Assembly: GCA_037442505.1 (NCBI GenBank)
Contig: JBBIPZ010000001.1
Span: 52,368 to 116,367, forward strand
Length of the DNA stretch: 64,000 nucleotides
From: JBBIPZ01 sp037442505 [NCBI: Deltaproteobacteria bacterium]
Lineage (GTDB): Bacteria > CALINM01
Reading direction: 5' to 3'
Below, piece after piece: positions 1 through 64,000 of the stretch; within the stretch, counting starts at the first letter, position 1; every line of letters starts with the position of its first letter. A program made the position numbers and the translations under genes. The notes below the pieces were generated by a model. That model saw nothing but the letters and a program-made list of their open reading frames with translations, was not told where the DNA came from and ran no database searches.

Positions 1-1
1 A

Positions 2-55
2 AAAAAGGAAGACGTTGTCGATGCAACTTATGAAGAAGTAAAAGACAACAAATAG
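2..55 (+). CDS. dnaK: DnaK chaperone, C-terminal end only (partial)
   Basis: The first 55 bases hold the last 17 codons and stop of a gene running in from the left. The residues read KKEDVVDATYEEVKDNK, which matches the acidic DVVDAxYEEV tail of bacterial Hsp70 (DnaK). The immediately following dnaJ supports this, since dnaK-dnaJ is a common order. DnaK is the ATP-dependent cytosolic chaperone whose ATPase is stimulated by DnaJ. Only the tail is visible, so domain content cannot be checked. Confidence 0.85.
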   Translation, partial: KKEDVVDATYEEVKDNK

Positions 56-84
56 TTTAATATGTTTGTATAAGGTATCTGGAA

Positions 85-116
85 GGGCGGGGTATTTATT
101 ATCCCGTCCATTTTTT
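85..116 (+). terminator. Rho-independent-type hairpin between dnaK and dnaJ
   Basis: GGGCGGGGTA (85-94) pairs with TATCCCGTCC (100-109), allowing two G-U pairs, around a 5-base loop, and is followed by ATTTTTT. It lies after the dnaK stop and before the dnaJ ribosome-binding site. It may end dnaK transcripts or only partly attenuate them so that less DnaJ than DnaK is made. Confidence 0.75.
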
Positions 117-139
117 ATATAAAAGTTAAGGAGTGAGTT

Positions 140-1261
140 TTGGCAAAGAGGGACTACTACGAAGTGTTAGGCGTTTCGAGGGGAGCCACAGAAGAAGAAA
201 TAAAAAAGGCTTATCGTAAGCTGGCATTAGAGTTGCATCCAGATCGCAATCCTGGTAACAAGGCTGCTGAAGAACGTTTTAAAGAAGTTACAGAGGCTTA
301 CGAAGTCCTTTCAAACAGCGAAAAAAGGGCTATGTATGACAGATTTGGACATGCTGGGGCTGCAGGTGGTGATCCCTTTGGGGGTAGTGGTTTTGGTGGC
401 TTTGGCTTCGGAACAACTTTTTCTGATGTGTTTAATGATATTTTTTCTGACTTTTTTGGAGGCACAACTTCAAGAAATCGCCCTGAACGGGGAGAAGACC
501 TTTTATATAGAATTGAAATCTCTTTTTTAGAGGCTGCCAAGGGGGCTGAAAAAGAGATAAAAGTAGAAAAAAAGGTTGTATGTGACACCTGTAAGGGTGA
601 TGGGGTTAAGCCCGGTACAAAACCGATAATTTGTGGAACCTGTGGTGGAACTGGAACTATAAGATATCAGCAAGGTTTTTTTAGTATTGGTAGGACTTGT
701 AGTAGCTGTAGAGGTACTGGCAAGGTTATAAAAGAACATTGTCCTGATTGTAAAGGAAATGGTGTAAAATTCACAGTGAAAAATATTAAAATCGATATTC
801 CTGCTGGTGTGGACAATGGCAACAAACTTAGGCTACCTGGCGAGGGCAACCATGGCTTGCATGGTGGACGTCCAGGAGACCTTTATGTTGAGATCACTTT
901 AAAAAAACACGACTTTTTTACGAGAAAGAATAACGATATCATTTGTGAAGTTCCCATCTCTTTTGTTATGGCTGCTCTTGGTTGTGAAATAGATGTTCCC
1001 ACAATTGATGGCAAAACAGCAATTAAAATTCCTGAAGGTACACAAAATGGTGCTGTGTTCACAATCAAAGGCAAAGGCTTTCCGGATATCTACTCTAAGC
1101 GAAAAGGCGACCAGTTAGTTTATATAAAGGTAGAAGTGCCTAAGCATTTGAATAGCAAACAAAAGCAGCTATTATTGGAGTTTGACAAATTATCAAATGT
1201 CAAAAATAATCCGGATACCTCAAGTTTTTTTGAGAAGATAAAAAGCTTTTTAAATATGTGA
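140..1261 (+). CDS. dnaJ: Chaperone protein DnaJ
   Basis: This is a full-length type I J-protein of 373 residues, the cytosolic Hsp40 that delivers substrates to DnaK and stimulates its ATPase. The J domain occupies about residues 5-70 with the essential HPD at 33-35. A Gly/Phe-rich linker covers about 75-105. Four CxxCxGxG zinc motifs follow ([32 protein letters not shown]), then the C-terminal substrate-binding domains. The start is TTG at 140, with AAGGAG at 127-132 and the family's usual [13 protein letters not shown] terminus. It follows dnaK across a hairpin, so the two may be transcribed together with attenuation. Confidence 0.97.
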
Positions 1262-1288
1262 TTGTGAATAATTTGGCATATTTGTTTT

Positions 1289-1317
1289 TTGACAATGTTG
1301 TAAAGTTGTTTTAATAT
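1289..1317 (+). promoter_or_regulatory. Consensus sigma-70 promoter of yjbQ, probably giving a leaderless mRNA
   Basis: TTGACA (1289-1294), a 17-base spacer and TAATAT (1312-1317) form a near-perfect housekeeping promoter. Only seven bases separate the -10 box from the ATG at 1325, so the expected transcription start coincides with the start codon. No Shine-Dalgarno sequence precedes that ATG. Confidence 0.75.
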
Positions 1318-1324
1318 TATCAGT

Positions 1325-1738
1325 ATGAAATTTCACACTGAGTACTTAACTTTCAAGACAGAAAAGAAGAAACAACTAATAAACATCACTGATAAAGTTT
1401 CTCAAGCTGTTGATAAAGCCAATGTTAAAGAAGGTATGGTTCTGGTATCTGCTATGCATATTACTGCTGGAGTGTTTGTCAATGACGAAGAATCTGGCTT
1501 GCACTCAGATATCTGGAAGTGGCTCGAAGAACTTGCGCCATTTTCTGAAGATTACCACCACCATAGGACTGGCGAAACCAATGGTGATGCTCATTTAAAA
1601 AGCTTGTTAATCCACCATCAGGTTATTTTGCCCATAACGAATGGTAAACTTGATTTAGGACCATGGCAGCAAGTTTTTTATGCTGAGTTTGACGGCATGC
1701 GTCCGAAACGTCTTATAATAAAGGTAATGGGAGAGTAA
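1325..1738 (+). CDS. yjbQ: YjbQ-family protein (UPF0047, secondary thiamine-phosphate synthase type)
   Basis: The 137-residue protein has the length and signature of the YjbQ/UPF0047 family: [15 protein letters not shown] near residue 43, the His-rich [13 protein letters not shown] near 78, and [14 protein letters not shown] near 112. Family members are small trimeric cytosolic proteins. Some have weak thiamine-phosphate synthase activity, but their physiological role is unsettled. The ATG has no ribosome-binding site and sits just after a consensus -10 box. The stop overlaps the phoH start by one base, so the two are cotranscribed. A full thiamine operon lies 55 kb away. Confidence 0.9.
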
Positions 1739-2721
1739 TGAAACGCAAAAAAGCGGCAACCGCAGAGCTATCACTGCAGATAGAAGATTTGAATATTTTA
1801 AAAACCATAATAGGCCAACGTAGTGAGTTTTTAAGCTATATTGAAAAAAAACTACCGGTAACCATTTTTCAGAAAGGTAACTTTTTAAAAATATCTGGCG
1901 AAGAAAATGCTGTTGACTCTGCACACCGTATCATTCAAGAATTGATGAAATTAGCGAAAAAGAACAGGGCTATTAACGTCTGGGAAATTGATTTTATTAT
2001 CAAAAACATCATGACTGCGGATGACAATTTAGACGAACTTTATGATGATGTCATAATGGTCACGTCTCGCAGAAAGCCAATTGTGCCAAAAACGCCTTCC
2101 CAAAAGCGTTATGTAGATGCTGTCAGGGAAAATGACATGGTATTTGCGATAGGTCCTGCCGGTACTGGAAAAACGTACCTTGCAGTGGCTCTTGCAGTGG
2201 CAGATTTAATCAACCAGCGGGTTCAAAGGATTGTTCTTACACGCCCTGCCGTAGAGGCTGGTGAAAAGCTTGGTTTTTTGCCTGGTGGGCTTGCAGAAAA
2301 GGTTGATCCATACTTGCGACCATTATATGATGCACTTTATGACATGCTTGACTATGATAAAGTGATGCGTTTTATTGAAAAGGGCATAATTGAAATTGCA
2401 CCCATAGCTTTTATGAGAGGGAGAACACTAAATGATTCCTTTGTTATAATGGATGAAGCACAAAACACAACATCAGAGCAGATGAAGATGTTTTTGACAC
2501 GTTTGGGTTTTAATTCAAAAGCTGTAATAACGGGAGACATTACCCAAATTGATATTCCTAAAACAAATGTTTCTGGACTTGTTGAGGTTCAGGAAATACT
2601 TAAAAGTTTAAAAGGTATTGAGTTTGTATATTTTAACGAAAAAGATGTAGTTAGACATCCACTTGTTCAGGATGTCATCAGGGCTTACGAGATGTATGAA
2701 CACAAGTTAAGGGGGGAGTGA
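1738..2721 (+). CDS. phoH: PhoH-like ATPase
   Basis: The 327-residue protein matches the PhoH family of P-loop ATPases. The N-terminal ~100 residues form the small helical/KH-like part. The ATPase core starts near residue 120 with TPSQKRYVDA, Walker A GPAGTGKT near 140 and Walker B FVIMDEAQN near 235, followed by the ITGDITQIDIP signature. PhoH proteins are linked to RNA metabolism, often beside ybeY, but their exact substrate is unknown; no ybeY is seen here. The start overlaps the yjbQ stop by one base and the end overlaps the next gene's start, so it is the middle gene of a tight operon. The name does not imply Pho control here. Confidence 0.93.
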   Translation: MKRKKAATAELSLQIEDLNILKTIIGQRSEFLSYIEKKLPVTIFQKGNFLKISGEENAVDSAHRIIQELMKLAKKNRAINVWEIDFIIKNIMTADDNLDELYDDVIMVTSRRKPIVPKTPSQKRYVDAVRENDMVFAIGPAGTGKTYLAVALAVADLINQRVQRIVLTRPAVEAGEKLGFLPGGLAEKVDPYLRPLYDALYDMLDYDKVMRFIEKGIIEIAPIAFMRGRTLNDSFVIMDEAQNTTSEQMKMFLTRLGFNSKAVITGDITQIDIPKTNVSGLVEVQEILKSLKGIEFVYFNEKDVVRHPLVQDVIRAYEMYEHKLRGE

Positions 2722-3131
2722 TGAAAAAGCTTCTTTTTTTATTCCTGGTCTTTTTTATACTAACTGGCATGGGTGGCTTTGGTGGTGAAGATCAGACAAA
2801 ACTTCCAAAAACCATAGAAAACTATTCGATCTCTTTGCTTGATACTGAGGGATATACAGCAAAACTATCACAGGTTTCTATCTCAGATGGTTTATATTTA
2901 TCTGGTAGCATTGGCAAAGGTAAACACATTATAAATTTTAGCGAGATTAAAAAGATTGTTATAACACCGATAAACGATAAAGAAGTTCAGGCGAAAGTTT
3001 TATTTAAAGATGGCACGGAAGTTAATTTATTAACTAACGCAAAGTATAAGTTAAAAGGCAAATCAAAATACGGAATTTTCATCATAGCACTTAAAGATGT
3101 CAGTGAGATTACCTTTCTGGGAAAGGAGTAG
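2721..3131 (+). CDS. Small exported protein of unknown function
   Basis: The 136-residue product starts with KK and a hydrophobic stretch (about residues 4-17), a clear signal peptide with possible cleavage near the Gly-rich GMGGFGG. There is no lipobox Cys. The mature part is predicted to be beta-rich and periplasmic, with alternating hydrophobic and charged residues. I do not recognise a family. ATG at 2721 is preferred over GTG at 2718, because the G-rich ribosome-binding site (2711-2718) then lies just upstream and the start overlaps the phoH stop. Its last bases form the left arm of a long hairpin. Confidence 0.75.
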   Translation: MKKLLFLFLVFFILTGMGGFGGEDQTKLPKTIENYSISLLDTEGYTAKLSQVSISDGLYLSGSIGKGKHIINFSEIKKIVITPINDKEVQAKVLFKDGTEVNLLTNAKYKLKGKSKYGIFIIALKDVSEITFLGKE

Positions 3132-3169
3132 GGGGTGTCCTTAAATATAGCCCCTACATCCCAGAAAGG
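3112..3169. terminator. Nested double hairpin between convergent genes
   Basis: CCTTTCTGGGA (3112-3122) pairs perfectly with TCCCAGAAAGG (3159-3169). Inside it, GTAGGGG (3128-3134) pairs with CCCCTAC (3151-3157). The outer left arm overlaps the 3' end of the upstream coding sequence. There is no strong T run, but the position between two converging genes suggests a bidirectional transcript end. Confidence 0.6.
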
Positions 3170-3175
3170 CAATAG

Positions 3176-3445
3176 TTATTCACCTTCGTAAGCCTTCTTG
3201 ATCGCCTCTTTTCCTGCAGCGACTGCGTCAGATATAGCCCTTTTTTGCTCAGACAAGAAATCTTTTGTATCACCAACAAGGTCACTAATTTTATCTTTTA
3301 CATCCTCAGCTACATCTTTAATCTTGTCTCTTGTCTCTTTTCCTGATTGTGGAGCAAAAAGCAGAGCAATACCCGCGCCTATTGCAGCACCTGATAAAAA
3401 ACCAATCAAAAAGGTTCCAAAACTTGTTTTTTCTTCACAACTCAT
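3176..3445 (-). CDS. YtxH domain-containing protein
   Basis: The 89-residue product begins with a glycine-rich hydrophobic helix (FLIGFLSGAAIGAGIALLFAP) followed by SGKETRDKIKD and an amphipathic helix. This is the diagnostic layout of YtxH/gas-vesicle-like small membrane proteins. It is likely anchored in the inner membrane with a cytosolic coiled-coil tail. The start at 3445 is chosen because AGGAGG lies directly upstream and the gene begins one base after the DUF948 gene ends. YtxH and DUF948 genes are frequent neighbours and are probably coexpressed; their function is not established. Confidence 0.88.
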   Translation of the reverse strand: MSCEEKTSFGTFLIGFLSGAAIGAGIALLFAPQSGKETRDKIKDVAEDVKDKISDLVGDTKDFLSEQKRAISDAVAAGKEAIKKAYEGE

Positions 3446-3446
3446 T

Positions 3447-3836
3447 TTATTTCCTCCTTTTATTAAGATAATATCCAATAAGGCTGCTTACGCCTGCCTG
3501 AATGCCAAACTTGAAGACAGAAATCTTGCCCTTTGTTTTGTCATAACTATTTTTTATATTTACACAGACATCTTCTACTGATTTGGCGGCATTTTGCAGT
3601 TTTACCAGAATATTTGTTGCTGATTCTGCACCTTTGCTTACTGCTGCCATTATTTTGTTCATCGATTCGATACCAGACTTAGCCTCTTTAACAAGGGGTG
3701 TCAGTTCTTTCTTTAGCTCAGACAATTCTAAAGATAATCGTTCAATTTCCTTTTTAAGTGTGACAAGAAAATAGATAAAAACTACAAGGATCGCTACGAT
3801 AGCTACTGTCTGTACCACTTGCAATGCTTCAATCAT
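3447..3836 (-). CDS. DUF948 family membrane-anchored protein
   Basis: The 129-residue product has one N-terminal membrane helix (about residues 8-27), then a long heptad-like region (LKKEIERLSLELSELKKEL) and further amphipathic helices. This is the pattern of the DUF948 family, annotated in Firmicutes as general-stress-associated. It lies just upstream of the YtxH gene on the same strand, with one base between the stop and the next ATG. The C terminus (IGYYLNKRRK) also resembles that of DUF948/YtxH-linked proteins. Function is unknown; an envelope-associated structural role is only a guess. Confidence 0.85.
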   Translation of the reverse strand: MIEALQVVQTVAIVAILVVFIYFLVTLKKEIERLSLELSELKKELTPLVKEAKSGIESMNKIMAAVSKGAESATNILVKLQNAAKSVEDVCVNIKNSYDKTKGKISVFKFGIQAGVSSLIGYYLNKRRK

Positions 3837-3874
3837 AGGTAACTCCTTATAATGATTAAAAAGCCTTAGTATAA

Positions 3875-4603
3875 TTATATAGTGTCTAATTTTTTTTGCA
3901 ACTTTTGTCTTTCAGTGACAAGAACTACAATAATGCCTAATTCATAAAGCACCTGCAAAGGCACCATCATAAGCATCAGATTGAATACGTCTGGTGTGGG
4001 TGTCAAAACTGCTGACAGGATAGAGTTTCCCAGAATAAAAAATCTGCGCTTTTGGTTTAACATTTTTACAGAAATGATACCAAGACTGCCAAGTATAAAC
4101 ATAAAAAGTGGCAGCTCAAACATTATCCCAAATGTAAAAACAAATGTAAAAACAAAGGATAGATAAGATGATAATGCAATCATTGGCTTTATGGTTTCGG
4201 TTTGGTACTGTAGCAAAAACTTTATGCCAGAAGGAAGCACAATTAAGTAACAAAACGCAGCACCGGAATAAAATAGCAAGGTAGCAACGATTACAACTAT
4301 GAAATTTTTATTTCCTTTAAACCTTGTGTGTTTATTCAATATCTTGACAATCTCAAAAATAATATAAGGCACAACAACCAAAAGAGATAAAAAAAGTGCC
4401 AGTTTAAGGTAAGACATAAAGGCTTCTGGTAAGGAGTAAAGAATCAGTTTCATCTTTATTATTTCGTTAAGCTTTCGCATTATCTTCTCTACAAAAAAAA
4501 GCATCGCGAGAAAAATGGTAGAAGTAACGATAAGAATGCGAATTAATAAACTCCTTAAGTCTCGCAAAATATTTAAGTTGGATTCACTAAAAATGTTTGT
4601 CAT
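3875..4603 (-). CDS. tatC: Sec-independent protein translocase TatC
   Basis: The 242-residue polytopic protein has six predicted membrane segments. It carries TatC hallmarks: a short cytosolic N terminus with RDLRSLLIRI, the first periplasmic loop followed by the ExxxxxLKLALF segment, and the C-terminal LTPTPDVFNLMLMMVPLQVLYELGI. TatC is the twin-arginine signal receptor in the inner membrane and exports folded cofactor-containing proteins. The N terminus lacks the fuller HLxELR form, but RDLRS occupies the same place. Its ATG overlaps the stop of the upstream SPOR gene by four bases. No tatA is visible in the window. Confidence 0.93.
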   Translation of the reverse strand: MTNIFSESNLNILRDLRSLLIRILIVTSTIFLAMLFFVEKIMRKLNEIIKMKLILYSLPEAFMSYLKLALFLSLLVVVPYIIFEIVKILNKHTRFKGNKNFIVVIVATLLFYSGAAFCYLIVLPSGIKFLLQYQTETIKPMIALSSYLSFVFTFVFTFGIMFELPLFMFILGSLGIISVKMLNQKRRFFILGNSILSAVLTPTPDVFNLMLMMVPLQVLYELGIIVVLVTERQKLQKKLDTI

Positions 4604-5118
4604 TTTTTCACCACAATACCTTTAAACCCAGCTTTATTCAATCTTTCTAAAACGTCTTCTATCTTTTCGCTTTTGTTATCAACAACAACAAGTAGTCGTG
4701 TTAGTTTTCCCTCTATAATCTTTGTTTTAAATCCGAGAGAATTTAACTTCTTTTCTATGCTTGTATAGCTTGATTTTTCTTTGTACGCGCCAATCTGAAT
4801 CAGACTCTCAACGATAACTGAATTTTCCGTTTTTGGCAGGGGGGGGGATGATTTTTCAACTTTTTCCGGTTCTTTAGAAACATCTTTATTAGTAGTTTGA
4901 GTATCATTTCTCTGGTGTCTCAAGATGGTAGAGTAGTTTTCAAGACTAATTACTACTTTTGGTTTGATATCGCTTGCCATAGAAGATGCTTCAACTTCTA
5001 TAGAATGTAGTAGCTTTCCAGCCTCGATACCTAAAAGAAAGGTTAAAATGGAGATTGTCGAGAAACTTACAATTAAAAATAGCAATTGACCAGTGCTCAA
5101 TTCAAAGCGTTTTTTCAT
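4600..5118 (-). CDS. SPOR domain-containing membrane protein
   Basis: The 172-residue product has one membrane segment near residues 10-30, a low-complexity linker rich in Lys, Glu, Ser and Pro, and a C-terminal SPOR domain from about residue 100 (IQIGAYKEKSSYTSIEKKL...GFKTKI). SPOR domains bind denuded glycan strands of septal peptidoglycan, so a cell-division or envelope role is likely. The coding strand contains a run of nine C at 4839-4847 in the linker. The gene sits between argS and tatC and overlaps tatC by four bases. Confidence 0.85.
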   Translation of the reverse strand: MKKRFELSTGQLLFLIVSFSTISILTFLLGIEAGKLLHSIEVEASSMASDIKPKVVISLENYSTILRHQRNDTQTTNKDVSKEPEKVEKSSPPLPKTENSVIVESLIQIGAYKEKSSYTSIEKKLNSLGFKTKIIEGKLTRLLVVVDNKSEKIEDVLERLNKAGFKGIVVKK

Positions 5119-5126
5119 CTTTTAAT

Positions 5127-6770
5127 TTACATCCTTTCTGGACTTTCAATACCTAAAAGCAGCAACCCTTTTTTCACAGTTTTCTGAAGCAGTTTTAACA
5201 AGCTTAAACGGCTAATCGTTAGTTTCAAATCGTCCTCACAAATGAATCGGTGTGCATTATAGTAGCTATGAAACTGTTGGGCCATGTTTATCAGGTAATA
5301 AGCAATAATATGAGGTTCTAACTGCCTGGCAGCATCTAAAACCACTTCAGGGAAGCTCAAAATTTGATCAATTAACGACTTTTCTTCATTTAAGACGAGA
5401 GACGAAAAATCCAGTTTAAAGTTTGATATATCAATATTTCGATCTTTTGCGACTTTAAAAACACTGTTTATTCTGGCATACATATACTGAACATAAAAGA
5501 CGGGATTATCACTTGTTTTTTGTTTTACCAGCTCGACATCAAAGTCAAGGGGAGAATCGTGGCGCCTTGTCAAAAACATAAACCGCATGGCGTCTTTACC
5601 GACCTCGTCAAGAACTTCCTTTAAGGTTACAAAATCGCCAGAGCGTTTTGACATGGTGAATGGTTTTCCGTTCCTGAATAAACTTACCATCTGAACCATT
5701 AATACCTTTAGCCTCGTTTCATCGTAACCCATAGCCTTTATAGCAGATCTTATACGTGGAACATAGCCGTGATGGTCTGCTCCCCAGATGTTTATGTACT
5801 CGTCGAAGTCCTGATCAAACTTGTGTTTGTGATAGGCGATATCAGACGCAAAGTATGTTGTTTCCTTATTTTCTTTTACTAAAACTCTATCTTTATCGTC
5901 GCCAAAATCAGTTGTTCTAAACCAGATAGCCCCATCTTTTTCATAAGACAATGTTTTTTCCTGTATAGCTTTTAAAGTTTTTTCTACAAAACCCGACTGA
6001 AAAAGAGATTTTTCAGAAAAATAACTATCAAACACAACTCCGAAGTCTTTTAAAACATTTTTAATATAATCAAGCAGTATAGACATTCCATAAGCACTTG
6101 CGTTTGCTATATTTTCATCATTTATACAATCAGTATTACCACTTTTTAGGTAGTTACTTGCCAGTTCGGTAACGTAATCACCCAGATAACATCCTTCAGG
6201 GAACTCCACAGTTTTGCCTTTTAGCTCTTTTGCACGAAGAAGAATAGATAAACCCAAGTTTTTTATCTGACTTCCAGCGTCGTTGACATAGAATTCCTGT
6301 TTCACTTCGTGCCCAACTTCTTTGAGAATTAATGTTAAAGACGAGCCTATACAGGCGCCTCTTCCATGTCCAACATGCAAAGGACCCGTTGGGTTGGCGC
6401 TTACATACTCTAATAGGATTTTCTTTTTTGAAGATTCCTTTGGTGAAAGAAAAGTCTCAAAATTTTCAGAAATCTTATATAACAGGTTTAGCAACTCATT
6501 TTGATTTATAAAAAAATTAATAAAACCTGCCCCAGCAATCTCTATCTTTTCAAATAGTGGATGATTAAAGTTAGAAACAAAAACATTTGCAATATCTCTT
6601 GGATTTTTCTTAAGCAGTTTGGCGGTAATTAGTGCCAGATTTGTAGAATAGTCTCCGTAGCTTTTATTTTTCGGTTTTTCTATTTCATAATAAGGCAGCT
6701 CATTAATGTTAAGTGTTTCTTTTATTTCTGAAAATCGTTGAGAAATAATCTGTTTTACAATACCTTTCAC
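5127..6770 (-). CDS. argS: Arginine--tRNA ligase
   Basis: The 547-residue class I synthetase charges tRNA-Arg. An N-terminal Arg-specific domain occupies about 1-85. The HIGH-equivalent is in ANPTGPLHVGHGRG near 125, and the KMSKS-equivalent is MSKRSGDFVTL near 370. The C-terminal DALR anticodon-binding domain ends in LGIESPERM, typical for ArgS. The start is GTG at 6770 with AAGGGG upstream. It lies in a run of minus-strand genes (ruvX-mltG-M42 peptidase-argS-SPOR-tatC) with gaps of at most 15 bases, so these are probably one operon. Confidence 0.97.
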   Translation of the reverse strand: MKGIVKQIISQRFSEIKETLNINELPYYEIEKPKNKSYGDYSTNLALITAKLLKKNPRDIANVFVSNFNHPLFEKIEIAGAGFINFFINQNELLNLLYKISENFETFLSPKESSKKKILLEYVSANPTGPLHVGHGRGACIGSSLTLILKEVGHEVKQEFYVNDAGSQIKNLGLSILLRAKELKGKTVEFPEGCYLGDYVTELASNYLKSGNTDCINDENIANASAYGMSILLDYIKNVLKDFGVVFDSYFSEKSLFQSGFVEKTLKAIQEKTLSYEKDGAIWFRTTDFGDDKDRVLVKENKETTYFASDIAYHKHKFDQDFDEYINIWGADHHGYVPRIRSAIKAMGYDETRLKVLMVQMVSLFRNGKPFTMSKRSGDFVTLKEVLDEVGKDAMRFMFLTRRHDSPLDFDVELVKQKTSDNPVFYVQYMYARINSVFKVAKDRNIDISNFKLDFSSLVLNEEKSLIDQILSFPEVVLDAARQLEPHIIAYYLINMAQQFHSYYNAHRFICEDDLKLTISRLSLLKLLQKTVKKGLLLLGIESPERM

Positions 6771-6785
6771 TTCTGTGTACCCCTT

Positions 6786-7859
6786 TTAAAATGGAACAAA
6801 ATTCATATCTGGAGTTATAGATAATAAAGCTTCTTTCAAAAGTTTGATTGTGTTTTCAAGGTCTTTTTCTGCCAGAACTTCCACAGGTGTATGCATATAA
6901 CGTAATGGCACGCTTACAAGTCCTGTTGCCACTCCGCCTTTAGTCAACTGCATTACGTTAGCATCGGTGCCAGTTCCTCTTGGAGCGCCCTCAATCTGAT
7001 AAGGGATTTTTCCTTTTTTTGCGGTCCTGATAAGCAAGTCAAAGATGTGAGGATTGATATTAGGACCTCTTGATATTATAGGCCCTTCGCCCAATTTACT
7101 TTCTCCAACAATTTTGCAGTCAACTGAGGGAAAGTCTGTAGCAAATCCTACATCAACAGCAATACCAACCTTTGGGTTAATATTGTATGCAGAAACAGTC
7201 GCACCTCTTAAACCAATCTCTTCCTGAACAGATGCGACTCCGTAAATGTTAACAGATGGTCTTTTCTTTTCCAGTGAAATCAGGCGAAGCATTTCCGCAA
7301 CGCAGAATGCTCCCATCCTGTCGTCAAAACCCCTACCGACCAGTAACCCATTTAGTAATCTATCAAGCCCCCATTCCACAGTTATGCAGTCACCAATATT
7401 GACATGCTTTAGAGCCTCTTTTTTATCTTTTGCTCCGATATCAATGAACAACTCGTGTATTTTAGATACTTTTTCCCTTTCCGCTGCTTCCATAAGGTGA
7501 ATTGGTTTTTGTCCAATAACACCCTTAAGCTTTCCCTTTTCAGTGTGTATAATCACTCTCAAGCCTAACAATAGCCTTGTATCAACACCACCGATAGCAG
7601 AAAAGTAAATAAAACCTCTATCATCAACATACTTAACCATCAGTCCTATTTCATCTATATGGCCTGATATCATTACGTTAAAATCGGTTTTCTTTTCAGC
7701 CTTTATAACTGCAATGACGTTGCCCATTGTATCTACACAAACCTCGTCGCAAAATTTTGAAACATAGTTTTTAAAAAGCTTTGAGGCGTTCTCTTCAAAG
7801 CCTGATGGGCTTGGAAGAGCTATCAGATTTTCAAAAAAATGATACGACTCTTTTCTCAT
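6786..7859 (-). CDS. M42 family metallopeptidase (aminopeptidase/endoglucanase type)
   Basis: The 357-residue protein matches the M42 family of cytosolic, multimeric di-metal aminopeptidases. Visible motifs are SGHIDEIGLMVKYV near residue 65 (metal ligand His and Asp), GRGFDDRMGA near 175 (bridging Asp), SVQEEIGLRGA near 208 (catalytic Glu pair) and AVDVGFATDFP near 230. A C-terminal His lies in RYMHTPVE near 320. Some family members are misannotated as endoglucanases; a peptidase is the better call. Its ATG overlaps the mltG stop by four bases. Confidence 0.93.
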   Translation of the reverse strand: MRKESYHFFENLIALPSPSGFEENASKLFKNYVSKFCDEVCVDTMGNVIAVIKAEKKTDFNVMISGHIDEIGLMVKYVDDRGFIYFSAIGGVDTRLLLGLRVIIHTEKGKLKGVIGQKPIHLMEAAEREKVSKIHELFIDIGAKDKKEALKHVNIGDCITVEWGLDRLLNGLLVGRGFDDRMGAFCVAEMLRLISLEKKRPSVNIYGVASVQEEIGLRGATVSAYNINPKVGIAVDVGFATDFPSVDCKIVGESKLGEGPIISRGPNINPHIFDLLIRTAKKGKIPYQIEGAPRGTGTDANVMQLTKGGVATGLVSVPLRYMHTPVEVLAEKDLENTIKLLKEALLSITPDMNFVPF

Positions 7860-8869
7860 GCGTCCCCCTTCTTTTTCTTCTTTTTTTGGTATAGATAAAC
7901 GGCTTTGTTATGTGCCTTTAGGTTGTTTGTAAACACATGTGTACCATCATTTTTTGAGACAAAGTAGATATAATCAACCTTTGCAGGATTTAAGACACTT
8001 AAAATAGCCTCTTTTGACGGGTTGGCTATAGGTGTAGGTGGAAGTCCGAATTTTACGTAGGTGTTGTAAGGGTTTTTTGATAATAAGTCAGCCTTTGTAA
8101 TGTTACCATCAAATCTTTTTATTCCATAGATGACAGTAGGGTCACACTGCAGCTTCATATTCAACTTTAATCTGTTGGTAAAAACAGCAGCAATTAAAGG
8201 TAGTTCTTCTTTAACCTTTGCCTCTTTTTCGACAAGAGAAGCTAAAGTTAAAATCCTGTGTATATCATGATGTTTATCATTTAGAGATATTTTTATTTCT
8301 TTGTATAAAACATCAAAAGTTTTCTGAACCATTTCCTTAATCATATCCTCTTCTTTTGTAAGAGGGGCGAAGAAATAAGTTGCCGGAAAAAGGTATCCCT
8401 CAAGGACAGGAACATTCAGCCCCAACTCTTTAATAAATTTTTTGTCTTTGGCAAGTGCTACAAAACGTTGTTTACTACCCATTTTTTGATTTTCTATGAC
8501 TTCACCTATCTGGTAAATGTTATAGCCTTCCGGGATTGTAATTTTGTAACGTTCAACTTCACCTTTTATGAACTTGTTCCAGATTGTTTCTGGGGTGTCG
8601 GTTTTTTTTAAAAGATAGTATCCATGCAGTATTGACCTTTCGCCGCCTTTTAGCTTGACCATTAGCTTAAAAAGATAGCGATTATTTAATAACCCTTTAT
8701 CCACAAGATTATTTACGATAGTGTTAACGTTTTCTCCCTTTTTTACCAGAAAGAGTGTCTCATTGGCTACATTAATCGGTGAATTTAAAAAGGTATAGTA
8801 ATAATATCCAACAACAATAATGAAAATTGAAACCGAAAAAATAATTGCTTTAAAAGCCTTTTTTAACAT
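7856..8869 (-). CDS. mltG: Endolytic murein transglycosylase MltG
   Basis: The 337-residue product has an N-terminal membrane anchor (about residues 7-27), a LysM-like region and a YceG/MltG catalytic domain. Signature stretches are ITIPEGYNIYQIGEVI near 150, the catalytic Glu in ASLVEKEAKV near 215, LQCDPTVIYG near 240 and SKNPYNTYVKFGLPPTPIANP near 265. MltG cleaves nascent glycan strands at the outer face of the inner membrane and sets strand length. The C terminus is a run of lysines. It directly abuts ruvX upstream (TAA then ATG) and overlaps the peptidase gene downstream. Confidence 0.95.
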   Translation of the reverse strand: MLKKAFKAIIFSVSIFIIVVGYYYYTFLNSPINVANETLFLVKKGENVNTIVNNLVDKGLLNNRYLFKLMVKLKGGERSILHGYYLLKKTDTPETIWNKFIKGEVERYKITIPEGYNIYQIGEVIENQKMGSKQRFVALAKDKKFIKELGLNVPVLEGYLFPATYFFAPLTKEEDMIKEMVQKTFDVLYKEIKISLNDKHHDIHRILTLASLVEKEAKVKEELPLIAAVFTNRLKLNMKLQCDPTVIYGIKRFDGNITKADLLSKNPYNTYVKFGLPPTPIANPSKEAILSVLNPAKVDYIYFVSKNDGTHVFTNNLKAHNKAVYLYQKKKKKKGDA

Positions 8870-9292
8870 TTAGTCCTTTCTCTGTAAAAAGTCGTGTAAA
8901 ATTATAGAAGCCGCAATTTTATCAATAACATTTTTTCTTTTTTCCCTTCTAACCCCGCCAAGTATAAGTGCTTCCTCAGCAATAAAAGAAGTCATCGTTT
9001 CGTCAATAAAAACGACCTCAACATTTATTGATGAGGCGAGTAACTGTCCAAACATCTGCGCCTTTTCTCCCATTTTTGTTATACTGTTGTCATTGCCATA
9101 AGGAATGCCAACAACTATAATTGAAACATTATATTCTCGCACAATATTTGCAATTTTTTCAACGTCCTTTTTATTTCCTTCACGCTTTAATACCGTTAAA
9201 GGTTGTGCAATCTCAGCATTAATATCGCTTATCGCTATTCCAATCCTTTTTGTTCCAAAATCGATTGCTAAAACTCGTCCTTTTTTTTCCAT
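8870..9292 (-). CDS. ruvX: Putative pre-16S rRNA nuclease / RuvX (YqgF)
   Basis: The 140-residue YqgF-family protein has an RNase H-like fold: RVLAIDFGTKRIGIAISD at the N terminus (catalytic Asp), IVVGIPYG in the middle, and DETMTSF followed by KIAASIILHDFL near the end. In E. coli the family member finishes the 5' end of 16S rRNA; a Holliday-junction activity has also been proposed. The start at 9292 (MEKKGRV) is chosen because the family begins there; the frame stays open upstream only as a shadow of the opposite-strand gene. mltG follows immediately. Confidence 0.93.
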   Translation of the reverse strand: MEKKGRVLAIDFGTKRIGIAISDINAEIAQPLTVLKREGNKKDVEKIANIVREYNVSIIVVGIPYGNDNSITKMGEKAQMFGQLLASSINVEVVFIDETMTSFIAEEALILGGVRREKRKNVIDKIAASIILHDFLQRKD

Positions 9293-9329
9293 TTGACTGT
9301 TTTTAAAATTTTTGATAGCTTCATTATAC

Positions 9330-9902
9330 ATGATACCAGACATCATTAAAAAGATAAAACCGTTCCTCGTATCCCAAAATAAACTGCTTGCGAAGAAGGC
9401 TGCGAATGCAATTACATCCTTGCAGGCAAAGCAATACTTTAATGCCTCTAATGAAAAATATGACACCTTATCTGAAGAGGCTAAAACTAAGCTTTTTTCA
9501 GCGTTAAATGGCATTTCAGCAAAGTCTTGTTTTGAGTTTATTTTAAAAGGGATTGCTGATAAATCCTCTGTTATAAGGGCAGTAGCCGTTAAAGCAGCCA
9601 TTGATTTGAGAGACCCAAGATTAATTGAAAAGATAATACCGCTTATCAAAGACGAGGATGCTGTTGTAAGGAAATTTTGTTATCAATTCCTGGCTCTTTT
9701 TCCTATACCCAAAATTGCAGAAGAGTTGAATTCAAAAATAAGTGAGGAAAAAGATGAAGATGCCCTGATAGTCTTGCTAGAGGCTGTTGGAGAGGTTGGT
9801 TCTCCTGCCTCTTTACCAACACTGATTAAGATGTTGGAAGAGCTCCACACTGACAGAGTTATAGCCGCTATAGTTGAAGCAATAGGTAAGCTTAAGATTT
9901 AA
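9330..9902 (+). CDS. Small HEAT-repeat protein
   Basis: The product of about 190 residues is all-helical. Repeated helix pairs such as SSVIRAVAVKAAIDL, DEDAVVRKFCYQFLALF and SPASLPTLIKMLEEL are typical of HEAT/PBS-lyase-like repeats, which are protein-interaction scaffolds. No catalytic motif is seen. The start is uncertain: ATG at 9330 is given here, while an in-frame TTG at 9312 would add six residues; neither has a clear ribosome-binding site. It is transcribed divergently from ruvX and converges on the HD-GYP gene. A second HEAT protein lies 1.3 kb away. Confidence 0.8.
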   Translation: MIPDIIKKIKPFLVSQNKLLAKKAANAITSLQAKQYFNASNEKYDTLSEEAKTKLFSALNGISAKSCFEFILKGIADKSSVIRAVAVKAAIDLRDPRLIEKIIPLIKDEDAVVRKFCYQFLALFPIPKIAEELNSKISEEKDEDALIVLLEAVGEVGSPASLPTLIKMLEELHTDRVIAAIVEAIGKLKI

Positions 9903-11230
9903 ATCCCGATATAGTCACTTAAATTAACATCATGCCACGTGGGATTGACTGTCCCAACTATAGAAATTGTCGCACCTGTTTCTGGATCCTTGGGATTTTC
10001 GGAAAGATCAAATATTTTTACCTCTGTTATTTTGTTGCCAAATACATCAAACACAATCCTTACTATTGGCTGGTCAGGGGTGTTTGGATTTGGACGGGAT
10101 ACTATTGCGGTTTCGCCTGTGCTTAATTTTACAAGAGTCCCTTGAGGATATATACCAAGCATCTTTATGAAAGCTTTTAGATAGTTCGGTTCAAAGTTCA
10201 TACCAGCCATCTTTGCCATAAACTCTAACGCCTCTCTTGGGTCGTGACAACGCTGATATATTCTGTGTGTAGTCATAGCATCGTAACAGTCACAAATAGT
10301 GAGTATCAGACTTGCAGGATGAAGTTTATACTCTTTTCCAACTTCTGGATAGCCCGTAAGGTTATATTTCATATGGTGTTCTAATGCCACTTTATATACA
10401 ACTTCTGATAGCCCTTCCATATGTTTAAGTGTATCATATCCCGTAATGGGATGTTGCTTCATCTGCTCCCATTCTTCTTCTGTTAGTTTGTCTGGCTTTA
10501 AAACAATTTTGGGATCGATTTTTACCTTCCCAATATCGTGAAGCATAGCTGCAGTCCCAAGCTCTCTCAAAAAGTCTGGGGTTAGTTTGAGTGTCTCCCC
10601 TAACGCCAAACTTAAAATGGTTACATTTACCGAGTGGTGGAAAAGATAGTCATCGTAACTTTTTATCAGTGTTAATGCTACCATTGTCTGTTTGTTTTGT
10701 AAAACTTGATCAACGATTTTGCCCACAACCTCTTTAACTTCGTCAGCTTTTGGAATCTTTCCCATTCTCACTTCAGCAATAACATTTTTTATTGCAGAGA
10801 TAGCATCGTTATAAATCTTTTTTGCTATTTCTTTATCTTCTTTATCTATAGAGTGAAACTGAATATGTTGTGAGAACTCATCTTGTTTCAATACCTCAGG
10901 GTTTGTAGCCATTGTGACAATAAAATTTTCCCATTCCTGAAAATCTATGCCTTTGCTAATAATAACGCCATCTTTACTTAGTTTTTTAAAAACATCCATT
11001 AATGCGTCCCACATAAACTCCTGCGGAACGGGTATGTTTTGTACCCAAAAAATATCCTCTATTATGCCTAAATTTATCTCATCATTTTCTTTAAAGAACT
11101 CAGTGATAATATCAAAGCTGCGTTTAATTGGTTGAAAAACGTATGGATGTCCCTTAGGGTAAAATGTATAGTTTTTAATAGCAGAATTAATTTGTTGTAA
11201 GAACGCTTCGCATTGTTTAAGCTGTGGCAT
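9899..11230 (-). CDS. HD-GYP domain phosphodiesterase-like protein
   Basis: The 443-residue product carries an HD-GYP domain from about residue 190 to 370, the family that hydrolyses cyclic di-GMP or related dinucleotides. Visible motifs are HHSVNVTILSLAL, MLHDIGKVKID, the HH and GYP of EHHMKYNLTGYPE, and CDCYDAMTTHRIYQ. The N-terminal ~130 residues form a separate module beginning with FYPKGHP that also occurs in the next gene upstream. The start at 11230 has AGGAG upstream and lies one base after the neighbouring stop. The stop codons of this gene and the convergent HEAT gene overlap in one TTTAAA. Confidence 0.93.
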   Translation of the reverse strand: MPQLKQCEAFLQQINSAIKNYTFYPKGHPYVFQPIKRSFDIITEFFKENDEINLGIIEDIFWVQNIPVPQEFMWDALMDVFKKLSKDGVIISKGIDFQEWENFIVTMATNPEVLKQDEFSQHIQFHSIDKEDKEIAKKIYNDAISAIKNVIAEVRMGKIPKADEVKEVVGKIVDQVLQNKQTMVALTLIKSYDDYLFHHSVNVTILSLALGETLKLTPDFLRELGTAAMLHDIGKVKIDPKIVLKPDKLTEEEWEQMKQHPITGYDTLKHMEGLSEVVYKVALEHHMKYNLTGYPEVGKEYKLHPASLILTICDCYDAMTTHRIYQRCHDPREALEFMAKMAGMNFEPNYLKAFIKMLGIYPQGTLVKLSTGETAIVSRPNPNTPDQPIVRIVFDVFGNKITEVKIFDLSENPKDPETGATISIVGTVNPTWHDVNLSDYIGI

Positions 11231-11231
11231 A

Positions 11232-12842
11232 CTACGCTCCTGCCTTAAACTTAACTTTTTGTAATGATTCAAATGCTGCGTCTCGAACATCCGGATCCGA
11301 ATCTTTTAGTAACTGTTCAAGAATCGTTGCTGATTCAGCTGTTCTAATTTCTCCTAACCCGTTAATAGCAGCCACTCTCAGGATTTTATTTTCTGCCTTC
11401 TTAAAAAAACTCTTTTTTAAAGCATATTTTTTTAGTATCTGAAACACCTTTTGTGTTCCTATCCTGCCGAGCGCAACGAGTGCTTCTTTTCTCATATTAA
11501 TGTTTTTATCATTTTCGGCAATTTTTGCTATGTCTTCAATGGCATCAGCACTTCTCATTATTCCCAGAGAGAAGATTATGAGCAGTTTTATATCATCACT
11601 TTCTTTAGACAGCATTTCTTTTAAAAATGGGAAAACCCTTGGACGCCTGATACGAGCAAGTGTTTTAATGACTTCTTTTCTAACCCTTGTATCAGGATGT
11701 TTGGCGATTTCAAACAACCTGTCAAGAGATTCCGATTTTGCAAATACTCCAAGTATTGTCACCATATTTCTAACTACATACCAGCGGTCATCAGATAGAT
11801 GATACATTACCCTATCAAATGCAACATCTCCTAACCTTGTTATCTCGTTTATAAGTAGCCTTCTTGTACGGATATCATTAGCATTTGTAAGCCTTTCAAG
11901 CATTGCTTCTACGGCAGGTTCTCCAACTGCTGAAAAGATTTTAATAAATTTTTCATTGGTCTGTTTGTTATCTGTATGTTGTAATAAAATATCTATCAGG
12001 ATTTTTAATCTGGTTTCATTAATTGTGTTATATATAAATCTTTCAGACTCTCGACGGATGCCTTCGACGTTATTTTTGTCGTTTTTTGAAGCAACGATGA
12101 ATGATAATAAATCTAAAACATACTGTGTATCATCTAACCAGCTGAAAACAGAAAGCAGATCGCCTGCTGCCTTCAAACCCTTAAGATACTTGCCGACATC
12201 TTTTTCTTCAACAGCTGTTTGTAACAAGTTAACCACATCGTTATATTGTTCATAAATGCTTTTTTGCTGTTTCTCATCAACCATTTCTTGATTTGATACC
12301 AAACCACCATCAATGCTTTGTTGAGTTATTTTGGTATCTATCGAAAAAGTCGTTTCTACTCCTCCATAAGTTCCATCAAAACTTTCTGTTTTAGGCTTTT
12401 GAGATTTTGACAAAAGTTTAGTTAAATGAACCTCTGATAAAGCAATATTTCTAATATTGCTTGTTTCGATAAGCGTTTCGAGCCCTCCTGCAGCGTAAAG
12501 AGTAGCGACTTCCATATTTAGCAACTTTAAAAAAGAAAGAAGTTCATCATAAGAAATACCCGCATGAAAAATTAGCTTATTAACACGTCGTAATGTAAGG
12601 GATTGTGCAAGATCCTTTAAAATTGGTTGTGTAGGATAGAACTTTTTCCCTTTTATAGTGAAACCATCTTTACCAAGCTCTATTACAAAATCACTCGTTT
12701 TAGCAAATTCATTAAGATCTTCAGACATTTTCTTTAAGGCGTTGATAAGTGTGGGATGGTTTTCCGGGTAGAAGCTGACCGCCTTAAAAAGCTTTGCTAA
12801 ATCGAGGATTAAAACATCAATATCTTTCAAAATACCCCTCAA
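11232..12842 (-). CDS. HEAT-repeat protein with an N-terminal module shared with the HD-GYP neighbour
   Basis: The 536-residue protein has an N-terminal module (about 1-115) starting AVSFYPENHPTL that resembles the N terminus of the following HD-GYP protein. Next comes a polar linker rich in Thr, Gln and Lys, then an extended helical-repeat region from about 210 to the end (SDDRWYVVRNMVTILGVF, HPDTRVRKEVIKTLARI, SDPDVRDAAFESLQKV). HEAT repeats usually scaffold protein complexes. There is no signal peptide or membrane segment. The two genes are one base apart, so their products probably act together, perhaps in cyclic-di-nucleotide signalling. Confidence 0.88.
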   Translation of the reverse strand: MRGILKDIDVLILDLAKLFKAVSFYPENHPTLINALKKMSEDLNEFAKTSDFVIELGKDGFTIKGKKFYPTQPILKDLAQSLTLRRVNKLIFHAGISYDELLSFLKLLNMEVATLYAAGGLETLIETSNIRNIALSEVHLTKLLSKSQKPKTESFDGTYGGVETTFSIDTKITQQSIDGGLVSNQEMVDEKQQKSIYEQYNDVVNLLQTAVEEKDVGKYLKGLKAAGDLLSVFSWLDDTQYVLDLLSFIVASKNDKNNVEGIRRESERFIYNTINETRLKILIDILLQHTDNKQTNEKFIKIFSAVGEPAVEAMLERLTNANDIRTRRLLINEITRLGDVAFDRVMYHLSDDRWYVVRNMVTILGVFAKSESLDRLFEIAKHPDTRVRKEVIKTLARIRRPRVFPFLKEMLSKESDDIKLLIIFSLGIMRSADAIEDIAKIAENDKNINMRKEALVALGRIGTQKVFQILKKYALKKSFFKKAENKILRVAAINGLGEIRTAESATILEQLLKDSDPDVRDAAFESLQKVKFKAGA

Positions 12843-13012
12843 TAATTTTAATTATCTGAAATGTATCAAAAATTACCTTTCTAGTCAATGTTTATTGTCT
12901 CCTATTGTCACAAATTGAAAGATAAAACCGTAATAAAAACTCTCATAGCAACACAATTTCATCAATCACTTTATTATAGCAATAACTCAAATAAAACTGC
13001 TAACATAATAAT

Positions 13013-13735
13013 ATGGACATACTAAAAAATCTTGGAATGATTCTTCTTTATCCAAAAAAGACCGGGAATGTAGGCAGTGCTGCAAGGGTTATGAAAAACT
13101 TTGGGATAAATAACCTTTCTGTGATATCCAGACGAGATGTTCTAAATACTTTTCAGGCAAAAAAGATGGCTGTGCATGCGGATGATATATTGAAAAAGGC
13201 AAAAAGATTTCAAACTCTCAAAGAGGCTATATCTGGTTATAACATTATAGTTGGTACTACTGGTAAATTTCACAAAGATGCCCCAGAGCCTATAACTTTT
13301 AGTGACTTTAACAATATTCTTAGTTATGCTGAAAAAAACAAAATCGGTTTTCTATTCGGGCCTGAGGACAGAGGCCTTTCTGGCGAAGAACTTTCCCTCT
13401 GTAACTATACGTTAACGATTCCCACATCAAAACATTACCCATCTTTAAACCTCTCACAGGCAGTGGGCATAGTAGCATACGAATTATTTATAAGAACAAA
13501 CACACCACCACCAGTTTCAACTAAAAAGCTGGCTAAAAGAGAAAGTTTTGAACTGATGTATGAAAAGATGAAGCAGCTTTACTTGGAGATAGGGTTTCTT
13601 GACAAGATAAATCCTGAACGTATCATGAAGCTTATTAGAAACATTTACGATAGAGCATTTTTAGAAGAGAGAGAAATTAGGGTTCTTCTTGGTATAATTA
13701 AACAGACCAACTGGTATATTAAAAACAGGAAGTAG
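13013..13735 (+). CDS. TrmJ/TrmH-family (SpoU) RNA 2'-O-methyltransferase
   Basis: The 240-residue SPOUT enzyme has the TrmJ layout: ILLYPKKTGNVGSAARVMKNFG at the N terminus, VGTTGK near 80, FLFGPEDRGLSGEEL near 112 (motif 2) and IPTSKHYPSLNLSQAVGIVAYEL near 140 (motif 3 of the deep trefoil knot). It most likely methylates the ribose at tRNA position 32 with S-adenosylmethionine. A helical C-terminal extension (about 170-240) matches the TrmJ type. No ribosome-binding site precedes the ATG, and TAACAT lies seven bases upstream, so a leaderless message is possible. It stands alone, ending at a shared hairpin. Confidence 0.88.
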   Translation: MDILKNLGMILLYPKKTGNVGSAARVMKNFGINNLSVISRRDVLNTFQAKKMAVHADDILKKAKRFQTLKEAISGYNIIVGTTGKFHKDAPEPITFSDFNNILSYAEKNKIGFLFGPEDRGLSGEELSLCNYTLTIPTSKHYPSLNLSQAVGIVAYELFIRTNTPPPVSTKKLAKRESFELMYEKMKQLYLEIGFLDKINPERIMKLIRNIYDRAFLEEREIRVLLGIIKQTNWYIKNRK

Positions 13736-13757
13736 AGACATTTGAAAAATGTTTCTA
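13733..13757. terminator. Hairpin between convergent trmJ-like and NYN genes
   Basis: TAGAGACATTT (13733-13743) pairs with AAATGTTTCTA (13747-13757) over 11 positions including one G-U, with a 3-base loop. TTATTCTTTT follows on the plus strand. It fills the whole gap between the two converging genes. Confidence 0.7.
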
Positions 13758-14507
13758 TTATTCTTTTAGCCGTACGAATACAGTAGTGATTCCAGTATCG
13801 TTTTGAAACTTTAGCTCAAATTTGTCCTGCAACGATTTTAAAAGTGATGACAACTGTTTGAAGCCGTAACTGCGTGGATCAAAACCTGGGTCTAATTGGT
13901 GTAAATAAAAACCAGTTGTAGCAAGGTTTGCCCATCCGTCTTCCTGCATTGCCATCTCAATCGCCTTGGTTAAAAGAGGTATGGGATCTGATTTCTCTAT
14001 ATTTCTCTTTTTTTCGTTAACATTTTTTTGCTTTATCTTTCTCTCAGCAGTTTTTTCTTCAGATGAAAGATTTTCTGTATAGATAAACACGTTACATGCA
14101 TTAACAAAGGCTTTTGGAGTAATGCTCTTTCCTATTCCCAGAACAAAAATACCTGACTCTCTTATTCTTGTGGCAAGCCTTGTGTAATCACTATCGCTCG
14201 AAACGATACAAAAACCGTCAACAAGCCCACTATGGAGAATATCCATCGCATCTATTATCATTGCACTGTCTGTAGCGTTTTTACCTACAGTGTATCTAAA
14301 CTGTTGAATTGGCTGAATAGCATAATTGTTGAGAGTATCTTTCCATCCCGACATATTTGCTTTTGTCCAGTCACCATAAATTCTTCTAATTGTGACAGAG
14401 CCATATTTGCCAGCTTCTGCCAATATCTGTGATATCAGCGAAGGCTGTGCATTATCTCCATCTATTAGCAATGCAATACGTTTATGTTTATTGTCAATCT
14501 GTTCCAT
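13758..14507 (-). CDS. NYN domain protein with C-terminal OST-HTH/LOTUS-like domain
   Basis: The 249-residue product starts with a NYN (LabA/PIN-like) nuclease fold: RIALLIDGDNAQPSLISQIL with the acidic metal site at about residues 16-18, NATDSAMIIDAMDIL near 78 and IVSSDSDYTRLATRIRESG near 102. A charged linker (about 150-175) leads to a C-terminal winged-helix OST-HTH/LOTUS-like domain (LTKAIEMAMQEDGWANLATTG...), which binds RNA in characterised relatives. Together they suggest an RNA-processing nuclease; the target is unknown. The end meets the trmJ-like gene at a shared terminator. Confidence 0.9.
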   Translation of the reverse strand: MEQIDNKHKRIALLIDGDNAQPSLISQILAEAGKYGSVTIRRIYGDWTKANMSGWKDTLNNYAIQPIQQFRYTVGKNATDSAMIIDAMDILHSGLVDGFCIVSSDSDYTRLATRIRESGIFVLGIGKSITPKAFVNACNVFIYTENLSSEEKTAERKIKQKNVNEKKRNIEKSDPIPLLTKAIEMAMQEDGWANLATTGFYLHQLDPGFDPRSYGFKQLSSLLKSLQDKFELKFQNDTGITTVFVRLKE

Positions 14508-14515
14508 ACATTAGC

Positions 14516-15076
14516 CTAAATCGTTAATAAAGTTACTATACCAGTTACAATCATAACAAAGCCAGCGATTTTTTTAAACGGTATATTTGGCAGCCATTTT
14601 TGCACATTAGAACCTAAAAAGACCGCTAATAATGTAGCAAGAAAAAGAGCCAGAAAACATCCCGAAAAAACATAACCAAACTGTTTAAATCTTGCCCCGA
14701 GAATTACAGAACAGATCTGCGTTTTGTCTCCAATCTCTCCAAGAAAAATAGATGTGAATGCTAAAATAAAACCACTTTTTTGGGATGCGAGGGGGTTGCC
14801 ATCTTCTTTTTCGTTATCTTTTTTTAAAAACAAAAGGATGCCAAATGCGATGAATATTAAACCTGAGCACAGTTTAATCAATAGAGGATTTAAAAAATGG
14901 GCGATTTTTTCTCCAATAAAAACGCCAGGTCCGTTTAATGTGGCAAATGCAAGAGAAGCGCCTAACAGTACTGGTATAGCACCATAACGCAGGCTGAGTG
15001 AGAAGACAAGAAATTGTGTTTTATCTCCAAGCTCTGCAGTGAAAATCATTAAAAAAGATGTGATAAAACTTTCCAT
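14516..15076 (-). CDS. GDT1/TMEM165 (UPF0016) family cation transporter
   Basis: The 186-residue membrane protein has about six helices arranged as two repeats. Each repeat has the family's E-x-G-D-K-T motif: FTAELGDKTQF near residue 13 and FLGEIGDKTQI near 112. These acidic helices bind the ion. Characterised relatives transport Mn2+ or Ca2+; bacterial members mostly act as Mn2+ exporters. No yybP-ykoY (Mn) riboswitch was seen upstream. It lies two bases after the EamA gene and eight before the NYN gene, suggesting a shared transcript. Confidence 0.9.
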   Translation of the reverse strand: MESFITSFLMIFTAELGDKTQFLVFSLSLRYGAIPVLLGASLAFATLNGPGVFIGEKIAHFLNPLLIKLCSGLIFIAFGILLFLKKDNEKEDGNPLASQKSGFILAFTSIFLGEIGDKTQICSVILGARFKQFGYVFSGCFLALFLATLLAVFLGSNVQKWLPNIPFKKIAGFVMIVTGIVTLLTI

Positions 15077-15078
15077 CT

Positions 15079-15927
15079 CTATCTCTCAAAGTTAGATGCA
15101 ACCCTGTAACCAGAATACAATATCAAGACTGCACCAAGGATTGTCCTAATTGTAATTGATTCTTTAAAAAAAAGCCAACCCCAAAAAATTGTGCCTACAG
15201 GTTCCACATAACCAATAATAGCTACTCTTGTCCCCTCAATTTCGCTTAATGATGTGATATAAAAGAACGAAGCTACAACAGAATACATAAAAGATAATAA
15301 AAAAAGCGTAGAATAAAGCTGGAGTGAACCATTAAAGTTTATACCTTTATAAAAGAGAATGAGCCAGAAAGTTCCAAATAAATTTTGAAAAAATAAAACA
15401 GCAAACTCTTCAACATCCTGTAACAGCTTTTTGGCTGTGACAATTATCAATGCATAAAACAGTCCAGACGCCAATCCCAAAAAAGTACCAAATAAGAAGT
15501 CGTGGGAGATATCAGTTTTTTTAAAAAATATAATAAAAAAGCCAATTAGTGAAAGTATTAGTGAAAAAACTTTATCTTTAGTAATCTTTTCTTTTAAAAC
15601 AAATGGAGCGATAAAGGCAACAAATATAGGGGCTGTATAATGTGTTAGCACTGCAATTGCTGCATCTGTAAACTTTAGTGCACCTAAATAAGTAGCCATG
15701 TTTAATACAAAGAAGATAGAAAGAATTATCAGTCCAATAATTTTTTTACGTTCAAAAGTTTTTTTCCTTTTTTTTAATAAATAAAAAATCCCCCAGAAAA
15801 ATGCAGCAAAAAGCGTGATAAAAAAAGAAACGGTAATGGCATTTTCGCCTAAGAGTCTAACAGGAATTAACCACGAGCTCCATATGGTAAACGATATAAA
15901 CAGGTGTCGGAAACTTCTGTTAAGCAT
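15079..15927 (-). CDS. EamA/DMT-superfamily transporter
   Basis: The 282-residue protein has about ten hydrophobic helices in two repeated EamA halves. Each half ends in the usual conserved segment: ALKFTDAAIAVLTHYTAPIFVAF near residue 82 and EGTRVAIIGYVEPVGTIFWGWLFF near 228. Members of this drug/metabolite superfamily export or import amino acids, nucleobases or other small molecules; the substrate cannot be told from sequence. It is the first of a tight pair with the GDT1-type gene. Confidence 0.88.
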   Translation of the reverse strand: MLNRSFRHLFISFTIWSSWLIPVRLLGENAITVSFFITLFAAFFWGIFYLLKKRKKTFERKKIIGLIILSIFFVLNMATYLGALKFTDAAIAVLTHYTAPIFVAFIAPFVLKEKITKDKVFSLILSLIGFFIIFFKKTDISHDFLFGTFLGLASGLFYALIIVTAKKLLQDVEEFAVLFFQNLFGTFWLILFYKGINFNGSLQLYSTLFLLSFMYSVVASFFYITSLSEIEGTRVAIIGYVEPVGTIFWGWLFFKESITIRTILGAVLILYSGYRVASNFER

Positions 15928-15937
15928 TTACTAACGT

Positions 15938-16687
15938 CTATTTATCTTCCAGCCCTTTAGTGAATGCTTTTAGCAGCTCAACGGGGATCGGAAAAACAAT
16001 CGTAGAGTTTTTTTCAGTTGCTATTTCAGAAAGTGTTTGTAGATATCTTAACTGAATCGTTATAGGATTAGCTGACATTATTCTGGATGCCTCTGAAAGC
16101 ATATTAGCTGCCTGAAGTTCACCTTCCGCATTAATCACCTTGGCGCGTCTTTCTCTTTCTGCCTCTGCCTGACGAGCCATAGCCCTTTGCATCTCCTGTG
16201 GCAGATCTATCTGTTTAAGTTCTACCTTACTTACTTTAACGCCCCATGGTTCTGTGTCTTTGTCTAAAATCTCCTGTATCTCTTCGTTAATTTTCTCTCT
16301 TTCAGAAAGTAACTTATCCATTTCTGCCTGTCCACATACGCTTCTTAAAGTTGTTTGTGCAAGCTGAGATGTAGCATAAAAAAAGTTTTCAACACTAAGA
16401 ATCGCTTTAACAGGGTCAACTACGCGAAAATAAACGACAGCGTTTACTTTAACGGAAATATTGTCGTGAGTTATTACATCCTGTGTAGGGACATCAAGCG
16501 TCACTGTTCTAAGACTAATTTTGACCATTCTATCAATGTTGAAGGGCAACAGAAAAACTATTCCGGGTCCTTTGCTGCCTATGCATCTACCAAGCCTGAA
16601 TACGATGCCTCTTTCGTATTCTGGAAGAATACGTATCATGCTTGCAATGAAAATAATCACAATAAAAATCAGGACAAGGTTAAACAT
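15938..16687 (-). CDS. Slipin-type SPFH/band 7 membrane protein
   Basis: The 249-residue product has an N-terminal membrane hairpin (about residues 2-20), then [19 protein letters not shown], the entry to the SPFH domain. This is followed by [23 protein letters not shown] and a coiled coil ([24 protein letters not shown]). This order is typical of prokaryotic stomatin/slipin, an oligomeric membrane scaffold. Such genes often sit beside a NfeD gene, but none is seen here. The start at 16687 is chosen because GGAGG lies directly upstream; the frame is open further but lacks signals. It is divergent from the tiny membrane gene at 16833. Confidence 0.92.
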
Positions 16688-16832
16688 AAACAAACCTCCG
16701 TTTTTGATTATGGTATAAATATAACAGAAAACGTATAATATGTAAAACCGACCTGAAATAGTTTTTGTTTTTAATGATGAAGTTTGCCATTTTTGGTAAT
16801 TTGGTATAAAATTTACAGCGAAGGTGGTAAAC

Positions 16833-16967
16833 ATGAGGCTTAAAGATTCTTTGATAGTACTACTTTCGGTTGCTTTTGTTATATTTGCGATGTATTTTAT
16901 TCAGGTTTATCTGCCAAAACATATGAAAGATACACAGGCATGTTATAACGTTTATCTGAAAAAATAA
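16833..16967 (+). CDS. Tiny single-span membrane protein (44 aa)
   Basis: A 44-codon frame starts with ATG preceded by AAGGTGG at 16821-16827. It encodes a basic start (MRLKD), a hydrophobic helix (about residues 6-27) and a short tail with one Cys ([10 protein letters not shown]). It lies 18 bases before the fba start codon on the same strand and diverges from the slipin gene. I do not recognise a family. The good ribosome-binding site, membrane-helix composition and clean position make it a plausible real gene, though it is short enough to be chance. Confidence 0.6.
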
Positions 16968-16985
16968 AAAATGTAGGAGGGTTTT

Positions 16986-17984
16986 ATGCCACTTGTCCCT
17001 ATGAAACAAATACTTGACGAAGCCGCAAAAGGCGGTTATGGGGTAGGAGCTTTTAATGTTAACAATATGGAGCAGATTCAAGCGATTATGGAGGCTGCAA
17101 GAAACACACAGTCACCAGTGATAGTACAGGCGAGCAGAGGGGCATTAAAGTACTCAAATCTCATTTATCTCAAATATTTGATGGTAGCAGCGGCAGAAGA
17201 AAATCCTGATATACCTATTGCGATGCATTTAGATCATGGTAATGGTCTTGAGGTGGTAAAGCAGGCGATCGATTTAGGCTTCACATCTGTGATGATAGAT
17301 GGTTCACTTTTAGAAGATGGCAAGACACCAAGTAGTTATGAATATAATTTAGAGGTAACTAAGAAGGTTGTTGATTATGCACATAAGTTTGGCGTGACAG
17401 TGGAAGCAGAACTGGGAACACTTGGTGGAATTGAAGATGGTGTCGGCTCTGGCAAAATTCACCTTACAGATCCAGCGCAGGCAGAAGAGTTTATAAAGGA
17501 AACTGGCGTTGATGCTTTAGCGGTTGCTATAGGGACTTCTCACGGTGCATATAAATTTAAAGCAGCACCCAAGCTTGCAATAGACATTGTTAAAGAAATA
17601 AATAGAAGATGCCCCGATACGCCTCTTGTGATGCATGGATCTTCATCTGTGCCAGCAGACCTTGTTGAAATTGTAAACAAGTATGGTGGCAAAATGCCTA
17701 ATGCATCTGGCGTTCCAATGGATTCGATTAAAGAGGCGATAAAGTATGGTGTAAGAAAAATAAATGTTGATACTGATAGCAGGATTGCTGTAACAGGAGC
17801 GATCAGAAAGGTGTTTTTTGAGTCGCCAGAAAAGTTTGATCCAAGAGACTATTTAAAACCTGCCAGAGAGGCTATGGCAAAAGTAGTAGAAGGCAAAATG
17901 CGTGACTTTGGCTCTGCTGGACATGCAAAAGATTATAAACCTATGAGTCTGGATGATACGAAAAGATTTTATATGGCAAAATAG
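16986..17984 (+). CDS. fba: Class II fructose-bisphosphate aldolase
   Basis: The 332-residue zinc-dependent aldolase interconverts fructose 1,6-bisphosphate with dihydroxyacetone phosphate and glyceraldehyde 3-phosphate in glycolysis and gluconeogenesis. Visible marks are GAFNVNNMEQIQAIMEAA near 20, IAMHLDHGNGLEVV near 80 (catalytic Asp and zinc His), VEAELGTLGG near 138, AVAIGTSHGAYKF near 178 (zinc His), PLVMHGSSSVP near 210 and GVRKINVDTDSR near 257. GGAGG precedes the ATG. It is followed at 27 bases by a flavodoxin gene. Confidence 0.96.
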   Translation: MPLVPMKQILDEAAKGGYGVGAFNVNNMEQIQAIMEAARNTQSPVIVQASRGALKYSNLIYLKYLMVAAAEENPDIPIAMHLDHGNGLEVVKQAIDLGFTSVMIDGSLLEDGKTPSSYEYNLEVTKKVVDYAHKFGVTVEAELGTLGGIEDGVGSGKIHLTDPAQAEEFIKETGVDALAVAIGTSHGAYKFKAAPKLAIDIVKEINRRCPDTPLVMHGSSSVPADLVEIVNKYGGKMPNASGVPMDSIKEAIKYGVRKINVDTDSRIAVTGAIRKVFFESPEKFDPRDYLKPAREAMAKVVEGKMRDFGSAGHAKDYKPMSLDDTKRFYMAK

Positions 17985-18011
17985 AAAGCAAACATTTAGG
18001 GAGGTCATATT

Positions 18012-18482
18012 ATGAAAAAGGTTTTGGTAGGCTATTATAGCAAAGGTGGCAACACTGAAAAGGTTGCAGCTCTTATTGCGGAAACATTAAAATCAAAAGG
18101 TGTTGATGCGGTATTAAAAAATGTGGAGGAGATAAATATTGACGAACTGCCTTCGTTTGATGGCTATATAATTGGTTCTCCAAACTATTTTGGTGGGATG
18201 GCTTATCCAGTAAAAAAGTTTTTCGATGAAAGTGTTAAGTATTTTAAAAAATTAGAGGGTAAATTAGGAGCCGCTTTCACATCTACGGGAATGATAGGTG
18301 GCGGTGGAGAGACTGTTCTTATCGATATTTTAAAGGCGTTTCTTATTCACGGATGTCTTGTATTAGGTTACTGCTCTTGTGGACATTATGGTCCAGTCTC
18401 CATAGGTGCTCCAGACGACAGAATAAAACGCGAAGTTGATATAATGATTAACAAGTATGTAGAAACATTAAACAAACTGTGA
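18012..18482 (+). CDS. Flavodoxin family protein (WrbA-like)
   Basis: The 156-residue protein has the flavodoxin fold: FMN-phosphate loop [12 protein letters not shown] at residues 8-19, [22 protein letters not shown] near 50, and [17 protein letters not shown] near 86. These match WrbA/flavodoxin-type NAD(P)H or electron-transfer flavoproteins. It most likely binds FMN in the cytosol; the redox partner is unknown. It sits between fba and hisI with short gaps and a GGGAGG ribosome-binding site. Confidence 0.88.
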
Positions 18483-18489
18483 GGCTATG

Positions 18490-18867
18490 ATGATTAAACT
18501 TGATTATTCTAAGGCAAACGGACTCATCCCTGCCATCATTCAGGACTATCAGACAGGCGAAGTCTTGATGCTTGCTTTTATGGATGAGAAGGCGCTTCAG
18601 CTGACCTTAGAGACCGGGAAAACCTGGTTCTACAGTAGAAGCAGAAACAAGTACTGGATGAAAGGAGAACAATCTGGTAATACACAGGAAGTTATAGAAG
18701 TTTATACAGATTGTGACTGCGACTCGGTATTGATAAAGGTAAAACAAAATGGTGGGGCTGCCTGCCATACCGGCAATAGAACATGTTTTTATATTAAATG
18801 GGAAAATGGAAGCTGGGTTGAACATTCCAATCCTGTTTTTAATCCAGATGAAGTTTACAAAAAATAA
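18490..18867 (+). CDS. hisI: Phosphoribosyl-AMP cyclohydrolase
   Basis: The protein of about 125 residues opens the adenine ring of phosphoribosyl-AMP, the third step of histidine synthesis. It shows [53 protein letters not shown] and [13 protein letters not shown], including the zinc-binding Cys residues. It is the monofunctional form without a HisE domain. ATG at 18490 gives five bases after GAGG; an ATG at 18487 would add one residue. hisG follows, but the rest of the histidine pathway is absent here. Confidence 0.96.
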
Positions 18868-18885
18868 TTATGCAAGGAGTCATTG

Positions 18886-19761
18886 ATGTCCAATCTACTT
18901 AAGTTTGGAATACCAAAAGGCAGTCTGGAAGCCGCTACAATTGAATTATTTAAAAAAGCTGGCTGGACAATTACACAAACGTCAAGAAACTACTTTCCAT
19001 CAATTGATGACGAAGAGATAAAGTGCAATCTTATTAGAACACAGGAGATGAGTAAGTATGTAGAAACTGGAACTATTGATGCAGGTATAGCAGGAATGGA
19101 TTGGGTGCTGGAGAACAATTCAGATGTGGTTAAAATTTGTGACCTTGTTTACTCAAAGGTATCGAAACGTCCTACAAAATGGGTGCTTGTGGTTACTGAA
19201 TCTTCACCTATTAAAACTATTGAAGATCTGAAAAACAAGACAATAGCTACAGAGCTCGTTGGTTTTACCAGAAGATACTTTGCCGAAAGAAATATACCTG
19301 TTAAAGTAGAATTTTCATGGGGAGCTACGGAGGCAAAGGTTGTGGAGGGATTATGTGATGCCATAGTGGAGGTAACAGAAACCGGTTCCACAATTAAGGC
19401 CAATGGTTTAAAAATAATAGAAACTTTAATGACATCAAATCCAGTAATTATTGCCAACAAGAAGGCATGGAATAATCGCTGGAAAAAAGAAAAGATTCAA
19501 CAGATTGCAACCTTACTATCTGCCGCACTTAAAGCAGAAAACATGGTTGGTTTAAAGATGAATGCGCCCAAAGATAAACTGCCAGAGATTGTTAAGGTGT
19601 TGCCAAGTTTAAACTATCCTACTGTGTCTAATCTTTACAACTCTGATTGGATTTCTATTGAGAGTGTGCTTAATGAAAAAGAGGTGAGACGTATTATTCC
19701 AGAGTTAATTAAGCTTGGCGCAGAAGGTATAATAGAATATCCGCTAAACAAAATAATCTAA
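18886..19761 (+). CDS. hisG: ATP phosphoribosyltransferase, long form
   Basis: The 291-residue enzyme catalyses the committed step of histidine synthesis, joining ATP and phosphoribosyl pyrophosphate. Visible motifs are [21 protein letters not shown] at the N terminus, [10 protein letters not shown] near 68, the ribose-phosphate loop [18 protein letters not shown] near 158, and a C-terminal ~75-residue ACT-like domain. That length marks the long form, which is feedback-inhibited by histidine and needs no HisZ. ATG at 18886 has AAGGAG at 18874-18879. It directly follows hisI. Confidence 0.96.
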
Positions 19762-19770
19762 AGGTTGCTA

Positions 19771-20898
19771 GTGAAAAGAGTCATTTATTGTTATACTGAT
19801 GAGTATGCCAATGTTAAGTTTGGAGAAGAACACCCGTTTAAGCCGTTTCGCCTAAAACTAACGTATGAGCTTTCCAAGGCTTATGATTTATTTGATGGTG
19901 TCACGGTTGAACCGCCCATTTTTTGCCCTGAAGAAGAGCTTTTAAAGATACACGACAAACATTATCTTTATATTCTAAAAAAATGTAATGATGGGGAAAA
20001 ACTATCTGAAGTTTTTTTTTACAATCTCGACACTGCTGATAACCCAATATTTCCCGGTGTGTATGACTGGTCATCTCGTGTTTGTGGGGCATCTTTAGAA
20101 GGTGCAAAAAAAATTTGCGAAAATAAAGTTGACATTTATTTCAATATCGCTGGAGGTATGCACCACGCTATGCCGGATAAGGCGAGCGGTTTTTGTTATC
20201 TAAATGATGCTGCTGTAGCTATAAATTATCTTGTAAATTGTGGCAAAAAGGTTGTTTATATAGATATAGACGCCCATCATGGCGATGGTGTACAACGTTT
20301 TTTTTATGAAACTTCAAAGGTGATGACGATCTCATTGCATGAATCGGGACGATTTCTTTTCCCGGGAACAGGCTTTGAATATGAGATGGGAGAGGAGGAA
20401 GGACTTGGTTTTGCTGTGAATATTCCGTTATATCCCTACACTGATGAAGAAAACTATTTGAGGGCTTTTTTTGAAATTGTCCCCCCACTTATAACTGCTT
20501 TTGAGCCGGATGTGATAGTAACACAGTTAGGTGTTGATTGTTTTTATAATGATCCTCTGGCTACACTTAATTTGACGACAAACGCATTTGAAAAAATAGT
20601 CAAATATTTTCACTCTTTAAATATTCCCTGGTTAGCTTTGGGTGGTGGTGGGTATAACGTTGCAAATGTTGCAAGGGCATGGACGCTTTCACTTGCTATA
20701 ATGTTAGATAAAGAGATTAGCGATCCAATACCGCAAAACGTTCTCCCTATCTTCGAAAAATATAAGGTAAAAATAAACAATTTGCGAGACGATTTTACCG
20801 TGAAAGACAATTCAATGGCAGAAAGGGTAAATAGAGAGACAAGCAGAGTAATAGAAAAGTTGAAAAAACATCTCTTTCCTTATCACCACCTTTATTAA
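19771..20898 (+). CDS. Histone-deacetylase-family (AcuC-like) amidohydrolase
   Basis: The 375-residue zinc hydrolase has the arginase/deacetylase fold. Signature stretches are IHDKHYLYIL near 50, the catalytic His pair in AGGMHHAMPDKASGFCYLND near 128, the metal-binding YIDIDAHHGDGVQ near 165, LHESGRFLFPGTG near 188, QLGVDCFYNDPLATLNLT near 253 and GGGGYNVANVARAW near 288. Bacterial relatives include AcuC and polyamine or lysine deacetylases; the substrate is not set by sequence. GTG at 19771 is six bases after AAGG; a TTG at 19765 is possible. It follows hisG closely but belongs to another process. Confidence 0.9.
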   Translation: MKRVIYCYTDEYANVKFGEEHPFKPFRLKLTYELSKAYDLFDGVTVEPPIFCPEEELLKIHDKHYLYILKKCNDGEKLSEVFFYNLDTADNPIFPGVYDWSSRVCGASLEGAKKICENKVDIYFNIAGGMHHAMPDKASGFCYLNDAAVAINYLVNCGKKVVYIDIDAHHGDGVQRFFYETSKVMTISLHESGRFLFPGTGFEYEMGEEEGLGFAVNIPLYPYTDEENYLRAFFEIVPPLITAFEPDVIVTQLGVDCFYNDPLATLNLTTNAFEKIVKYFHSLNIPWLALGGGGYNVANVARAWTLSLAIMLDKEISDPIPQNVLPIFEKYKVKINNLRDDFTVKDNSMAERVNRETSRVIEKLKKHLFPYHHLY

Positions 20899-20909
20899 AA
20901 TCTATATCT

Positions 20910-22121
20910 ATGAAAAACAGAAAACAAATATTAAGCTGGTGTTTGTTTGATTTTGCAAACTCAAGCTATTCTGCTGTTATCGCTGCTGTGATATTTCCAG
21001 TGTATTTTACCAGCTACATAATAGGCAATGAAACAGGAATGGGCGATTTGTGGTGGGGAAGGGCAGTGTCTATTAGCATGGCTATTGTAGCAGTTTCCTC
21101 ACCCTTTTTAGGTGGCATTGCAGACTACCTAAGGTTAAGAAAAAGGATGCTTTTTGCTTACACTTTGATGTCAGTTATCGCGATTTTCTGCTTTACATTT
21201 ATCGAAAAAGGCATGATTTACAGAAGTGTTTTACTTGTCATACTGGCAAATATAGGCATGGAAGGCGGACTTGTTTTTTACAATGCATTTTTGCCAGTTA
21301 TTGCAGATAGAAATAACTTTGGAAGGGTGTCTTCATGGGGATTTGGGATTGGGTATGCTGGTTCGATTATTTCTTTATTGGTTGCTTTAGTTATAATCAA
21401 GATGTGGCATATAAAATTTGTTTGGCTTTCTGTTGCAGTATTTTTTATGCTTTTTTCTATCCCGGCGTTTATGTATTTGCCTGCTGACAATAAAATCAAT
21501 AAAGGCTTTTTTAATGTAGGGATAAATGGTTTTAAGCTAACAGTTGTAGCATTTAAAGATGTTGTTAGAAACAGAAACTTAAAATTCTTTTTACTCTCAT
21601 ACTTCATTTACGAAGATGGAGTGAATACAGTAATAGTGTTTTCAAGCATATTTGCCGCTACCACACTACATTTTTCAAAAGACGAGCTGATTTTATTATA
21701 CTTGTTTGTTCAAATTGTGGCGCTTTTTGGATCATTTATAATGGCAAAACCGATTGACAGCTTGGGGCCAAAACGTGTAATAAATTATTCTCTAATAATG
21801 TGGTCAACGGTTTCAATATCTTCATATTTTGTTTCAGATAAGCATAGTTTTTGGATTATAGCTGCATTTGCTGGGTTTGGACTTGGAATTATACAGGCAT
21901 CAAGCAGGGCGTTGTTTTCGAAGTTTGTTCCTGAAGGCAAAGAAAACGATTATTTCGGCATATATTCGCTGGTTGGAAAAACTTCTGCAGTGTTGGGACC
22001 ATTAGTCTTTGGGACATTATCGTCTCAAACGGGCAGTCAACGTCCAGCCGTTCTTTCGATTTCTTTATTTTTTCTTTTTGGACTTATTTTAATCAATCGT
22101 GTTAAAGAAGAGGAGCAATAA
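20910..22121 (+). CDS. UMF1-family MFS transporter
   Basis: The 403-residue protein has about twelve hydrophobic helices. It opens with SWCLFDFANSSYSAVIAAVIFPVYF, the characteristic start of the UMF1/Atg22 branch of the major facilitator superfamily. IQASSRALFSKFVPEGKENDYFGIYSLVGK near residue 330 is a second family mark. The substrate is unknown; yeast Atg22 exports amino acids from vacuoles. There is no ribosome-binding site at the ATG, and TAAAAT lies eight bases upstream. It starts 11 bases after the deacetylase-like gene. Confidence 0.9.
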   Translation: MKNRKQILSWCLFDFANSSYSAVIAAVIFPVYFTSYIIGNETGMGDLWWGRAVSISMAIVAVSSPFLGGIADYLRLRKRMLFAYTLMSVIAIFCFTFIEKGMIYRSVLLVILANIGMEGGLVFYNAFLPVIADRNNFGRVSSWGFGIGYAGSIISLLVALVIIKMWHIKFVWLSVAVFFMLFSIPAFMYLPADNKINKGFFNVGINGFKLTVVAFKDVVRNRNLKFFLLSYFIYEDGVNTVIVFSSIFAATTLHFSKDELILLYLFVQIVALFGSFIMAKPIDSLGPKRVINYSLIMWSTVSISSYFVSDKHSFWIIAAFAGFGLGIIQASSRALFSKFVPEGKENDYFGIYSLVGKTSAVLGPLVFGTLSSQTGSQRPAVLSISLFFLFGLILINRVKEEEQ

Positions 22122-22125
22122 CTAT

Positions 22126-22569
22126 ATGAATGCAAAACTTTTTAGAATTTTACTCAATTTATATCCACCATATTTAGGCACGGGTGTTTATGTAAAAAAA
22201 ATCTCTGATGATTACAGGGAAGTTTTAGTAGAGATGAAACTTAAATGGTACAACCGAAACTACGTTAATACACATTTTGGAGGCTCAATATACGCGATGA
22301 CAGATCCTTTTTATATGTTGATGCTTATGCAAAATTTAGGTAAAGGTTACATAGTCTGGGATAAGTCAGCCCATATTGAGTTTGTTAAACCCGGCAGGGG
22401 AACAATTTATGCACACTTCAAAATTTCAGAAGAACAGATTCAGGATATAATAAAAAAAACAGAAAATGGGCAGAAATACTTTCCAGAGTTTACAATAAAA
22501 GTTATGGATAGCAACAACGATGTTGTGGCAATTATAAAAAAGGTGCTGTATGTGAGAAAAAAAGTATAG
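22126..22569 (+). CDS. DUF4442 hotdog-fold (PaaI-like thioesterase) protein
   Basis: The 147-residue product resembles DUF4442 hotdog proteins. It has the long helix-strand opening (LLNLYPPYLGTGVYVKKIS), LKWYNRNYVNTHFGGSIYAMTDPFYMLML in the middle (the hotdog helix) and VWDKSAHIEFVKPG. Hotdog proteins of this type act on acyl-CoA or acyl-ACP thioesters, but the substrate is unknown. The start at 22126 is chosen because GAGGAG lies about ten bases upstream, although the frame is open earlier. It follows the UMF1 gene by four bases. Confidence 0.8.
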   Translation: MNAKLFRILLNLYPPYLGTGVYVKKISDDYREVLVEMKLKWYNRNYVNTHFGGSIYAMTDPFYMLMLMQNLGKGYIVWDKSAHIEFVKPGRGTIYAHFKISEEQIQDIIKKTENGQKYFPEFTIKVMDSNNDVVAIIKKVLYVRKKV

Positions 22570-22746
22570 CTGTAAATACAGAGTTATTAAAAATTGGATT
22601 TTATTGATAAAAAAATACAGTTTCGCTTTTCTTTGTTAAAAGGGTTAACGTAGATTTTATTTGGATTTTTCAATTAGCTCAGAATGCCACCCTCATGTCA
22701 TACACAAAATCCATAAATTGCTTAATATGTCTATATATCTGGCGAC

Positions 22747-22791
22747 TTGTCAAAAAAACACTTGACAAAAAAGCTATTAAAGATGTATTAA
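22747..22791 (+). promoter_or_regulatory. Promoter and inverted repeat upstream of the pentahaem cytochrome
   Basis: The 320-base gap between 22570 and 22889 holds this promoter and no credible gene. TTGACA (22762-22767), an 18-base spacer and TATTAA (22786-22791) form a sigma-70-like promoter. TTGTCAA (22747-22753) and TTGACAA (22762-22768) form a 7-bp inverted repeat across eight bases, overlapping the -35 box. Its centre lies about 40 bases upstream of the predicted start, which suits an activator or repressor site. The leader to the ATG is nearly 100 bases. Confidence 0.5.
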
Positions 22792-22889
22792 TTAGAACAT
22801 AAATTGTCCTGTTTGAAAAAAAATTGTTTTCTGGTTTAATTTAATAAAAAACTTTGAGGTGAATATTACTAAAAACTTAGGAGGTAGAG

Positions 22890-24269
22890 ATGAAAAAAAC
22901 TGTTTTATTATTTGGTATCGTTGTGTTGTTAGCAACGCAAACTTTTGCCCTTGATACGAAAGACATCAAGGGAACTTTTCCGTTTTTCCCTTCATTGCTT
23001 ACAACTCAGACGGGGCAGGTTGTAAAGTCATCTGATTTTGAGTCTTCTGAAGTATGTATGGGTTGTCATCCAACGATTTACAGTCAATGGAAAGGCTCGA
23101 TGCACTCAAATGCATTTAATGACCCCGTTTTTCAGGCACTATGGAATCTTGGTGAGAAAGAAGTAGGAGAAGATATAAGAAATCTCTGTGCAGGGTGTCA
23201 CTCAGCTATAGGAACGGTATCACAAGAGATTAAAAAAGAAGGAAATAAATTTGTTGCAAGTGATGTTGCAATGCAAGGTGTAACTTGTGATATGTGCCAT
23301 ACAATTAGTGAGAGCAGGATTAATGAATCTCCTACAGGATTGCCTCAAAATGCGTCTTTTGTTATAAGTCCGGGCGATACTAAAAGAGGTCCTTATAAAG
23401 ATTCTAAATCACCTTATCACAAAACGATGTATTCCGAACTACACACAAGATCAGAATTTTGTGGCAGTTGTCACAATGTATTTCACCCAGTTAGCAATTT
23501 TCATATAGAAAATACATACACAGAGTGGAAATTTTCGATTTACGCACAAAAGGGGATTCAGTGTCAGGATTGCCACATGGTACCTGTAGAAGTAGCAATT
23601 GAGACAGCAAAAACCCTTAAAAAACCAGAGAAACTACCAGGTCAGCCATGTATAACTGGTCCAAAAAGAGACTATATGTACACCCACGAATTTGTTGGTG
23701 GAAATGCCGTTATAACTAAATTAATGGGTTCAGATAAGCATTCAGAAATTGCTATAAAAAGGTTACAAAATGCTGCAGAATTAGAAGTAAAGTTTGATGA
23801 TATTAAAAAAGGCAAAGTTGGTGAGCTTAAGGTGAAAGTCATTAACGAAACAGCAGGCCATAATTTGCCAACAAGTTTAACAGAAGTAAGAGAGATGTGG
23901 CTGGAAGTTTATGTCAAAGACGAAAAAGGTAATGTAGTCTTTAAATCCGGAGCCCTTGACAAAGATGGAAATGTCGATGAATCTGCAGAATCGTTTAATG
24001 CTTCAGCAGTAGATGAAAAAGGTCATCATACTGTAAAACCATGGGAGATCTCACGCTTTGAATATGTTAATACAATACCGCCCAAAGGTTTTAGAGCTGT
24101 TAAATATAAATTTTTAATTCCTAACAAGGCAAAAAAACTTACTGCCGAAGTTAAGCTAAACTATCGCTCTTATCCACAGAAGGTTGCTAATGCATTGCTT
24201 GGTTCTGCTGCACCAAAAATTCCAGTCATATTAATGAAGGAAAAGAAATTAGAAGTTGCAGTTAAGTAA
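22890..24269 (+). CDS. Pentahaem c-type cytochrome (cytochrome c554-like domain)
   Basis: The 459-residue exported protein has a signal peptide (residues 1-20, ending near TFA) and five CxxCH haem motifs: CMGCH, CAGCH, CDMCH, CGSCH and CQDCH. The first half (SSEVCMGCHPTIYSQWKGSMH) resembles the cytochrome c554 domain. From about residue 290 the protein becomes beta-rich with no haem motifs (KVINETAGHNLPTS). It most likely works in periplasmic electron transfer, perhaps with nitrogen oxides or hydroxylamine. GGAGG precedes the ATG. A hemerythrin gene follows after a stem-loop. Confidence 0.85.
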   Translation: MKKTVLLFGIVVLLATQTFALDTKDIKGTFPFFPSLLTTQTGQVVKSSDFESSEVCMGCHPTIYSQWKGSMHSNAFNDPVFQALWNLGEKEVGEDIRNLCAGCHSAIGTVSQEIKKEGNKFVASDVAMQGVTCDMCHTISESRINESPTGLPQNASFVISPGDTKRGPYKDSKSPYHKTMYSELHTRSEFCGSCHNVFHPVSNFHIENTYTEWKFSIYAQKGIQCQDCHMVPVEVAIETAKTLKKPEKLPGQPCITGPKRDYMYTHEFVGGNAVITKLMGSDKHSEIAIKRLQNAAELEVKFDDIKKGKVGELKVKVINETAGHNLPTSLTEVREMWLEVYVKDEKGNVVFKSGALDKDGNVDESAESFNASAVDEKGHHTVKPWEISRFEYVNTIPPKGFRAVKYKFLIPNKAKKLTAEVKLNYRSYPQKVANALLGSAAPKIPVILMKEKKLEVAVK

Positions 24270-24285
24270 GTTTTTTTTATAAAAT

Positions 24286-24315
24286 GGGAATGGGATTATT
24301 ACTGGTCCCATTCCC
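24286..24315 (+). other. Stem-loop between cytochrome and hemerythrin genes
   Basis: GGGAATGGGA (24286-24295) pairs perfectly with TCCCATTCCC (24306-24315) around a 10-base loop. No T run follows, so it is more likely an mRNA-stabilising or partly attenuating structure than a full terminator. Confidence 0.6.
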
Positions 24316-24341
24316 TTAAGATACAATTTTTGGAGGGCTTA

Positions 24342-24746
24342 ATGTCCTTAGAATGGAGTGACGATTTATCAACGAACTATGTTTTAATAGATTCTCAACA
24401 CAAACAACTTTTTAAAATAATCAACGAACTTCTTGATGCATGTAAAAAGGGACAGGCAAAAGCTGAAGTCATTAAGGTAGTAAATTTTCTTGAAAATTAT
24501 GTTAATGAACACTTTTCAACAGAAGAGGCATTTATGGAACAGCATAACTATCCCCATATCGCCGCACATAAAAGACAACACGAAGAATTTAAAAAGAATT
24601 TAAAAAATTTTAAAAACCGTTTAAGTACTGAAGGCGTAACACTTAGTTTTTCCATCTCGCTAACTCACACCTTGGTAGAATGGCTAACAAAGCATATTAG
24701 AGTGATTGATAAAGAACTTGGCCAATTCTTGAAAAATCAAGATTAA
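24342..24746 (+). CDS. Bacteriohemerythrin
   Basis: The 134-residue protein is a full hemerythrin domain. It has LEWSDDLSTNYVLIDSQHKQLF (first iron His), VNEHFSTEEAFMEQHNYPHIAAHKRQHEEF (the HxxxE and H...HxxxH ligands) and LTKHIRVIDKELG (last His and Asp). These form a di-iron O2-binding site, used by anaerobes and microaerophiles for O2 scavenging or sensing. ATG at 24342 follows TGGAGGGC. It lies 72 bases after the pentahaem cytochrome and is probably cotranscribed, linking O2 handling with the respiratory chain. Confidence 0.94.
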   Translation: MSLEWSDDLSTNYVLIDSQHKQLFKIINELLDACKKGQAKAEVIKVVNFLENYVNEHFSTEEAFMEQHNYPHIAAHKRQHEEFKKNLKNFKNRLSTEGVTLSFSISLTHTLVEWLTKHIRVIDKELGQFLKNQD

Positions 24747-24748
24747 TT

Positions 24749-26002
24749 TTATTGTTTTTTCTGACTGACGATACGTTTGAAAAAAAGCTCTCGTAATAGT
24801 GTTTTTGGTAAATCTGGGGGATAAGGCACCACAGCCAGGCTTAAATTCTCTATACCAGTAGCAGATGTTATTATAGACCGCAGTTCTGTTTCTTCTATCG
24901 TTTTGTTTGAGTCCCAATCTTTAACTTGAACCTTAAAAAGAAATCGTTGAGGGGCATCAGGTAATATTAGTAAACACTGATTTATCATTGATTGTAAATA
25001 CTTTTTCGTCTGTATGAAATCTAATTTTAATTCGTTCTTAATCTGTCTGTGATAAGCCATTAAAGAGAAGTAGTCAGAAACATTTTTTAACACAGAAAGG
25101 TCATGTGCAAGCCACGCTAATGCGCCCTTTGGATTAGATACAGCTTCATAAGTAAGGTTAACCATGAGTTTCAATGATGGATTTTTAGCTTTAATATTTT
25201 CGTTTAATGCAGAAATAAAGTCAGCTATTTTATTGCTTTTCCATTGTCTCCATTCCCAGAACGCATCAGTATAAGTAATCTTGCCATTAAGTTTAATGAA
25301 AAACAGTTCTGGTTTAGCGTTTTTACCTGTCTCAGATTTAAAAAGAGTTACGGTAGAATTGTTAAAACCTTCATTGAAACGCAAAAAAAGGTCGTCCTGA
25401 AGTAGAATACCATCTATAGGGTAAGATGCAAGGTCTGAAAAAATTTTTATAATATGTTTTTGGACAGCAAGAGAAAAAATATTTAGGCCTTTTGTGGGAA
25501 AGTATTTTTTGTTGTCTAACGAATAAGCGATAACTGGCTCTAAATTATAAACACCATAATCAGCATAACGTGTTGTCATCCATGCAAAAACTTTAAGGTT
25601 GTAAGTTTTAGCGATTGGTATAACATCCTGTAATACATCGTAAATTAATGGTGCAGCTGATGTCTTAAAATAAACTCCCTCATTCAACTGTGTCTTTATC
25701 CCCATATGATAGCGGTCACCGTTGTTATGGAAGACCCTTATAATTACTGTATTAACGCCGCAGTCCTGCCACTTAGAAAAAAGACTTTTAACTTCCCTGA
25801 TATCAGAAGGCAAAAGAAAAACTTGAACGGCTTTGATTTTCTCGTAATCAAAATTATCTTTTCTATTTTTCTCTTCGGGATGAGAGTAAGTGATTTTTAC
25901 TGTTGGTAACGATTTAATATCTTTGATAACGTCGTCAACGCTTAATGCATATGTAATTTTATAAAAAAATAAAAGTGCAAAAAAAAAGAGAGATTTTTTC
26001 AT
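24749..26002 (-). CDS. Exported glycoside-hydrolase-like protein (PgaB C-terminal / GH153-like)
   Basis: The 417-residue product has a signal peptide (about 1-19) and a predicted TIM-barrel. AVQVFLLPSDIREVKSLFSKW lies near 60, IAKTYNLKVFAWMTTRYADYG near 150, and the acidic segment YPIDGILLQDDLFLRF near 215 corresponds to the catalytic DD of PgaB-type C-terminal hydrolases. FSLMAYHRQI lies near 325. The PgaB N-terminal deacetylase domain is missing, so a stand-alone hydrolase of an amino-sugar exopolysaccharide is the likely role. No pga or other polysaccharide genes are nearby. It overlaps rarA by four bases. Confidence 0.72.
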   Translation of the reverse strand: MKKSLFFFALLFFYKITYALSVDDVIKDIKSLPTVKITYSHPEEKNRKDNFDYEKIKAVQVFLLPSDIREVKSLFSKWQDCGVNTVIIRVFHNNGDRYHMGIKTQLNEGVYFKTSAAPLIYDVLQDVIPIAKTYNLKVFAWMTTRYADYGVYNLEPVIAYSLDNKKYFPTKGLNIFSLAVQKHIIKIFSDLASYPIDGILLQDDLFLRFNEGFNNSTVTLFKSETGKNAKPELFFIKLNGKITYTDAFWEWRQWKSNKIADFISALNENIKAKNPSLKLMVNLTYEAVSNPKGALAWLAHDLSVLKNVSDYFSLMAYHRQIKNELKLDFIQTKKYLQSMINQCLLILPDAPQRFLFKVQVKDWDSNKTIEETELRSIITSATGIENLSLAVVPYPPDLPKTLLRELFFKRIVSQKKQ

Positions 26003-27243
26003 TTCGTATCCTTAATTCTTTTTAGCCTCTCTAACAAGACCTTTTCGTGTCCAATCTCCTTAGGCTTATAGTAACGTTTATTTTTTAACAAATCAGGAAG
26101 ACAGACAAAATTTTTTACAATTCCACCTTCGTAATCGTGGGGATACTTATACTCTTTACCGTATCCCTGTTGTTTCATCATCTTTGTAACAGGATTAATA
26201 AGTGACATTGGGGGTGGCAATGCACCGTATCTATTTACATCATCTTTTGCATCGAGATAGGCAAGATAGGAAGCATTGCTTTTGGGTGCCAGAGCAAGAT
26301 ATGTTACCGCTTGTGAAATAGGAATAAAGCCCTCTGGCATGCCTATCGCATGAAACGCATAATGAGCAGATGTTGCTATCATTAATGCATGCGGATCCGC
26401 ATTGCCGATATCCTCAGAGGCAAAAATCATCATTCTCCTTAAAATAAAATAGATATCTTCTCCTGACTCTATCATTCTTGCAAGATAATATATTGCTGCG
26501 TCAGGATCTGAAGCACGCATACTTTTAATAAAAGCAGAAATTAGACTGTAATGATAGTCGCCTTTTTTATCGTAAGATACAGTATTTGAGATGATGTTCT
26601 TTAGTGATTCAACGGTAATATCATCAGAGTAGTTTTTCAAAACAATTTCAAGCATGTTAAGGGCTACTCTTGCATCTCCACTCGCAGTCTGAGCAATGAA
26701 TTGTAGAACTTCATCGCTTAAAGTTATATCTTTAAACTCCTTTTTAATTGCGGTTTGTAAAATCTTAAGAAGAGAAGTTTCAGTTAAATGTTTTAGTTGA
26801 ATAACCTTTATGCGTGAAAGCAAGGGGGCGTTGATATAAAAAGACGGATTTTCTGTTGTTGTGGCAAGAAATATAATTACACCATTTTCAATCCATGGTA
26901 AAAATGCGTCTTGTTGAGCTTTGTTAAAACGATGTATTTCGTCAACGAAGATGATCGTTTTTTTTCCATTAAAGTTAAATCTTTTATTGGCTTCCTCGAT
27001 AAATTCTTTAACTTCCTTGATTGTAGACGTAACCGCTGAAAAAACCTTATATGGTAAGCCAGTATTTTTAGCTATAAGCATTGCAATGCTTGTTTTGCCA
27101 ATACCAGGCGGACCAACAAACACCATAGAAGGTATGTCACCCATCTCGATAGCAGAAAAAAGCCATTTTTGAGACAAAAATTCTTCCTGTCCGATAATCT
27201 CTTCAAAGGTTTTTGGACGCATCCTGTATGCCAGAGGTTCCAT
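25999..27243 (-). CDS. rarA: Replication-associated recombination protein A (RarA/MgsA), AAA+ ATPase
   Basis: The 414-residue clamp-loader-like ATPase begins PLAYRMRPKTFEEIIGQEEFL. It has Walker A GPPGIGKTS near residue 45, Walker B IIFVDEIHRFNKAQQDAFLPWIE near 98, sensor 1 ATTENPSF and sensor 2 SGDARVALNMLE. The C-terminal tetramerisation domain (ASEDIGNADPHALMIA, GYGKEYKYPHDYEGG) is diagnostic. RarA acts at stalled replication forks. The downstream glycosidase-like gene overlaps its stop by four bases, but no functional link is evident. Confidence 0.95.
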   Translation of the reverse strand: MEPLAYRMRPKTFEEIIGQEEFLSQKWLFSAIEMGDIPSMVFVGPPGIGKTSIAMLIAKNTGLPYKVFSAVTSTIKEVKEFIEEANKRFNFNGKKTIIFVDEIHRFNKAQQDAFLPWIENGVIIFLATTTENPSFYINAPLLSRIKVIQLKHLTETSLLKILQTAIKKEFKDITLSDEVLQFIAQTASGDARVALNMLEIVLKNYSDDITVESLKNIISNTVSYDKKGDYHYSLISAFIKSMRASDPDAAIYYLARMIESGEDIYFILRRMMIFASEDIGNADPHALMIATSAHYAFHAIGMPEGFIPISQAVTYLALAPKSNASYLAYLDAKDDVNRYGALPPPMSLINPVTKMMKQQGYGKEYKYPHDYEGGIVKNFVCLPDLLKNKRYYKPKEIGHEKVLLERLKRIKDTK

Positions 27244-27294
27244 ACCAAAATTATGACATAGTTAGTGATAAAAAAAAAGAGTTACTCGAATAGT

Positions 27295-27355
27295 GCACTT
27301 TAGATGAAGCACTTTAGATGTTTGCTTGACAAAAGAAACGTTTTTCGTAGATAAT
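27295..27355 (+). promoter_or_regulatory. tRNA-Val promoter with an upstream 12-bp direct repeat
   Basis: TTGACA (27326-27331) is followed by TAGATA (27348-27353, 16-base spacer) or GATAAT (27350-27355, 18-base spacer), placing transcription a few bases before the tRNA. Just upstream, GCACTTTAGATG occurs twice in tandem (27295-27306 and 27309-27320), two bases apart. Confidence 0.6.
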
Positions 27356-27369
27356 AAAAACTAATTGTT

Positions 27370-27441
27370 GGGCGATTAACTCAGAGGGAGAGTGCTACCT
27401 TCACACGGTAGAAGTCACTGGTTCGAATCCAGTATCGCCCA
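27370..27441 (+). tRNA. tRNA-Val (anticodon CAC)
   Basis: A full cloverleaf is visible. The acceptor stem GGGCGAT pairs with ATCGCCC, the D loop contains AACTCAGAGGGAGAG, and the anticodon stem CTACC/GGTAG encloses TTCACAC with anticodon CAC (27402-27404). The T arm is ACTGG-TTCGAAT-CCAGT. The discriminator base is A and the CCA end is not encoded. It reads the valine codon GUG. Confidence 0.95.
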
Positions 27442-27531
27442 CTTTACCAAATTAAGACCTTTTTCAAAAATCTCATACACTGGTACACATCCCCAGACCC
27501 CGGATGTCAAGTTTTCAATTTATAAAAAATT

Positions 27532-27558
27532 TTTAAAATCATTTCCAGTGATTTTAAA
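27532..27558. terminator. AT-rich hairpin downstream of tRNA-Val
   Basis: TTTAAAATCA (27532-27541) pairs perfectly with TGATTTTAAA (27549-27558) around a 7-base loop. It may end the tRNA transcript on the plus strand and the small minus-strand gene at 27590. The stem is weak and no long T run follows. Confidence 0.45.
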
Positions 27559-27589
27559 GACCTTTGCAAGGTTTTGCTAATGTCTTTAG

Positions 27590-27793
27590 CTATTCCGCTA
27601 CTTTTAGTGCCTTTTCAAATACCTCGTTGAGCTTTAATGACTGTTTATATGCTTCAAAAAGCAGCATTGCGAGCTCTGTTTTACCTGAAATTTCCATCTT
27701 ATTTGCCCAAGCCCTGTAGTTTTCTGCATGTTCGATATTATGTGTTTTCCAGTGTTCTAATAGCTTATGTATTTTTTGAAAGTCATCGTGCAT
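27590..27793 (-). CDS. Short all-helical conserved protein (HW..HN..HA type)
   Basis: The 67-residue product is predicted to be two or three helices, with the pattern LLEHWKTHNIEHAENYRAWANKM followed by ELAMLLFEAYKQSLKLNEVFEKAL. The HWxxHNxxHAxxxxxWA pattern resembles a short domain I recall from nickel- and cobalt-related proteins of anaerobes (DUF8180-like). That assignment is from memory and tentative. The conserved His residues could bind metal. It is a single gene with no tight neighbours, about 120 bases from the CGGC gene. Confidence 0.7.
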   Translation of the reverse strand: MHDDFQKIHKLLEHWKTHNIEHAENYRAWANKMEISGKTELAMLLFEAYKQSLKLNEVFEKALKVAE

Positions 27794-27916
27794 AAATAAC
27801 CCCTTAATTTTTTTACAATTATAAGGGCAATTTACAATAAAAGCAATGTCTAAACAAATCTTAACTGACTAAAATTCGCTAAAGATAAAAAGCGTTAAAA
27901 AGATTAAGGTTAATTA

Positions 27917-28423
27917 TCAGTGATGCGTACCTTCAACGACTTCAACACCCTGTTTTTCGATATCTTTCTTTATCAACTCTTTAAAAGGGCACTTAGGGTA
28001 ATCTCCTTCAAAAAGCATACATGATGCTAAATGTATGACTTTTATGTCAAAGTTTTTAAGTGTTTGAACAAGCCTGTGAACTCTACGACCCGAGCATCCA
28101 CCACAGGTAAAAAATCCGATTAACTCCACCTTTTTGCCTTTATAACGTTCAAAATAGACCCTCTTATCATTAAAGGCTTTCAGGCATCCAACGCCGGGGC
28201 ACGTTTCTGAAACAATGTTACATCTAACTATTGCTATATTAATAACATCTTCTTTCTTATCGGTAGCGCCAAGGTATTTTTCTTTCGCCTTCTGGTAGAT
28301 ATCTATATCAACTACCTCTTTGCCTTCCTTCTTAGCCATTTCTTCAATAGCCTTTTTTGCCATCTTTCTAACAAAAAAAGGTATTTTTTCTAACTCTTTT
28401 TCAGCATCTTCGTTCCATTTCAT
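27917..28423 (-). CDS. PCP_red-CGGC domain fusion protein
   Basis: The 168-residue protein joins two domains. Residues 1-50 (WNEDAEKELEKIPFFVRKMAKKAIEEMA) match the small PCP_red helical domain found at the C terminus of protochlorophyllide reductase ChlB/BchB and on other redox proteins. From about 60 to 160 it is a CGGC domain with multiple Cys, including ETCPGVGC, FFTCGGCSGR and ASCMLFEGDYPKCPF. The Cys and His suggest a metal or Fe-S site; the function is unknown. It follows hcp on the same strand across a G7/C7 hairpin, so a role in nitrosative or redox stress is possible. Confidence 0.85.
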   Translation of the reverse strand: MKWNEDAEKELEKIPFFVRKMAKKAIEEMAKKEGKEVVDIDIYQKAKEKYLGATDKKEDVINIAIVRCNIVSETCPGVGCLKAFNDKRVYFERYKGKKVELIGFFTCGGCSGRRVHRLVQTLKNFDIKVIHLASCMLFEGDYPKCPFKELIKKDIEKQGVEVVEGTHH

Positions 28424-28457
28424 TTTATTTTATCCTCTCTGAATCGAAAAGTATAAT

Positions 28458-28474
28458 GGGGGGGATTCCCCCCC
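28458..28474 (-). terminator. G7/C7 hairpin between hcp and the CGGC gene
   Basis: Seven G (28458-28464) and seven C (28468-28474) flank ATT, giving a very stable short hairpin in the 60-base gap. On the minus strand only a weak T-containing stretch follows, so it may attenuate rather than stop transcription from hcp. Confidence 0.6.
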
Positions 28475-28483
28475 AGCATTTTA

Positions 28484-29779
28484 CTATTTTTCGGTTAAAA
28501 TTGCCCTGATATCTTCATCAGGTGTAGTGATTGGTTTTAGATCAAACTTCTCCTGAAGCACCTTTAATACATTAGGTGTTACAAAGGCTGGCAAAGATGG
28601 ACCGATGCGAATACCTTTAATATCAAGTGCTAACAATGTTAAAAGTATTGCCACTGCCTTTTGTTCAAACCAGGAAAGTATTAACGAAAGTGGTAAATCA
28701 TTCACATCGCAATGAAAAGCCTTTGCAAGTGCTAATGCAACCTGAATAGCACTGTAAGCATTGTTACATTGTCCGATATCAATAAGTCTTGGAATACCAT
28801 CAATGCTGCCAAAATCAAGTTTGTTAAACCTATATTTGCCGCAAGCAAGAGTTAGTATTATGCTATCTTGAGGAACCTTTTCTGCAAATTCAGTGTAGTA
28901 GTTTCTGCCTGGGCGTGCGCCATCGCATCCTCCTATCAGGTAAAAATGTTTAATTTTGCCTGATTCAATGGCAGCAATAATCTTGTCTGCTAAACCAAGA
29001 ATAGCGGTATGATGAAAGCCCGTCATAATCTTTTTCCCTGGTGTTTCTGGTAAAGGTTTGGTTTTGAGTGTCTTTTCGATTAGTGGAGTAAAATCCCTGT
29101 TTTTTATATGTGTTGCCCCCGGCACAGCCGCTACGCCACATGTAAAGAGTCTATCCTTGTAGCTCTCTTTCGGGATTAAAATACAGTTAGTCGTTGCTAA
29201 TATTGTACCTGAAAACTCATCAAACTCTCTTTTTTGCTCTTGCCAGGCTCCACCGTAGTTGCCTACTAAATGTTTAAATTTTCTCAATTCTGGATATGAA
29301 TGTGCTGGCAACATCTCTCCATGGGTGTAAACATAGATATTTTTGCCCTCGGTCTGTTTTAATAGCTCATAAAGGTCTAAAAGGTCATGACCGGTGACTA
29401 AAATTCCGTAACCTGCCTTCGTGCCAGTACTTACTTCTACGGGTGTAGGATTACCAAAACGCTCGCAGTTTGCTCTGTCTAATAGTTCCATCGCCTTTAA
29501 GTTCATCATACCGCATTTTAAGACAGCCTCGATGTGATCATTAAGGTCAAATGACACATTTGTTAACGTTTTAAAAAGACCTTCCATCAGGAAGTCATCT
29601 ACCTCTGTGTCACGATAACCTAACTCTTTTGCGTGATAAGCATAAGCTGCGACACCTTTCAACCCATAAATCAAAATTTCCTGCAGCGAATTAATATCCG
29701 GGTCTTTACCACAAACACCCATTGTTGTACATGCTAAGCCTTGAGCTGTTTGTTCGCATTGATTACAAAACATACTCAT
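28484..29779 (-). CDS. hcp: Hybrid cluster protein / hydroxylamine reductase, short form
   Basis: The 431-residue protein has the N-terminal Fe-S Cys set (MSMFCNQCEQTAQGLACTTMGVCGK) and hybrid-cluster ligands in THGEMLPAH, NCILIP, YLIGGCDGARPGRNYYTEF and ILTLACGKYRFN. Hcp reduces NO or hydroxylamine in the cytosol of anaerobes. Typical Hcp is about 550 residues; this one lacks roughly 100 residues after the first helical domain, as in the short class described in some thermophiles and archaea. It is divergent from an Rrf2 regulator, with a TTGAC-N4-GTCAA palindrome between them. Confidence 0.93.
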   Translation of the reverse strand: MSMFCNQCEQTAQGLACTTMGVCGKDPDINSLQEILIYGLKGVAAYAYHAKELGYRDTEVDDFLMEGLFKTLTNVSFDLNDHIEAVLKCGMMNLKAMELLDRANCERFGNPTPVEVSTGTKAGYGILVTGHDLLDLYELLKQTEGKNIYVYTHGEMLPAHSYPELRKFKHLVGNYGGAWQEQKREFDEFSGTILATTNCILIPKESYKDRLFTCGVAAVPGATHIKNRDFTPLIEKTLKTKPLPETPGKKIMTGFHHTAILGLADKIIAAIESGKIKHFYLIGGCDGARPGRNYYTEFAEKVPQDSIILTLACGKYRFNKLDFGSIDGIPRLIDIGQCNNAYSAIQVALALAKAFHCDVNDLPLSLILSWFEQKAVAILLTLLALDIKGIRIGPSLPAFVTPNVLKVLQEKFDLKPITTPDEDIRAILTEK

Positions 29780-29807
29780 TTGTATCCTCCTTTTGTGTTT
29801 TTCTTTT

Positions 29808-29849
29808 AATATACACTAAAATAAAATCTTATAAATTGACTAATGTCAA
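29808..29849 (-). promoter_or_regulatory. hcp promoter with FNR/CRP-family-type operator
   Basis: A perfect 14-bp palindrome TTGAC-TAAT-GTCAA lies at 29836-29849. On the minus strand TATATT (29813-29808) is a good -10 box. The predicted start near 29801 puts the palindrome centre at about -41.5, the class II activator position of FNR/CRP-family regulators. The same palindrome occurs ahead of the octahaem cytochrome gene. It lies near -60 for the Rrf2 gene on the other strand. Confidence 0.7.
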
Positions 29850-29867
29850 ATGACAAAAATTTTTTTC

Positions 29868-29895
29868 TTGACTTAATAAATAGATTTTGTTTAAT
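29868..29895 (+). promoter_or_regulatory. Promoter of the Rrf2-family regulator gene
   Basis: TTGACT (29868-29873) and TTTAAT (29890-29895) with a 16-base spacer form a sigma-70-like promoter about 30 bases ahead of the regulator's ATG. The FNR-type palindrome lies just upstream. Confidence 0.6.
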
Positions 29896-29923
29896 AAAAA
29901 TACGTACAATTTTGGGGGAAAAT

Positions 29924-30379
29924 ATGAAATTATCTACAAAAGTCAGGTATGGTGTAAGGGCAATTTTTGATCTTGCGTATCACTGCGGCGGTGATACAGG
30001 TCAGGTAAAGGATATTGCTGTTAGACAAAATATATCTCCACGGTATCTTGAGCAGATATTTCATCGTCTTAAAAAGGCTGGAATAGTGAGAAGTGAAAGA
30101 GGTCCAAAAGGTGGATATGTACTTATTAAAAAGACAAGCGAAATTACTCTTGCAGATATATACAAAGCGACTGAAGGACCTTTCGGGCTTGTTCCTTGTA
30201 AAAAGAAAAACAAAAAATGTCAGAATATCGAGGATTGTATTGTAAATCCAGTATGGGATAAATTAACCGAAAATATAGAGGAACTTTTTAAATCCATTAC
30301 AATTCAAGATTTATGTTCGATTGCCGAAAAGATGAACATCCCTCGAGAGATTGATAAAAAGTACATGTATTTTATTTAA
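29924..30379 (+). CDS. Rrf2-family transcriptional regulator (IscR/NsrR-like)
   Basis: The 151-residue regulator begins MKLSTKVRYGVRAIFDLA, the standard Rrf2 winged-helix start. RQNISPRYLEQIFHRLKKAGIVRSERGPKGGYVL forms the recognition helix and wing. Three Cys near residues 90-105 (PCKKKNKKCQNIEDC) occupy the Fe-S cluster position of IscR and NsrR, though the spacing C-x6-C-x5-C is slightly longer than in IscR. Being divergent from hcp, it may sense NO or Fe-S status and control that gene. The start at 29924 is chosen from the family N terminus and GGGGG upstream. Confidence 0.92.
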   Translation: MKLSTKVRYGVRAIFDLAYHCGGDTGQVKDIAVRQNISPRYLEQIFHRLKKAGIVRSERGPKGGYVLIKKTSEITLADIYKATEGPFGLVPCKKKNKKCQNIEDCIVNPVWDKLTENIEELFKSITIQDLCSIAEKMNIPREIDKKYMYFI

Positions 30380-30436
30380 TGGGCACGGGTTTATTTTTTT
30401 TCGAATTGGCCAATAATTTTCAATCTCGCTTCATTT

Positions 30437-30480
30437 TTAACCAAATCTTAACAAAAAGAAAATAATCTTTTAAAACAAAC
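30437..30480 (+). promoter_or_regulatory. Pho-box-like direct repeats upstream of pstS
   Basis: TTAACC (30437-30442) and TTAACA (30448-30453) stand exactly 11 bases apart, and a related TTAAAACA starts at 30470, two periods further on. This matches the 11-base direct-repeat spacing bound by PhoB/PhoP-type regulators, especially the TTAACA form. The -10 region is probably within TAAATTATAA (30491-30500). The operon encodes its own PhoB and PhoR. Confidence 0.6.
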
Positions 30481-30521
30481 CTCCTATTCTTAAATTATAA
30501 AAAATAAAATTGGAGGTTTGT

Positions 30522-31535
30522 ATGAACATTATGAAATCCTTTTTAGTTACTCTGATGGTTTTTCTATCTTTTGTGACGGCTAAGGCTTCCGACACTTTAA
30601 ATGGTGCAGGTGCAACATTTCCTTACCCACTTTATTCATCCTGGGCTTATCATTACGAGAAAGAGAAGGGAATTAAAGTTAACTATCAGTCAATTGGCTC
30701 AGGCGGTGGTGTGAGACAGATTTTTAACAGAACTGTAGATTTTGGTGCTTCTGATGATGCTTTGACACCAGAAAATATTGAAAAAAACAGACTCCTGCAA
30801 TGGCCACAGGTTATTGGTGGGATTGTGCTTGCAGTGAATATTCCTGGTATAAGATCGGAGCAACTTGTTTTAGATGCCAGCACTGTTTGTAAAATCTATC
30901 TTGGAGATATCAAATTCTGGGATGATGAAAGAATCAAAGCTCTTAATAAATCTGTATCCTTGCCAAAAAAAGAGATAATACCAGTTTACAGGTCTGACGG
31001 CTCTGGAACTACAGCAGTTTTTACTCATTACTTAGCTGAGGCTTGCAGTGATTTCAAGCAAAAAGTAGGTGAAGGTAAGTCTGTTAGCTGGCCCGCCGGA
31101 ATTGGTGGCAAAGGTAACGAAGGTGTTGCAAATTATGTGAAAAGAACAGAATATTCTGTTGGTTATGTTGAGTTTGCCTATGCAAAGCAGAATAAATTAA
31201 ATTATACGCTATTAAAAAATCCTGCGGGTAATATAGTAAAGCCAAGTCTCAAATCCTTTTCTGAAGCAGCAAAATACGGTGACTATAATCCAGAAAAGCA
31301 TTTTTATACCTGGATAACAAACACAAAAGGTAAAAATACCTGGCCTGTTGCTGCTGCTACAAACATTTTAGTCGCTAAAGAAAAACAAGATGTTAATAAA
31401 AAAGTTACAAAGTTCTTCGATTGGGCATTCTCAAGCAAGGCTGACAAGTTAGCAGAAAATCTTATTTATGCACCGTTACCAGAGACCCTAAAAAATAAAG
31501 TTCGTGAATACTGGAGAAAGAATGGCATCTATTGA
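30522..31535 (+). CDS. pstS: Phosphate ABC transporter substrate-binding protein PstS
   Basis: The 337-residue periplasmic protein has a signal peptide (about 1-23, cleavage after TAKA). It has the PstS phosphate-binding motifs LNGAGATFPYPLYSSWAYHYEK, YQSIGSGGGVRQI, VDFGASDDAL and YRSDGSGTTAVFTHYL. It captures phosphate and delivers it to PstCA. ATG at 30522 follows TTGGAGG. The ten bases GGAGGTTTGT just before the ATG are repeated inverted at 30475-30484. The 3' end overlaps pstC by 14 bases. It is the first gene of pstSCAB-phoU-phoB-phoR. Confidence 0.97.
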   Translation: MNIMKSFLVTLMVFLSFVTAKASDTLNGAGATFPYPLYSSWAYHYEKEKGIKVNYQSIGSGGGVRQIFNRTVDFGASDDALTPENIEKNRLLQWPQVIGGIVLAVNIPGIRSEQLVLDASTVCKIYLGDIKFWDDERIKALNKSVSLPKKEIIPVYRSDGSGTTAVFTHYLAEACSDFKQKVGEGKSVSWPAGIGGKGNEGVANYVKRTEYSVGYVEFAYAKQNKLNYTLLKNPAGNIVKPSLKSFSEAAKYGDYNPEKHFYTWITNTKGKNTWPVAAATNILVAKEKQDVNKKVTKFFDWAFSSKADKLAENLIYAPLPETLKNKVREYWRKNGIY

Positions 31536-32505
31536 TCAGGACAGTAAAGATAATACAAACATTACGGGAGCAAATTTAAAAGGCTCTCGTTTTATTGACT
31601 CTTTTTTTCATTTTTTAACAGCTATTGCTTCTTTTTCAATAATTTTGATAATAATGGGTATCATAGCTGTTTTGTTGAAAGAGTCTTTTCTTGCTATTTC
31701 TAAGTTTGGTTTTTTTAAATTCGTATTTTCTACAAAATGGGACCCAGTAAGAGAAGTTTTTGGAGCAGGTGTGCCCTTATATGGAACTTTACTTACTACA
31801 TTACTTGCTCTCATCTTTGCTATCCCTATTTCACTGGGTGTGGCTATATTTGTTACAGAAATTGCCCCTGAGAAAATTAGAGGTTTTGTTGGAGGTGCTA
31901 TAGAGCTTTTAGCTGCAATTCCAAGTATTATTTACGGTATGTGGGGAGTTTTTACGCTTGCACCAATTATGGCAAAATATATAGAACCCTTTCTCAAAGA
32001 TACACTTGGAAACTTGCCAGTATTTAACACTCTTTTCAGGGGAACACCTATCGGACTTGATTTATTTACAGCAGGTATTGTATTAGGCATAATGATAATC
32101 CCCTTTGCAGCAAGCATTGCAAGGGATTCGATTAACCTGACACCAAAAATTTTAAAAGAATCGGCTTATGCGATGGGAACAACCCATTGGGAAGTTATAA
32201 AAGATATCATTTTACCTCACTCAAAGTTTGGCATTTTTAGTGGCATAGTGATATCTCTTGGTCGTGCTTTAGGCGAGACGATGGCCGTTGCCTTTGTTCT
32301 TGGAAACAAAAATAAAATAGCCACATCCCTCTTTGATGCAACAACAACTGTTACAGTTAAGTTGGCAAACGAGTTTACTGAAGCAGATAAAGACATTTAT
32401 CTATCATCATTATTTTACCTTGTACTGTTACTGTTCATAATGAGCTTTGTTATTTTAGCTTTTTCAAAGTTCTTGCTTATGAAATACAAGAAGGAACGGG
32501 TATGA
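31522..32505 (+). CDS. pstC: Phosphate ABC transporter permease PstC
   Basis: The 327-residue inner-membrane permease has about six to seven helices. It shows the ABC permease loop DSINLTPKILKESAYAMGTTHWEVIKDIILPHS, typical of PstC, and SLGRALGETMAVAFVLGN. A first helix at about 30-60 is followed by a periplasmic segment. With PstA it forms the phosphate channel. ATG at 31522 follows GGAG and lies within the end of pstS, implying translational coupling. It overlaps pstA by four bases. Confidence 0.96.
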   Translation: MASIDQDSKDNTNITGANLKGSRFIDSFFHFLTAIASFSIILIIMGIIAVLLKESFLAISKFGFFKFVFSTKWDPVREVFGAGVPLYGTLLTTLLALIFAIPISLGVAIFVTEIAPEKIRGFVGGAIELLAAIPSIIYGMWGVFTLAPIMAKYIEPFLKDTLGNLPVFNTLFRGTPIGLDLFTAGIVLGIMIIPFAASIARDSINLTPKILKESAYAMGTTHWEVIKDIILPHSKFGIFSGIVISLGRALGETMAVAFVLGNKNKIATSLFDATTTVTVKLANEFTEADKDIYLSSLFYLVLLLFIMSFVILAFSKFLLMKYKKERV

Positions 32506-33341
32506 CAGGAATAAAATACAGAAAGTTAAAAAGTAATTTTTTCTTCACCCTTTGTACGTTTATGACCCTAATTGGACTTTTTTTTCTTGTTTACATCCTT
32601 GCTGATATACTTATCCATGGAATTAAGGGATTTAATTTAGATCTCTTTTTTAAAGATCCCGCTCCTGCTGGTGAAGAGGGAGGAGGACTAAGAAACGCCT
32701 TTATTGGGCATCTTTTAATTACTCTTGTTGCTGTATTAATTGGAGTGCCTTTAGGTGTTTTAGGTGGAACCTATCTTGCCGAGTATGGAAGAAACAAATG
32801 CATCTCAAAGTTTATAAGTACTCTGGCAGACATTATGGTTAGTGTACCAGCTATTGTTATTGGCACATTTGTTTATGCCATAGGTGTAAAACCTTTTGGG
32901 AATTTCAACGGCTGGGCTGGCTCAGTTGCCCTTGCAATAATTATGCTTCCCATCATTATAAGAACTACTGAGAATATGCTTTCACTTATTCCATGGAGTT
33001 TAAGAGAGGCTGCTTTTGCCCTTGGAGCACCTTATTATAAAGTAATTTTCCAGGTTGTATATCGTGGTGCAAAGACGGGAATACTTACAGGAATTTTACT
33101 TTCCATAGCAAGGGTAATTGGTGAGGCAGCACCATTACTTTTTACTTCCTTTAACAACAATTTCTTCTCCACCGATATGAGTAAACCTGTTGCATCTCTT
33201 ACAGTTACTATCTTTCAGTATGCGACAGGGCCTTATGATACCTGGCACTCTCAAGCTTGGGCAGCGTCATTAGTCATAACTTTGACGATATTAGCAATTA
33301 CAATAATCAGTAGAATTATTTTAAAAGGAAGAGCAAAATGA
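32502..33341 (+). CDS. pstA: Phosphate ABC transporter permease PstA
   Basis: The 279-residue permease has about six helices. Its marks are [36 protein letters not shown] near residue 60, [28 protein letters not shown] near 165 (the loop contacting PstB) and [17 protein letters not shown] near 205. It pairs with PstC in the inner membrane. Overlaps of four bases on both sides place it firmly in the pst operon. Confidence 0.96.
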
Positions 33342-34102
33342 AAAATAGTATTGAAATTGAAGCAAAGAATCTCTCCTTCTATTACAACGGCGAGACAAAG
33401 GCTTTAAAGTCGGTAAACATTGCCATTTACAAAAATTTAGTAACGGCATTGATTGGTCCTTCGGGATGTGGCAAAACAACATTGCTTAGATGTTTTAACA
33501 GGATGCATGATCTCTATCCAAAAAATAGATACGAAGGAGAAATTATTTTCAAGGGAGAAAATATTTTCTCGCCTCACATTGATTTAATTGAACTTCGAAG
33601 CAAAATAGGTATGGTTTTCCAGAAGCCTACCCCCTTTCCAATGACAATTTTTGATAACATTGCTTACGGCCTAAGACTCAGAGGTATTAAAAATAAAACT
33701 GATATTAAAGACAGAGTTGAGAAAGCTCTTAAGGAAGCAGCATTGTTTGATGAAGTTAAAGATAAATTGAATGCTAATGCTATAGAGCTTTCAGGTGGAC
33801 AGCAACAAAGATTAGTAATAGCAAGGGCTCTTGCAGTAGAACCAGAAATACTTTTGTTTGATGAACCGACATCTGCTTTAGACCCCATATCTACAGCCAA
33901 AATTGAAGAGCTCATATCGGAGCTAAAGAAAACAGTCACGATAATCATTGTTACCCATAATATGCAACAGGCAGGAAGAATTTCCGACTGGACAGGCTTC
34001 ATGATGCTTGGAGAGCTTATTGAGTATGATAAGACTGAAAAAATCTTTACCTCACCTTCAAAAAAATTAACAGAAGAATACATAACAGGGAGATTTGGAT
34101 AA
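33338..34102 (+). CDS. pstB: Phosphate ABC transporter ATP-binding protein PstB
   Basis: The 254-residue ATPase powers phosphate uptake. It has Walker [20 protein letters not shown] near 38 (the FNRMHDL continuation is specific to PstB), the Q loop in [11 protein letters not shown], the ABC signature [16 protein letters not shown] near 148, Walker [14 protein letters not shown] and the switch His in [10 protein letters not shown]. The stop overlaps the phoU start by one base. Confidence 0.97.
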
Positions 34103-34767
34103 TGAAAACGGCAGAAGAACTAAAAAAACTAAGAAATGACATACTACAAATGGCGGCATCGATCGAAGCCTCCCTTGGTGATGCAATCAAATCTTTACTT
34201 GAAAGAGATGACAGCCTTGCAGAAAAGGTTATTGAAAAAGATAATGTTATCAATAGCTTTGATGTTATGATTGATGAAGAATGTATCAAGCTAATTGCTC
34301 TGAAACAACCTGTCGCTTCAGAACTTAGATTTATTATCACTGCTATGAAAATTACAAGTGATATGGAAAGAATTGGCGATCTATGCGTTAATATTTGTGA
34401 AAGGGTTTTTGAGCTAAACAAAGAACCGCAGTTAAAGCCATACAAAGACTTACCGAAAATGGCTGAAACAGTAAAAATTATGTTACGAGAAGCGATTGAT
34501 GCCTTTTTACAAAAGGATGTTGATCTTGCCTGTGAGGTAATAAAGAAAGACGACACTGTTGACTATTATCTAAACGAAGTAACCAATGAACTTATCACCT
34601 TTATGATAAGAGATAGCTCAACAATCTACAGGGCAAATAAGATAACCCATATAGCTAAATATTTAGAACGTATCGCTGACCATTGTGTTAACATATCAGA
34701 AAACGTTATTTATCTGGTGAAAGGAAAAATTATAAGGCATACTGAGTTTTCTCAGGATATATGCTAA
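34102..34767 (+). CDS. phoU: Phosphate signalling protein PhoU
   Basis: The 221-residue protein is two PhoU three-helix repeats. They are marked by EECIKLIALKQPVASELRFIITAMKITSDMERIGDLCVNI in the first half and YRANKITHIAKYLERIADHCVNISENVIYLV in the second. The E/DxxxD patterns bind metal ions. PhoU links the Pst transporter to PhoR and keeps the Pho response off when phosphate is plentiful. It sits directly between pstB and the phoB/phoR pair, as expected for this role. Confidence 0.96.
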   Translation: MKTAEELKKLRNDILQMAASIEASLGDAIKSLLERDDSLAEKVIEKDNVINSFDVMIDEECIKLIALKQPVASELRFIITAMKITSDMERIGDLCVNICERVFELNKEPQLKPYKDLPKMAETVKIMLREAIDAFLQKDVDLACEVIKKDDTVDYYLNEVTNELITFMIRDSSTIYRANKITHIAKYLERIADHCVNISENVIYLVKGKIIRHTEFSQDIC

Positions 34768-34776
34768 AATTGTGAT

Positions 34777-35466
34777 ATGGCAAACAAAATTTTCCTTTTA
34801 GAAGATGAAGAAGACATCTGTATATTAATCAAGCATAATCTGGAAAAAGAGGGGTTTAAAGTATCCTTTTTTTTAACTCCCAACGAGTTTCTTGAGGCAT
34901 ACAGAAAAGAAAAGTTTGACCTCCTTCTATTAGACCTTATGCTTCCTGAAATGAGTGGCTTAGAAGTTTTAAAGATACTTAGAAAAGAACCTGAAAAAAA
35001 AGATGTGCCCGTAATAGTCTTAACCGCTAAAAATACAGAATTTGATAAGGTATTAGGACTCGAGTTAGGCGCAGATGATTATATCACAAAACCATTTAGT
35101 ATCAATGAACTCATCGCAAGGGTTAAGGCTGTTTTAAGGAGAATAAAAAAAGAACCAGAAAGTGATGATATTATTGAATTTGAAGGGATAAAAATATATC
35201 CATCATCATTTCAGGCATTTGTGGACAATAAAAAAATAGACTTAACAAAAACAGAGTTTATGCTACTTAAACTTCTAATTTCAAATAAAAACAAAGTACT
35301 ATCACGAGAACAGTTACTTGACTCTCTCTGGGGTAATGAAAAGATAGTGATAGATAGAACAATTGATGTTCATATAAAAAAGCTTCGTGATAAACTTGGT
35401 AAATACGGTGATTATATAAAGACAGTTCGAGGTGTTGGCTATATATTTGAAGGAAACAATGAATGA
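34777..35466 (+). CDS. phoB: OmpR/PhoB-family response regulator (PhoB-like)
   Basis: The 229-residue regulator has a receiver domain (EDEEDICILIKHNLEKEGF, phosphoacceptor in LLLDLMLPEMSG near residue 52, Thr in VLTAKNTE, Lys in YITKPFS). A C-terminal winged helix (TKTEFMLLKLLISNK, IDRTIDVHIKKLRDKLG, VRGVGYIF) follows. Its position after phoU and overlapping phoR by four bases identifies it as PhoB. It probably binds the 11-base repeats ahead of pstS. Confidence 0.94.
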   Translation: MANKIFLLEDEEDICILIKHNLEKEGFKVSFFLTPNEFLEAYRKEKFDLLLLDLMLPEMSGLEVLKILRKEPEKKDVPVIVLTAKNTEFDKVLGLELGADDYITKPFSINELIARVKAVLRRIKKEPESDDIIEFEGIKIYPSSFQAFVDNKKIDLTKTEFMLLKLLISNKNKVLSREQLLDSLWGNEKIVIDRTIDVHIKKLRDKLGKYGDYIKTVRGVGYIFEGNNE

Positions 35467-36680
35467 CTTTAGCATTCATAACACTTTTATTGCTCCTTTT
35501 AATATCCCTCTTTTACATTTTCAGATTAAAAAGGAGTATTGTTGAGCTTACTAAATATCTTGAGCATATAATTCAGGACAAAAAATTAAAAAAGATCTTT
35601 TTTCACAGAAAAGGCTTTAATTACGATACCATTCTGACTATAAAAAAAATTGAAGATCGGATCGAAAATCTAAAAGTAAGGCTTGAAAAAAAAGAGAAGC
35701 TTCTCGAAAAATTATTCTACTCGGTGCCCATACCCCTTGCATTCTTTACAAAAGATGGAAAGCTGGAATTTAAAAACTACTCCTTTGAAAAGCTTTTTGG
35801 AGATATAAGCAACTTAGATGATTTGAAAAACCTTTTGAGAAAAGAAAGTTTTTACGAAATTACCAGAGAAACAGCAGATAAAATTGAAAAGAGAAATACC
35901 GAAATAGAATGGAAAAACCGTTTCTATTCAGTAAATCTCGACATAGTTAGATTTGAACAGAGAGAATCTTACCTTATATCCTTTCTTGACATAACAGAAT
36001 TGAAAAAAACCCAGATTATAAAAGCCGAGTTTACGTCAAATGTATCCCACGAGCTAAAAACACCACTTACAGTAATTAAAGGCTTCATAGAAACATTAGA
36101 AAAAGAGCTGCCTGAAGATAAACTATATATGATAAAAACAATAAAAAGGCACATAGATAGGCTACAAAACCTTGTAAGTGACATATTGATGTTAGACATG
36201 GTTGAATCGGAGAAAAACATAATTTTTGAATCCTTTGATTTAAATGTAACAGTTCAAACAGCTATATCACTTTTAGAAAAGGAAGCAAAAGAAAAAAACA
36301 TCGAAATAATTTTCAAAAACGAAGTAGACTTAACAGTCAATGGAGACAGTTTTTTAATACTACAGGCTTTGATCAATATCCTTACAAATGCAATTAAATA
36401 TACGCCTGTCGGTGGTAATATCACTCTTAAGATAGGCAAAAATGACGGTAAAATATTTTTTTTCTGCAAAGACACAGGAATTGGTATTCCTTCTCAGCAT
36501 TTACCTCGCATCTTCGAACGTTTTTACGTAGTAGATAAATCACGCTCAAGACAGATGGGAGGCACAGGGCTCGGTCTTTCAATAGTAAAACACATCATTG
36601 AGCTTCATAAAGGAAACATAACAGTTAACAGCGAACCAGGCAAAGGCACAGAATTTATTATAGAACTGCCAGTTATGTAA
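35463..36680 (+). CDS. phoR: Phosphate-regulon sensor histidine kinase PhoR-like
   Basis: The 405-residue kinase has one N-terminal membrane helix (about 1-20), a short linker, a PAS-like domain (about 85-170: FYSVPIPLAFFTKDGKLEFKNYSFEKLFG), the phosphoacceptor FTSNVSHELKTPLTVIKGFIETLE near 195, and a HATPase domain with NILTNAIKYTPVGG, DTGIGIPSQHLPRIFERFY and GTGLGLSIVKHIIELHKG. The single membrane helix plus cytosolic PAS, without a periplasmic sensor, is typical of PhoR. A bidirectional hairpin follows. Confidence 0.93.
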   Translation: MTLAFITLLLLLLISLFYIFRLKRSIVELTKYLEHIIQDKKLKKIFFHRKGFNYDTILTIKKIEDRIENLKVRLEKKEKLLEKLFYSVPIPLAFFTKDGKLEFKNYSFEKLFGDISNLDDLKNLLRKESFYEITRETADKIEKRNTEIEWKNRFYSVNLDIVRFEQRESYLISFLDITELKKTQIIKAEFTSNVSHELKTPLTVIKGFIETLEKELPEDKLYMIKTIKRHIDRLQNLVSDILMLDMVESEKNIIFESFDLNVTVQTAISLLEKEAKEKNIEIIFKNEVDLTVNGDSFLILQALINILTNAIKYTPVGGNITLKIGKNDGKIFFFCKDTGIGIPSQHLPRIFERFYVVDKSRSRQMGGTGLGLSIVKHIIELHKGNITVNSEPGKGTEFIIELPVM

Positions 36681-36771
36681 GATATTGAATATTCAATTAA
36701 CTATGAACAATATAGTTGGTCTGACGTAGGGTGCAAAACCAAGAAGTGCCTTTGAGAATTTAAACTTAAAA

Positions 36772-36800
36772 AGGGGGGGAGCATCCCCCCTTAAAGTAGT
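36772..36800. terminator. G/C-stem terminator between phoR and the octahaem cytochrome gene
   Basis: GGGGGGA (36774-36780) pairs with TCCCCCC (36784-36790) around GCA. A-rich sequence lies on the left and a T-rich stretch (TTATTTTTTG) on the right. It can serve both converging genes. Confidence 0.75.
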
Positions 36801-38042
36801 TTATTTTTTGTGTTCCTTTCTTAACCTTTCAGCATCTTCTTTAATACGTGCAGCAGCTTCTTTCACCTTTGCCCAGCCATACCAGTGCATATAGTCTGGG
36901 TTAGCATGGAAAGCACCCTGAAAAGCTCTCATTCTATATTCAAGGAATATGAGGTACAGTTCTTGTTCTGCCGCAGTTTTTGCTTCATAAAACTGCAGGA
37001 GATCTGGAGCAAATTTCCAGCCCGCTGGTTTCTGCAATATTCCATCGTCATAAAGAGCTTTAACAGTTCTGATTGAATCAGCAAAGATTTTATCAACATC
37101 TTTAATCACCGATTCCGCAGCCCTGTAGTTTTCTTCAGCAAAGCTTTTTGAGTGGCACTTTGAACAGGTTTCGATCATTCTGTTTCTATATTTATCGAAT
37201 TCTTCTTTAGAGAGTCTTGCTACCTTAGCTGCCTTCACAGCCTCGATTCTTTCTGTTGGATTACCTTTTTCATCGAGTACTCCCAATGCCTGAAGAATTG
37301 TCACTCTGTCATTAAGCCAATCTTTATCATCTTCTGGAAGTCTTAATGCCAGAAAGCCCCATGCAGTCATTACATCATGTTTGCCATCGGGCATATGACA
37401 TGTCTGACATGATGGTGCTCTGCCTGAAGATGGTTCTAACTCCCAGATCGTGCCGTGTTTAGATGTCTGCCACATCTCCCATTGAGGATGATCAAATCCC
37501 ATGTGACATGTCCTGCAAGCCCTTGGATCCTTAGCTTCTTTCACTGAAAAGCTGTGTCTTGTATGACACGAATCGCATTGAGCTGCCCCGTATCTCTTAA
37601 TATCATCTAAGGCTTTATCTCCAATTTTGTGACATGCCGAACAGCCTTTCAAATCTCCACCGCCAACAGTTGGAGGTTGATGATTGATCATTGGCATCGC
37701 TTTCATAGCTGCCCAGGCAAGGGCATGTTTTCCTTCTTTAAACTCTTTTACCCTGCCAGGATGACATTTTGCACAAGTATCTGGAGTGGGAATTTTAGCC
37801 TTTTTTGCATCATCCATTCCATTGTGTTCAGAACCATGACATCCTGAACAATCCATCACCTTTGACATTTTCCCTTCGATAAATTGTGCCACGATACCCG
37901 GAGTTACCTTTTCATGACAGGTGATACAGGCAGACTTTTTTGTTTCAGACTTTTTTGCTGTGGCTTTTTTAGCTGCTTCAGACGTATTGAAAAGAAGCAA
38001 AGAAGCTAAAATTAGCCAGAAACCGATAACTGTCTTCTTCAT
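36801..38042 (-). CDS. Octahaem c-type cytochrome, hydroxylamine oxidoreductase (HAO) family
   Basis: The 413-residue protein has a signal peptide (about 1-23, SEAA) and eight CxxCH motifs: CITCH, CSGCH, CAKCH, CSACH, CDSCH, CRTCH, CQTCH and CSKCH. The C-terminal segment EYRMRAFQGAFHANPDYMHWYGW matches the HAO family. In anaerobes such proteins (epsilon-HAO type) are thought to reduce nitrite or hydroxylamine to ammonium rather than oxidise hydroxylamine. The start at 38042 follows AAGGAGG. A TTGAC-N4-GTCAA operator upstream matches the one before hcp. No cycX-type tetrahaem gene is adjacent. Confidence 0.88.
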   Translation of the reverse strand: MKKTVIGFWLILASLLLFNTSEAAKKATAKKSETKKSACITCHEKVTPGIVAQFIEGKMSKVMDCSGCHGSEHNGMDDAKKAKIPTPDTCAKCHPGRVKEFKEGKHALAWAAMKAMPMINHQPPTVGGGDLKGCSACHKIGDKALDDIKRYGAAQCDSCHTRHSFSVKEAKDPRACRTCHMGFDHPQWEMWQTSKHGTIWELEPSSGRAPSCQTCHMPDGKHDVMTAWGFLALRLPEDDKDWLNDRVTILQALGVLDEKGNPTERIEAVKAAKVARLSKEEFDKYRNRMIETCSKCHSKSFAEENYRAAESVIKDVDKIFADSIRTVKALYDDGILQKPAGWKFAPDLLQFYEAKTAAEQELYLIFLEYRMRAFQGAFHANPDYMHWYGWAKVKEAAARIKEDAERLRKEHKK

Positions 38043-38070
38043 ATATGCCCTCCTTATTTTTGATGATGTT

Positions 38071-38113
38071 ACCATACAATGAAACATATATCTGAATCTT
38101 TGACTTTTGTCAA
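38071..38113 (-). promoter_or_regulatory. Promoter with FNR/CRP-type operator ahead of the octahaem cytochrome
   Basis: TTGAC-TTTT-GTCAA (38100-38113) is a perfect 5-4-5 palindrome. On the minus strand TATGGT (38076-38071) serves as -10 box. The predicted start near 38065 puts the palindrome centre at about -41.5, as for hcp. No good -35 box is present, consistent with activator dependence. Confidence 0.68.
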
Positions 38114-38178
38114 AAATTGGGAAATTTTGATTGTGACTAAGTTTGAGTAGTTTATTTTAGTAAGAAATATTCAGGTTT

Positions 38179-39549
38179 TTAGCCTAATTCATCAAACGGT
38201 CTAACTCTGAATTGAACTTTTAATGTATTTTCTGCAAATGAACGGATTTTTTCTATATCAAGACCAGGAACGGCAACTGCAGAAACTGTAACTTCTTTAA
38301 TGTGTTTTTTTGCAGAATTTATGAACTCTATCAAACTATCAAATGCGCCGATAATAGCTGGTTGACACAACTTTTCGTATGTTTCTCTATCTGCAGCATT
38401 AAGGCTGATAGATACTGAATCGATTAAATCTTTAATTTCTGGGACAACATCCCTCCCTGTCCTCAGGTTTGCAAGACCATCAGTGTTTAAACGTATTTTT
38501 TTGGTTCCTCTTTGTTTAAGTTTTTTAGCAAGTTCTTTTATTAACTCTAACCTGATAGTTGGCTCACCATAACCGCAGAACACAACTTCGTCATATTTAT
38601 CTATGTCGTCAGGCATTGCTTGAATAAAATCATAAAGTGAAGGTTCTTTTGAAAGTCTAAGGTAATGTCCTTTTACGTAAAAGTCTCTCTGCTTGCCACA
38701 AAAAACACACCTGTTTGTGCATTTGTTCGTAATGTTAATGTAAAGGGAGTTTCTGATTTTGTAAAAAATTTTTGCATCAGCCTCTTTTGCTAAACCAAAA
38801 ATCTTCAATGTGTTGGTGTAGATAGTTCGCTTTACATCCTCTTCAGGCAGGTTTTTTAACTCTGCGATGCGTTTAACGCTGTATTTGACAAAAGAAGGCT
38901 CATTTCTTTTGCCTCTTAATGGCTCTGGTGCAATAAATGGGGCGTCTGTTTCAGACAGGATATAATCAAGCGGTATCGTCTTAACAACGTCGTGAACATT
39001 GGTTGCCTTTTTGAATGTAACCGTTCCAGGAATTGAAATGTAGTAGCCCATCGATATGTATTTTTTTGCATCATCAATATTGCCTGAAAAGCAGTGGATA
39101 ATGCCTCTTAATACCCTCTTTTTTAAGACCTCTTGGGCCTCTTTGTGTGCTTCGCGAATATGAATCATCACAGGTTTTTTCAGACGTTCAGCAAGCGTAA
39201 GTTGTCTTTCAAAAACTTCTATCTGTTTTTCGCGCGGTGAGTAATTTTTAAAAAAATCAAGACCAATTTCACCTAGTATCAAACATTTGGGATGCGAAAG
39301 TGTTTGTTCAAGTTGTTTTTCTATTTTATCGTTGTAAATGAGCGCTTCGTGTGGATGTACACCAACAGCAGCATAAATAAAATCGTTTTGTTCAGCAATA
39401 TTTATCGCCTTTTGCCAGTATTTAGGCTCAATCCCAACGGTGCAGATAAACGTAAGCCCTGTCTCTCTTGCACGTTGAATAACTTCTTCACAATCGTTAT
39501 CAAATTCTGGCAACTCTAAATGTGTGTGAACATCAACATAACCGAACAT
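38179..39549 (-). CDS. TatD-family nuclease fused to a radical SAM domain
   Basis: The 456-residue protein starts with a complete TatD metal-dependent hydrolase (about 1-258). Metal ligands are visible in DVHTHLELPEFD, GEIGLDFFKN, VMIHIREAHKEA, GIIHCFSGN and SETDAPF. A radical SAM domain follows from about 268 with CTNRCVFC (the C-x3-C-x2-C cluster), VVFCGYGEPTIRLE and VSISLNAADRETY. This is the TatD-linked radical SAM family, here fused in one chain. TatD acts as a deoxyribonuclease or tRNA 3' exonuclease; the radical SAM reaction is unknown. It lies two bases after metG. Confidence 0.92.
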   Translation of the reverse strand: MFGYVDVHTHLELPEFDNDCEEVIQRARETGLTFICTVGIEPKYWQKAINIAEQNDFIYAAVGVHPHEALIYNDKIEKQLEQTLSHPKCLILGEIGLDFFKNYSPREKQIEVFERQLTLAERLKKPVMIHIREAHKEAQEVLKKRVLRGIIHCFSGNIDDAKKYISMGYYISIPGTVTFKKATNVHDVVKTIPLDYILSETDAPFIAPEPLRGKRNEPSFVKYSVKRIAELKNLPEEDVKRTIYTNTLKIFGLAKEADAKIFYKIRNSLYINITNKCTNRCVFCGKQRDFYVKGHYLRLSKEPSLYDFIQAMPDDIDKYDEVVFCGYGEPTIRLELIKELAKKLKQRGTKKIRLNTDGLANLRTGRDVVPEIKDLIDSVSISLNAADRETYEKLCQPAIIGAFDSLIEFINSAKKHIKEVTVSAVAVPGLDIEKIRSFAENTLKVQFRVRPFDELG

Positions 39550-39550
39550 T

Positions 39551-41437
39551 TTACTTTACCTTAGCTCCAGTCCTTATTTCTTTTTCGGTTGTAATTATTG
39601 ATAGTCCGTTGTTATCTGATGCAGCAAGCAACATTCCCTGTGATTCTATGCCCATTAACTTTGTTGGTTTTAAGTTGGCAACAAAGACAATACATTTACC
39701 TACCATCTCTTCGGGTGTGTAAAATTTGCCTATACCTGCTACTATCGTGCGCTCTTTAGTGCCATCTGAAACAAGCATTTTTATCAATTTGTCAGATTTT
39801 TGGACCTTTTCTGCAGCTAAAACCTTTCCAACTTTAAGTTCAATTTTTGCAAAATCATCAATAGTGATGTAGTTTTCTTCTGTTTTTATCTCTGTGGCTT
39901 CTTTTTTGTCCAATTCTATACGTGGAAAGAGGTCTTTGCCTTCTTTTACAGTAAGTGTTGCAGGAAAAGCCGCATAGTTTCTATATTCTTTATTTTCTTT
40001 CAGTAGATTATAAACAGTTTTTGGTATGCCAATGCTTTCAAATATTTTATCGGCAGTAGCGGGCATAAATGGGGAAATCATTATCGATACACCCCTTATT
40101 CCTTCTAATAAATTAGATAGTACTGTGTTTAATTTGACATTTTCTTTTTTCTTGTGAAGGGCCCATGGTTCTGTTTCTACAATAAATTTGTTCAGTATAT
40201 TGATGAAACCCCATGTAGCCTCTAACGCTCTACTAAAAGAGCAAGTAGACATAGCCTCATCATAAGCTGATATGGTTGTATCAAATTGAGTTTTTAGAGT
40301 ATTATCAATACCAGCAGTGGCGGGCGTTTGATATGTTCCGCCTGCGAACTTAGTAACCATTGATGTGCTGCGTTTCACTAAGTTGCCAAGGTCATTGGCA
40401 AGGTCGCTATTGAGCCTTTTCACCATTGCGTCGTTCGAAAAATCCCCATCAAGACCAAAAGGAACTTCTCTAAGCAAGAAGTATCTAAATTGGTCAACAC
40501 CATATTTATCGGCAAGTGCAAAAGGATCTATTGCGTTTCCCAGAGATTTACTCATCTTTTGTCCTTCTACTGTCCACCAACCATGTGCAACAACCCTTTT
40601 TGGCACAGGAAGGCCCGCTGCAAGCAAGAAACAGGGCCAGAAGATTGCGTGAAATTTAAGTATATCCTTTCCAATAAAATGCACTGCTGGCCAATACCTG
40701 TTAAATTTATCCATATCGTCAGGGTAACCTGCAGCAGTTATGTAGTTGGTAAGGGCATCAAACCATACATAAATAACATGTTTTGGATTTCCAGGGACAG
40801 GAATTCCCCATTTTATCGAAGTGCGTGAGATACTCAAATCCTTCAAGCCTTGTTTTATAAAATTAACAATTTCGTTTTTTCTTGATTCTGGATAAATGAA
40901 ATCCGGGTTTTTCTCTATGTGTTCAAGTAGTGCGTCGCCATACTTTGACAGCCTGAAAAAATAGCTCTCTTCTTTAAGCTTCTCCACATTACGTTTACAT
41001 TCGGGGCATTTACCGTCTATCAATTGTGAATCAGTTAAAAATGTTTCGCATGGCACACAGTACCAGTCCTCGTATTCACCTAAATAAATATCACCTTTTT
41101 CAAGAATCGTCTTAAAAAGATGGCTAACGGTGTGATAATGCCTTGCTTCTGTTGTTCTTATAAAGTCGTTATTTGATATGTTGAGTTTTTTCCATAAATT
41201 TTGAAAATTTACAACAACACGATCTGCAAGTTCTTTAGGTGCTAACCCTTGTGCCTTGGCGGTTTTTTCGATCTTTTGCCCATGTTCATCCGTACCAGTT
41301 AGAAAAAATACATCCTTTCCAAGCAGTCTGTAATACCGCGCAAGGGTGTCAGCAGCGATTGTAGTGTAAGCATGCCCAATGTGAGGAACATCATTAACAT
41401 AATATATTGGCGTAGTAACATAAAATGTGTCTTTCAC
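39551..41437 (-). CDS. metG: Methionine--tRNA ligase
   Basis: The 628-residue class I synthetase has the HIGH motif in YYVNDVPHIGHAYTT, a zinc-type knuckle (CVPCETFLTDSQLIDGKCPECKR), the KMSKS motif in GQKMSKSLGNAIDP, an anticodon-binding helical domain and a C-terminal tRNA-binding OB domain (DFAKIELKVGKVLAAEKV...). It charges both initiator and elongator tRNA-Met. It lies between ricT (4-base overlap) and the tatD fusion in the tmk-holB-ricT-metG-tatD operon, an order seen in many bacteria. Confidence 0.97.
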   Translation of the reverse strand: MKDTFYVTTPIYYVNDVPHIGHAYTTIAADTLARYYRLLGKDVFFLTGTDEHGQKIEKTAKAQGLAPKELADRVVVNFQNLWKKLNISNNDFIRTTEARHYHTVSHLFKTILEKGDIYLGEYEDWYCVPCETFLTDSQLIDGKCPECKRNVEKLKEESYFFRLSKYGDALLEHIEKNPDFIYPESRKNEIVNFIKQGLKDLSISRTSIKWGIPVPGNPKHVIYVWFDALTNYITAAGYPDDMDKFNRYWPAVHFIGKDILKFHAIFWPCFLLAAGLPVPKRVVAHGWWTVEGQKMSKSLGNAIDPFALADKYGVDQFRYFLLREVPFGLDGDFSNDAMVKRLNSDLANDLGNLVKRSTSMVTKFAGGTYQTPATAGIDNTLKTQFDTTISAYDEAMSTCSFSRALEATWGFINILNKFIVETEPWALHKKKENVKLNTVLSNLLEGIRGVSIMISPFMPATADKIFESIGIPKTVYNLLKENKEYRNYAAFPATLTVKEGKDLFPRIELDKKEATEIKTEENYITIDDFAKIELKVGKVLAAEKVQKSDKLIKMLVSDGTKERTIVAGIGKFYTPEEMVGKCIVFVANLKPTKLMGIESQGMLLAASDNNGLSIITTEKEIRTGAKVK

Positions 41438-42171
41438 TTACCGTTCTCCTTTTCATCAAGTTTGTTAAGTGTTTCAATATCTGTAGGCTCTTCTAAAGAT
41501 AAAAGATATGATTTGTCAATATGGCAAAGGTCTCCACCATCTATGTAGTTTAACATTTCGTAGTTTAGACAGCACATCAACCTGCCACACATGCCAGAAA
41601 GTTTAGATGGATTTAAGGGAAGGCCTTGATTTCTAATCATCTTTATAGATATTGGATTAAAACCTGATAAAAACTTCGAACAACAAAGCTCTCTCCCGCA
41701 TATAGCAACCCCACCACATAGTTTGGCACCATCCCTGACACCTATCTGACGCATCTCTATGCGTGTCTTGAATATCCTTGCAAGGTCTTTTACAAGCTCT
41801 CTAAAATCTATTCGTCCATCTGCAGTGAAGTAAAAAATTAGTTTGGTTCTATCGAGTGTGTATTCAGTGGCTACAAGCTTCATCGGTAAACCATGATTTT
41901 CTATCTGTTGCAATCCAATTTTAAATGCTTCTTTTTCGTCTATCTGGTTAGTTTTGTATGCTTCTAAATCTTCTTCTGACACTTTTCGCATAATTTTTTT
42001 TATTTCGGTTTCGGGGGCAGGCAGGTCTTTAGGTGGTATGACGACCTTCCCAACGGTCAATCCTCTTTCTGTTTCTGCAACGACAAGATCACCATAGTTT
42101 AGTTCAATACCATCGGGGTCGAACAGGTAAATCTTTATAGAAGATTTAAAACGTATTCCAGTAAGTATCAT
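41434..42171 (-). CDS. ricT: PSP1 domain protein (RicT/YaaT-like)
   Basis: The 245-residue protein has the PSP1 C-terminal domain (about 60-145, including LVATEYTLDRTKLIFYFTADGRIDFRELVKDLA). It also has the Cys-rich signature GGVAICGRELCCSKFL and SGMCGRLMCCLNYE of RicT. In Bacillus RicT works with RicA and RicF in an Fe-S-bearing complex that affects RNase Y cutting; outside Firmicutes its role is less clear. It overlaps holB and metG by four bases each. Confidence 0.92.
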   Translation of the reverse strand: MILTGIRFKSSIKIYLFDPDGIELNYGDLVVAETERGLTVGKVVIPPKDLPAPETEIKKIMRKVSEEDLEAYKTNQIDEKEAFKIGLQQIENHGLPMKLVATEYTLDRTKLIFYFTADGRIDFRELVKDLARIFKTRIEMRQIGVRDGAKLCGGVAICGRELCCSKFLSGFNPISIKMIRNQGLPLNPSKLSGMCGRLMCCLNYEMLNYIDGGDLCHIDKSYLLSLEEPTDIETLNKLDEKENGK

Positions 42172-43097
42172 AATTCCTCACGTAATTTTATAGAAATAAG
42201 CAACGTCTCGATAATAAACGAGCGTGTTATATTATACCTTAAAAGTTTAGCAAAATTAATAGCTTTCTCTAACATACTGATATAATTAATAATTTGTCTA
42301 TTCTTGAAGCCACTTTCTGCAACAATGTTAACAAAGTGTATGTGAATATATGCTGTTAACACAGAGAAAAATATTTCTTCTTTATTTTTGTTCACTATAT
42401 CTTCTGCCAGATTGCAGATTTGAGAAAAGCTTTTATCAGGTAGGTCATTAATAAATTCTTTAATTAACTCGATGGTTTCAAGATTTTCTGGACTTAAAAA
42501 CTCCTCTCCCTTTTTTACAGAACCATCGCAAAAAGGCAAGACATCTTTAATCTTAGAAGGTTCATAGCCATCCTGTAGCAGTATTTTTTCGATAATACTC
42601 TCTTCTAATGGAGCAAAATTGATTTTTAGACATCTTGACACAATTGTCGGAAGCAAGTTTTTAATCAAACCCGTCACTAAAATAATCACTGAGTTAGCAG
42701 CAGGTTCTTCTAAAGTTTTTAGAACCGCATTCGATGCCTTGGGATTCATCTTGTGCGCGTCATCAATAATAATAACTCTGTATTTGCCTTCAAAAGGTGG
42801 TGAAAGGATAAAGCTGCTCGTTTCCTTGATCAGCTCAATCTTAATCTGTTTGGATTCAGTTGTTAGTAGTCTGATATCAGGATGTAACATTTTAGAGGCT
42901 TTGTTACAGCTATTACATTTGTTACAAGGAGTAATGCCACCTGTTTCACAGTTAAGTGTTTTAGCAAAATTCAGGGCAAAGAGTTTTTTCCCCACACCTT
43001 CAGGACCGCAAAATAAATATGCATGAGAAACCTTGCCATTTTTAATGATTTTTTGTAGAAGTTTTTGAGCCTTTTCGTTACCGAGCAGTTCTTTCAT
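42168..43097 (-). CDS. holB: DNA polymerase III delta' subunit
   Basis: The 309-residue clamp-loader subunit opens KELLGNEKAQKLLQKII and has Walker A GPEGVGKK near 33, a zinc knuckle (CETGGITPCNKCNSCNKA), Walker B VIIIDDAHKM, and sensor 1 with the SRC motif (LPTIVSRCLKINF). It takes part in loading the beta clamp onto DNA. Overlaps of four bases with tmk and ricT place it in the conserved tmk-holB-ricT cluster. Confidence 0.93.
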   Translation of the reverse strand: MKELLGNEKAQKLLQKIIKNGKVSHAYLFCGPEGVGKKLFALNFAKTLNCETGGITPCNKCNSCNKASKMLHPDIRLLTTESKQIKIELIKETSSFILSPPFEGKYRVIIIDDAHKMNPKASNAVLKTLEEPAANSVIILVTGLIKNLLPTIVSRCLKINFAPLEESIIEKILLQDGYEPSKIKDVLPFCDGSVKKGEEFLSPENLETIELIKEFINDLPDKSFSQICNLAEDIVNKNKEEIFFSVLTAYIHIHFVNIVAESGFKNRQIINYISMLEKAINFAKLLRYNITRSFIIETLLISIKLREEL

Positions 43098-43696
43098 AAA
43101 AGCTTTAAAAAGTCGTTCAGTATTATTGTATGGATTTCGTAAATATCTTTAGTGGAGTCTATTAAAAGAATTCTATCTGGGTGCTGTTTTGCAAGATTTA
43201 TAAAGCCATCTTTGACTCGCTTGTGAAAGTCGTGGTCTTCATTTTCGATGCGATCTTTTTTCTTTTCTATGCTTCTTTTTTTCATAATTTCTAAGCTGTT
43301 ATCTAAAAGATATGTACGTGTAATCTTAACCCCGGATGTAACAAAATCATTAAGCGAGGAAATCATATCTAATGATAAGCCCCTGCCGTAGCCTTGATAA
43401 GCGATGGTTGAATCGGTGAATCTATCACAGATAACAATTTTTTTTGTGTTTAGTGCCGGAATGAGCACCTGTTTAACAAGTTCAGCACGTGCTGCCTCAA
43501 ATAGCAAAAGTTCAGCTACAGCTCCTCCAGAGAATGTTTCTGATAACAATATAGACCTTATCTGTTCGGAAAAAGGTGTTCCACCTGGCTCTCTTATACT
43601 GATAAATGGCAAATTTCTTCGCTTCAGCTCGTCACAAAGCAGCTTAATCTGCGTAGTTTTCCCAACGCCTTCAATACCTTCAAAAGTAATAAGCAT
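43094..43696 (-). CDS. tmk: Thymidylate kinase
   Basis: The 200-residue kinase phosphorylates dTMP to dTDP. It has the P-loop FEGIEGVGKTTQIKLL at residue 4, the EPGGT motif in SIREPGGTPFSEQIR, the DR(Y/F) motif in VICDRFTDSTIAYQGYGRG and a lid region near 140-150. The ATG is the first of the five-gene minus-strand operon running to the tatD fusion. Confidence 0.96.
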   Translation of the reverse strand: MLITFEGIEGVGKTTQIKLLCDELKRRNLPFISIREPGGTPFSEQIRSILLSETFSGGAVAELLLFEAARAELVKQVLIPALNTKKIVICDRFTDSTIAYQGYGRGLSLDMISSLNDFVTSGVKITRTYLLDNSLEIMKKRSIEKKKDRIENEDHDFHKRVKDGFINLAKQHPDRILLIDSTKDIYEIHTIILNDFLKLL

Positions 43697-43769
43697 TGAG
43701 TTATTTTATCAGATATTTTAAGAATTTGAAATTGTTTTAAAAAAGTGTGACCGTTTAAAACGCCACATT

Positions 43770-43790
43770 CTGTCTTTCTGAGCTGAAGGC
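43770..43790. repeat. Possible relic of an interspersed repeat
   Basis: The stretch GTCTTTCTGAGCTGAAGGC (43772-43790) resembles the GTCATTCTGA-type repeat seen more fully at 56562-56690. It is short and degenerate and lies between the divergent tmk and tonB-like genes. Confidence 0.3.
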
Positions 43791-43850
43791 AAAAAAAACG
43801 TTCCAAAAAAACTGAAAAAGAAAGTCTATTTTATAATATAATACTTTAAC

Positions 43851-44726
43851 ATGAAGTCAAAAAACATACTTTATATTGCGATTTTTGTTTCATTGTTGTT
43901 ACATATACTTTTTGGCATTACAGTAGAAAGTTATCTGCGTTTTTTATTAAAAAAGGCACCTTTGACAGGAGAGCAGGAACATTACTTTGAAATTTTACCT
44001 TATACACCAGACAGGGGAGTTGAAACTTTTAAACCTCCAAAAGATGCACGTTTTTTAGGTGCTAAAAATATTAAGCCTGACGTTGAAACAATGCCAAAAA
44101 ATGACATAATTAATGCACCAAAGGTGTTAGAACAAATTATTTCTGTCCCTAAACAGAACCAGGAGCAAAAAGAGTCGTTGCCGCAAACAGAAAAAAAAGA
44201 AATATCAACAGATATTAAGGCACACATTAACGAGAAATCACCTTCAGAACTAAAAAAAACATCAGAAGAAAATAAACACACATCAAAAGAAGATAAATTA
44301 CCATCATTTGAAAGGCTAATACCCAAAACGCCTGAACTCATAGCAAAGATGCCAAAGGAGGAAAGTATCAATTTAAACAGGGGCACGGTTAAAGAAGGCA
44401 AGCAACTGATGATTGCAACAAAAGAGTATAAATACTGGTCATATCTTGACAAGATGAAGAGAAAGATTGAGTTGCTCTGGCAGTATCCCGAAATTGCGAG
44501 GGTTAATGGCCTATCAGGGTCACTTAAGATAAGCTTTGCAGTTGATAAGAATGGAAAACTTAAAAATGTTGTGCTGGTAGAGTCTTCAGGATATAAATTT
44601 TTTGATGATGCTGCAATGAAGGCTCTAAGGGATGCATCACCTTTTGCCCCCTTCCCTGATACGTGGGATGTGGAAAGGTTAAACATTGATGGTACTTTTA
44701 TTTATGAGATAAAAGTGATAAGATAA
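43851..44726 (+). CDS. TonB-like energy transducer
   Basis: The 291-residue protein has one N-terminal membrane helix (about 5-25), a long Lys/Glu/Pro-rich periplasmic linker (about 50-180), and a C-terminal TonB domain (about 200-291) with YPEIARVNGLSGSLKISFAVDKNGKLKNVVLVESSGY and FFDDAAMKALRDASPF. TonB passes proton-motive force from ExbBD to outer-membrane receptors; no exbB or exbD lies in the window. Two overlapping TATAAT boxes (43832-43842) end eight bases before the ATG and no ribosome-binding site is seen, so the message is nearly leaderless. Confidence 0.88.
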   Translation: MKSKNILYIAIFVSLLLHILFGITVESYLRFLLKKAPLTGEQEHYFEILPYTPDRGVETFKPPKDARFLGAKNIKPDVETMPKNDIINAPKVLEQIISVPKQNQEQKESLPQTEKKEISTDIKAHINEKSPSELKKTSEENKHTSKEDKLPSFERLIPKTPELIAKMPKEESINLNRGTVKEGKQLMIATKEYKYWSYLDKMKRKIELLWQYPEIARVNGLSGSLKISFAVDKNGKLKNVVLVESSGYKFFDDAAMKALRDASPFAPFPDTWDVERLNIDGTFIYEIKVIR

Positions 44727-44751
44727 AACATTAAGATTAAAAGAGGATAAC

Positions 44752-45552
44752 TTGGAACAGGCAATAGGTGTTTTTGACTCTGGTATTGGTGGATTAACAG
44801 TTTTAAAGGCAATAAAAAAACAGCTGCCCCACGAGAACTTGATATATTTAGGTGATACTGCAAGAGTTCCTTATGGTAACAAATCTAAAGACAATATTAT
44901 AAGATACTCTATCGAGAACACGCAGTTTCTTTTAAAGCACAATATAAAAATTCTTGTTGTGGCATGTAATACTTCTACTGCAATTAGCCTGAATATTCTG
45001 AAAGAAAAATTCGCTATTCCGATATTAGGTGTAATAGAACCGGGTGCCAGACGAGCACTTGAGGTGACTCGTTCTGGAAGAATAGGCATAATAGGAACAG
45101 AGGCAACCATCAAAAGTGGTGCTTATGTTAGAGTGTTAAAAGATATGAGAAAAGATGTTATAGTTTTTTCAAAGGCATGTCCCTTGTTTGTGCCAGTTGT
45201 AGAAGAAGGATTAACCAATGGGAAGATTGCTGAAGAGATTGTTAAACATTATTTAGAGTCTTTTAATACACATTTTATTGATACGATGATTCTTGGTTGT
45301 ACGCATTATCCTCTTTTGAAAGGTTTAATAAAAGAGTATTTTAAAGGAAGTGTTAAAGTGGTTGATTCTGCTAACGAAACAGCTAAAGCTGTTAAGGAAC
45401 TGCTGGAAAATAACAGGATGCTAAACTATGCTAAAAGCGATGGTATTTCTAAATTTTTTGTTACCGATGCGGCGGAAAGATTTTTAAAAATTGGAAAGAC
45501 AATACTTGGTAGCAGTATGGAAGAGGTGCAGCTTGTCACTGTCGAAAAGTAA
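44752..45552 (+). CDS. murI: Glutamate racemase
   Basis: The 266-residue cofactor-independent racemase makes D-glutamate for peptidoglycan. It has IGVFDSGIGGLTVLKAI at the N terminus, YLGDTARVPYGNKS near 32, the catalytic Cys in VVACNTSTA near 70, and the second in LGCTHYPLL near 180. The start is TTG at 44752 with AGAGGA upstream. Its 3' end overlaps the next gene's likely start. Confidence 0.95.
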   Translation: MEQAIGVFDSGIGGLTVLKAIKKQLPHENLIYLGDTARVPYGNKSKDNIIRYSIENTQFLLKHNIKILVVACNTSTAISLNILKEKFAIPILGVIEPGARRALEVTRSGRIGIIGTEATIKSGAYVRVLKDMRKDVIVFSKACPLFVPVVEEGLTNGKIAEEIVKHYLESFNTHFIDTMILGCTHYPLLKGLIKEYFKGSVKVVDSANETAKAVKELLENNRMLNYAKSDGISKFFVTDAAERFLKIGKTILGSSMEEVQLVTVEK

Positions 45553-46867
45553 AAACAAGAATCTGAAAACAGATAAAAAGCAGCAAAATGCTGTAAACGA
45601 AAGCGTTATCGCAAAGGTAGAAGGACTGTCTTACAGCGCCTCAGGCGTCGCAAGATATGAGGGGAAGGTTGTTTTTATCCCTTATACTGTTACAGGAGAC
45701 GTCGTAAAATTTTCTATCAAAGAGAACAGAAAGACTTATGCTGATGGCAGATTAGAGGAAGTATTAAAATCTTCACCATACAGGAGACCCGCTCCCTGTC
45801 AATATTTTGAACGTTGTGGTGGGTGTCAATGGCAGCATGTTCAATATAATTACCAGCTGTACTCTAAAAAAATGATAACAAAGGATTTAATCGAGAGAAT
45901 CGGTTTGATAAAAAACGTAAATGTTGCCGATACCAATAGTGCCAATAGTGAATGGAATTACAGACAGAGGGTGAGGTTCCAGATTGGATTTACTGATGGA
46001 ATGCCGTGTTTAGGTTTTAGTATATTTGGTAGTAACGAAGTGGTTGATATACAAAATTGTCACATTGTTCAGAGACCAATAGTTGATTTGTTAAAACAGT
46101 TAATTACAAAGAAAAATGCAATCAAAAATTTTTATGATTTTGAAGTTTACTATTCCGAAGAGGGATGTTTTACATTTTCTGCTACAGCACGGCAAAACTG
46201 GGAACAACGTTTGGCTGAAGAGCTGTTTCCTCTTTTTAAAGGCGGTGTTATTAAAGAAATGAGAACGGGAAAAGTTTATAACATAAAAGAAGCAAACCTT
46301 TCGTATACGGTAAAAAACAGCATGGGAGACTTCAAGCTTAAAGTTCTGGCCGGTGGTTTTGTTCAGGCAAACCCTTATGTCAATGAAATAATATTAAATG
46401 TCCTGATTGATATTCTATCTGGATATAAAGAAATGCTTTTGTTAGAGCTTTATGCAGGATCTGGAAACTTTACGATACCTTTAAGCAAGCTTTTCAGACA
46501 TGTTGTGGCGGTTGAAGCTGATCCATTTTCATTTAGAGCACTTAAAGAAAATCTTCCTAAAAATCGTGTAGTTAACGTCTCTGCTGTTCAGTCGAACGTA
46601 TACGAAGAAGTATTAAAATGCTTCAATAAAAATAGGGAGTTTGATGTTATATTTTTAGATCCTCCACGTATTGGCGCAAAAGATGTTATGCCATTTTTGT
46701 CCAAGTTGAACGCAAAACGTATAGTATATCTTTCCTGTAATCCTTCCACCCTTGCGAGAGACATCAAAGTGCTTTGTGATGCTGGTTATTCTTTGTCAAA
46801 ATTAATACCATTCGATATGTTTCCTCAGACGTTTCACATAGAATGTCTTGCAGTTTTAGATAGATGA
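45533..46867 (+). CDS. rlmD: 23S rRNA (uracil-5-)-methyltransferase, RlmD/RumA family
   Basis: The protein of about 444 residues has an N-terminal TRAM domain (VEGLSYSASGVARYEGKVVFIP), a Cys set for a [4Fe-4S] cluster (CQYFERCGGCQWQH, then a later Cys), and a methyltransferase domain. That domain shows LLELYAGSGNFTIPLS near 300, DPPRIGAK near 385 and the catalytic Cys in VYLSCNPSTLARD near 405. RlmD-type enzymes make m5U in rRNA; the exact site may differ. TTG at 45533 follows AAGAGGTG by a good distance and overlaps murI by 20 bases. Confidence 0.9.
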   Translation: MSLSKSKNKNLKTDKKQQNAVNESVIAKVEGLSYSASGVARYEGKVVFIPYTVTGDVVKFSIKENRKTYADGRLEEVLKSSPYRRPAPCQYFERCGGCQWQHVQYNYQLYSKKMITKDLIERIGLIKNVNVADTNSANSEWNYRQRVRFQIGFTDGMPCLGFSIFGSNEVVDIQNCHIVQRPIVDLLKQLITKKNAIKNFYDFEVYYSEEGCFTFSATARQNWEQRLAEELFPLFKGGVIKEMRTGKVYNIKEANLSYTVKNSMGDFKLKVLAGGFVQANPYVNEIILNVLIDILSGYKEMLLLELYAGSGNFTIPLSKLFRHVVAVEADPFSFRALKENLPKNRVVNVSAVQSNVYEEVLKCFNKNREFDVIFLDPPRIGAKDVMPFLSKLNAKRIVYLSCNPSTLARDIKVLCDAGYSLSKLIPFDMFPQTFHIECLAVLDR

Positions 46868-46868
46868 T

Positions 46869-47573
46869 ATGGCTAAGATTCTTGTACTTGAAGATGACAA
46901 GAAACTACAAAATTTAATTAAAGCTTATCTTGAGAGCACAGGCTATGATGTGCTTTTAGCCTCCAGTTTAAAAGAGGCACGGAGTATTTTGGATAAGGAA
47001 GTCCCATCACTTGTGATTCTGGATTTGATGCTTCCGGATGGTAATGGAGAAAGTTTCTCTCAGGAAATTAAAGAAATAGAAGAAATCCCTATCATAATGG
47101 TCACAGCAAAATCTTCTGAAGAAGATAAATTGTTGGGCTTTTCTTTGGGCGCAGATGACTATGTGTCAAAACCGTTTAGTCCTAAAGAGTTGATTGCTAG
47201 GGTAAAGGCTGTATTGAGAAGATATGAAAAAGAAACACAAAAACAGAAAGTATTAAGTTTTGATAGTGGCAAAATATTAATAAAGCCGGAAAGTTTTGAA
47301 GTAGTTATTGATGGAAAAACTGTAGATTTATCCCGCACAGAGTTTAAATTGTTGCTGGTTTTAGCATCCTTTCCCAGCAAAGTATTTTCACGCATGGATC
47401 TTGTGGAGAAGGCTCTTGGGTATGAGTTTGAAGGTTATGAACGCACTGTAGATGCACATATAAAGAATCTACGTCATAAAATTGGAGATGATCCTAAAAA
47501 ACCTCATTATATTCAAACGGTTTTCGGTATAGGGTACAAATTCCTTGGCAAAAAAGATGTATCTAACATTTAA
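46869..47573 (+). CDS. OmpR-family response regulator (BaeR/CpxR-like)
   Basis: The 234-residue regulator has a receiver domain (LEDDKKLQNLIKAYLESTGY, phosphoacceptor in VILDLMLPDGNG near 52, Lys in YVSKPFSPKEL). A C-terminal winged-helix domain (SRTEFKLLLVLASFP, RTVDAHIKNLRHKIGDDPKKP, VFGIGYKFLG) follows. It overlaps the downstream kinase by 17 bases. It may bind the four 11-base repeats found after the kinase gene, ahead of the zraP/spy-like gene. Confidence 0.93.
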   Translation: MAKILVLEDDKKLQNLIKAYLESTGYDVLLASSLKEARSILDKEVPSLVILDLMLPDGNGESFSQEIKEIEEIPIIMVTAKSSEEDKLLGFSLGADDYVSKPFSPKELIARVKAVLRRYEKETQKQKVLSFDSGKILIKPESFEVVIDGKTVDLSRTEFKLLLVLASFPSKVFSRMDLVEKALGYEFEGYERTVDAHIKNLRHKIGDDPKKPHYIQTVFGIGYKFLGKKDVSNI

Positions 47574-48915
47574 AAAAAAGATAATTATTGCGATCTTTTT
47601 TTTCTTTATATCAGCTTTGTTAGCACTTCTTTTTGTTGTTGAATCGGTAAAAAAAGACTTTTTTTACTATACTGAAGGTGAAAGAGAAGACGATGTTTAT
47701 ATTCTGACAAGCTATATTGAAACACAGTACGAACAAAATCTTGGATTTGATAAAGCGCGATGTAACGATGTTGCTATGCTTGCGCTTTCTATGGGTTACG
47801 AAATGATGCTTTATGACAAAAATAATAACCTTATAACAGATACAAAAACTGCGATAAATACTATGCTGCCTCTTGCTAAAAGAAGACACAGCCTGCATAT
47901 AAAACAGTTTGAAGAATTTTTAAGGGAAAATAACAAAAAAGAGTACCTGATGTATGAGCTTTTTTTGAAAAACGAAGAAATAGGTTCAGTTTACTTAAGG
48001 CAGTTTGAAAAGAGAAGAACCCTCTTTTTTATTGAAAGAACAACACAGTTTTTATTGCTCGGAATCTTTGCAGCAGTTATAAGTTCACTCATATTAGGCA
48101 TTTTCATAACCTCAAAAATTCTGACACCCATCTCAAAATTGCAGAAAGCTGCCACGGATTTATCGAAAGGCAAAAAAATTGAATATATTGAAGTTAATCG
48201 TCGTGATGAGCTGGGAGAACTTGCAAAAGTTTTTAATAACATGGCAAAAAGCTTAAACGAGAGTGAGGTGGCAAGAAAATCAAGCATAACAAAGTTTGCA
48301 CATGAATTAAGAACACCGCTCGCTGTGATACAGGGAGAGCTTGAAGCGATGCTTGATGATATTTATCCTGTAACGAAGGAATCTTTAAAATCTATTCTTG
48401 AAGAGGTTTTAAGATTGAAAAAGATGGTGGAGGCTTTAGAACGTCTTTATGAGATTGAAAAAGAAGCCAAGGGTTTAACGATGAAGCAAGTGTCTTTAAA
48501 ACCTTTTTTAGAAACCATACGAAACAGATTTTTACTAAAGGCTAAGGGAAAAAATAACTCTATTGTCATTGATTGCGATGATGTAAAGCTTTTTACAGCC
48601 CCCGACTTGCTAACACAAATTTTATATAATCTTGTTGATAATGCACTTAATGCAACAGAAAATGGTTCTGTCACTATACATGCAAAAGAAGAAGATTCAA
48701 AAATAGTTATTGATGTGATTGATACTGGAACGGGCATTCAAGAGCAAGACATTCCTTTTATCTTTGAACGTTTTTATACTAAAAGAGAAAATGGTCTAGG
48801 GATTGGACTTGCAGTGGTGAAGGAAGCTATGGAGGTACTTGGCGGGGAAATAAAAGTCTTTTCTGAAGAAGGTAAAGGAACTATTTTTACACTCATTTTC
48901 AATAAAAAATTATAA
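47557..48915 (+). CDS. Sensor histidine kinase (BaeS/CpxA-like)
   Basis: The 452-residue kinase has two membrane helices (about 8-28 and 160-185) flanking a periplasmic sensor of about 130 residues. Next come a HAMP domain (KILTPISKLQKAATDLSKGKKIEY) and the phosphoacceptor SITKFAHELRTPLAVIQGELEAM, closest in feel to BaeS. The HATPase part shows NLVDNALNATENG and FERFYTKRENGLGIGLAVVKEAM. The pair with the preceding regulator, followed by a ZraP/Spy-like gene, points to envelope-stress or metal sensing. ATG at 47557 is chosen; TTG at 47545 is possible. Confidence 0.92.
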   Translation: MYLTFKKKIIIAIFFFFISALLALLFVVESVKKDFFYYTEGEREDDVYILTSYIETQYEQNLGFDKARCNDVAMLALSMGYEMMLYDKNNNLITDTKTAINTMLPLAKRRHSLHIKQFEEFLRENNKKEYLMYELFLKNEEIGSVYLRQFEKRRTLFFIERTTQFLLLGIFAAVISSLILGIFITSKILTPISKLQKAATDLSKGKKIEYIEVNRRDELGELAKVFNNMAKSLNESEVARKSSITKFAHELRTPLAVIQGELEAMLDDIYPVTKESLKSILEEVLRLKKMVEALERLYEIEKEAKGLTMKQVSLKPFLETIRNRFLLKAKGKNNSIVIDCDDVKLFTAPDLLTQILYNLVDNALNATENGSVTIHAKEEDSKIVIDVIDTGTGIQEQDIPFIFERFYTKRENGLGIGLAVVKEAMEVLGGEIKVFSEEGKGTIFTLIFNKKL

Positions 48916-48934
48916 TTTTCTTAAAAAAATAAAA

Positions 48935-48988
48935 TTCACAATTTTTTCACAACCTTTTCAAAAGTTATTCGCAACTAAGCGATATCAT
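48935..48988 (+). promoter_or_regulatory. Four tandem 11-bp direct repeats plus -10 box ahead of the zraP/spy-like gene
   Basis: TTCACAATTTT, TTCACAACCTT, TTCAAAAGTTA and TTCGCAACTAA follow each other without gaps (48935-48978), each starting TTC and all at an 11-base period. TATCAT (48983-48988) is a -10 box four bases later, so the array covers the -35 region. OmpR-family regulators bind such helically phased direct repeats, and the gene for one lies just upstream. Confidence 0.7.
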
Positions 48989-49020
48989 AAACACATGAAT
49001 TATCGATGGAGGTTTTTGAA

Positions 49021-49374
49021 ATGAGAAAAATACTGATTACACTATGTGTTTTAATGTTTGCATTTTTGTTTGTTACAACAAATGAAAGCTTTGCAAGAGG
49101 CGGTTTTGGGCGTGGCAACTGTGATTGTTATGATAAGGGTTATCCTCCTGCAAAATCAGAGGAATTCAAAAAATTTCGTGAGGAAACATTATCATTACGA
49201 CAGACGCTTTCAAATAAAAGATTTGAACTTGAAAAAGAGTCGTTAGCTGAGCATCCGGATGCTGTTAAAATTGACAATCTTAAACAAGAGATTAAGACTT
49301 TGAAGGATAAGATATACGATATAAAGACAAAGTATAATGTTAATGCAAAAGGGTTCAAACCCCGCTGCTACTAA
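49021..49374 (+). CDS. Periplasmic ZraP/Spy-like protein
   Basis: The 117-residue product has a signal peptide (about 1-26, ending SFA) and a short Gly/Cys-rich start (RGGFGRGNCDCYDKGY). A helical hairpin follows with SLRQTLSNKRFELEKESLAEHPDAVKIDNLKQEIKTLKDKI, the pattern of ZraP/Spy-type periplasmic chaperones and metal-stress proteins. The three mature Cys (CDC and the penultimate C) could bind metal. ATG at 49021 follows GGAGG. Its location after a BaeRS-like pair and a tandem operator fits a regulated envelope-stress output gene. Confidence 0.82.
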   Translation: MRKILITLCVLMFAFLFVTTNESFARGGFGRGNCDCYDKGYPPAKSEEFKKFREETLSLRQTLSNKRFELEKESLAEHPDAVKIDNLKQEIKTLKDKIYDIKTKYNVNAKGFKPRCY

Positions 49375-49380
49375 GGCGGT

Positions 49381-49420
49381 AGGAAGAGGTTGTTGCCCTC
49401 CGCCTCTTCCTTACTTTTTA
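49381..49420 (+). terminator. Rho-independent terminator after the zraP/spy-like gene
   Basis: AGGAAGAGG (49381-49389) pairs with CCTCTTCCT (49403-49411) around a 13-base loop, and TTTTTA follows. It ends the two-component/zraP transcript. Confidence 0.82.
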
Positions 49421-49461
49421 TTTTATTCGAAAATTTTGTATGATTTTGTAAAATATATTTT

Positions 49462-49830
49462 ATGAGAAAATGTGGTAGTTTTATTTTTTTATCCGTTGTT
49501 TCAGCAGTTTTCTTAACCACTGGTTTTGTATCGACAACTTACGCTATTGATTCTCCTCCGAAGTGTTATCGTTTTAACAACGAAGCAGTACCTTATGGCT
49601 ACTACGGGCATCATTGGAGAAAAACGGGATATGGACAGAGAATAAATATAAGAAATATAGAAGAAGCTATCTCCGTGGTGCAGGAGTTTTACAAGTCACC
49701 AAATCTAAAGGTTGTGCCGGTTAGAGAAAGTTATCGATTTTATAAAATGGAAGTTCGGGATGACCATAATACTGTCCTTGATATCGTCATAGTAGATAAA
49801 TTTTCTGGCAGAGTAAGAAGCATATACTAA
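49462..49830 (+). CDS. Small exported protein of unknown function (PepSY-like fold possible)
   Basis: The 122-residue product has a signal peptide (about 1-28, ending TYA). The mature part has an aromatic, His- and Tyr-rich stretch (CYRFNNEAVPYGYYGHHWRK) and an alpha-beta segment (NIEEAISVVQEFY... DIVIVDKFSGRVRSIY) recalling a PepSY domain. I do not recognise a precise family. TAAAAT lies seven bases before the ATG and there is no ribosome-binding site, so it may be leaderless and separately transcribed after the terminator. Confidence 0.72.
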   Translation: MRKCGSFIFLSVVSAVFLTTGFVSTTYAIDSPPKCYRFNNEAVPYGYYGHHWRKTGYGQRINIRNIEEAISVVQEFYKSPNLKVVPVRESYRFYKMEVRDDHNTVLDIVIVDKFSGRVRSIY

Positions 49831-49945
49831 TTAACAAACCTAACTATTTTTTTTAAAATACTGAAATTAGAGTTTTTTTTTCTGTTTATCCACAAAATTT
49901 AAACAAGAAACTAACCACCAAGCCTTGATTTTAATGTAAAATTTG

Positions 49946-50000
49946 TTGACACGCCCTATATATTGTGTTAAAACTTTGCCTATAATACAATATATGGAGG
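49946..50000 (+). promoter_or_regulatory. nrdD promoter region with tandem NrdR boxes
   Basis: A 16-base box at 49953-49968 (core CTATATATTGTGT) matches the NrdR consensus ACACWATATATWGTGT at 14 of 16 positions. A second at 49985-50000 (core ACAATATATGG) matches at 12 of 16, exactly 32 bases further on. TTGACA (49946-49951) and a TATAAT (49981-49986) overlap these boxes. The second box runs almost to the ribosome-binding site. Confidence 0.7.
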
Positions 50001-50005
50001 GCAAT

Positions 50006-52108
50006 ATGGGAGAAGTTTTAGAACTTAGGTCCCTAAAATTAACAGATGCAAAAGACACAACTGATTTAGCTGTCTTTGTTAGGACTTCTGATGAAGAACT
50101 TGCCTCCTGGAATAGACAGAAGATTATTGATGCACTTGTCAGAGAAACCTATCTTGATCAGGATACTGCTGAGATAATTGCCGAAGAGGTAGAAAAAAGC
50201 ATCCTAAAGTCAGGTATTACGGTTCTTACCGCTCCCCTTGTTAGAGAGCTTGTTGATGCGAAATTAATCGAGAAGGGGCTTGAAAAGGCACGTAAAATGC
50301 ATACCAGGTTAGGTATGCCGTTATATGATGTAGAACAGCTACTTGTTTATCCAAACAAAGAAAACGCTAACGTACCACATGGCCCTGAGGCAACAAATCT
50401 TACGCTTGCCGAAAATATTAAAAAAGAGTATGCATTACTTAATGTGTTTTCACAGGATGTTTCAGATGCGCACATGAGGGGAGACATTCACCTTCACGAT
50501 CTGGGCTTCATAGATAGACCTTACTGTTCCGGACAGAGTCTTGAATATATAAAAAAGTTTGGATTGTCCCTGCCAAACTCGCTTGCGATAGCAAAACCTG
50601 CTAAACATCCAGAAGTTTTGTTGGCTCACATGGTAAAGTTTGCTGCTGCATTACAATCCAATTTTGCTGGAGCTATTGGTTGGGACGCGGTTAACCTTTT
50701 CTTTGCTCCTTATGTTGAAGGAATGAGTGATAGGGAGTTAAAGCAGCTTGCGCAAATGCTCATCTTTGAATTTTCTCAACAGGCAGTTGCACGTGGTGGT
50801 CAGGCAATATTTTCCGATATAAATCTTTACTGGGAAGTGCCAAAACATTTTGAAGATGTTCCTGCGATTGGCCCTGGTGGTGAATACACCGGTAAGGTTT
50901 ATGGTGAATATGCGAAAACAGCCCAGAGATTCGTAAAGGCGTTATTTGAAGTTTATCTGGAAGGAGATGGGTGTGGCAGACCTTTCTTTTTTCCTAAGCC
51001 TCTGGTCCATATAACAGAAAAGTTCTGGAAAGAAGAGGGACATGAAGAATTTTTACGCCTTATTTCAGAGGTTGCTTGTGAAAAGGGTAATACATATTTT
51101 GTCTTTGATAGAGGTAACACTGCAAAAATTTCGGAATGTTGTCGTCTTTCTTTTAAGCTTGAGAAAAGTGATTTTGAAGATGCAAAACAGCCCTGGAAGA
51201 TGAGATACTCTGCACTTCAAAATGTCACGGTTAATCTACCGAGAATTGCTTATGAAGCTAAAGGTGACGATATCAAGCTGAAAGAACTGATTACAGAAAA
51301 GGTTGAACTGGCTGTTAAGGCTCATATTGAAAAGAAAGCCTTTATTGAAAAACTTCTTTCCCAGGGGGAAAAAGGACCTTTAGCGTTGTTAACGATGAAC
51401 AAAGATGGCCAGCCTTATCTAAGGATGCACAGGGTGTCATACCTCGTCGGTATGGTTGGACTCAACGAACTTGTTCAGCATCACTTAGGCTTTCAGATGC
51501 ACGAAACTAATGCTGCTGTTCAATTTGGACTTAAGATTATCTCACACATGAAGCTATTAACTGAGAAATTGAGCAGAAAATATAACATGCATTTTGTGTT
51601 AGAGCAGACCCCCGCAGAAAGCACCGCCTATAGATTTGCAAAATTAGATCTTAAACATTATCCAGAAAAAACCGCAAGGGTTGTGAAAGGTAATATTTCA
51701 AAAGGAGAGATTTACTATACCAACTCAACATATCTTAACGTAAGCCATCCGATGAATCCTATTGATAGGATAAAGATAGAAGGCCTTTTTCACCCACTAA
51801 TTGAGGCTGGTTCGTTAACACACATCTGGCTGGGAGAGAAAAAACCCAATACCGCTACAATGGCGAGTTTTATCAAAAAGATATTCGACTACACAATGAA
51901 CGATCAGGTTGCATTTTCTCCAGAATTTTCTACGTGTTTAGACTGTAAAAAAACTATGAGAGGTTTAAAAGAGATCTGTGACTATTGCGGTTCCGAAAAG
52001 TTGGAAGGCATGACAAGGATTACAGGTTATTTTACACGTATTTCGAGCTGGAACAAGGGTAAATTGGGTGAACTTAGAGATAGGTTCAGAAGCAAAGAGT
52101 ATTTTTAA
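50006..52108 (+). CDS. nrdD: Anaerobic (class III) ribonucleoside-triphosphate reductase
   Basis: The 700-residue glycyl-radical enzyme reduces ribonucleotides to deoxyribonucleotides without O2. It has an N-terminal ATP-cone (about 5-95), the catalytic barrel with ISECCRLSF near 385, a C-terminal zinc site (CLDCKKTMRGLKEICDYCGS) and the glycyl-radical segment RITGYFTRISSWNKGK near 670. The start at 50006 has GGAGGG upstream. A glutaredoxin-like gene follows at 20 bases and may supply reducing power. The activase gene nrdG is not adjacent. Confidence 0.95.
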   Translation: MGEVLELRSLKLTDAKDTTDLAVFVRTSDEELASWNRQKIIDALVRETYLDQDTAEIIAEEVEKSILKSGITVLTAPLVRELVDAKLIEKGLEKARKMHTRLGMPLYDVEQLLVYPNKENANVPHGPEATNLTLAENIKKEYALLNVFSQDVSDAHMRGDIHLHDLGFIDRPYCSGQSLEYIKKFGLSLPNSLAIAKPAKHPEVLLAHMVKFAAALQSNFAGAIGWDAVNLFFAPYVEGMSDRELKQLAQMLIFEFSQQAVARGGQAIFSDINLYWEVPKHFEDVPAIGPGGEYTGKVYGEYAKTAQRFVKALFEVYLEGDGCGRPFFFPKPLVHITEKFWKEEGHEEFLRLISEVACEKGNTYFVFDRGNTAKISECCRLSFKLEKSDFEDAKQPWKMRYSALQNVTVNLPRIAYEAKGDDIKLKELITEKVELAVKAHIEKKAFIEKLLSQGEKGPLALLTMNKDGQPYLRMHRVSYLVGMVGLNELVQHHLGFQMHETNAAVQFGLKIISHMKLLTEKLSRKYNMHFVLEQTPAESTAYRFAKLDLKHYPEKTARVVKGNISKGEIYYTNSTYLNVSHPMNPIDRIKIEGLFHPLIEAGSLTHIWLGEKKPNTATMASFIKKIFDYTMNDQVAFSPEFSTCLDCKKTMRGLKEICDYCGSEKLEGMTRITGYFTRISSWNKGKLGELRDRFRSKEYF

Positions 52109-52128
52109 AAAAAGGAGGATATAAGGTT

Positions 52129-52392
52129 ATGATACTTTTTAGTTCACCAGGCTGTGAAAAATGTAAAATAGTTAAGGAAAGTTTTGATTTAAAAAGTATT
52201 GGCGTCAGAGTGGAAGAGTTGACAGAAGACAATGCAGATGGACTTGCAATGCTTGCATGGTATGAGTTGGTTAAAAAGGCAGAAGAAGGCTTGCCTTTGT
52301 TTCATGATGAAAAACAGGGATTAACATTACAGGGTGCTGAAAATATAACTAAATATCTACAAAAACTTTCCAGAAATATCAGCCAAAACTGA
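52129..52392 (+). CDS. Glutaredoxin/NrdH-like thiol protein
   Basis: The 87-residue protein starts ILFSSPGCEKCKIVKESF, a thioredoxin-fold strand followed by a CxxC redox pair (CEKC). It lacks the usual TVP cis-proline motif in clear form; LPLF near residue 65 may take that place. AAGGAGG precedes the ATG, 20 bases after nrdD, so it is cotranscribed and likely reduces NrdD or its disulfide partner. Class III reductases that use thioredoxin or glutaredoxin instead of formate are known, which fits. Confidence 0.82.
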   Translation: MILFSSPGCEKCKIVKESFDLKSIGVRVEELTEDNADGLAMLAWYELVKKAEEGLPLFHDEKQGLTLQGAENITKYLQKLSRNISQN

Positions 52393-52424
52393 TTTAAAAT
52401 TTTTTGTAACTTCCAAAACTTAAC

Positions 52425-52450
52425 AAAAATCCCCTCTTATGGGGATTTTT
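52425..52450 (+). terminator. Terminator after the nrdD operon
   Basis: AAAAATCCCC (52425-52434) pairs with GGGGATTTTT (52441-52450) around a 6-base loop, forming a classic A-stem-T hairpin 33 bases after the glutaredoxin-like stop. Confidence 0.9.
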
Positions 52451-52513
52451 TATTAGAATTTAATAAACAACAAAACCGATGAAAGTGTTTAAATACTTGC
52501 CGATTCCTATAAC

Positions 52514-52541
52514 TTGACATCTCAAAAAAGTATGATAAATT
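52514..52541 (+). promoter_or_regulatory. Promoter for the tiny membrane-protein genes
   Basis: TTGACA (52514-52519) and TAAATT (52536-52541), 16 bases apart, precede AAGGAGGTG and the ATG at 52561. Confidence 0.5.
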
Positions 52542-52560
52542 CATTAGAAAAGGAGGTGAA

Positions 52561-52671
52561 ATGAAAGAAGATTTCAATGCTAAAACTTCATTTTTAAAGC
52601 CCTTGTGGTGGCTTATCCATCTAATAGGTATTTCTCTTGTATACACGTTAGGAGTAATATGGGGAGGTTAG
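52561..52671 (+). CDS. Tiny single-span membrane protein, 36 aa (paralogue of the next gene)
   Basis: The ATG follows a perfect AAGGAGGTG site. After a polar start (MKEDFNAKTSF) comes one hydrophobic helix with the pattern WWLIHLIGISLVYTLGVIWGG. The WWxxH, then Y-x-LG-x-I spacing is repeated in the following 32-residue protein, so the two are paralogues or partners. The conserved His within the helix could bind haem or a metal. I know no family name. A third, larger membrane protein follows 15 bases after the second gene. Confidence 0.75.
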   Translation: MKEDFNAKTSFLKPLWWLIHLIGISLVYTLGVIWGG

Positions 52672-52674
52672 GAT

Positions 52675-52773
52675 ATGCTTAAATATTTCATGAGGTATAA
52701 GGTCGGTTGGTGGATTCTGCATATAGTTGCAGTTTTATTCACATTCTATCTTGGTAGCATTGTAAAATTTTAG
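52675..52773 (+). CDS. Tiny single-span membrane protein, 32 aa (paralogue of the previous gene)
   Basis: It starts three bases after the previous stop, with GGGGAGG at 52661-52667. The sequence has a basic start (MLKYFMRYKVG), then WWILHIVAVLFTFYLGSIVKF. This lines up with its neighbour at both Trp, the His, the Tyr, LG and Ile. The paired arrangement, two ribosome-binding sites and shared motif argue against chance. Its partner in the membrane could be the four-span protein encoded next. Confidence 0.75.
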   Translation: MLKYFMRYKVGWWILHIVAVLFTFYLGSIVKF

Positions 52774-52788
52774 TAATGAGGACCTTTT

Positions 52789-53199
52789 ATGAGAAAAACA
52801 TCTTACATATTAGCTCTTTTTTTGATTGCCCTTGGAGGATTATTACTTCATATAAGAATCCACCCACCTATAATCGAAAATCAAAACATTCCTGGAGAAA
52901 AAATCTTTAATTTTACTTATTTTCTCGCGACTCTTCTACCTTCCATAGACGTTGTCCTTGTAACAATCCTATTTTGTTTTAGAAGAACGGCAGTATATGC
53001 CTATTTATTAAATGGCCTGGTCGTCATTTATGGCACCATTTTAATGTCCCATCTAAGTATACACAATATGATTGTAAAAAACATCCCGCTACAGGCAATG
53101 ATATTAAAATCCACCTTGCCTGACATAAGTATTGCCTGGGGCGACTTTTTTATCGGAAAGGCACTTTATGATTTATACATGAAAGGCGAGTTTAAATAA
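52789..53199 (+). CDS. Four-span membrane protein of unknown function
   Basis: The 136-residue protein has about four hydrophobic helices (near 7-22, 46-63, 68-88 and 98-130, the last broken). His residues lie at the first membrane boundary (HIRIHPP) and in the third (MSHLSIHNM). I do not recognise the family. It follows the two tiny membrane genes by 15 bases and probably forms one transcript with them. Its 3' end overlaps the convergent DUF255 gene by 27 bases. Confidence 0.75.
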
Positions 53200-55197
53200 T
53201 CTATTAAGTTCTGCTATAACTCTATCTTTGCCTTCTTGAGCAGGCAAGCAACTTTTTTGGGTGCAAACTATAGCATTAAAACCACCTCCATGGTCAATAA
53301 TATCTATAACCCAATCAATTAATGACATCTTCATTATTTTGTCATACATTTCCCCACCCAGTAATCCCATTAATTTTATTTTCCCCGGGTAATCAAAGAA
53401 AAAAGAAAAGACATAAATTAAAAATGTGTAGGCTAAAGGAAAATCGCTAATAACCCCTGAAAATAGTTCAAGCATTTTCTTAGCTTTGCTAAGATAAATA
53501 TCCTTCTCTGTAATTATCCATAACTTCAGTAAATTGCTTAAACAAACAGAATTCCCTGAAGGTATAACAGCATCGTAAAGTATTTTTTGTCTTACAGGCA
53601 CATCATTTTTAAAAATGGGGGTATGGAAAAAACCGCCATCTTTTTTGTCCTCAAAAAATTCAGAAATTTTATCATTCATTTTAATAGCTTTATCAAGCCA
53701 GTTCACATTAAAATCAGTCTGGTATAATTCTATATAAGCCCAAACAAGATAGGCGTAATCCTCAAGAAAACCATCAATTTTGGCTTCTCCTTTGAAAAAG
53801 GAATGTAACAATGTATAATCAGATTTTACGAAATTTTTCTCAACAAAATTCATTGTTTTCAGAGCCTTTTCTAAATAGGCTTTATCACCACCTGTCTTAT
53901 AAAAGTTACAAAAAGCAACGATTAACAGGCTGTTCCAATCCAATAATATTTTTTCATCTCTTGCCGGTCTTATTCTTTTATTTCTAACATCAGCCAATTT
54001 TACAAGCAGTTCATTTACTCTTTTCTTAAACTCCTCATCACTCTCAAATCTTTCAAAATACTGGTCACTCATGTATAAAACATTTCTTCCCGTAAGCTTT
54101 CCTGTTGACTCTTCCTGAAAATTACCCTTCACATCAATATTAAAAATAGTTGAAAAATCAATAAAATCTTCCCCGTTAAATACACTTTTAAGCTCATCGT
54201 AGCTCCAGGTATAAAATTTTCCCTCTACTCCTTCACTATCAGCATCTTCACCACAGAAAAACCCACCTCCCTCGCTTGAAAGGTATTTAATGCAATAGTC
54301 TAAAATACCCTTTGCAGTTTCAAAATATATCTTTTTCTTAGTAAATACAAAGGCTTTGCATAATACAATGGTCATCAAAGCCTGATCATAAAGCATTTTT
54401 TCGAAATGAGGCAGCTTCCAAAATCTATCTGTAGAGTACCTATGGATTCCTCCATTTACAAAATCATAAATCCCACTTCTTCTGATCGCTCGAACTGTTT
54501 TTTCAACAAAATCAAGTGCCATTTTTTCTTCTGTCATTTGAAAATACTTCAATAAAAACAATAAATTATTATGAGGCGGAAATTTTGGCTTTATACCAAA
54601 ACCACCAGCTAAATAATCAAAGTTTTTAATTAATTCTTCATAAGTCTTGTCGAAAATTTTTGCATCGAGAAATCTCCCCTTTTCGTAATTATAATTTTCG
54701 ATAGCCAAAATAATCTCAGCTGATGCATTAAGTAGCTCATTTCTCTTATTTTCCCAATAATAAGATATTGCCTTACAAAGTTCTTTCAAACCTATAAGAT
54801 CACCCATGTTTTCTTTTGGAATGTAAGTTGCGGCATAAAAGGGTTTTTTATCATAGGTCATAAAAATGCTCAAAGGCCAACCACCTTTACCTGTTAAAAT
54901 CTGGCAGGCTTCCATATAAAAGGCGTCAATATCTGGCCTTTCTTCCCTATCAACCTTGATACAGACAAATGTCTCATTTAAAAGATTTGCAATTTGTTCG
55001 TCTTCAAAGGACTCTTTTTCCATTACGTGACACCAGTGACAGGTTGAGTATCCTATAGATAAAAAAATTGGTTTATCTTCGTTCTTTGCCTTTTCAAAAG
55101 CCTCTTCACCCCATGGAAACCAGTTTACAGGATTATATGCATGCTGAAGAAGATAGGTACTTTTTTCATTAATTAGCCTATTAGCTTTTTTTTCCAC
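53173..55197 (-). CDS. Thioredoxin-domain/DUF255 protein (YyaL-like)
   Basis: The 674-residue protein begins with the DUF255 signature ([22 protein letters not shown]). A thioredoxin-like CxxC in [19 protein letters not shown] follows, with [15 protein letters not shown] and [12 protein letters not shown]. The rest is an (alpha/alpha) barrel like N-acylglucosamine 2-epimerases (GGIHRYSTD...[14 protein letters not shown]). The family is widespread (SPATA20 in animals), but its biochemical role is unknown. The C terminus holds the CTQKSCLPA element near the end of the family alignment. It is four bases from the ZIP gene. Confidence 0.92.
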
Positions 55198-55200
55198 AAA

Positions 55201-56007
55201 TCACCCCAGTGCGACATCGAGAACCATCATCACAGTGAAACCTATAATGGCCCCCATTGTCGCTATGTCAGTATTCCCCTCGCTTTGTGCCTCAGGAATT
55301 ACATCTTCAACTACGACAAAAATCATTGCCCCGGCAGCAAAAGATAAGGCATAGGGAAGAATTGGTTTTGCCATATAAACTAAATAAGCTCCAATCACAG
55401 CAGCAATCGGCTCAACCACCGCAGAAAGCTGACCATACCAGAAACTTTTAAATGCCGATATTCCTTCCCTCCTTAGAGGCATAGAAACCGCAAGCCCCTC
55501 AGGAAAGTTCTGGATACCAATGCCTACCGTTAGAGCAATCGCACCTGCAAGTGATGCAGACTCAAACCCATTTCCTATAGAACCAAAAGCCACACCTACA
55601 GCCAGTCCTTCTGGTATGTTGTGAATAGTAATAGCAAGTATTAGCAAGGTAGTTTTCTTCCAGCTGGTTTTTATCCCTTCTGCCTTTTTAACATCAAAAA
55701 ACATATGCAAATGGGGTAATAATTTATCAATAATCCTCAAAAAAATTGCACCTGCCAAAAATCCAGTTGCAGGTGGTATCCATTTAGGAATGCCTGTTTG
55801 GCTTGAAAGCTCGATAGCAGGTTCAAGCAAAGACCAGTAGCTTGCAGCAATCATAACACCACCTGCAAACCCCAATGCACCGTCAAGTACTTTTCTACTT
55901 ATTTCTTTAGATACAAATACAAATGATGCACCCAGGGCAGTTAAAAACCACGTAAATATCCCACCAAAAAGAGATTGTAAAACTGGATTTAATTTGCTTA
56001 ATTCCAT
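55201..56007 (-). CDS. ZIP family metal transporter
   Basis: The 268-residue membrane protein has about eight helices. It has the ZIP metal-site helices IHNIPEGLAVGVAFG near 150 (His, Asn, Glu) and GIQNFPEGLAVSMPL near 185, and an inner loop with HLHMFFDVKKAEG. Such proteins import Zn2+, Fe2+ or other divalent ions; the metal cannot be assigned. The start at 56007 (MELSKLNPV) is chosen because the open frame upstream runs into the divergent gene and lacks homology-like sequence. It is probably cotranscribed with the DUF255 gene. Confidence 0.88.
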   Translation of the reverse strand: MELSKLNPVLQSLFGGIFTWFLTALGASFVFVSKEISRKVLDGALGFAGGVMIAASYWSLLEPAIELSSQTGIPKWIPPATGFLAGAIFLRIIDKLLPHLHMFFDVKKAEGIKTSWKKTTLLILAITIHNIPEGLAVGVAFGSIGNGFESASLAGAIALTVGIGIQNFPEGLAVSMPLRREGISAFKSFWYGQLSAVVEPIAAVIGAYLVYMAKPILPYALSFAAGAMIFVVVEDVIPEAQSEGNTDIATMGAIIGFTVMMVLDVALG

Positions 56008-56082
56008 GTAATTAAAATATACCATTCGATTTTCTAAAGTCAATTTGCAAGTATCGAAAGCTTCTGATAAAATTGCTTTGAA

Positions 56083-56562
56083 ATGCCACTTTTTGTTATC
56101 CACGAACACCATGCAACTCACTTACACTTTGACTTAAGATTAGAAATGTCTGGTATACTAAAGCCTTTCGCTTTGCCCAAAGGTCCATCTTTAAATCCAT
56201 CTGATAAAAGACTTGCAATAATGGTAGAGGATCATCCCCTTGATTATGCCAATTTTGAGGGAATCATCCCAGAAGGACAATATGGAGCAGGATATGTTGT
56301 TATATGGGATAAAGGAACATATATACTAAAAAAAGGCGGTATAGCTCAGGAAATTTTCGAGATAGAATTCTCTGGAAACATTATGCGTGGTATATTCGTC
56401 CTGAAAAAACTATCTAATTCAGAAAAAAACTGGCTTTTTTTTAAAAAGAAAGATGGATATGCCAATCCCAACTTTAAGCTAAGTCTTGTTTTGACAGATG
56501 AAAAGAAAAAAACATTAACAAATAATTCGCTTGTAACCAATTCTTTTCAGTATCGCACGTGA
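56083..56562 (+). CDS. Stand-alone LigD 3'-phosphoesterase domain protein
   Basis: The 159-residue protein is the phosphoesterase module found at the N terminus of DNA ligase D. FVIHEHHATHLHFDLRLEM (metal-binding His and Asp) is at the start, then LPKGPSLNPSDKRLAIMVEDHPLDYANFEGIIPEGQYGAG and a C-terminal GIFVLKKL...WLFFKKKD. The module trims 3'-phosphates and ribonucleotides at broken ends. No ligase or polymerase domain and no ku gene lie nearby. The C terminus (after about 135) is polar and unrelated. No clear ribosome-binding site. Confidence 0.9.
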   Translation: MPLFVIHEHHATHLHFDLRLEMSGILKPFALPKGPSLNPSDKRLAIMVEDHPLDYANFEGIIPEGQYGAGYVVIWDKGTYILKKGGIAQEIFEIEFSGNIMRGIFVLKKLSNSEKNWLFFKKKDGYANPNFKLSLVLTDEKKKTLTNNSLVTNSFQYRT

Positions 56563-56690
56563 TGACAAAATCAGAACGACTCATTTCTTTATGTCATACA
56601 GAGAGAACTTAGTGACCGAAGAATCTCAAAGTTTACTACTTTGTAAAATGTGGGTTAGTGGAGATTTTGTCATTCTGAAGAGATTATTCT
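56562..56690. repeat. Degenerate inverted-repeat element (MITE-like relic)
   Basis: ATGACAAAATC (56562-56572) is repeated inverted as GATTTTGTCAT (56663-56673). Between and beyond lie the strings CGAAGAATCTC and GTCATTCTGA, common parts of short interspersed repeats in many bacteria. The element encodes nothing and fills most of the gap between the LigD-type and cooT-like genes. Confidence 0.45.
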
Positions 56691-56770
56691 CGAAACACTA
56701 AAGAACTGGCATAAGATATCTGGGGAAATTTAGTTTGACTTATTTGTTGATTAGGTGTTTAATAAATAAT

Positions 56771-56962
56771 ATGTGCGAATCTAATGTTTATGTGGAAAGA
56801 GAAGGTCAGCAGGAGCTTGTATTCAGTGAAGTGATGCGTATACTGCCAGAAGGTGATGGAGAATACACGCTGGTTGGGCTGCTTGGCGATACAAAAAAGA
56901 TTAAAGGTGCTTTAAAAGAGATAAATCTTTTAGGCCATAAAATAGTTTTCGAAGTAAAATAA
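56771..56962 (+). CDS. CooT-like nickel-binding protein
   Basis: The 63-residue protein starts MCESNVYVEREGQQELVFSEVMRILPEG and continues LVGLLGDTKKIKGALKEINLLGHKIVFEVK. Length, the Cys at position 2 and the GLLG...KEI-x-LL-x-KIVFE pattern match the CooT family, whose founding member is a nickel-binding protein of CO dehydrogenase maturation. Many CooT homologues lie away from CODH genes, as here. Cys2 is the expected metal ligand. The start at 56771 is fixed by that Cys. The gene ends just before the TPP riboswitch. Confidence 0.82.
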   Translation: MCESNVYVEREGQQELVFSEVMRILPEGDGEYTLVGLLGDTKKIKGALKEINLLGHKIVFEVK

Positions 56963-56976
56963 AAAAAAATCGTGAA

Positions 56977-57066
56977 GGACCTGGGGGTGCCTTAATAAGG
57001 CTGAGAACTCTGGTAAGAGTAACTCCAAGCTACCTGATCCGGATAATGCCGGCGGAGGGAATGGTC
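56977..57066 (+). promoter_or_regulatory. TPP riboswitch (THI element)
   Basis: All core parts are present: GGGGGTGCC (56983-56991), GGCTGAGA (56999-57006), ACCTGATCCGGATAATGCCGG (57032-57052) and CGGAGGGAA (57053-57061). P1 can close with GACC (56978-56981) pairing GGTC (57063-57066). The element binds thiamine pyrophosphate and shuts down the thiamine operon that follows. No strong terminator is visible between it and thiF, so control may be at translation. Confidence 0.95.
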
Positions 57067-57117
57067 ATTTCTCTAAAAAACCTTTCCTTACCTCAGATCA
57101 CTTCACTAATAGAATTT

Positions 57118-57921
57118 ATGCAAATAAGGCTTAATGAAAAGTTTATTACGATTGAATCAGGTGCGAAAATCAGTGACGTTAAAAAAAGATATAAAGCCGA
57201 TGCTGACGTTGTTGTTCTCAATGGTTTTCCAGTAAACGCTGATCTTATTTTGAATGATGGTGACGAGCTTTTTTTGATTAAAAGGGGTGAAAGACCGAGC
57301 CTGGAAGAACTTGAATATATGATGATCGCAAGACACACCCCTAAAATTTATGAAAAACTAAGAAAAGCTGTTGTTGGAATAGCAGGTGCAGGGGGACTGG
57401 GTTCAAACGTGGCGATAGCGCTGGCACGTGTTGGTGTTGGAAAAATTATTATAGCAGATTTTGATGTAGTTGAACCTTCAAATCTAAATAGGCAGCAGTA
57501 TTTTGTAGAGCAATTGGGAATGCCAAAGGTGGATGCTATCAAAGAAAATCTAAAAAAAATAAATCCTTACCTAAATGTTGAAACGCATAATGTTCTTCTG
57601 GATACGTCAAATATACCTGAAATTTTTTCAGCCGCAGCGATAGTTGTTGAGGCGTTTGATAGAGCAGAGGCTAAAGCGATGTTAATAAACACAATACTTG
57701 AAAAGATGCCATCTGTAACGATTGTTGCTGCTTCAGGTTTAGCCGGTTATGGTTCAAATAATGAAATAAAAACAAGAAAGATATCAAACAGGCTTTATAT
57801 AGTGGGGGATCTTGTGTCAGAGGCTAAACAGGGTCAGGGTTTGATGGCTCCACGCGTGGGTATTGCTGCATCACATCAAGCCAATCAGGTAGTTAGATTA
57901 ATACTTGGAGAAGGGGAATGA
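57118..57921 (+). CDS. thiF: ThiF-type adenylyltransferase with N-terminal ThiS-like domain
   Basis: The 267-residue protein starts with a ThiS-like beta-grasp domain (about 1-60: MQIRLNEKFITIESG...VVVLNGFPVNADLILNDGDELFLIKRG) and continues as ThiF with VVGIAGAGGLGSNVAIALARVGVGKIIIADFDVVEPSNLNRQQYF (ATP site, residues ~82-125). It adenylates the C terminus of ThiS before sulfur transfer. The start is taken at 57118 because upstream in-frame ATGs (57046, 57061) lie inside the riboswitch and 267 residues fits known ThiS-ThiF proteins. No clear ribosome-binding site is visible. It overlaps thiD by four bases. Confidence 0.88.
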   Translation: MQIRLNEKFITIESGAKISDVKKRYKADADVVVLNGFPVNADLILNDGDELFLIKRGERPSLEELEYMMIARHTPKIYEKLRKAVVGIAGAGGLGSNVAIALARVGVGKIIIADFDVVEPSNLNRQQYFVEQLGMPKVDAIKENLKKINPYLNVETHNVLLDTSNIPEIFSAAAIVVEAFDRAEAKAMLINTILEKMPSVTIVAASGLAGYGSNNEIKTRKISNRLYIVGDLVSEAKQGQGLMAPRVGIAASHQANQVVRLILGEGE

Positions 57922-59255
57922 AAGAGATAAAAAAATTACTTGTTATTGCTGGTTCCGACAGTATGGCAGGGGCAGGGATTCAGGCTGATTTAAAGACTGC
58001 TGCTGCATTAGGGGTGCACGCATCAACGGTGTTGACAGCGGTTACATCGCAAAACACCAGAGGTGTTCATAACATTCATATGGTTCCATTAGAGCATATT
58101 TCATCGCAGTTAAAAGCAATTGCTGATGATGTTGGTTTTGATGCTGTAAAGTTAGGGATGCTTGGCAGCAAAGATGTTGCGAAGCTTGTTTATGACTTCT
58201 TAAAAGGTCATAAAAAGCCTGTGATTATTGACCCCGTCCTCTTTGCGCAAAGTGGAGGCAAACTTTCTGATGCAAATATATTTAAGAGGCTTTTTTCAAT
58301 AGCAACGCTTATCACACCTAACACTAAGGAAGCAGAGATTTTGACAGACACAGAGATAAAAACCGTTACAGATATGGAAAAGGTTGCAAAACTTCTTGCA
58401 GAAGAGAGTAGAGCGGTGCTTGTTAAGGGTGGGGATACTGATATTAACGTTGATATTCTTTGTATTGAAGCCGAAACGACATCTTTTCCTATCAGGAGGA
58501 TTATAACAAAAGATACTCACGGGACGGGTTGTAGTCTTGCAACTGCGATTGCTTGTTTTATATTGAATAACTTTTCTTTAAAAGATGCAGTGATTGAAGG
58601 CAGAAAGTTTGTGAGGCTTGCACTTATGGGCGGTTATCCCTTAGGAAGTCAGTTTGGAACAATAGACCAGTTGACTATTTTAAAAAAAGAGGCAAAAAAA
58701 TACGAAGTATTGAAGGAACTATATTCTGCATATCTAAGTTTACGTCATAAAGGCTTGGGTTATCTGTTGCCTGAAATACAGTCAAATTTTGTATGTCTGC
58801 TGCCTTATGGAGAGACGGCAGAAGATGTTGCTGGCTTTCCAGGAAGAATCATCAGACATTTTGATGACATATATGCACCGTTTTATCCCGATTTTGGTGT
58901 CTCCAAACATATGGCTTCAGTTTTAATTGCTGCACATAGATACTTCCCAGAAATTCGCTCCGCTATGAATATTAAGTTTTCAGAGAAGATATTGGAAGCT
59001 ATAAAAAAGCTCTCGTTTAATGTAGCTTCTTTTGATAGAAAACGTGAACCCAAAATAATTAAAGAGAAAGAAGGTAGTAGTCTGGACTGGGGAGTTAGTG
59101 ATGCGTGTGAAAACGCAACTACCCCACTTGATGCGATCTTTGACAGAGGTGATATAGGTAAAGAACCTGTAATAAGAATTTTTGGCAAATCACCCTTAGA
59201 GGTGTCAAAAAAGATACTAAAAATTAGTAAGGAATTAAAAAATGTTAAATTTTGA
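57918..59255 (+). CDS. thiD: ThiD-ThiN fusion: HMP-phosphate kinase plus thiamine-phosphate synthase domain
   Basis: Residues 1-255 are ThiD (IAGSDSMAGAGIQADLKT, LTAVTSQNTRGVH, TPNTKEAEILT, DTHGTGCSLATAIACF), which phosphorylates hydroxymethylpyrimidine phosphate. Residues about 270-445 are a ThiN domain (FPGRIIRHFDDIYAPFYPDFGVSKHMASVL, then SFDRKREPKIIKEKEGSSLDWG), which can join the pyrimidine and thiazole parts in organisms lacking ThiE. Here a ThiE gene is also present three genes downstream. It overlaps the next gene by 14 bases. Confidence 0.93.
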   Translation: MKEIKKLLVIAGSDSMAGAGIQADLKTAAALGVHASTVLTAVTSQNTRGVHNIHMVPLEHISSQLKAIADDVGFDAVKLGMLGSKDVAKLVYDFLKGHKKPVIIDPVLFAQSGGKLSDANIFKRLFSIATLITPNTKEAEILTDTEIKTVTDMEKVAKLLAEESRAVLVKGGDTDINVDILCIEAETTSFPIRRIITKDTHGTGCSLATAIACFILNNFSLKDAVIEGRKFVRLALMGGYPLGSQFGTIDQLTILKKEAKKYEVLKELYSAYLSLRHKGLGYLLPEIQSNFVCLLPYGETAEDVAGFPGRIIRHFDDIYAPFYPDFGVSKHMASVLIAAHRYFPEIRSAMNIKFSEKILEAIKKLSFNVASFDRKREPKIIKEKEGSSLDWGVSDACENATTPLDAIFDRGDIGKEPVIRIFGKSPLEVSKKILKISKELKNVKF

Positions 59256-60558
59256 CAAAATTACAGAACTGTCAAAAGAACGATACATTTTGAGTGAAAA
59301 AGCGCTTAATAGTATCCTTGACAAAGCGGTGTTGGGTAAAGAGCTTAATTTAGAAGATGCTGCAGCATTACTCAGTATCGAAAATGATGAATGGATTGCA
59401 AGGTTATTGGATACTGCTTTAAAAGTAAAGGAACGCGTTTTTGGTAAACGCATAGTGCTTTTTGCTCCGCTTTACTTATCAAACGAATGTGTAAATCAGT
59501 GTCTTTATTGTGCTTTCCAGGCAGGAAATCTGAAAGAGAAAAGAAAAACTCTTACGATTGATGAGGCAGTAAAAGAGGCAAACTTTCTTGTAAAAAGAGG
59601 GTTCAGGCGAACGCTATTGGTTACAGCAGAAAATAAGGCAAAGTGTAGCGTAGATTACATCGTGTCTGTGACAAAAGAGCTTTATCAAAAGACAGGATTA
59701 AGAATAATCCACTTAAATGCGGCACCGATGGAAGTTGAAGAGTTAAGCGAGATTAGAAAAGCTGGGATAGGCGTGTTTCAGGTGTTCCAGGAGACATATA
59801 ACAAGGTAACTTATGAAAAACTGCATGTAAAAGGCAAAAAAGCAGATTTTAATTACAGACTTACATGTATGAACAGGGCATTAGAGGCAGGATTTAAAGA
59901 CGTGGGCATAGGTGCGTTACTTGGGCTTTACGATTATAAATTTGACGTGCTTTCTGTTATAGCTCATGCGAAGTATCTTAAAAAGGAGTATGGCACATAT
60001 CCTCATACCATATCAGTTCCCCGTTTCAGACATGCTTTGGGTGCAAAAATTGATGTTGCACCATTTCCCATTGATGACAGAACGTTTAAGAAGATTGTTG
60101 CAGTTTATAGACTGGCAGTTCCTACCACGGGCATTGTTGTATCCACAAGGGAACAAGCAAAGCTTAGGGATGAAATTATCTTTTGTGGTGCGTCTCAGAT
60201 AAGCGCTGAGTCTTCAACTTCTCCCGGAGGCTACACAAATTCTACAGAGGAAGGAAACAGCAGTCAATTTAGTTTAAGTGACAGACGTTCTTTAGAAGAG
60301 GTGGTTCTTGCTATTCTTGAAAAGGGTATGCAGCCGAGCTTTTGTACTGCTTGTTACAAAAAAGGAAGAGAAGGCGGGCATTTTCACGAACTTGCTGAAA
60401 AGGGATTAATAAAAGATTTTTGCGAAAAAAACGCTTATAGTTCTTTTCTGGAATATGTTGAAACCTTACACAATGAAGCCTTAAAGAAGGATATAAAAGG
60501 AAAAATGAAGCAGGTTTTTGGTTTTAAAAACGAGGTAGTAAGAGGGCATTTAGTATGA
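59242..60558 (+). CDS. hydG: HydG-family radical SAM tyrosine lyase in the thiamine operon (ThiH role)
   Basis: The 438-residue enzyme has the radical SAM cluster C-x3-C-x2-C in NECVNQCLYCAF and HydG/ThiH core motifs (NAAPMEVEELSEIRKAGIG, VFQETYNKVTYEKLH, VGIGALLGLYDYKFDVL, PHTISVPRFRHA). The C-terminal auxiliary-cluster motif is C-x2-C-x22-C (CTAC...DFC, near residues 373-398) with SLSDRRSLEEVV and SFCTACYKKGREG. ThiH lacks that C-terminal motif; HydG has it. The place between thiD and thiS implies it makes dehydroglycine from tyrosine for thiazole synthesis. No hydE or hydF is in view. Confidence 0.88.
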   Translation: MLNFDKITELSKERYILSEKALNSILDKAVLGKELNLEDAAALLSIENDEWIARLLDTALKVKERVFGKRIVLFAPLYLSNECVNQCLYCAFQAGNLKEKRKTLTIDEAVKEANFLVKRGFRRTLLVTAENKAKCSVDYIVSVTKELYQKTGLRIIHLNAAPMEVEELSEIRKAGIGVFQVFQETYNKVTYEKLHVKGKKADFNYRLTCMNRALEAGFKDVGIGALLGLYDYKFDVLSVIAHAKYLKKEYGTYPHTISVPRFRHALGAKIDVAPFPIDDRTFKKIVAVYRLAVPTTGIVVSTREQAKLRDEIIFCGASQISAESSTSPGGYTNSTEEGNSSQFSLSDRRSLEEVVLAILEKGMQPSFCTACYKKGREGGHFHELAEKGLIKDFCEKNAYSSFLEYVETLHNEALKKDIKGKMKQVFGFKNEVVRGHLV

Positions 60559-60755
60559 TTTTAAAAATTAATGGCAAAGAAAGAAATGTTTCTCAGGGCA
60601 TTAATATCTCTCAACTGCTTGACGAACTGAATATACAAAAGGACAGGGTTGCGGTTGAACTAAACAAAGAAATTGCAAAAAAATCACAATGGGAAAATAT
60701 CTATTTAAAAGAGGGAGATGTGCTTGAGATTGTAACATTTGTTGGTGGTGGATAG
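60555..60755 (+). CDS. thiS: Sulfur carrier protein ThiS
   Basis: The 66-residue ubiquitin-like protein ends in VTFVGGG, supplying the Gly-Gly tail that is adenylated by ThiF and thiocarboxylated. ILKINGKERNVSQGINISQLLDEL and RVAVELNKEIAKKSQW are typical of ThiS. It overlaps the preceding gene by four bases. A separate ThiS-like domain is already fused to ThiF, so the operon encodes two. Confidence 0.95.
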   Translation: MILKINGKERNVSQGINISQLLDELNIQKDRVAVELNKEIAKKSQWENIYLKEGDVLEIVTFVGGG

Positions 60756-60791
60756 TTAAATCTTTTATGAAAAATATAAAAGGAGGCGTTA

Positions 60792-61562
60792 ATGGAAGAC
60801 GTATTGGTGATAGCAGGTAGAAAGTATAAATCAAGACTTTTTGTCGGAACAGGAAAATACTCAACTCCGGAGATTATGATTGGTGCAATAAAAGAATCCG
60901 GGTCAGAGCTTGTTACTGTTGCTGTGAGAAGGATGAATATAGAGGGTCAACAAAGGACGATTCTTGATTATTTAGCAGAACTTAATTGTGAAATTTTGCC
61001 AAACACTGCAGGTTGTTATACAGCTGAAGAGGCTATAAGAACAGCAAGATTGGCAAGGGAACTTGGTATTTCTGACATGGTAAAGCTTGAAGTAATTGGC
61101 GATCAGAAGACACTTTTCCCTGATAATGAGGCTTTGTTGGAAGCAGCAAAGGTGCTTGTAAAAGAGGGGTTTGTTGTATTACCTTACACAAATGATGACC
61201 CGATAATGGCAAAAAAATTAGAAGAAATTGGCTGTGCAGCAATAATGCCACTTGGAGCACCGATTGGTTCGGGACTTGGCATCAGAAATCCTTACAACAT
61301 AAAAATAATTCTTGAGACTGTTAAGATTCCTGTAATAGTAGATGCGGGTGTAGGAACAGCTTCTGATGCAGCGTATGCTATGGAGTTGGGCTGTAGTGGA
61401 GTGCTTATGAACACAGGGATTGCTGGTGCAAAAGACCCGATAAAAATGGCGAGAGCTATGAAATATGCTGTTCAGTCAGGAAGGCTGGCTTATTTAGCGG
61501 GCAGGATTCCTAAAAAGCTTTATGCAAACGCCTCAAGTCCACTTACCGATTTGATAGAGTAG
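60792..61562 (+). CDS. thiG: Thiazole synthase
   Basis: The 256-residue TIM-barrel enzyme forms the thiazole ring from deoxyxylulose phosphate, dehydroglycine and ThiS thiocarboxylate. Marks are [14 protein letters not shown], the catalytic-Lys region [50 protein letters not shown] and [34 protein letters not shown] precedes the ATG. It follows thiS directly, as expected for partners. Confidence 0.97.
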
Positions 61563-61565
61563 CTT

Positions 61566-62192
61566 ATGCAGTTTAATGAAAAAGTTTATGTAATTACTGA
61601 CAGAAGGGCTGCAGGCAATAATTTTTTTTCGATAATTGAGGCGTTGATTGTAAACGGTTTTAATTTTATTCAGCTCAGGGAGAAAGATTTATCTGCCTTT
61701 GAACTATACCTTTTAGGTAAAAAAATTATCGAAATGGGCAGGAGTACTGAGCTAAAGTTGGTTATTAATGATAGATTGGATGTTGCTTTAGCGTTAAATG
61801 CCCATGGTGTTCAACTGACAGAAAACAGTCTGACAGCTGATGTTGTAAAGAAGCTAACGAAAGATATCAAGATTGGAATCTCCATTCATGATGAAAGACG
61901 CTTAAAACTTTACGAAACTTTTGCCGACTTTTTTGTTTTTGGCAATATATTTGAGACTAAAAGCAAGCCAAATGTAGTGGGCAAAGGTGTTTTTGCTTTA
62001 AAAAATATTGTTTCTAAGACAGCCAAGCCTGTATATGCGATTGGAGGAATAAATGCAGATAATTTACATCTTGCATTTGAAGCTGGTGCCTATGGAGTTG
62101 CTATAAAGGGGGCGTTTTTTTCGTCAGACAATTATTTAGAACAAATTGAAAAGATTAAAAATTTTATCTCTGCATTAAAAGGAGTTTCTTAA
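61566..62192 (+). CDS. thiE: Thiamine-phosphate synthase ThiE
   Basis: The 208-residue TIM-barrel enzyme couples the pyrimidine pyrophosphate and thiazole phosphate. It shows VITDRRAAGNNFFSIIEAL, FIQLREKDLSAFEL, LVINDRLDVALALNAHGVQLTEN, FFVFGNIFETKSKPN and VYAIGGINADNLHLAFEAGAYGVAI. The usual GxSTHS loop is replaced by GISIHDERRL, a modest departure at a position near the phosphate. Its function would duplicate the ThiN domain of the ThiD fusion. The stop overlaps the thiC start by one base. Confidence 0.93.
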   Translation: MQFNEKVYVITDRRAAGNNFFSIIEALIVNGFNFIQLREKDLSAFELYLLGKKIIEMGRSTELKLVINDRLDVALALNAHGVQLTENSLTADVVKKLTKDIKIGISIHDERRLKLYETFADFFVFGNIFETKSKPNVVGKGVFALKNIVSKTAKPVYAIGGINADNLHLAFEAGAYGVAIKGAFFSSDNYLEQIEKIKNFISALKGVS

Positions 62193-63460
62193 TGAAAGAT
62201 GAGTTGGAGTGTATGTTAAAAGAAGTTGCAAAAGAAGAAGCGGTTAGTTTAGAAAAGCTTTCTCAACTGTTTCTTGAGGGGAAGATTGCGGTCTTCAGGA
62301 ATATCAAAAGAAAGATTAAACCTGTTGCAGTAGGAGAGGGTTTAAGAGTAAAAGTTAACGCAAATATAGGAACATCAAACAAATGTAGCAGTATGAAGAA
62401 AGAGCTTGAAAAGGTTGCTGTTTGTGAGGAAGCCGGTGCTGATGCGATAATGGATTTATCCACTGGTGGTGACCTAAGCAGTATAAGACGAGAAATATTA
62501 TCTGCTACCAAGCTACCTGTAGGAACTGTGCCAATATATGAGGTAGCTTGTGATGTTCTTGTAAAAAAGAAAAAGGGCATCGAATGTTTTGAGTTCAGCC
62601 TGTTTAGAGATGTAGTAGAAAAGCAGGCAGAAGAAGGTGTGGATTTTATGACCATTCATTGTGGGCTAACCTATACAGCCTTAGAAAGACTTGAGAGGGC
62701 AAAACGTTCAATGGCTGTAGTTTCAAGAGGCGGGTCTTTGATAGTTGAATGGATGAAGAAAAATAAAAGGGAGAACCCCCTTTATGAAAATTTTGACGAG
62801 CTGATGAAGATCGCTAAAAAATACAATATCGTCTTAAGTCTTGGAGATGGATTGAGGCCAGGTTCAACCTTAGATGCTACAGACGGACCGCAGATAGAAG
62901 AGTTAATCATACTTGGAGAGCTTGTGGAGAAGTGCAGAAACAATAATGTTCAGGTAATAGTAGAAGGTCCGGGTCATGTTCCATTAAATCAGATTGAAAC
63001 AAACATCAAACTGCAAAAAAGTTTATGTAAAGGAGCACCATTTTATGTTCTTGGCCCTCTTGTTACGGATATTGGTGCTGGTTATGACCATATTGTAGCT
63101 GCGATTGGAGGGGCATTAGCCGCTCATGCAGGTGCTGACTTTTTATGTTATGTAACGCCAGCTGAGCATCTCCGTCTTCCTGATACTGAAGATGTGAGAG
63201 AAGGTGTGATAGCCTCTAAGATTGCTGCGCATGCTGCAGATTTAGCAAGGGGCAATAAACTTGCGTGGGAAAGAGAAAAAAGGATGGCTAAGGCAAGGTA
63301 TGCGCTAAACTGGAAAGAACAGGTGGCTGCTGCAATTTTCCCATCAAAAGCTAAAAACGTTTTAGGTGAAACACTGGAAAAAGAGGAACCTTGTAGTATG
63401 TGTGATGAACTTTGTGCTATAAAGACTTCCAAAAGAAGCAATGAAGTAAAAAATAGATAA
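62192..63460 (+). CDS. thiC: Phosphomethylpyrimidine synthase ThiC
   Basis: The 422-residue radical SAM enzyme converts aminoimidazole ribotide into hydroxymethylpyrimidine phosphate. It has VNANIGTSNKCSSMKKELEK, GADAIMDLSTGGDLSSIRREIL, FMTIHCGLT, SLGDGLRPGSTLDATDGPQI and YVTPAEHLRLPDTEDVREGVIASKIAAHAADLA. The C-terminal cluster motif C-x2-C-x4-C lies in PCSMCDELCAIK. At 422 residues it is the compact bacterial/archaeal form without the N-terminal extension. It is the last gene of the riboswitch-controlled operon. Confidence 0.97.
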   Translation: MKDELECMLKEVAKEEAVSLEKLSQLFLEGKIAVFRNIKRKIKPVAVGEGLRVKVNANIGTSNKCSSMKKELEKVAVCEEAGADAIMDLSTGGDLSSIRREILSATKLPVGTVPIYEVACDVLVKKKKGIECFEFSLFRDVVEKQAEEGVDFMTIHCGLTYTALERLERAKRSMAVVSRGGSLIVEWMKKNKRENPLYENFDELMKIAKKYNIVLSLGDGLRPGSTLDATDGPQIEELIILGELVEKCRNNNVQVIVEGPGHVPLNQIETNIKLQKSLCKGAPFYVLGPLVTDIGAGYDHIVAAIGGALAAHAGADFLCYVTPAEHLRLPDTEDVREGVIASKIAAHAADLARGNKLAWEREKRMAKARYALNWKEQVAAAIFPSKAKNVLGETLEKEEPCSMCDELCAIKTSKRSNEVKNR

Positions 63461-63514
63461 AGATACTCCTTATTTGAGCAAAAGAATTTTTAGCAGCATT
63501 AAAGCAACTTTAAG

Positions 63515-63544
63515 TTTAAAAATAAAACGAGTTTTATTTTTAAA
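63515..63544. terminator. Perfect 14-bp AT-rich hairpin after thiC
   Basis: TTTAAAAATAAAAC (63515-63528) pairs perfectly with GTTTTATTTTTAAA (63531-63544) around GA. It follows thiC by 54 bases and probably ends the thiamine transcript, although the stem is almost all A-T. A second A/T palindrome, GATGAAAAAAA against TTTTTTTTCATC (63559-63581), follows. The remaining stretch to about 63780 is AT-rich with no gene I can support. Confidence 0.5.
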
Positions 63545-63788
63545 TGTATATGAAACACGATGAAAAAAATTTTTTTTCATCAAAGCACAAAAAAATTATT
63601 GACGTTGATTTGACTAAAAAAAAAGCATAAAGAAAAAGTTGCTGAAATTAATAGGGAAAAATATTATTTTTTAAGGTTTTTTTACAAAGATTTAACAAAA
63701 AACAACAAGATGATTGGTTAATAAGTTTCATTTTAATTTTCTAATTTTGGTTGAAAAGTTAAAATTATATGAAATTGAATATGTTTGG

Positions 63789-63816
63789 TTGACTTTTTTG
63801 CCTCGTGTGTTTTAAT
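63789..63816 (+). promoter_or_regulatory. Promoter of the Cys-peptide gene
   Basis: TTGACT (63789-63794) and TTTAAT (63811-63816), 16 bases apart, precede AAGGAGGTGA and the peptide's ATG. TGTGTT and AACACA form loose inverted repeats around the -10 region. Confidence 0.5.
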
Positions 63817-63846
63817 TGTAACATAACACAAAAGGAGGTGAATGAT

Positions 63847-63909
63847 ATGAAGATTAAAAAAGTTTCTAAGGTTGTGAAGGGGCTTTGCAAGTGTAAGAGC
63901 TCTTGCTAA
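63847..63909 (+). CDS. 20-residue cysteine-rich peptide (possible modified-peptide precursor)
   Basis: The frame encodes MKIKKVSKVVKGLCKCKSSC. AGGAGGTGA at 63833-63841 precedes the ATG at a good distance, and a plausible promoter lies further upstream. The peptide has six Lys, no acidic residue, and three Cys in the last seven positions (C-x-C-x3-C). I do not recognise a family. Possible roles are a RiPP precursor core, a metallothionein-like peptide or a small regulator. The window ends 91 bases later, so any processing genes downstream are out of view. Confidence 0.55.
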   Translation: MKIKKVSKVVKGLCKCKSSC

Positions 63910-64000
63910 AAATGAAGAATATCTGGGGGGGGGTGATAACAGCTTCCAATCCTTTTTTATGTTTAAGTTAATTTGCAAGACTTTCTGTTCATACTACAAA

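What the first reader, a model, noticed from the sequence alone, without database searches (positions are those of the whole stretch)
59242..60558. HydG-type enzyme in place of ThiH in a thiamine operon
The protein has the exact HydG auxiliary-cluster motif C-x2-C-x22-C and HydG-like sequence throughout, but sits between thiD and thiS. HydG normally turns tyrosine into CO and cyanide for [FeFe]-hydrogenase; ThiH stops at dehydroglycine. Here the C-terminal cluster is kept where only dehydroglycine seems needed. It could be a dual-use enzyme, an evolutionary intermediate, or a ThiH that needs the cluster for another step.
Basis: partly seen in the sequence, partly recalled or inferred. Interest (0 to 1): 0.68.

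Follow-up and report, generated by a model that had tools for sequence, protein, structure and literature searches.

The report
HydG-type enzyme dedicated to vitamin B1
An enzyme of the family that normally makes carbon monoxide and cyanide for hydrogen-handling enzymes appears, in a whole group of bacteria, to have been given over to making vitamin B1 while keeping its second metal site, which gives a natural way to ask what that metal site is for.

Summary
Window 59242-60558 encodes a HydG-family protein (NCBIfam HydG 386.9 bits, over cut-off; ThiH 332.9, under cut-off) between thiD-thiN and thiS, in a TPP-riboswitch thi operon. It is no one-off: 41 other genomes, from at least two phyla, carry the clade (one branch in each tree), beside thiS-thiG in 39 of 41. 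No ThiH was detected in any of the 41. HydE was found in 7, exactly those with a second, HydE-linked HydG; [FeFe]-hydrogenase in 3 of 30 tested. A TPP riboswitch precedes the operon in 30 of 33 kin loci searched. The second metal site's ligands are intact in 41 of 41 rows, yet residues fixed in 62 other HydGs have changed, mostly on the barrel face carrying that site. Best reading: a HydG-derived tyrosine lyase replaces ThiH, supplying dehydroglycine to ThiG, with the auxiliary-cluster cavity remodelled. 'Dual use' is disfavoured; 'intermediate' is undecided. What the retained cluster does is unknown but testable. The window's own genome is not held. By-catch: HypC-HydE fusions with HydG in [NiFe]-hydrogenase operons of genomes without detected HypD.

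The parts
56973..57078 (+). TPP riboswitch aptamer ahead of the operon
   Evidence: Rfam RF00059, 65.8 bits, gathering score 54.3
57046..57921 (+). thiF with N-terminal ThiS-like domain (first ATG lies inside the riboswitch, so the true start is probably later)
   Evidence: NCBIfam TIGR02354 286.7 bits, Pfam PF14453 and PF00899 over cut-off
57918..59255 (+). thiD-thiN fusion (HMP-P kinase + thiamine-phosphate synthase ThiN)
   Evidence: Pfam PF08543 242.1 bits, PF10120 177.4 bits; TIGR00097 239.8 bits
59242..60558 (+). HydG-family radical SAM protein of the thiamine-linked clade; C83/C87/C90, H255 (= TiHydG His265), C368/C371/C394
   Evidence: TIGR03955 386.9 bits; alignments and trees; AF2 model mean pLDDT 93.3, Z 54.1 to 4wcx
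60555..60755 (+). thiS, sulfur carrier protein
   Evidence: TIGR01683 78.6 bits, cut-off 37.45
60792..61562 (+). thiG, thiazole synthase (the expected user of dehydroglycine)
   Evidence: Pfam PF05690 381.0 bits
61566..62192 (+). thiE/tenI family gene (cannot be told apart by score: ThiE 133.1, TenI 130.5, both under their cut-offs)
   Evidence: Pfam PF02581 148.6 bits; NCBIfam
62192..63460 (+). thiC, phosphomethylpyrimidine synthase
   Evidence: NF009895 599.8 bits, TIGR00190 573.6 bits

Best explanation
It is a dedicated thiamine-branch member of the HydG family that replaces ThiH. Inferred mechanism: the radical-SAM site at the top of the barrel splits tyrosine into p-cresol and dehydroglycine, as ThiH and HydG do; dehydroglycine passes down the barrel to a lower cavity that still holds an auxiliary [4Fe-4S] cluster and the HydG histidine, but whose wall has been rebuilt, so that it is held or screened from water there and passed to ThiG instead of being broken into CO and cyanide for a hydrogenase. 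Shown here by sequence: family membership, thi operon and riboswitch context, no ThiH detected in kin genomes, dissociation from HydE/hydrogenase, conservation of all metal ligands and tyrosine-site residues, and clade-fixed changes concentrated at the lower end of the barrel. Inferred: the product, the handover to ThiG, that the cluster is actually present, and its role (holding dehydroglycine is my preferred but weakest step, about 0.4).
For: thi context: 14 of the 80 kept loci of the scan show the gene next to thiS-thiG and a fifteenth (L001, cut at the contig end) next to thiF-thiDN; 14 of 36 neighbourhoods and 11 of 20 add thiS-thiG neighbours; L165 ends too soon to show neighbours but has the clade's residues and place in the tree. 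All 41 rows, window included, are one branch in a quick tree of 121 rows (SH-aLRT 93); 29 of them in the careful tree (94/99). TPP riboswitch ahead of the operon in the window and in 30 of 33 kin loci searched (of 41 held); two of the three misses are contig edges, L174 has none over the gathering score. ThiH: 0 of 15 genomes over the ThiH cut-off (10 of 12 comparison genomes are) and 0 of 26 further genomes with a ThiH-like hit in the HydG-model search. In one draw of 395 genomes of a phylum, 0 of 29 genomes with this clade have a ThiH-like hit against 27 of 54 with only other HydG-type hits (hand count). HydE 7 of 41, exactly the genomes with a second HydG; [FeFe]-hydrogenase 3 of 30 tested. 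Tyrosine-site residues T302, R303, R309, S321, S324 41 of 41; metal ligands 41 of 41, x22 spacing 41 of 41. Of 115 positions conserved in 55 other HydGs, the clade (30 rows) abandons 9, of which 8 lie at strand starts (33 of 115 do), Fisher p 1.7e-4, and none just after strand ends.
Against: No biochemistry. The window's own genome is not held, so its ThiH, HydE or second-HydG content is unknown; for kin genomes the tool states no completeness, and many are MAGs by title, so absences may be gaps. If only dehydroglycine were wanted, keeping the cluster ligands and the dangler-iron histidine is unexplained; it may mean that the second site still does chemistry. 'Lower cavity' is inferred from DSSP strand starts and barrel topology: no coordinates were available. 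The clade differences are one branch, not independent events, and the window itself keeps the HydG residue at one of the nine positions (T296). G004 holds a 62-residue remnant of another HydG with no HydE.
Confidence: 0.82

Rival explanations
1. The auxiliary cluster is catalytically active here: dehydroglycine is processed at the second site (for example to a metal-bound cyanide or another C-N unit) and ThiG builds the thiazole from that product, or an iron-bound adduct is handed over.
For: All ligands of the cluster and His265 are kept in 41 of 41 rows, with exact spacing; a mere ThiH role would not need them (the 11 ThiH rows lack the domain).
Against: The residues that are fixed in 62 other HydGs and lie on that side of the barrel are changed (R165, N167, T188, G263, Y305 in TiHydG numbering). 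A ThiE/TenI-family hit follows in 33 of 40 clade loci examined (8 of 15, several others cut short; 14 of 14; 11 of 11), as in ordinary thiazole routes that go through a carboxylated thiazole (recalled). ThiG is ordinary by Pfam score.
Confidence: 0.12
2. Structural relic: the cluster only holds the C-terminal domain together, inherited from a maturase ancestor, and has no part in catalysis.
For: The clade lies within or beside HydG; residues near the second site have changed.
Against: H255, whose counterpart in HydG is a ligand of the extra iron (PMC6212873, passage, names a histidine; number recalled), is kept in 41 of 41 rows although a related group has replaced it with Arg in 7 of 7.
Confidence: 0.2
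3. Dual-use enzyme that serves both hydrogenase maturation and thiamine.
For: The three nearest genomes do have [FeFe]-hydrogenase hits and HydE.
Against: Each of those has its own second HydG beside HydE; in 34 of 41 genomes no HydE was found at E <= 1e-40.
Confidence: 0.04
4. An ordinary HydG that happens to sit in a thi operon by rearrangement.
For: NCBIfam's HydG model accepts it.
Against: One clade in the same operon context in at least two phyla, riboswitch-controlled, with no ThiH and mostly no HydE.
Confidence: 0.02

Closest known systems
HydG, [FeFe]-hydrogenase maturase (PDB 4wcx, 4rtb; NCBIfam TIGR03955)
   Same: Sequence family and fold over the whole length (Z 54.1, rmsd 1.7 over 430 residues to 4wcx); auxiliary C-x2-C-x22-C; His265; F192; tyrosine-site residues.
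   Different: thi operon and TPP riboswitch instead of hydE/hydF; clade changes at R165, N167, T188, G263, Y305, I309 (kept by 62 of 62 other HydG rows) and at T306 and M394 (61 of 62); the window has all of these changes except T306, where it keeps Thr. Seven rows of a third HydG-like type were set aside from the 62.
ThiH, 2-iminoacetate synthase (PDB 7pd1; NCBIfam TIGR02351)
   Same: Genomic role and operon position; tyrosine-binding residues except that Ser324 is Val in 8 of 11 ThiH rows; fold of the barrel (Z 48.8 over 361 residues).
   Different: Under the ThiH cut-off; has the C-terminal cluster domain; Asn where ThiH has Glu158 (11 of 11 ThiH rows), Phe where ThiH has Tyr181 (10 of 11); trees separate them at 100/100.
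ThiO, glycine oxidase (the aerobic dehydroglycine source)
   Same: Would fill the same slot in the pathway (recalled).
   Different: Unrelated protein; none over cut-off in the 15 clade genomes tested.

Membership tests
HydG protein family | NCBIfam TIGR03955 equivalog cut-off (312.15 bits) | tested here: met
   386.9 bits
HydG protein family | Auxiliary-cluster motif C-x2-C-x22-C in a C-terminal domain | tested here: met
   C368, C371, C394; 41 of 41 clade rows, spacing 22 in 41 of 41; L004 read past an in-frame TAG
HydG protein family | Histidine ligand of the dangler iron (TiHydG His265) | tested here: met
   H255; 41 of 41 clade rows, 62 of 62 other HydG rows, 0 of 11 ThiH rows
HydG protein family | On the HydG side of the HydG/ThiH split | tested here: met
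   100/100 split
HydG as [FeFe]-hydrogenase maturase | Works with HydE and HydF for an [FeFe]-hydrogenase | tested here: inconclusive
   tblastn of one HydE, HydF and HydA each finds no such gene in the 64 kb window (HydE hits only the HydG-like gene itself); own genome not held; in kin HydE was not found in 34 of 41 genomes and otherwise goes with a second HydG
HydG as [FeFe]-hydrogenase maturase | Residues fixed in 62 other HydGs on the second site's side (R165, N167, T188, G263, Y305); my own criterion, not a published definition | tested here: not met
   I155, H157, V178, Y253, T295 in the window
HydG as [FeFe]-hydrogenase maturase | Makes CO and cyanide from tyrosine | not testable with these tools
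   needs assay
ThiH protein family | NCBIfam TIGR02351 equivalog cut-off (380 bits) | tested here: not met
   332.9 bits
ThiH protein family | Glu158 facing the tyrosine carboxylate and Tyr181 at the channel (PMC9046217) | tested here: not met
   N159 and F182 in the window
ThiH role (2-iminoacetate synthase) | thi operon | tested here: met
   Operon and riboswitch in the window
ThiH role (2-iminoacetate synthase) | No other ThiH/ThiO in the same genome | tested here: inconclusive
   Own genome not held; in kin no ThiH in 41, no ThiO over cut-off in 15 tested
ThiH role (2-iminoacetate synthase) | Makes dehydroglycine that ThiG uses | not testable with these tools
   needs assay or complementation

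The most novel reading that the evidence does not exclude
The second iron site is active and part of thiazole synthesis: the enzyme converts or binds dehydroglycine at an iron centre and the thiazole C2-N3 unit reaches ThiG from that metal site, so that vitamin B1 synthesis in these bacteria runs through a HydG-like organometallic step unlike the ThiH and ThiO routes.
Probability: 0.13. Interest if true: 0.9.

Novelty: new variant of a known kind. Interest (0 to 1): 0.72.

Why it matters
It separates two halves of HydG's chemistry in nature: tyrosine cleavage to dehydroglycine, and what happens at the auxiliary cluster. A HydG that keeps every metal ligand but has exchanged its hydrogenase partners for ThiG, and has changed residues on the second site's side, makes it directly testable which residues commit dehydroglycine to CO and cyanide. 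It bears on whether HydG or ThiH came first. It fills a pathway gap: such genomes look as if they lack a dehydroglycine source. And it is a trap for annotation: the HydG model accepts these proteins, so automated surveys may report hydrogenase maturation in organisms in which no [FeFe]-hydrogenase is found.

Tried and rejected
Misplaced HydG: rejected by the clade-wide operon and riboswitch context and by the second HydG that tracks HydE. Membership in ThiH: rejected by score, residues and tree. 'Sister to all other HydG': supported 80/87 in the first tree (rows chosen by similarity to the window) but unresolved with wider sampling and only not rejected by the AU test, p 0.365; I do not claim it. 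PMC9046217 says that HydG carries Glu/Asp at the position of ThiH residue 128 to offset Asn at Glu158: in my alignment only 4 of 72 HydG rows have Glu there (a shift of the alignment is possible), so I did not use it as a marker. ThiE or TenI for the window gene: scores cannot tell. C-terminal tail R-D-x-Y-x: present by a strict pattern in 23 of 30 clade rows and 41 of 53 others, missing from the window and its three nearest kin, so not diagnostic. CooT upstream of the operon: seen in the window, L001 and L003, not taken as part of the system. The weak second HydG hit of G004 was followed up: a 62-residue tail remnant, most like the HydG of L115, in the middle of a contig. Papers: searches for HydG with ThiH (6 papers; passages seen in 3, the others by listing), with '2-iminoacetate synthase' (1), with thiC and thiG (7, none relevant by listing), with dehydroglycine (7), with thiamin, genome, hydrogenase and thiazole (3) and one five-term search (0) gave no report of a thiamine-linked HydG; only open-licence full texts are held, and Dinis et al. 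2015 was not, so absence from print is not shown.

Rows dropped before counts: 23 near-copies from the first tree; the same 23 plus 14 more, among them L010 (near-copy of L007) and the divergent L117, from the alignments; 15 of the 101 rows of that alignment from the second tree. The 7 rows of a third HydG-like type (5) were set aside from the 'other HydG' group. The genome tallies (29, 94, 27 of 54) were counted by hand from the printed tables; one of the 29 (G093) is assigned by residues and tree alone; 'ThiH' there means a hit of ThiH score and length to the HydG model, and for G301 the second match is not shown and was taken as ThiH. Searches are overlapping draws of one phylum, not independent. 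Of the 41 genomes, 3 are of the phylum of G001 and 30 of the phylum of G005; the phylum of the other 8 was not tested. [FeFe]-hydrogenase was not searched in 11 of the 41, HydF and ThiO only in 15.
Full report
What is there. The window ORF 59242-60558 (+, 438 aa) is a radical-SAM protein with C83-x3-C87-x2-C90 and C368-x2-C371-x22-C394. NCBIfam puts it over the HydG cut-off (386.9 against 312.15 bits) and under the ThiH cut-off (332.9 against 380). By sequence its best solved relatives are HydG 4wcx and 4rtb, then ThiH 7pd1. An AlphaFold2 model from a 52-row alignment has mean pLDDT 93.3 and matches 4wcx with Z 54.1, rmsd 1.7 over 430 residues, 4rtb with Z 49.7 and ThiH 7pd1 with Z 48.8 over 361 residues. 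The gene lies in thiF, thiD-thiN, [this gene], thiS, thiG, thiE/tenI-family, thiC; it overlaps its two neighbours. A TPP riboswitch lies at 56973-57078.

It is a clade, not an oddity. One scan of genome contigs found 500 relatives and kept the best 80. In 14 of these 80 the gene stands beside thiS-thiG, and a fifteenth (L001), cut at the contig end, beside thiF-thiDN; no other of the 80 has a thiS or thiG hit within the flanks held. Surveys of one phylum (198 genomes; 395 in the overlapping) led to 56 fetched neighbourhoods: 14 of 36 and 11 of 20 have thiS-thiG next door; L165, whose contig is too short to tell, has the clade's residues and falls in the clade. That makes 41 genomes. The three with the nearest relatives are the only three held for their phylum, and all three carry the gene. 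In the first tree the 16 clade rows then known form one branch (99/92); with wider sampling 28 rows plus L165 form one branch (94/99) on the HydG side of a 100/100 split from ThiH; in a quick tree of 121 rows all 41 clade rows (window included, L010 left out as a near-copy) form one branch (SH-aLRT 93). Where it attaches to the other HydGs is unresolved: the alternative in which all other HydGs are one clade is not rejected (AU p 0.365).

It stands in for ThiH. In the first 15 genomes no ThiH reaches the cut-off, while 10 of 12 comparison genomes have one; in the 26 further genomes the HydG-model search at E <= 1e-40, which finds hits of ThiH score and length (about 160 to 235 bits) elsewhere, finds none. 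In the 395-genome draw, 0 of 29 genomes with this clade have such a hit, while 27 of the 54 genomes that have only other HydG-type hits do (hand count; Fisher p 7.5e-7, which ignores kinship). No ThiO reaches its cut-off in the 15 tested (none of the 10 comparison genomes has one either, 3 of 14 control genomes do). The TPP riboswitch precedes the operon in the window and in 30 of 33 clade loci searched (of 41 held); L002 and L203 start at or inside the first gene, L174 has none over the gathering score.

It is uncoupled from hydrogenase. HydE (E <= 1e-40) is found in 7 of 41 clade genomes, and these are exactly the seven that carry a second HydG-type hit outside the clade, next to HydE (G001, G002, G003, G014, G022, G129, G370); in G014 that hit is cut by the contig end, and G003 has a further one beside a hydrogenase. 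G004 keeps a 62-residue remnant of another HydG and no HydE. An [FeFe]-hydrogenase is found in 3 of the 30 tested (G001-G003). HydF reaches its cut-off in 1 of 15 (G003) and is in pieces in G002. So in 34 of 41 genomes the thi-linked protein is the only complete HydG-family member found and no HydE is found for it to work with. The tool states no completeness for these genomes, so single absences prove little; the pattern is the evidence.

What is kept and what is changed. Numbering in brackets is that of Thermoanaerobacter italicus HydG, set so that the aligned histidine and phenylalanine are His265 (recalled) and F192 (PMC9046217). Kept in 41 of 41 clade rows: radical-SAM cysteines; T302, R303, R309, S321, S324 at the tyrosine site (PMC9046217 calls their ThiH counterparts key or strictly conserved in ThiH and HydG; in my 11 ThiH rows the counterpart of S324 is Ser in only 3); F182 [F192]; C368, C371, C394; H255 [His265]. 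PMC6212873 and PMC5352715 (passages seen) describe the second HydG cluster with its dangling iron, the former with a histidine ligand. Changed: the clade has I at R165 (40 of 41), H at N167 (41), V at T188 (40), H, F, Y or W in 39 and never Gly at G263, T or S in 33 and never Tyr at Y305, A at T306 (37; the window keeps Thr), V at I309 (41), and T or H in 38 at M394; the other 62 HydG rows keep the HydG residue in 62, 62, 62, 62, 62, 61, 62 and 61 of 62. The seven rows of a third HydG-like type are set aside from these 62. Of 115 positions conserved in at least 85% of 55 other HydGs, 9 are given up by the clade (30 rows), and 8 of these 9 lie within -4 to +2 of a barrel-strand start in the model, against 33 of 115 in all (p 1.7e-4); none lies just after a strand end, the side of the radical-SAM site. 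H255 itself lies at such a strand start. So both metal sites keep their ligands while the side that carries the second site has been rebuilt.

How it most likely works. Tyrosine is cleaved at the upper site to p-cresol and dehydroglycine (inferred from conserved residues). PMC9046217 (sections 8 and 12 read, other passages seen) notes that dehydroglycine is hydrolysed in water, must be protected on its way from ThiH to ThiG, and would leave through corresponding channels in ThiH and HydG. In this clade I propose that the lower site receives it and, with a changed wall, does not take it on to CO and cyanide but gives it to ThiG. The retained cluster and histidine may hold it; this is the least certain step. 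The rival that the lower site still does chemistry is not excluded and is the novel case.

Comparison and novelty. It works like ThiH (inferred) and is a member of the HydG protein family; it should not be filed as a ThiH-family protein, nor, on this evidence, as a hydrogenase maturase. I found no report of it in the searches listed, which cover open-licence papers only. PMC3226654 (passages seen) warns that ThiH and HydG are easily mixed in profiling; the passages do not describe this. [quoted passage not shown] whether this clade fills that gap was not tested. Novelty: a new variant of a known kind.

Limits. The window's own genome is not held. No assay. Near-copies and divergent rows were dropped as told under Tried and rejected. 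Searches are overlapping draws from one phylum. The PDB chains in the alignments are the aligned stretches only.

Noticed in passing
L186 4566-8795 (G129); L115 1811-8796 (G022); L040 5647-14065 (G037, Omnitrophica): HydE fused behind a HypC domain (Pfam PF01455 in 3 of 3) with HydG among [NiFe]-hydrogenase genes: NiFe large-subunit relatives in L115 and L040 (475.9 and 266.9 bits, under the named models' cut-offs), HypB in L186 and L115, protease and HypA in L186 (other neighbours by eye). HypD at E <= 1e-20 is found in 0 of 6 of G014, G022, G129, G370, G037, G045, but in 3 of 3 of G001-G003; G013, which has [FeFe]-hydrogenases, also lacks it. No [FeFe]-hydrogenase in G014, G022, G037 and G129; G370 and G045 not tested. 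HydE/HydG may supply the iron ligands of [NiFe]-hydrogenase there. Papers naming HydG and HypD (11) were seen only as a listing.
   Followed up: partly
L159, L160, L208 (beside HydE, HydF, HydA); also L119, L120, L178, L209, L210, L211: A HydG group in which the second auxiliary-cluster cysteine (window C371) is Gly: 9 of 62 non-clade rows, three of them next to HydE, HydF and HydA genes.
   Followed up: partly
L175, L176, L179, L180, L181, L213, L214: A third HydG-like type: keeps the C-terminal cysteines but has Arg for His265, Trp for the tyrosine-site Arg309 and Leu for Ser321 in 7 of 7; no hit to the hyd or thi query genes in the stretches held; function unknown.
   Followed up: partly
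L061, L063, L064, L066-L068, L070, L072-L080: 16 HydGs, titled Bacteroidetes-type or Alphaproteobacteria, have Ala and Asp in place of Thr302 and Ser321 (window numbering) at the tyrosine phenol site.
   Followed up: no
L033-L036, L039, L041, L044, L046, L048, L050, L051, L054, L058: 13 HydGs (Halanaerobium, Smithella/Syntrophaceae-type and a spirochaete) have Glu at the position of ThiH Glu158 where most HydGs have Asn.
   Followed up: no
L215 4436-4678 (G004:C220): A remnant of about 62 residues of the tail of another HydG, most like that of L115, in the middle of a contig of a genome whose only full HydG is the thi-linked one.
   Followed up: yes
window 56735-56962: A CooT-family gene lies just upstream of the riboswitch, also in L001 and L003.
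   Followed up: partly
window 57046-57078: The first ATG of the thiF ORF lies inside the predicted TPP riboswitch, so that start is probably too early.
   Followed up: no
L004 2927-4261: The clade member in L004 has one in-frame TAG ahead of the auxiliary-cluster motif: pseudogene, read error or recoding.
   Followed up: partly
L117 5213-6682 (G042:C154): A very divergent HydG-like protein, below the HydG cut-off (281.8 bits), just after an [FeFe]-hydrogenase gene in a genome that also has an ordinary HydG.
   Followed up: no
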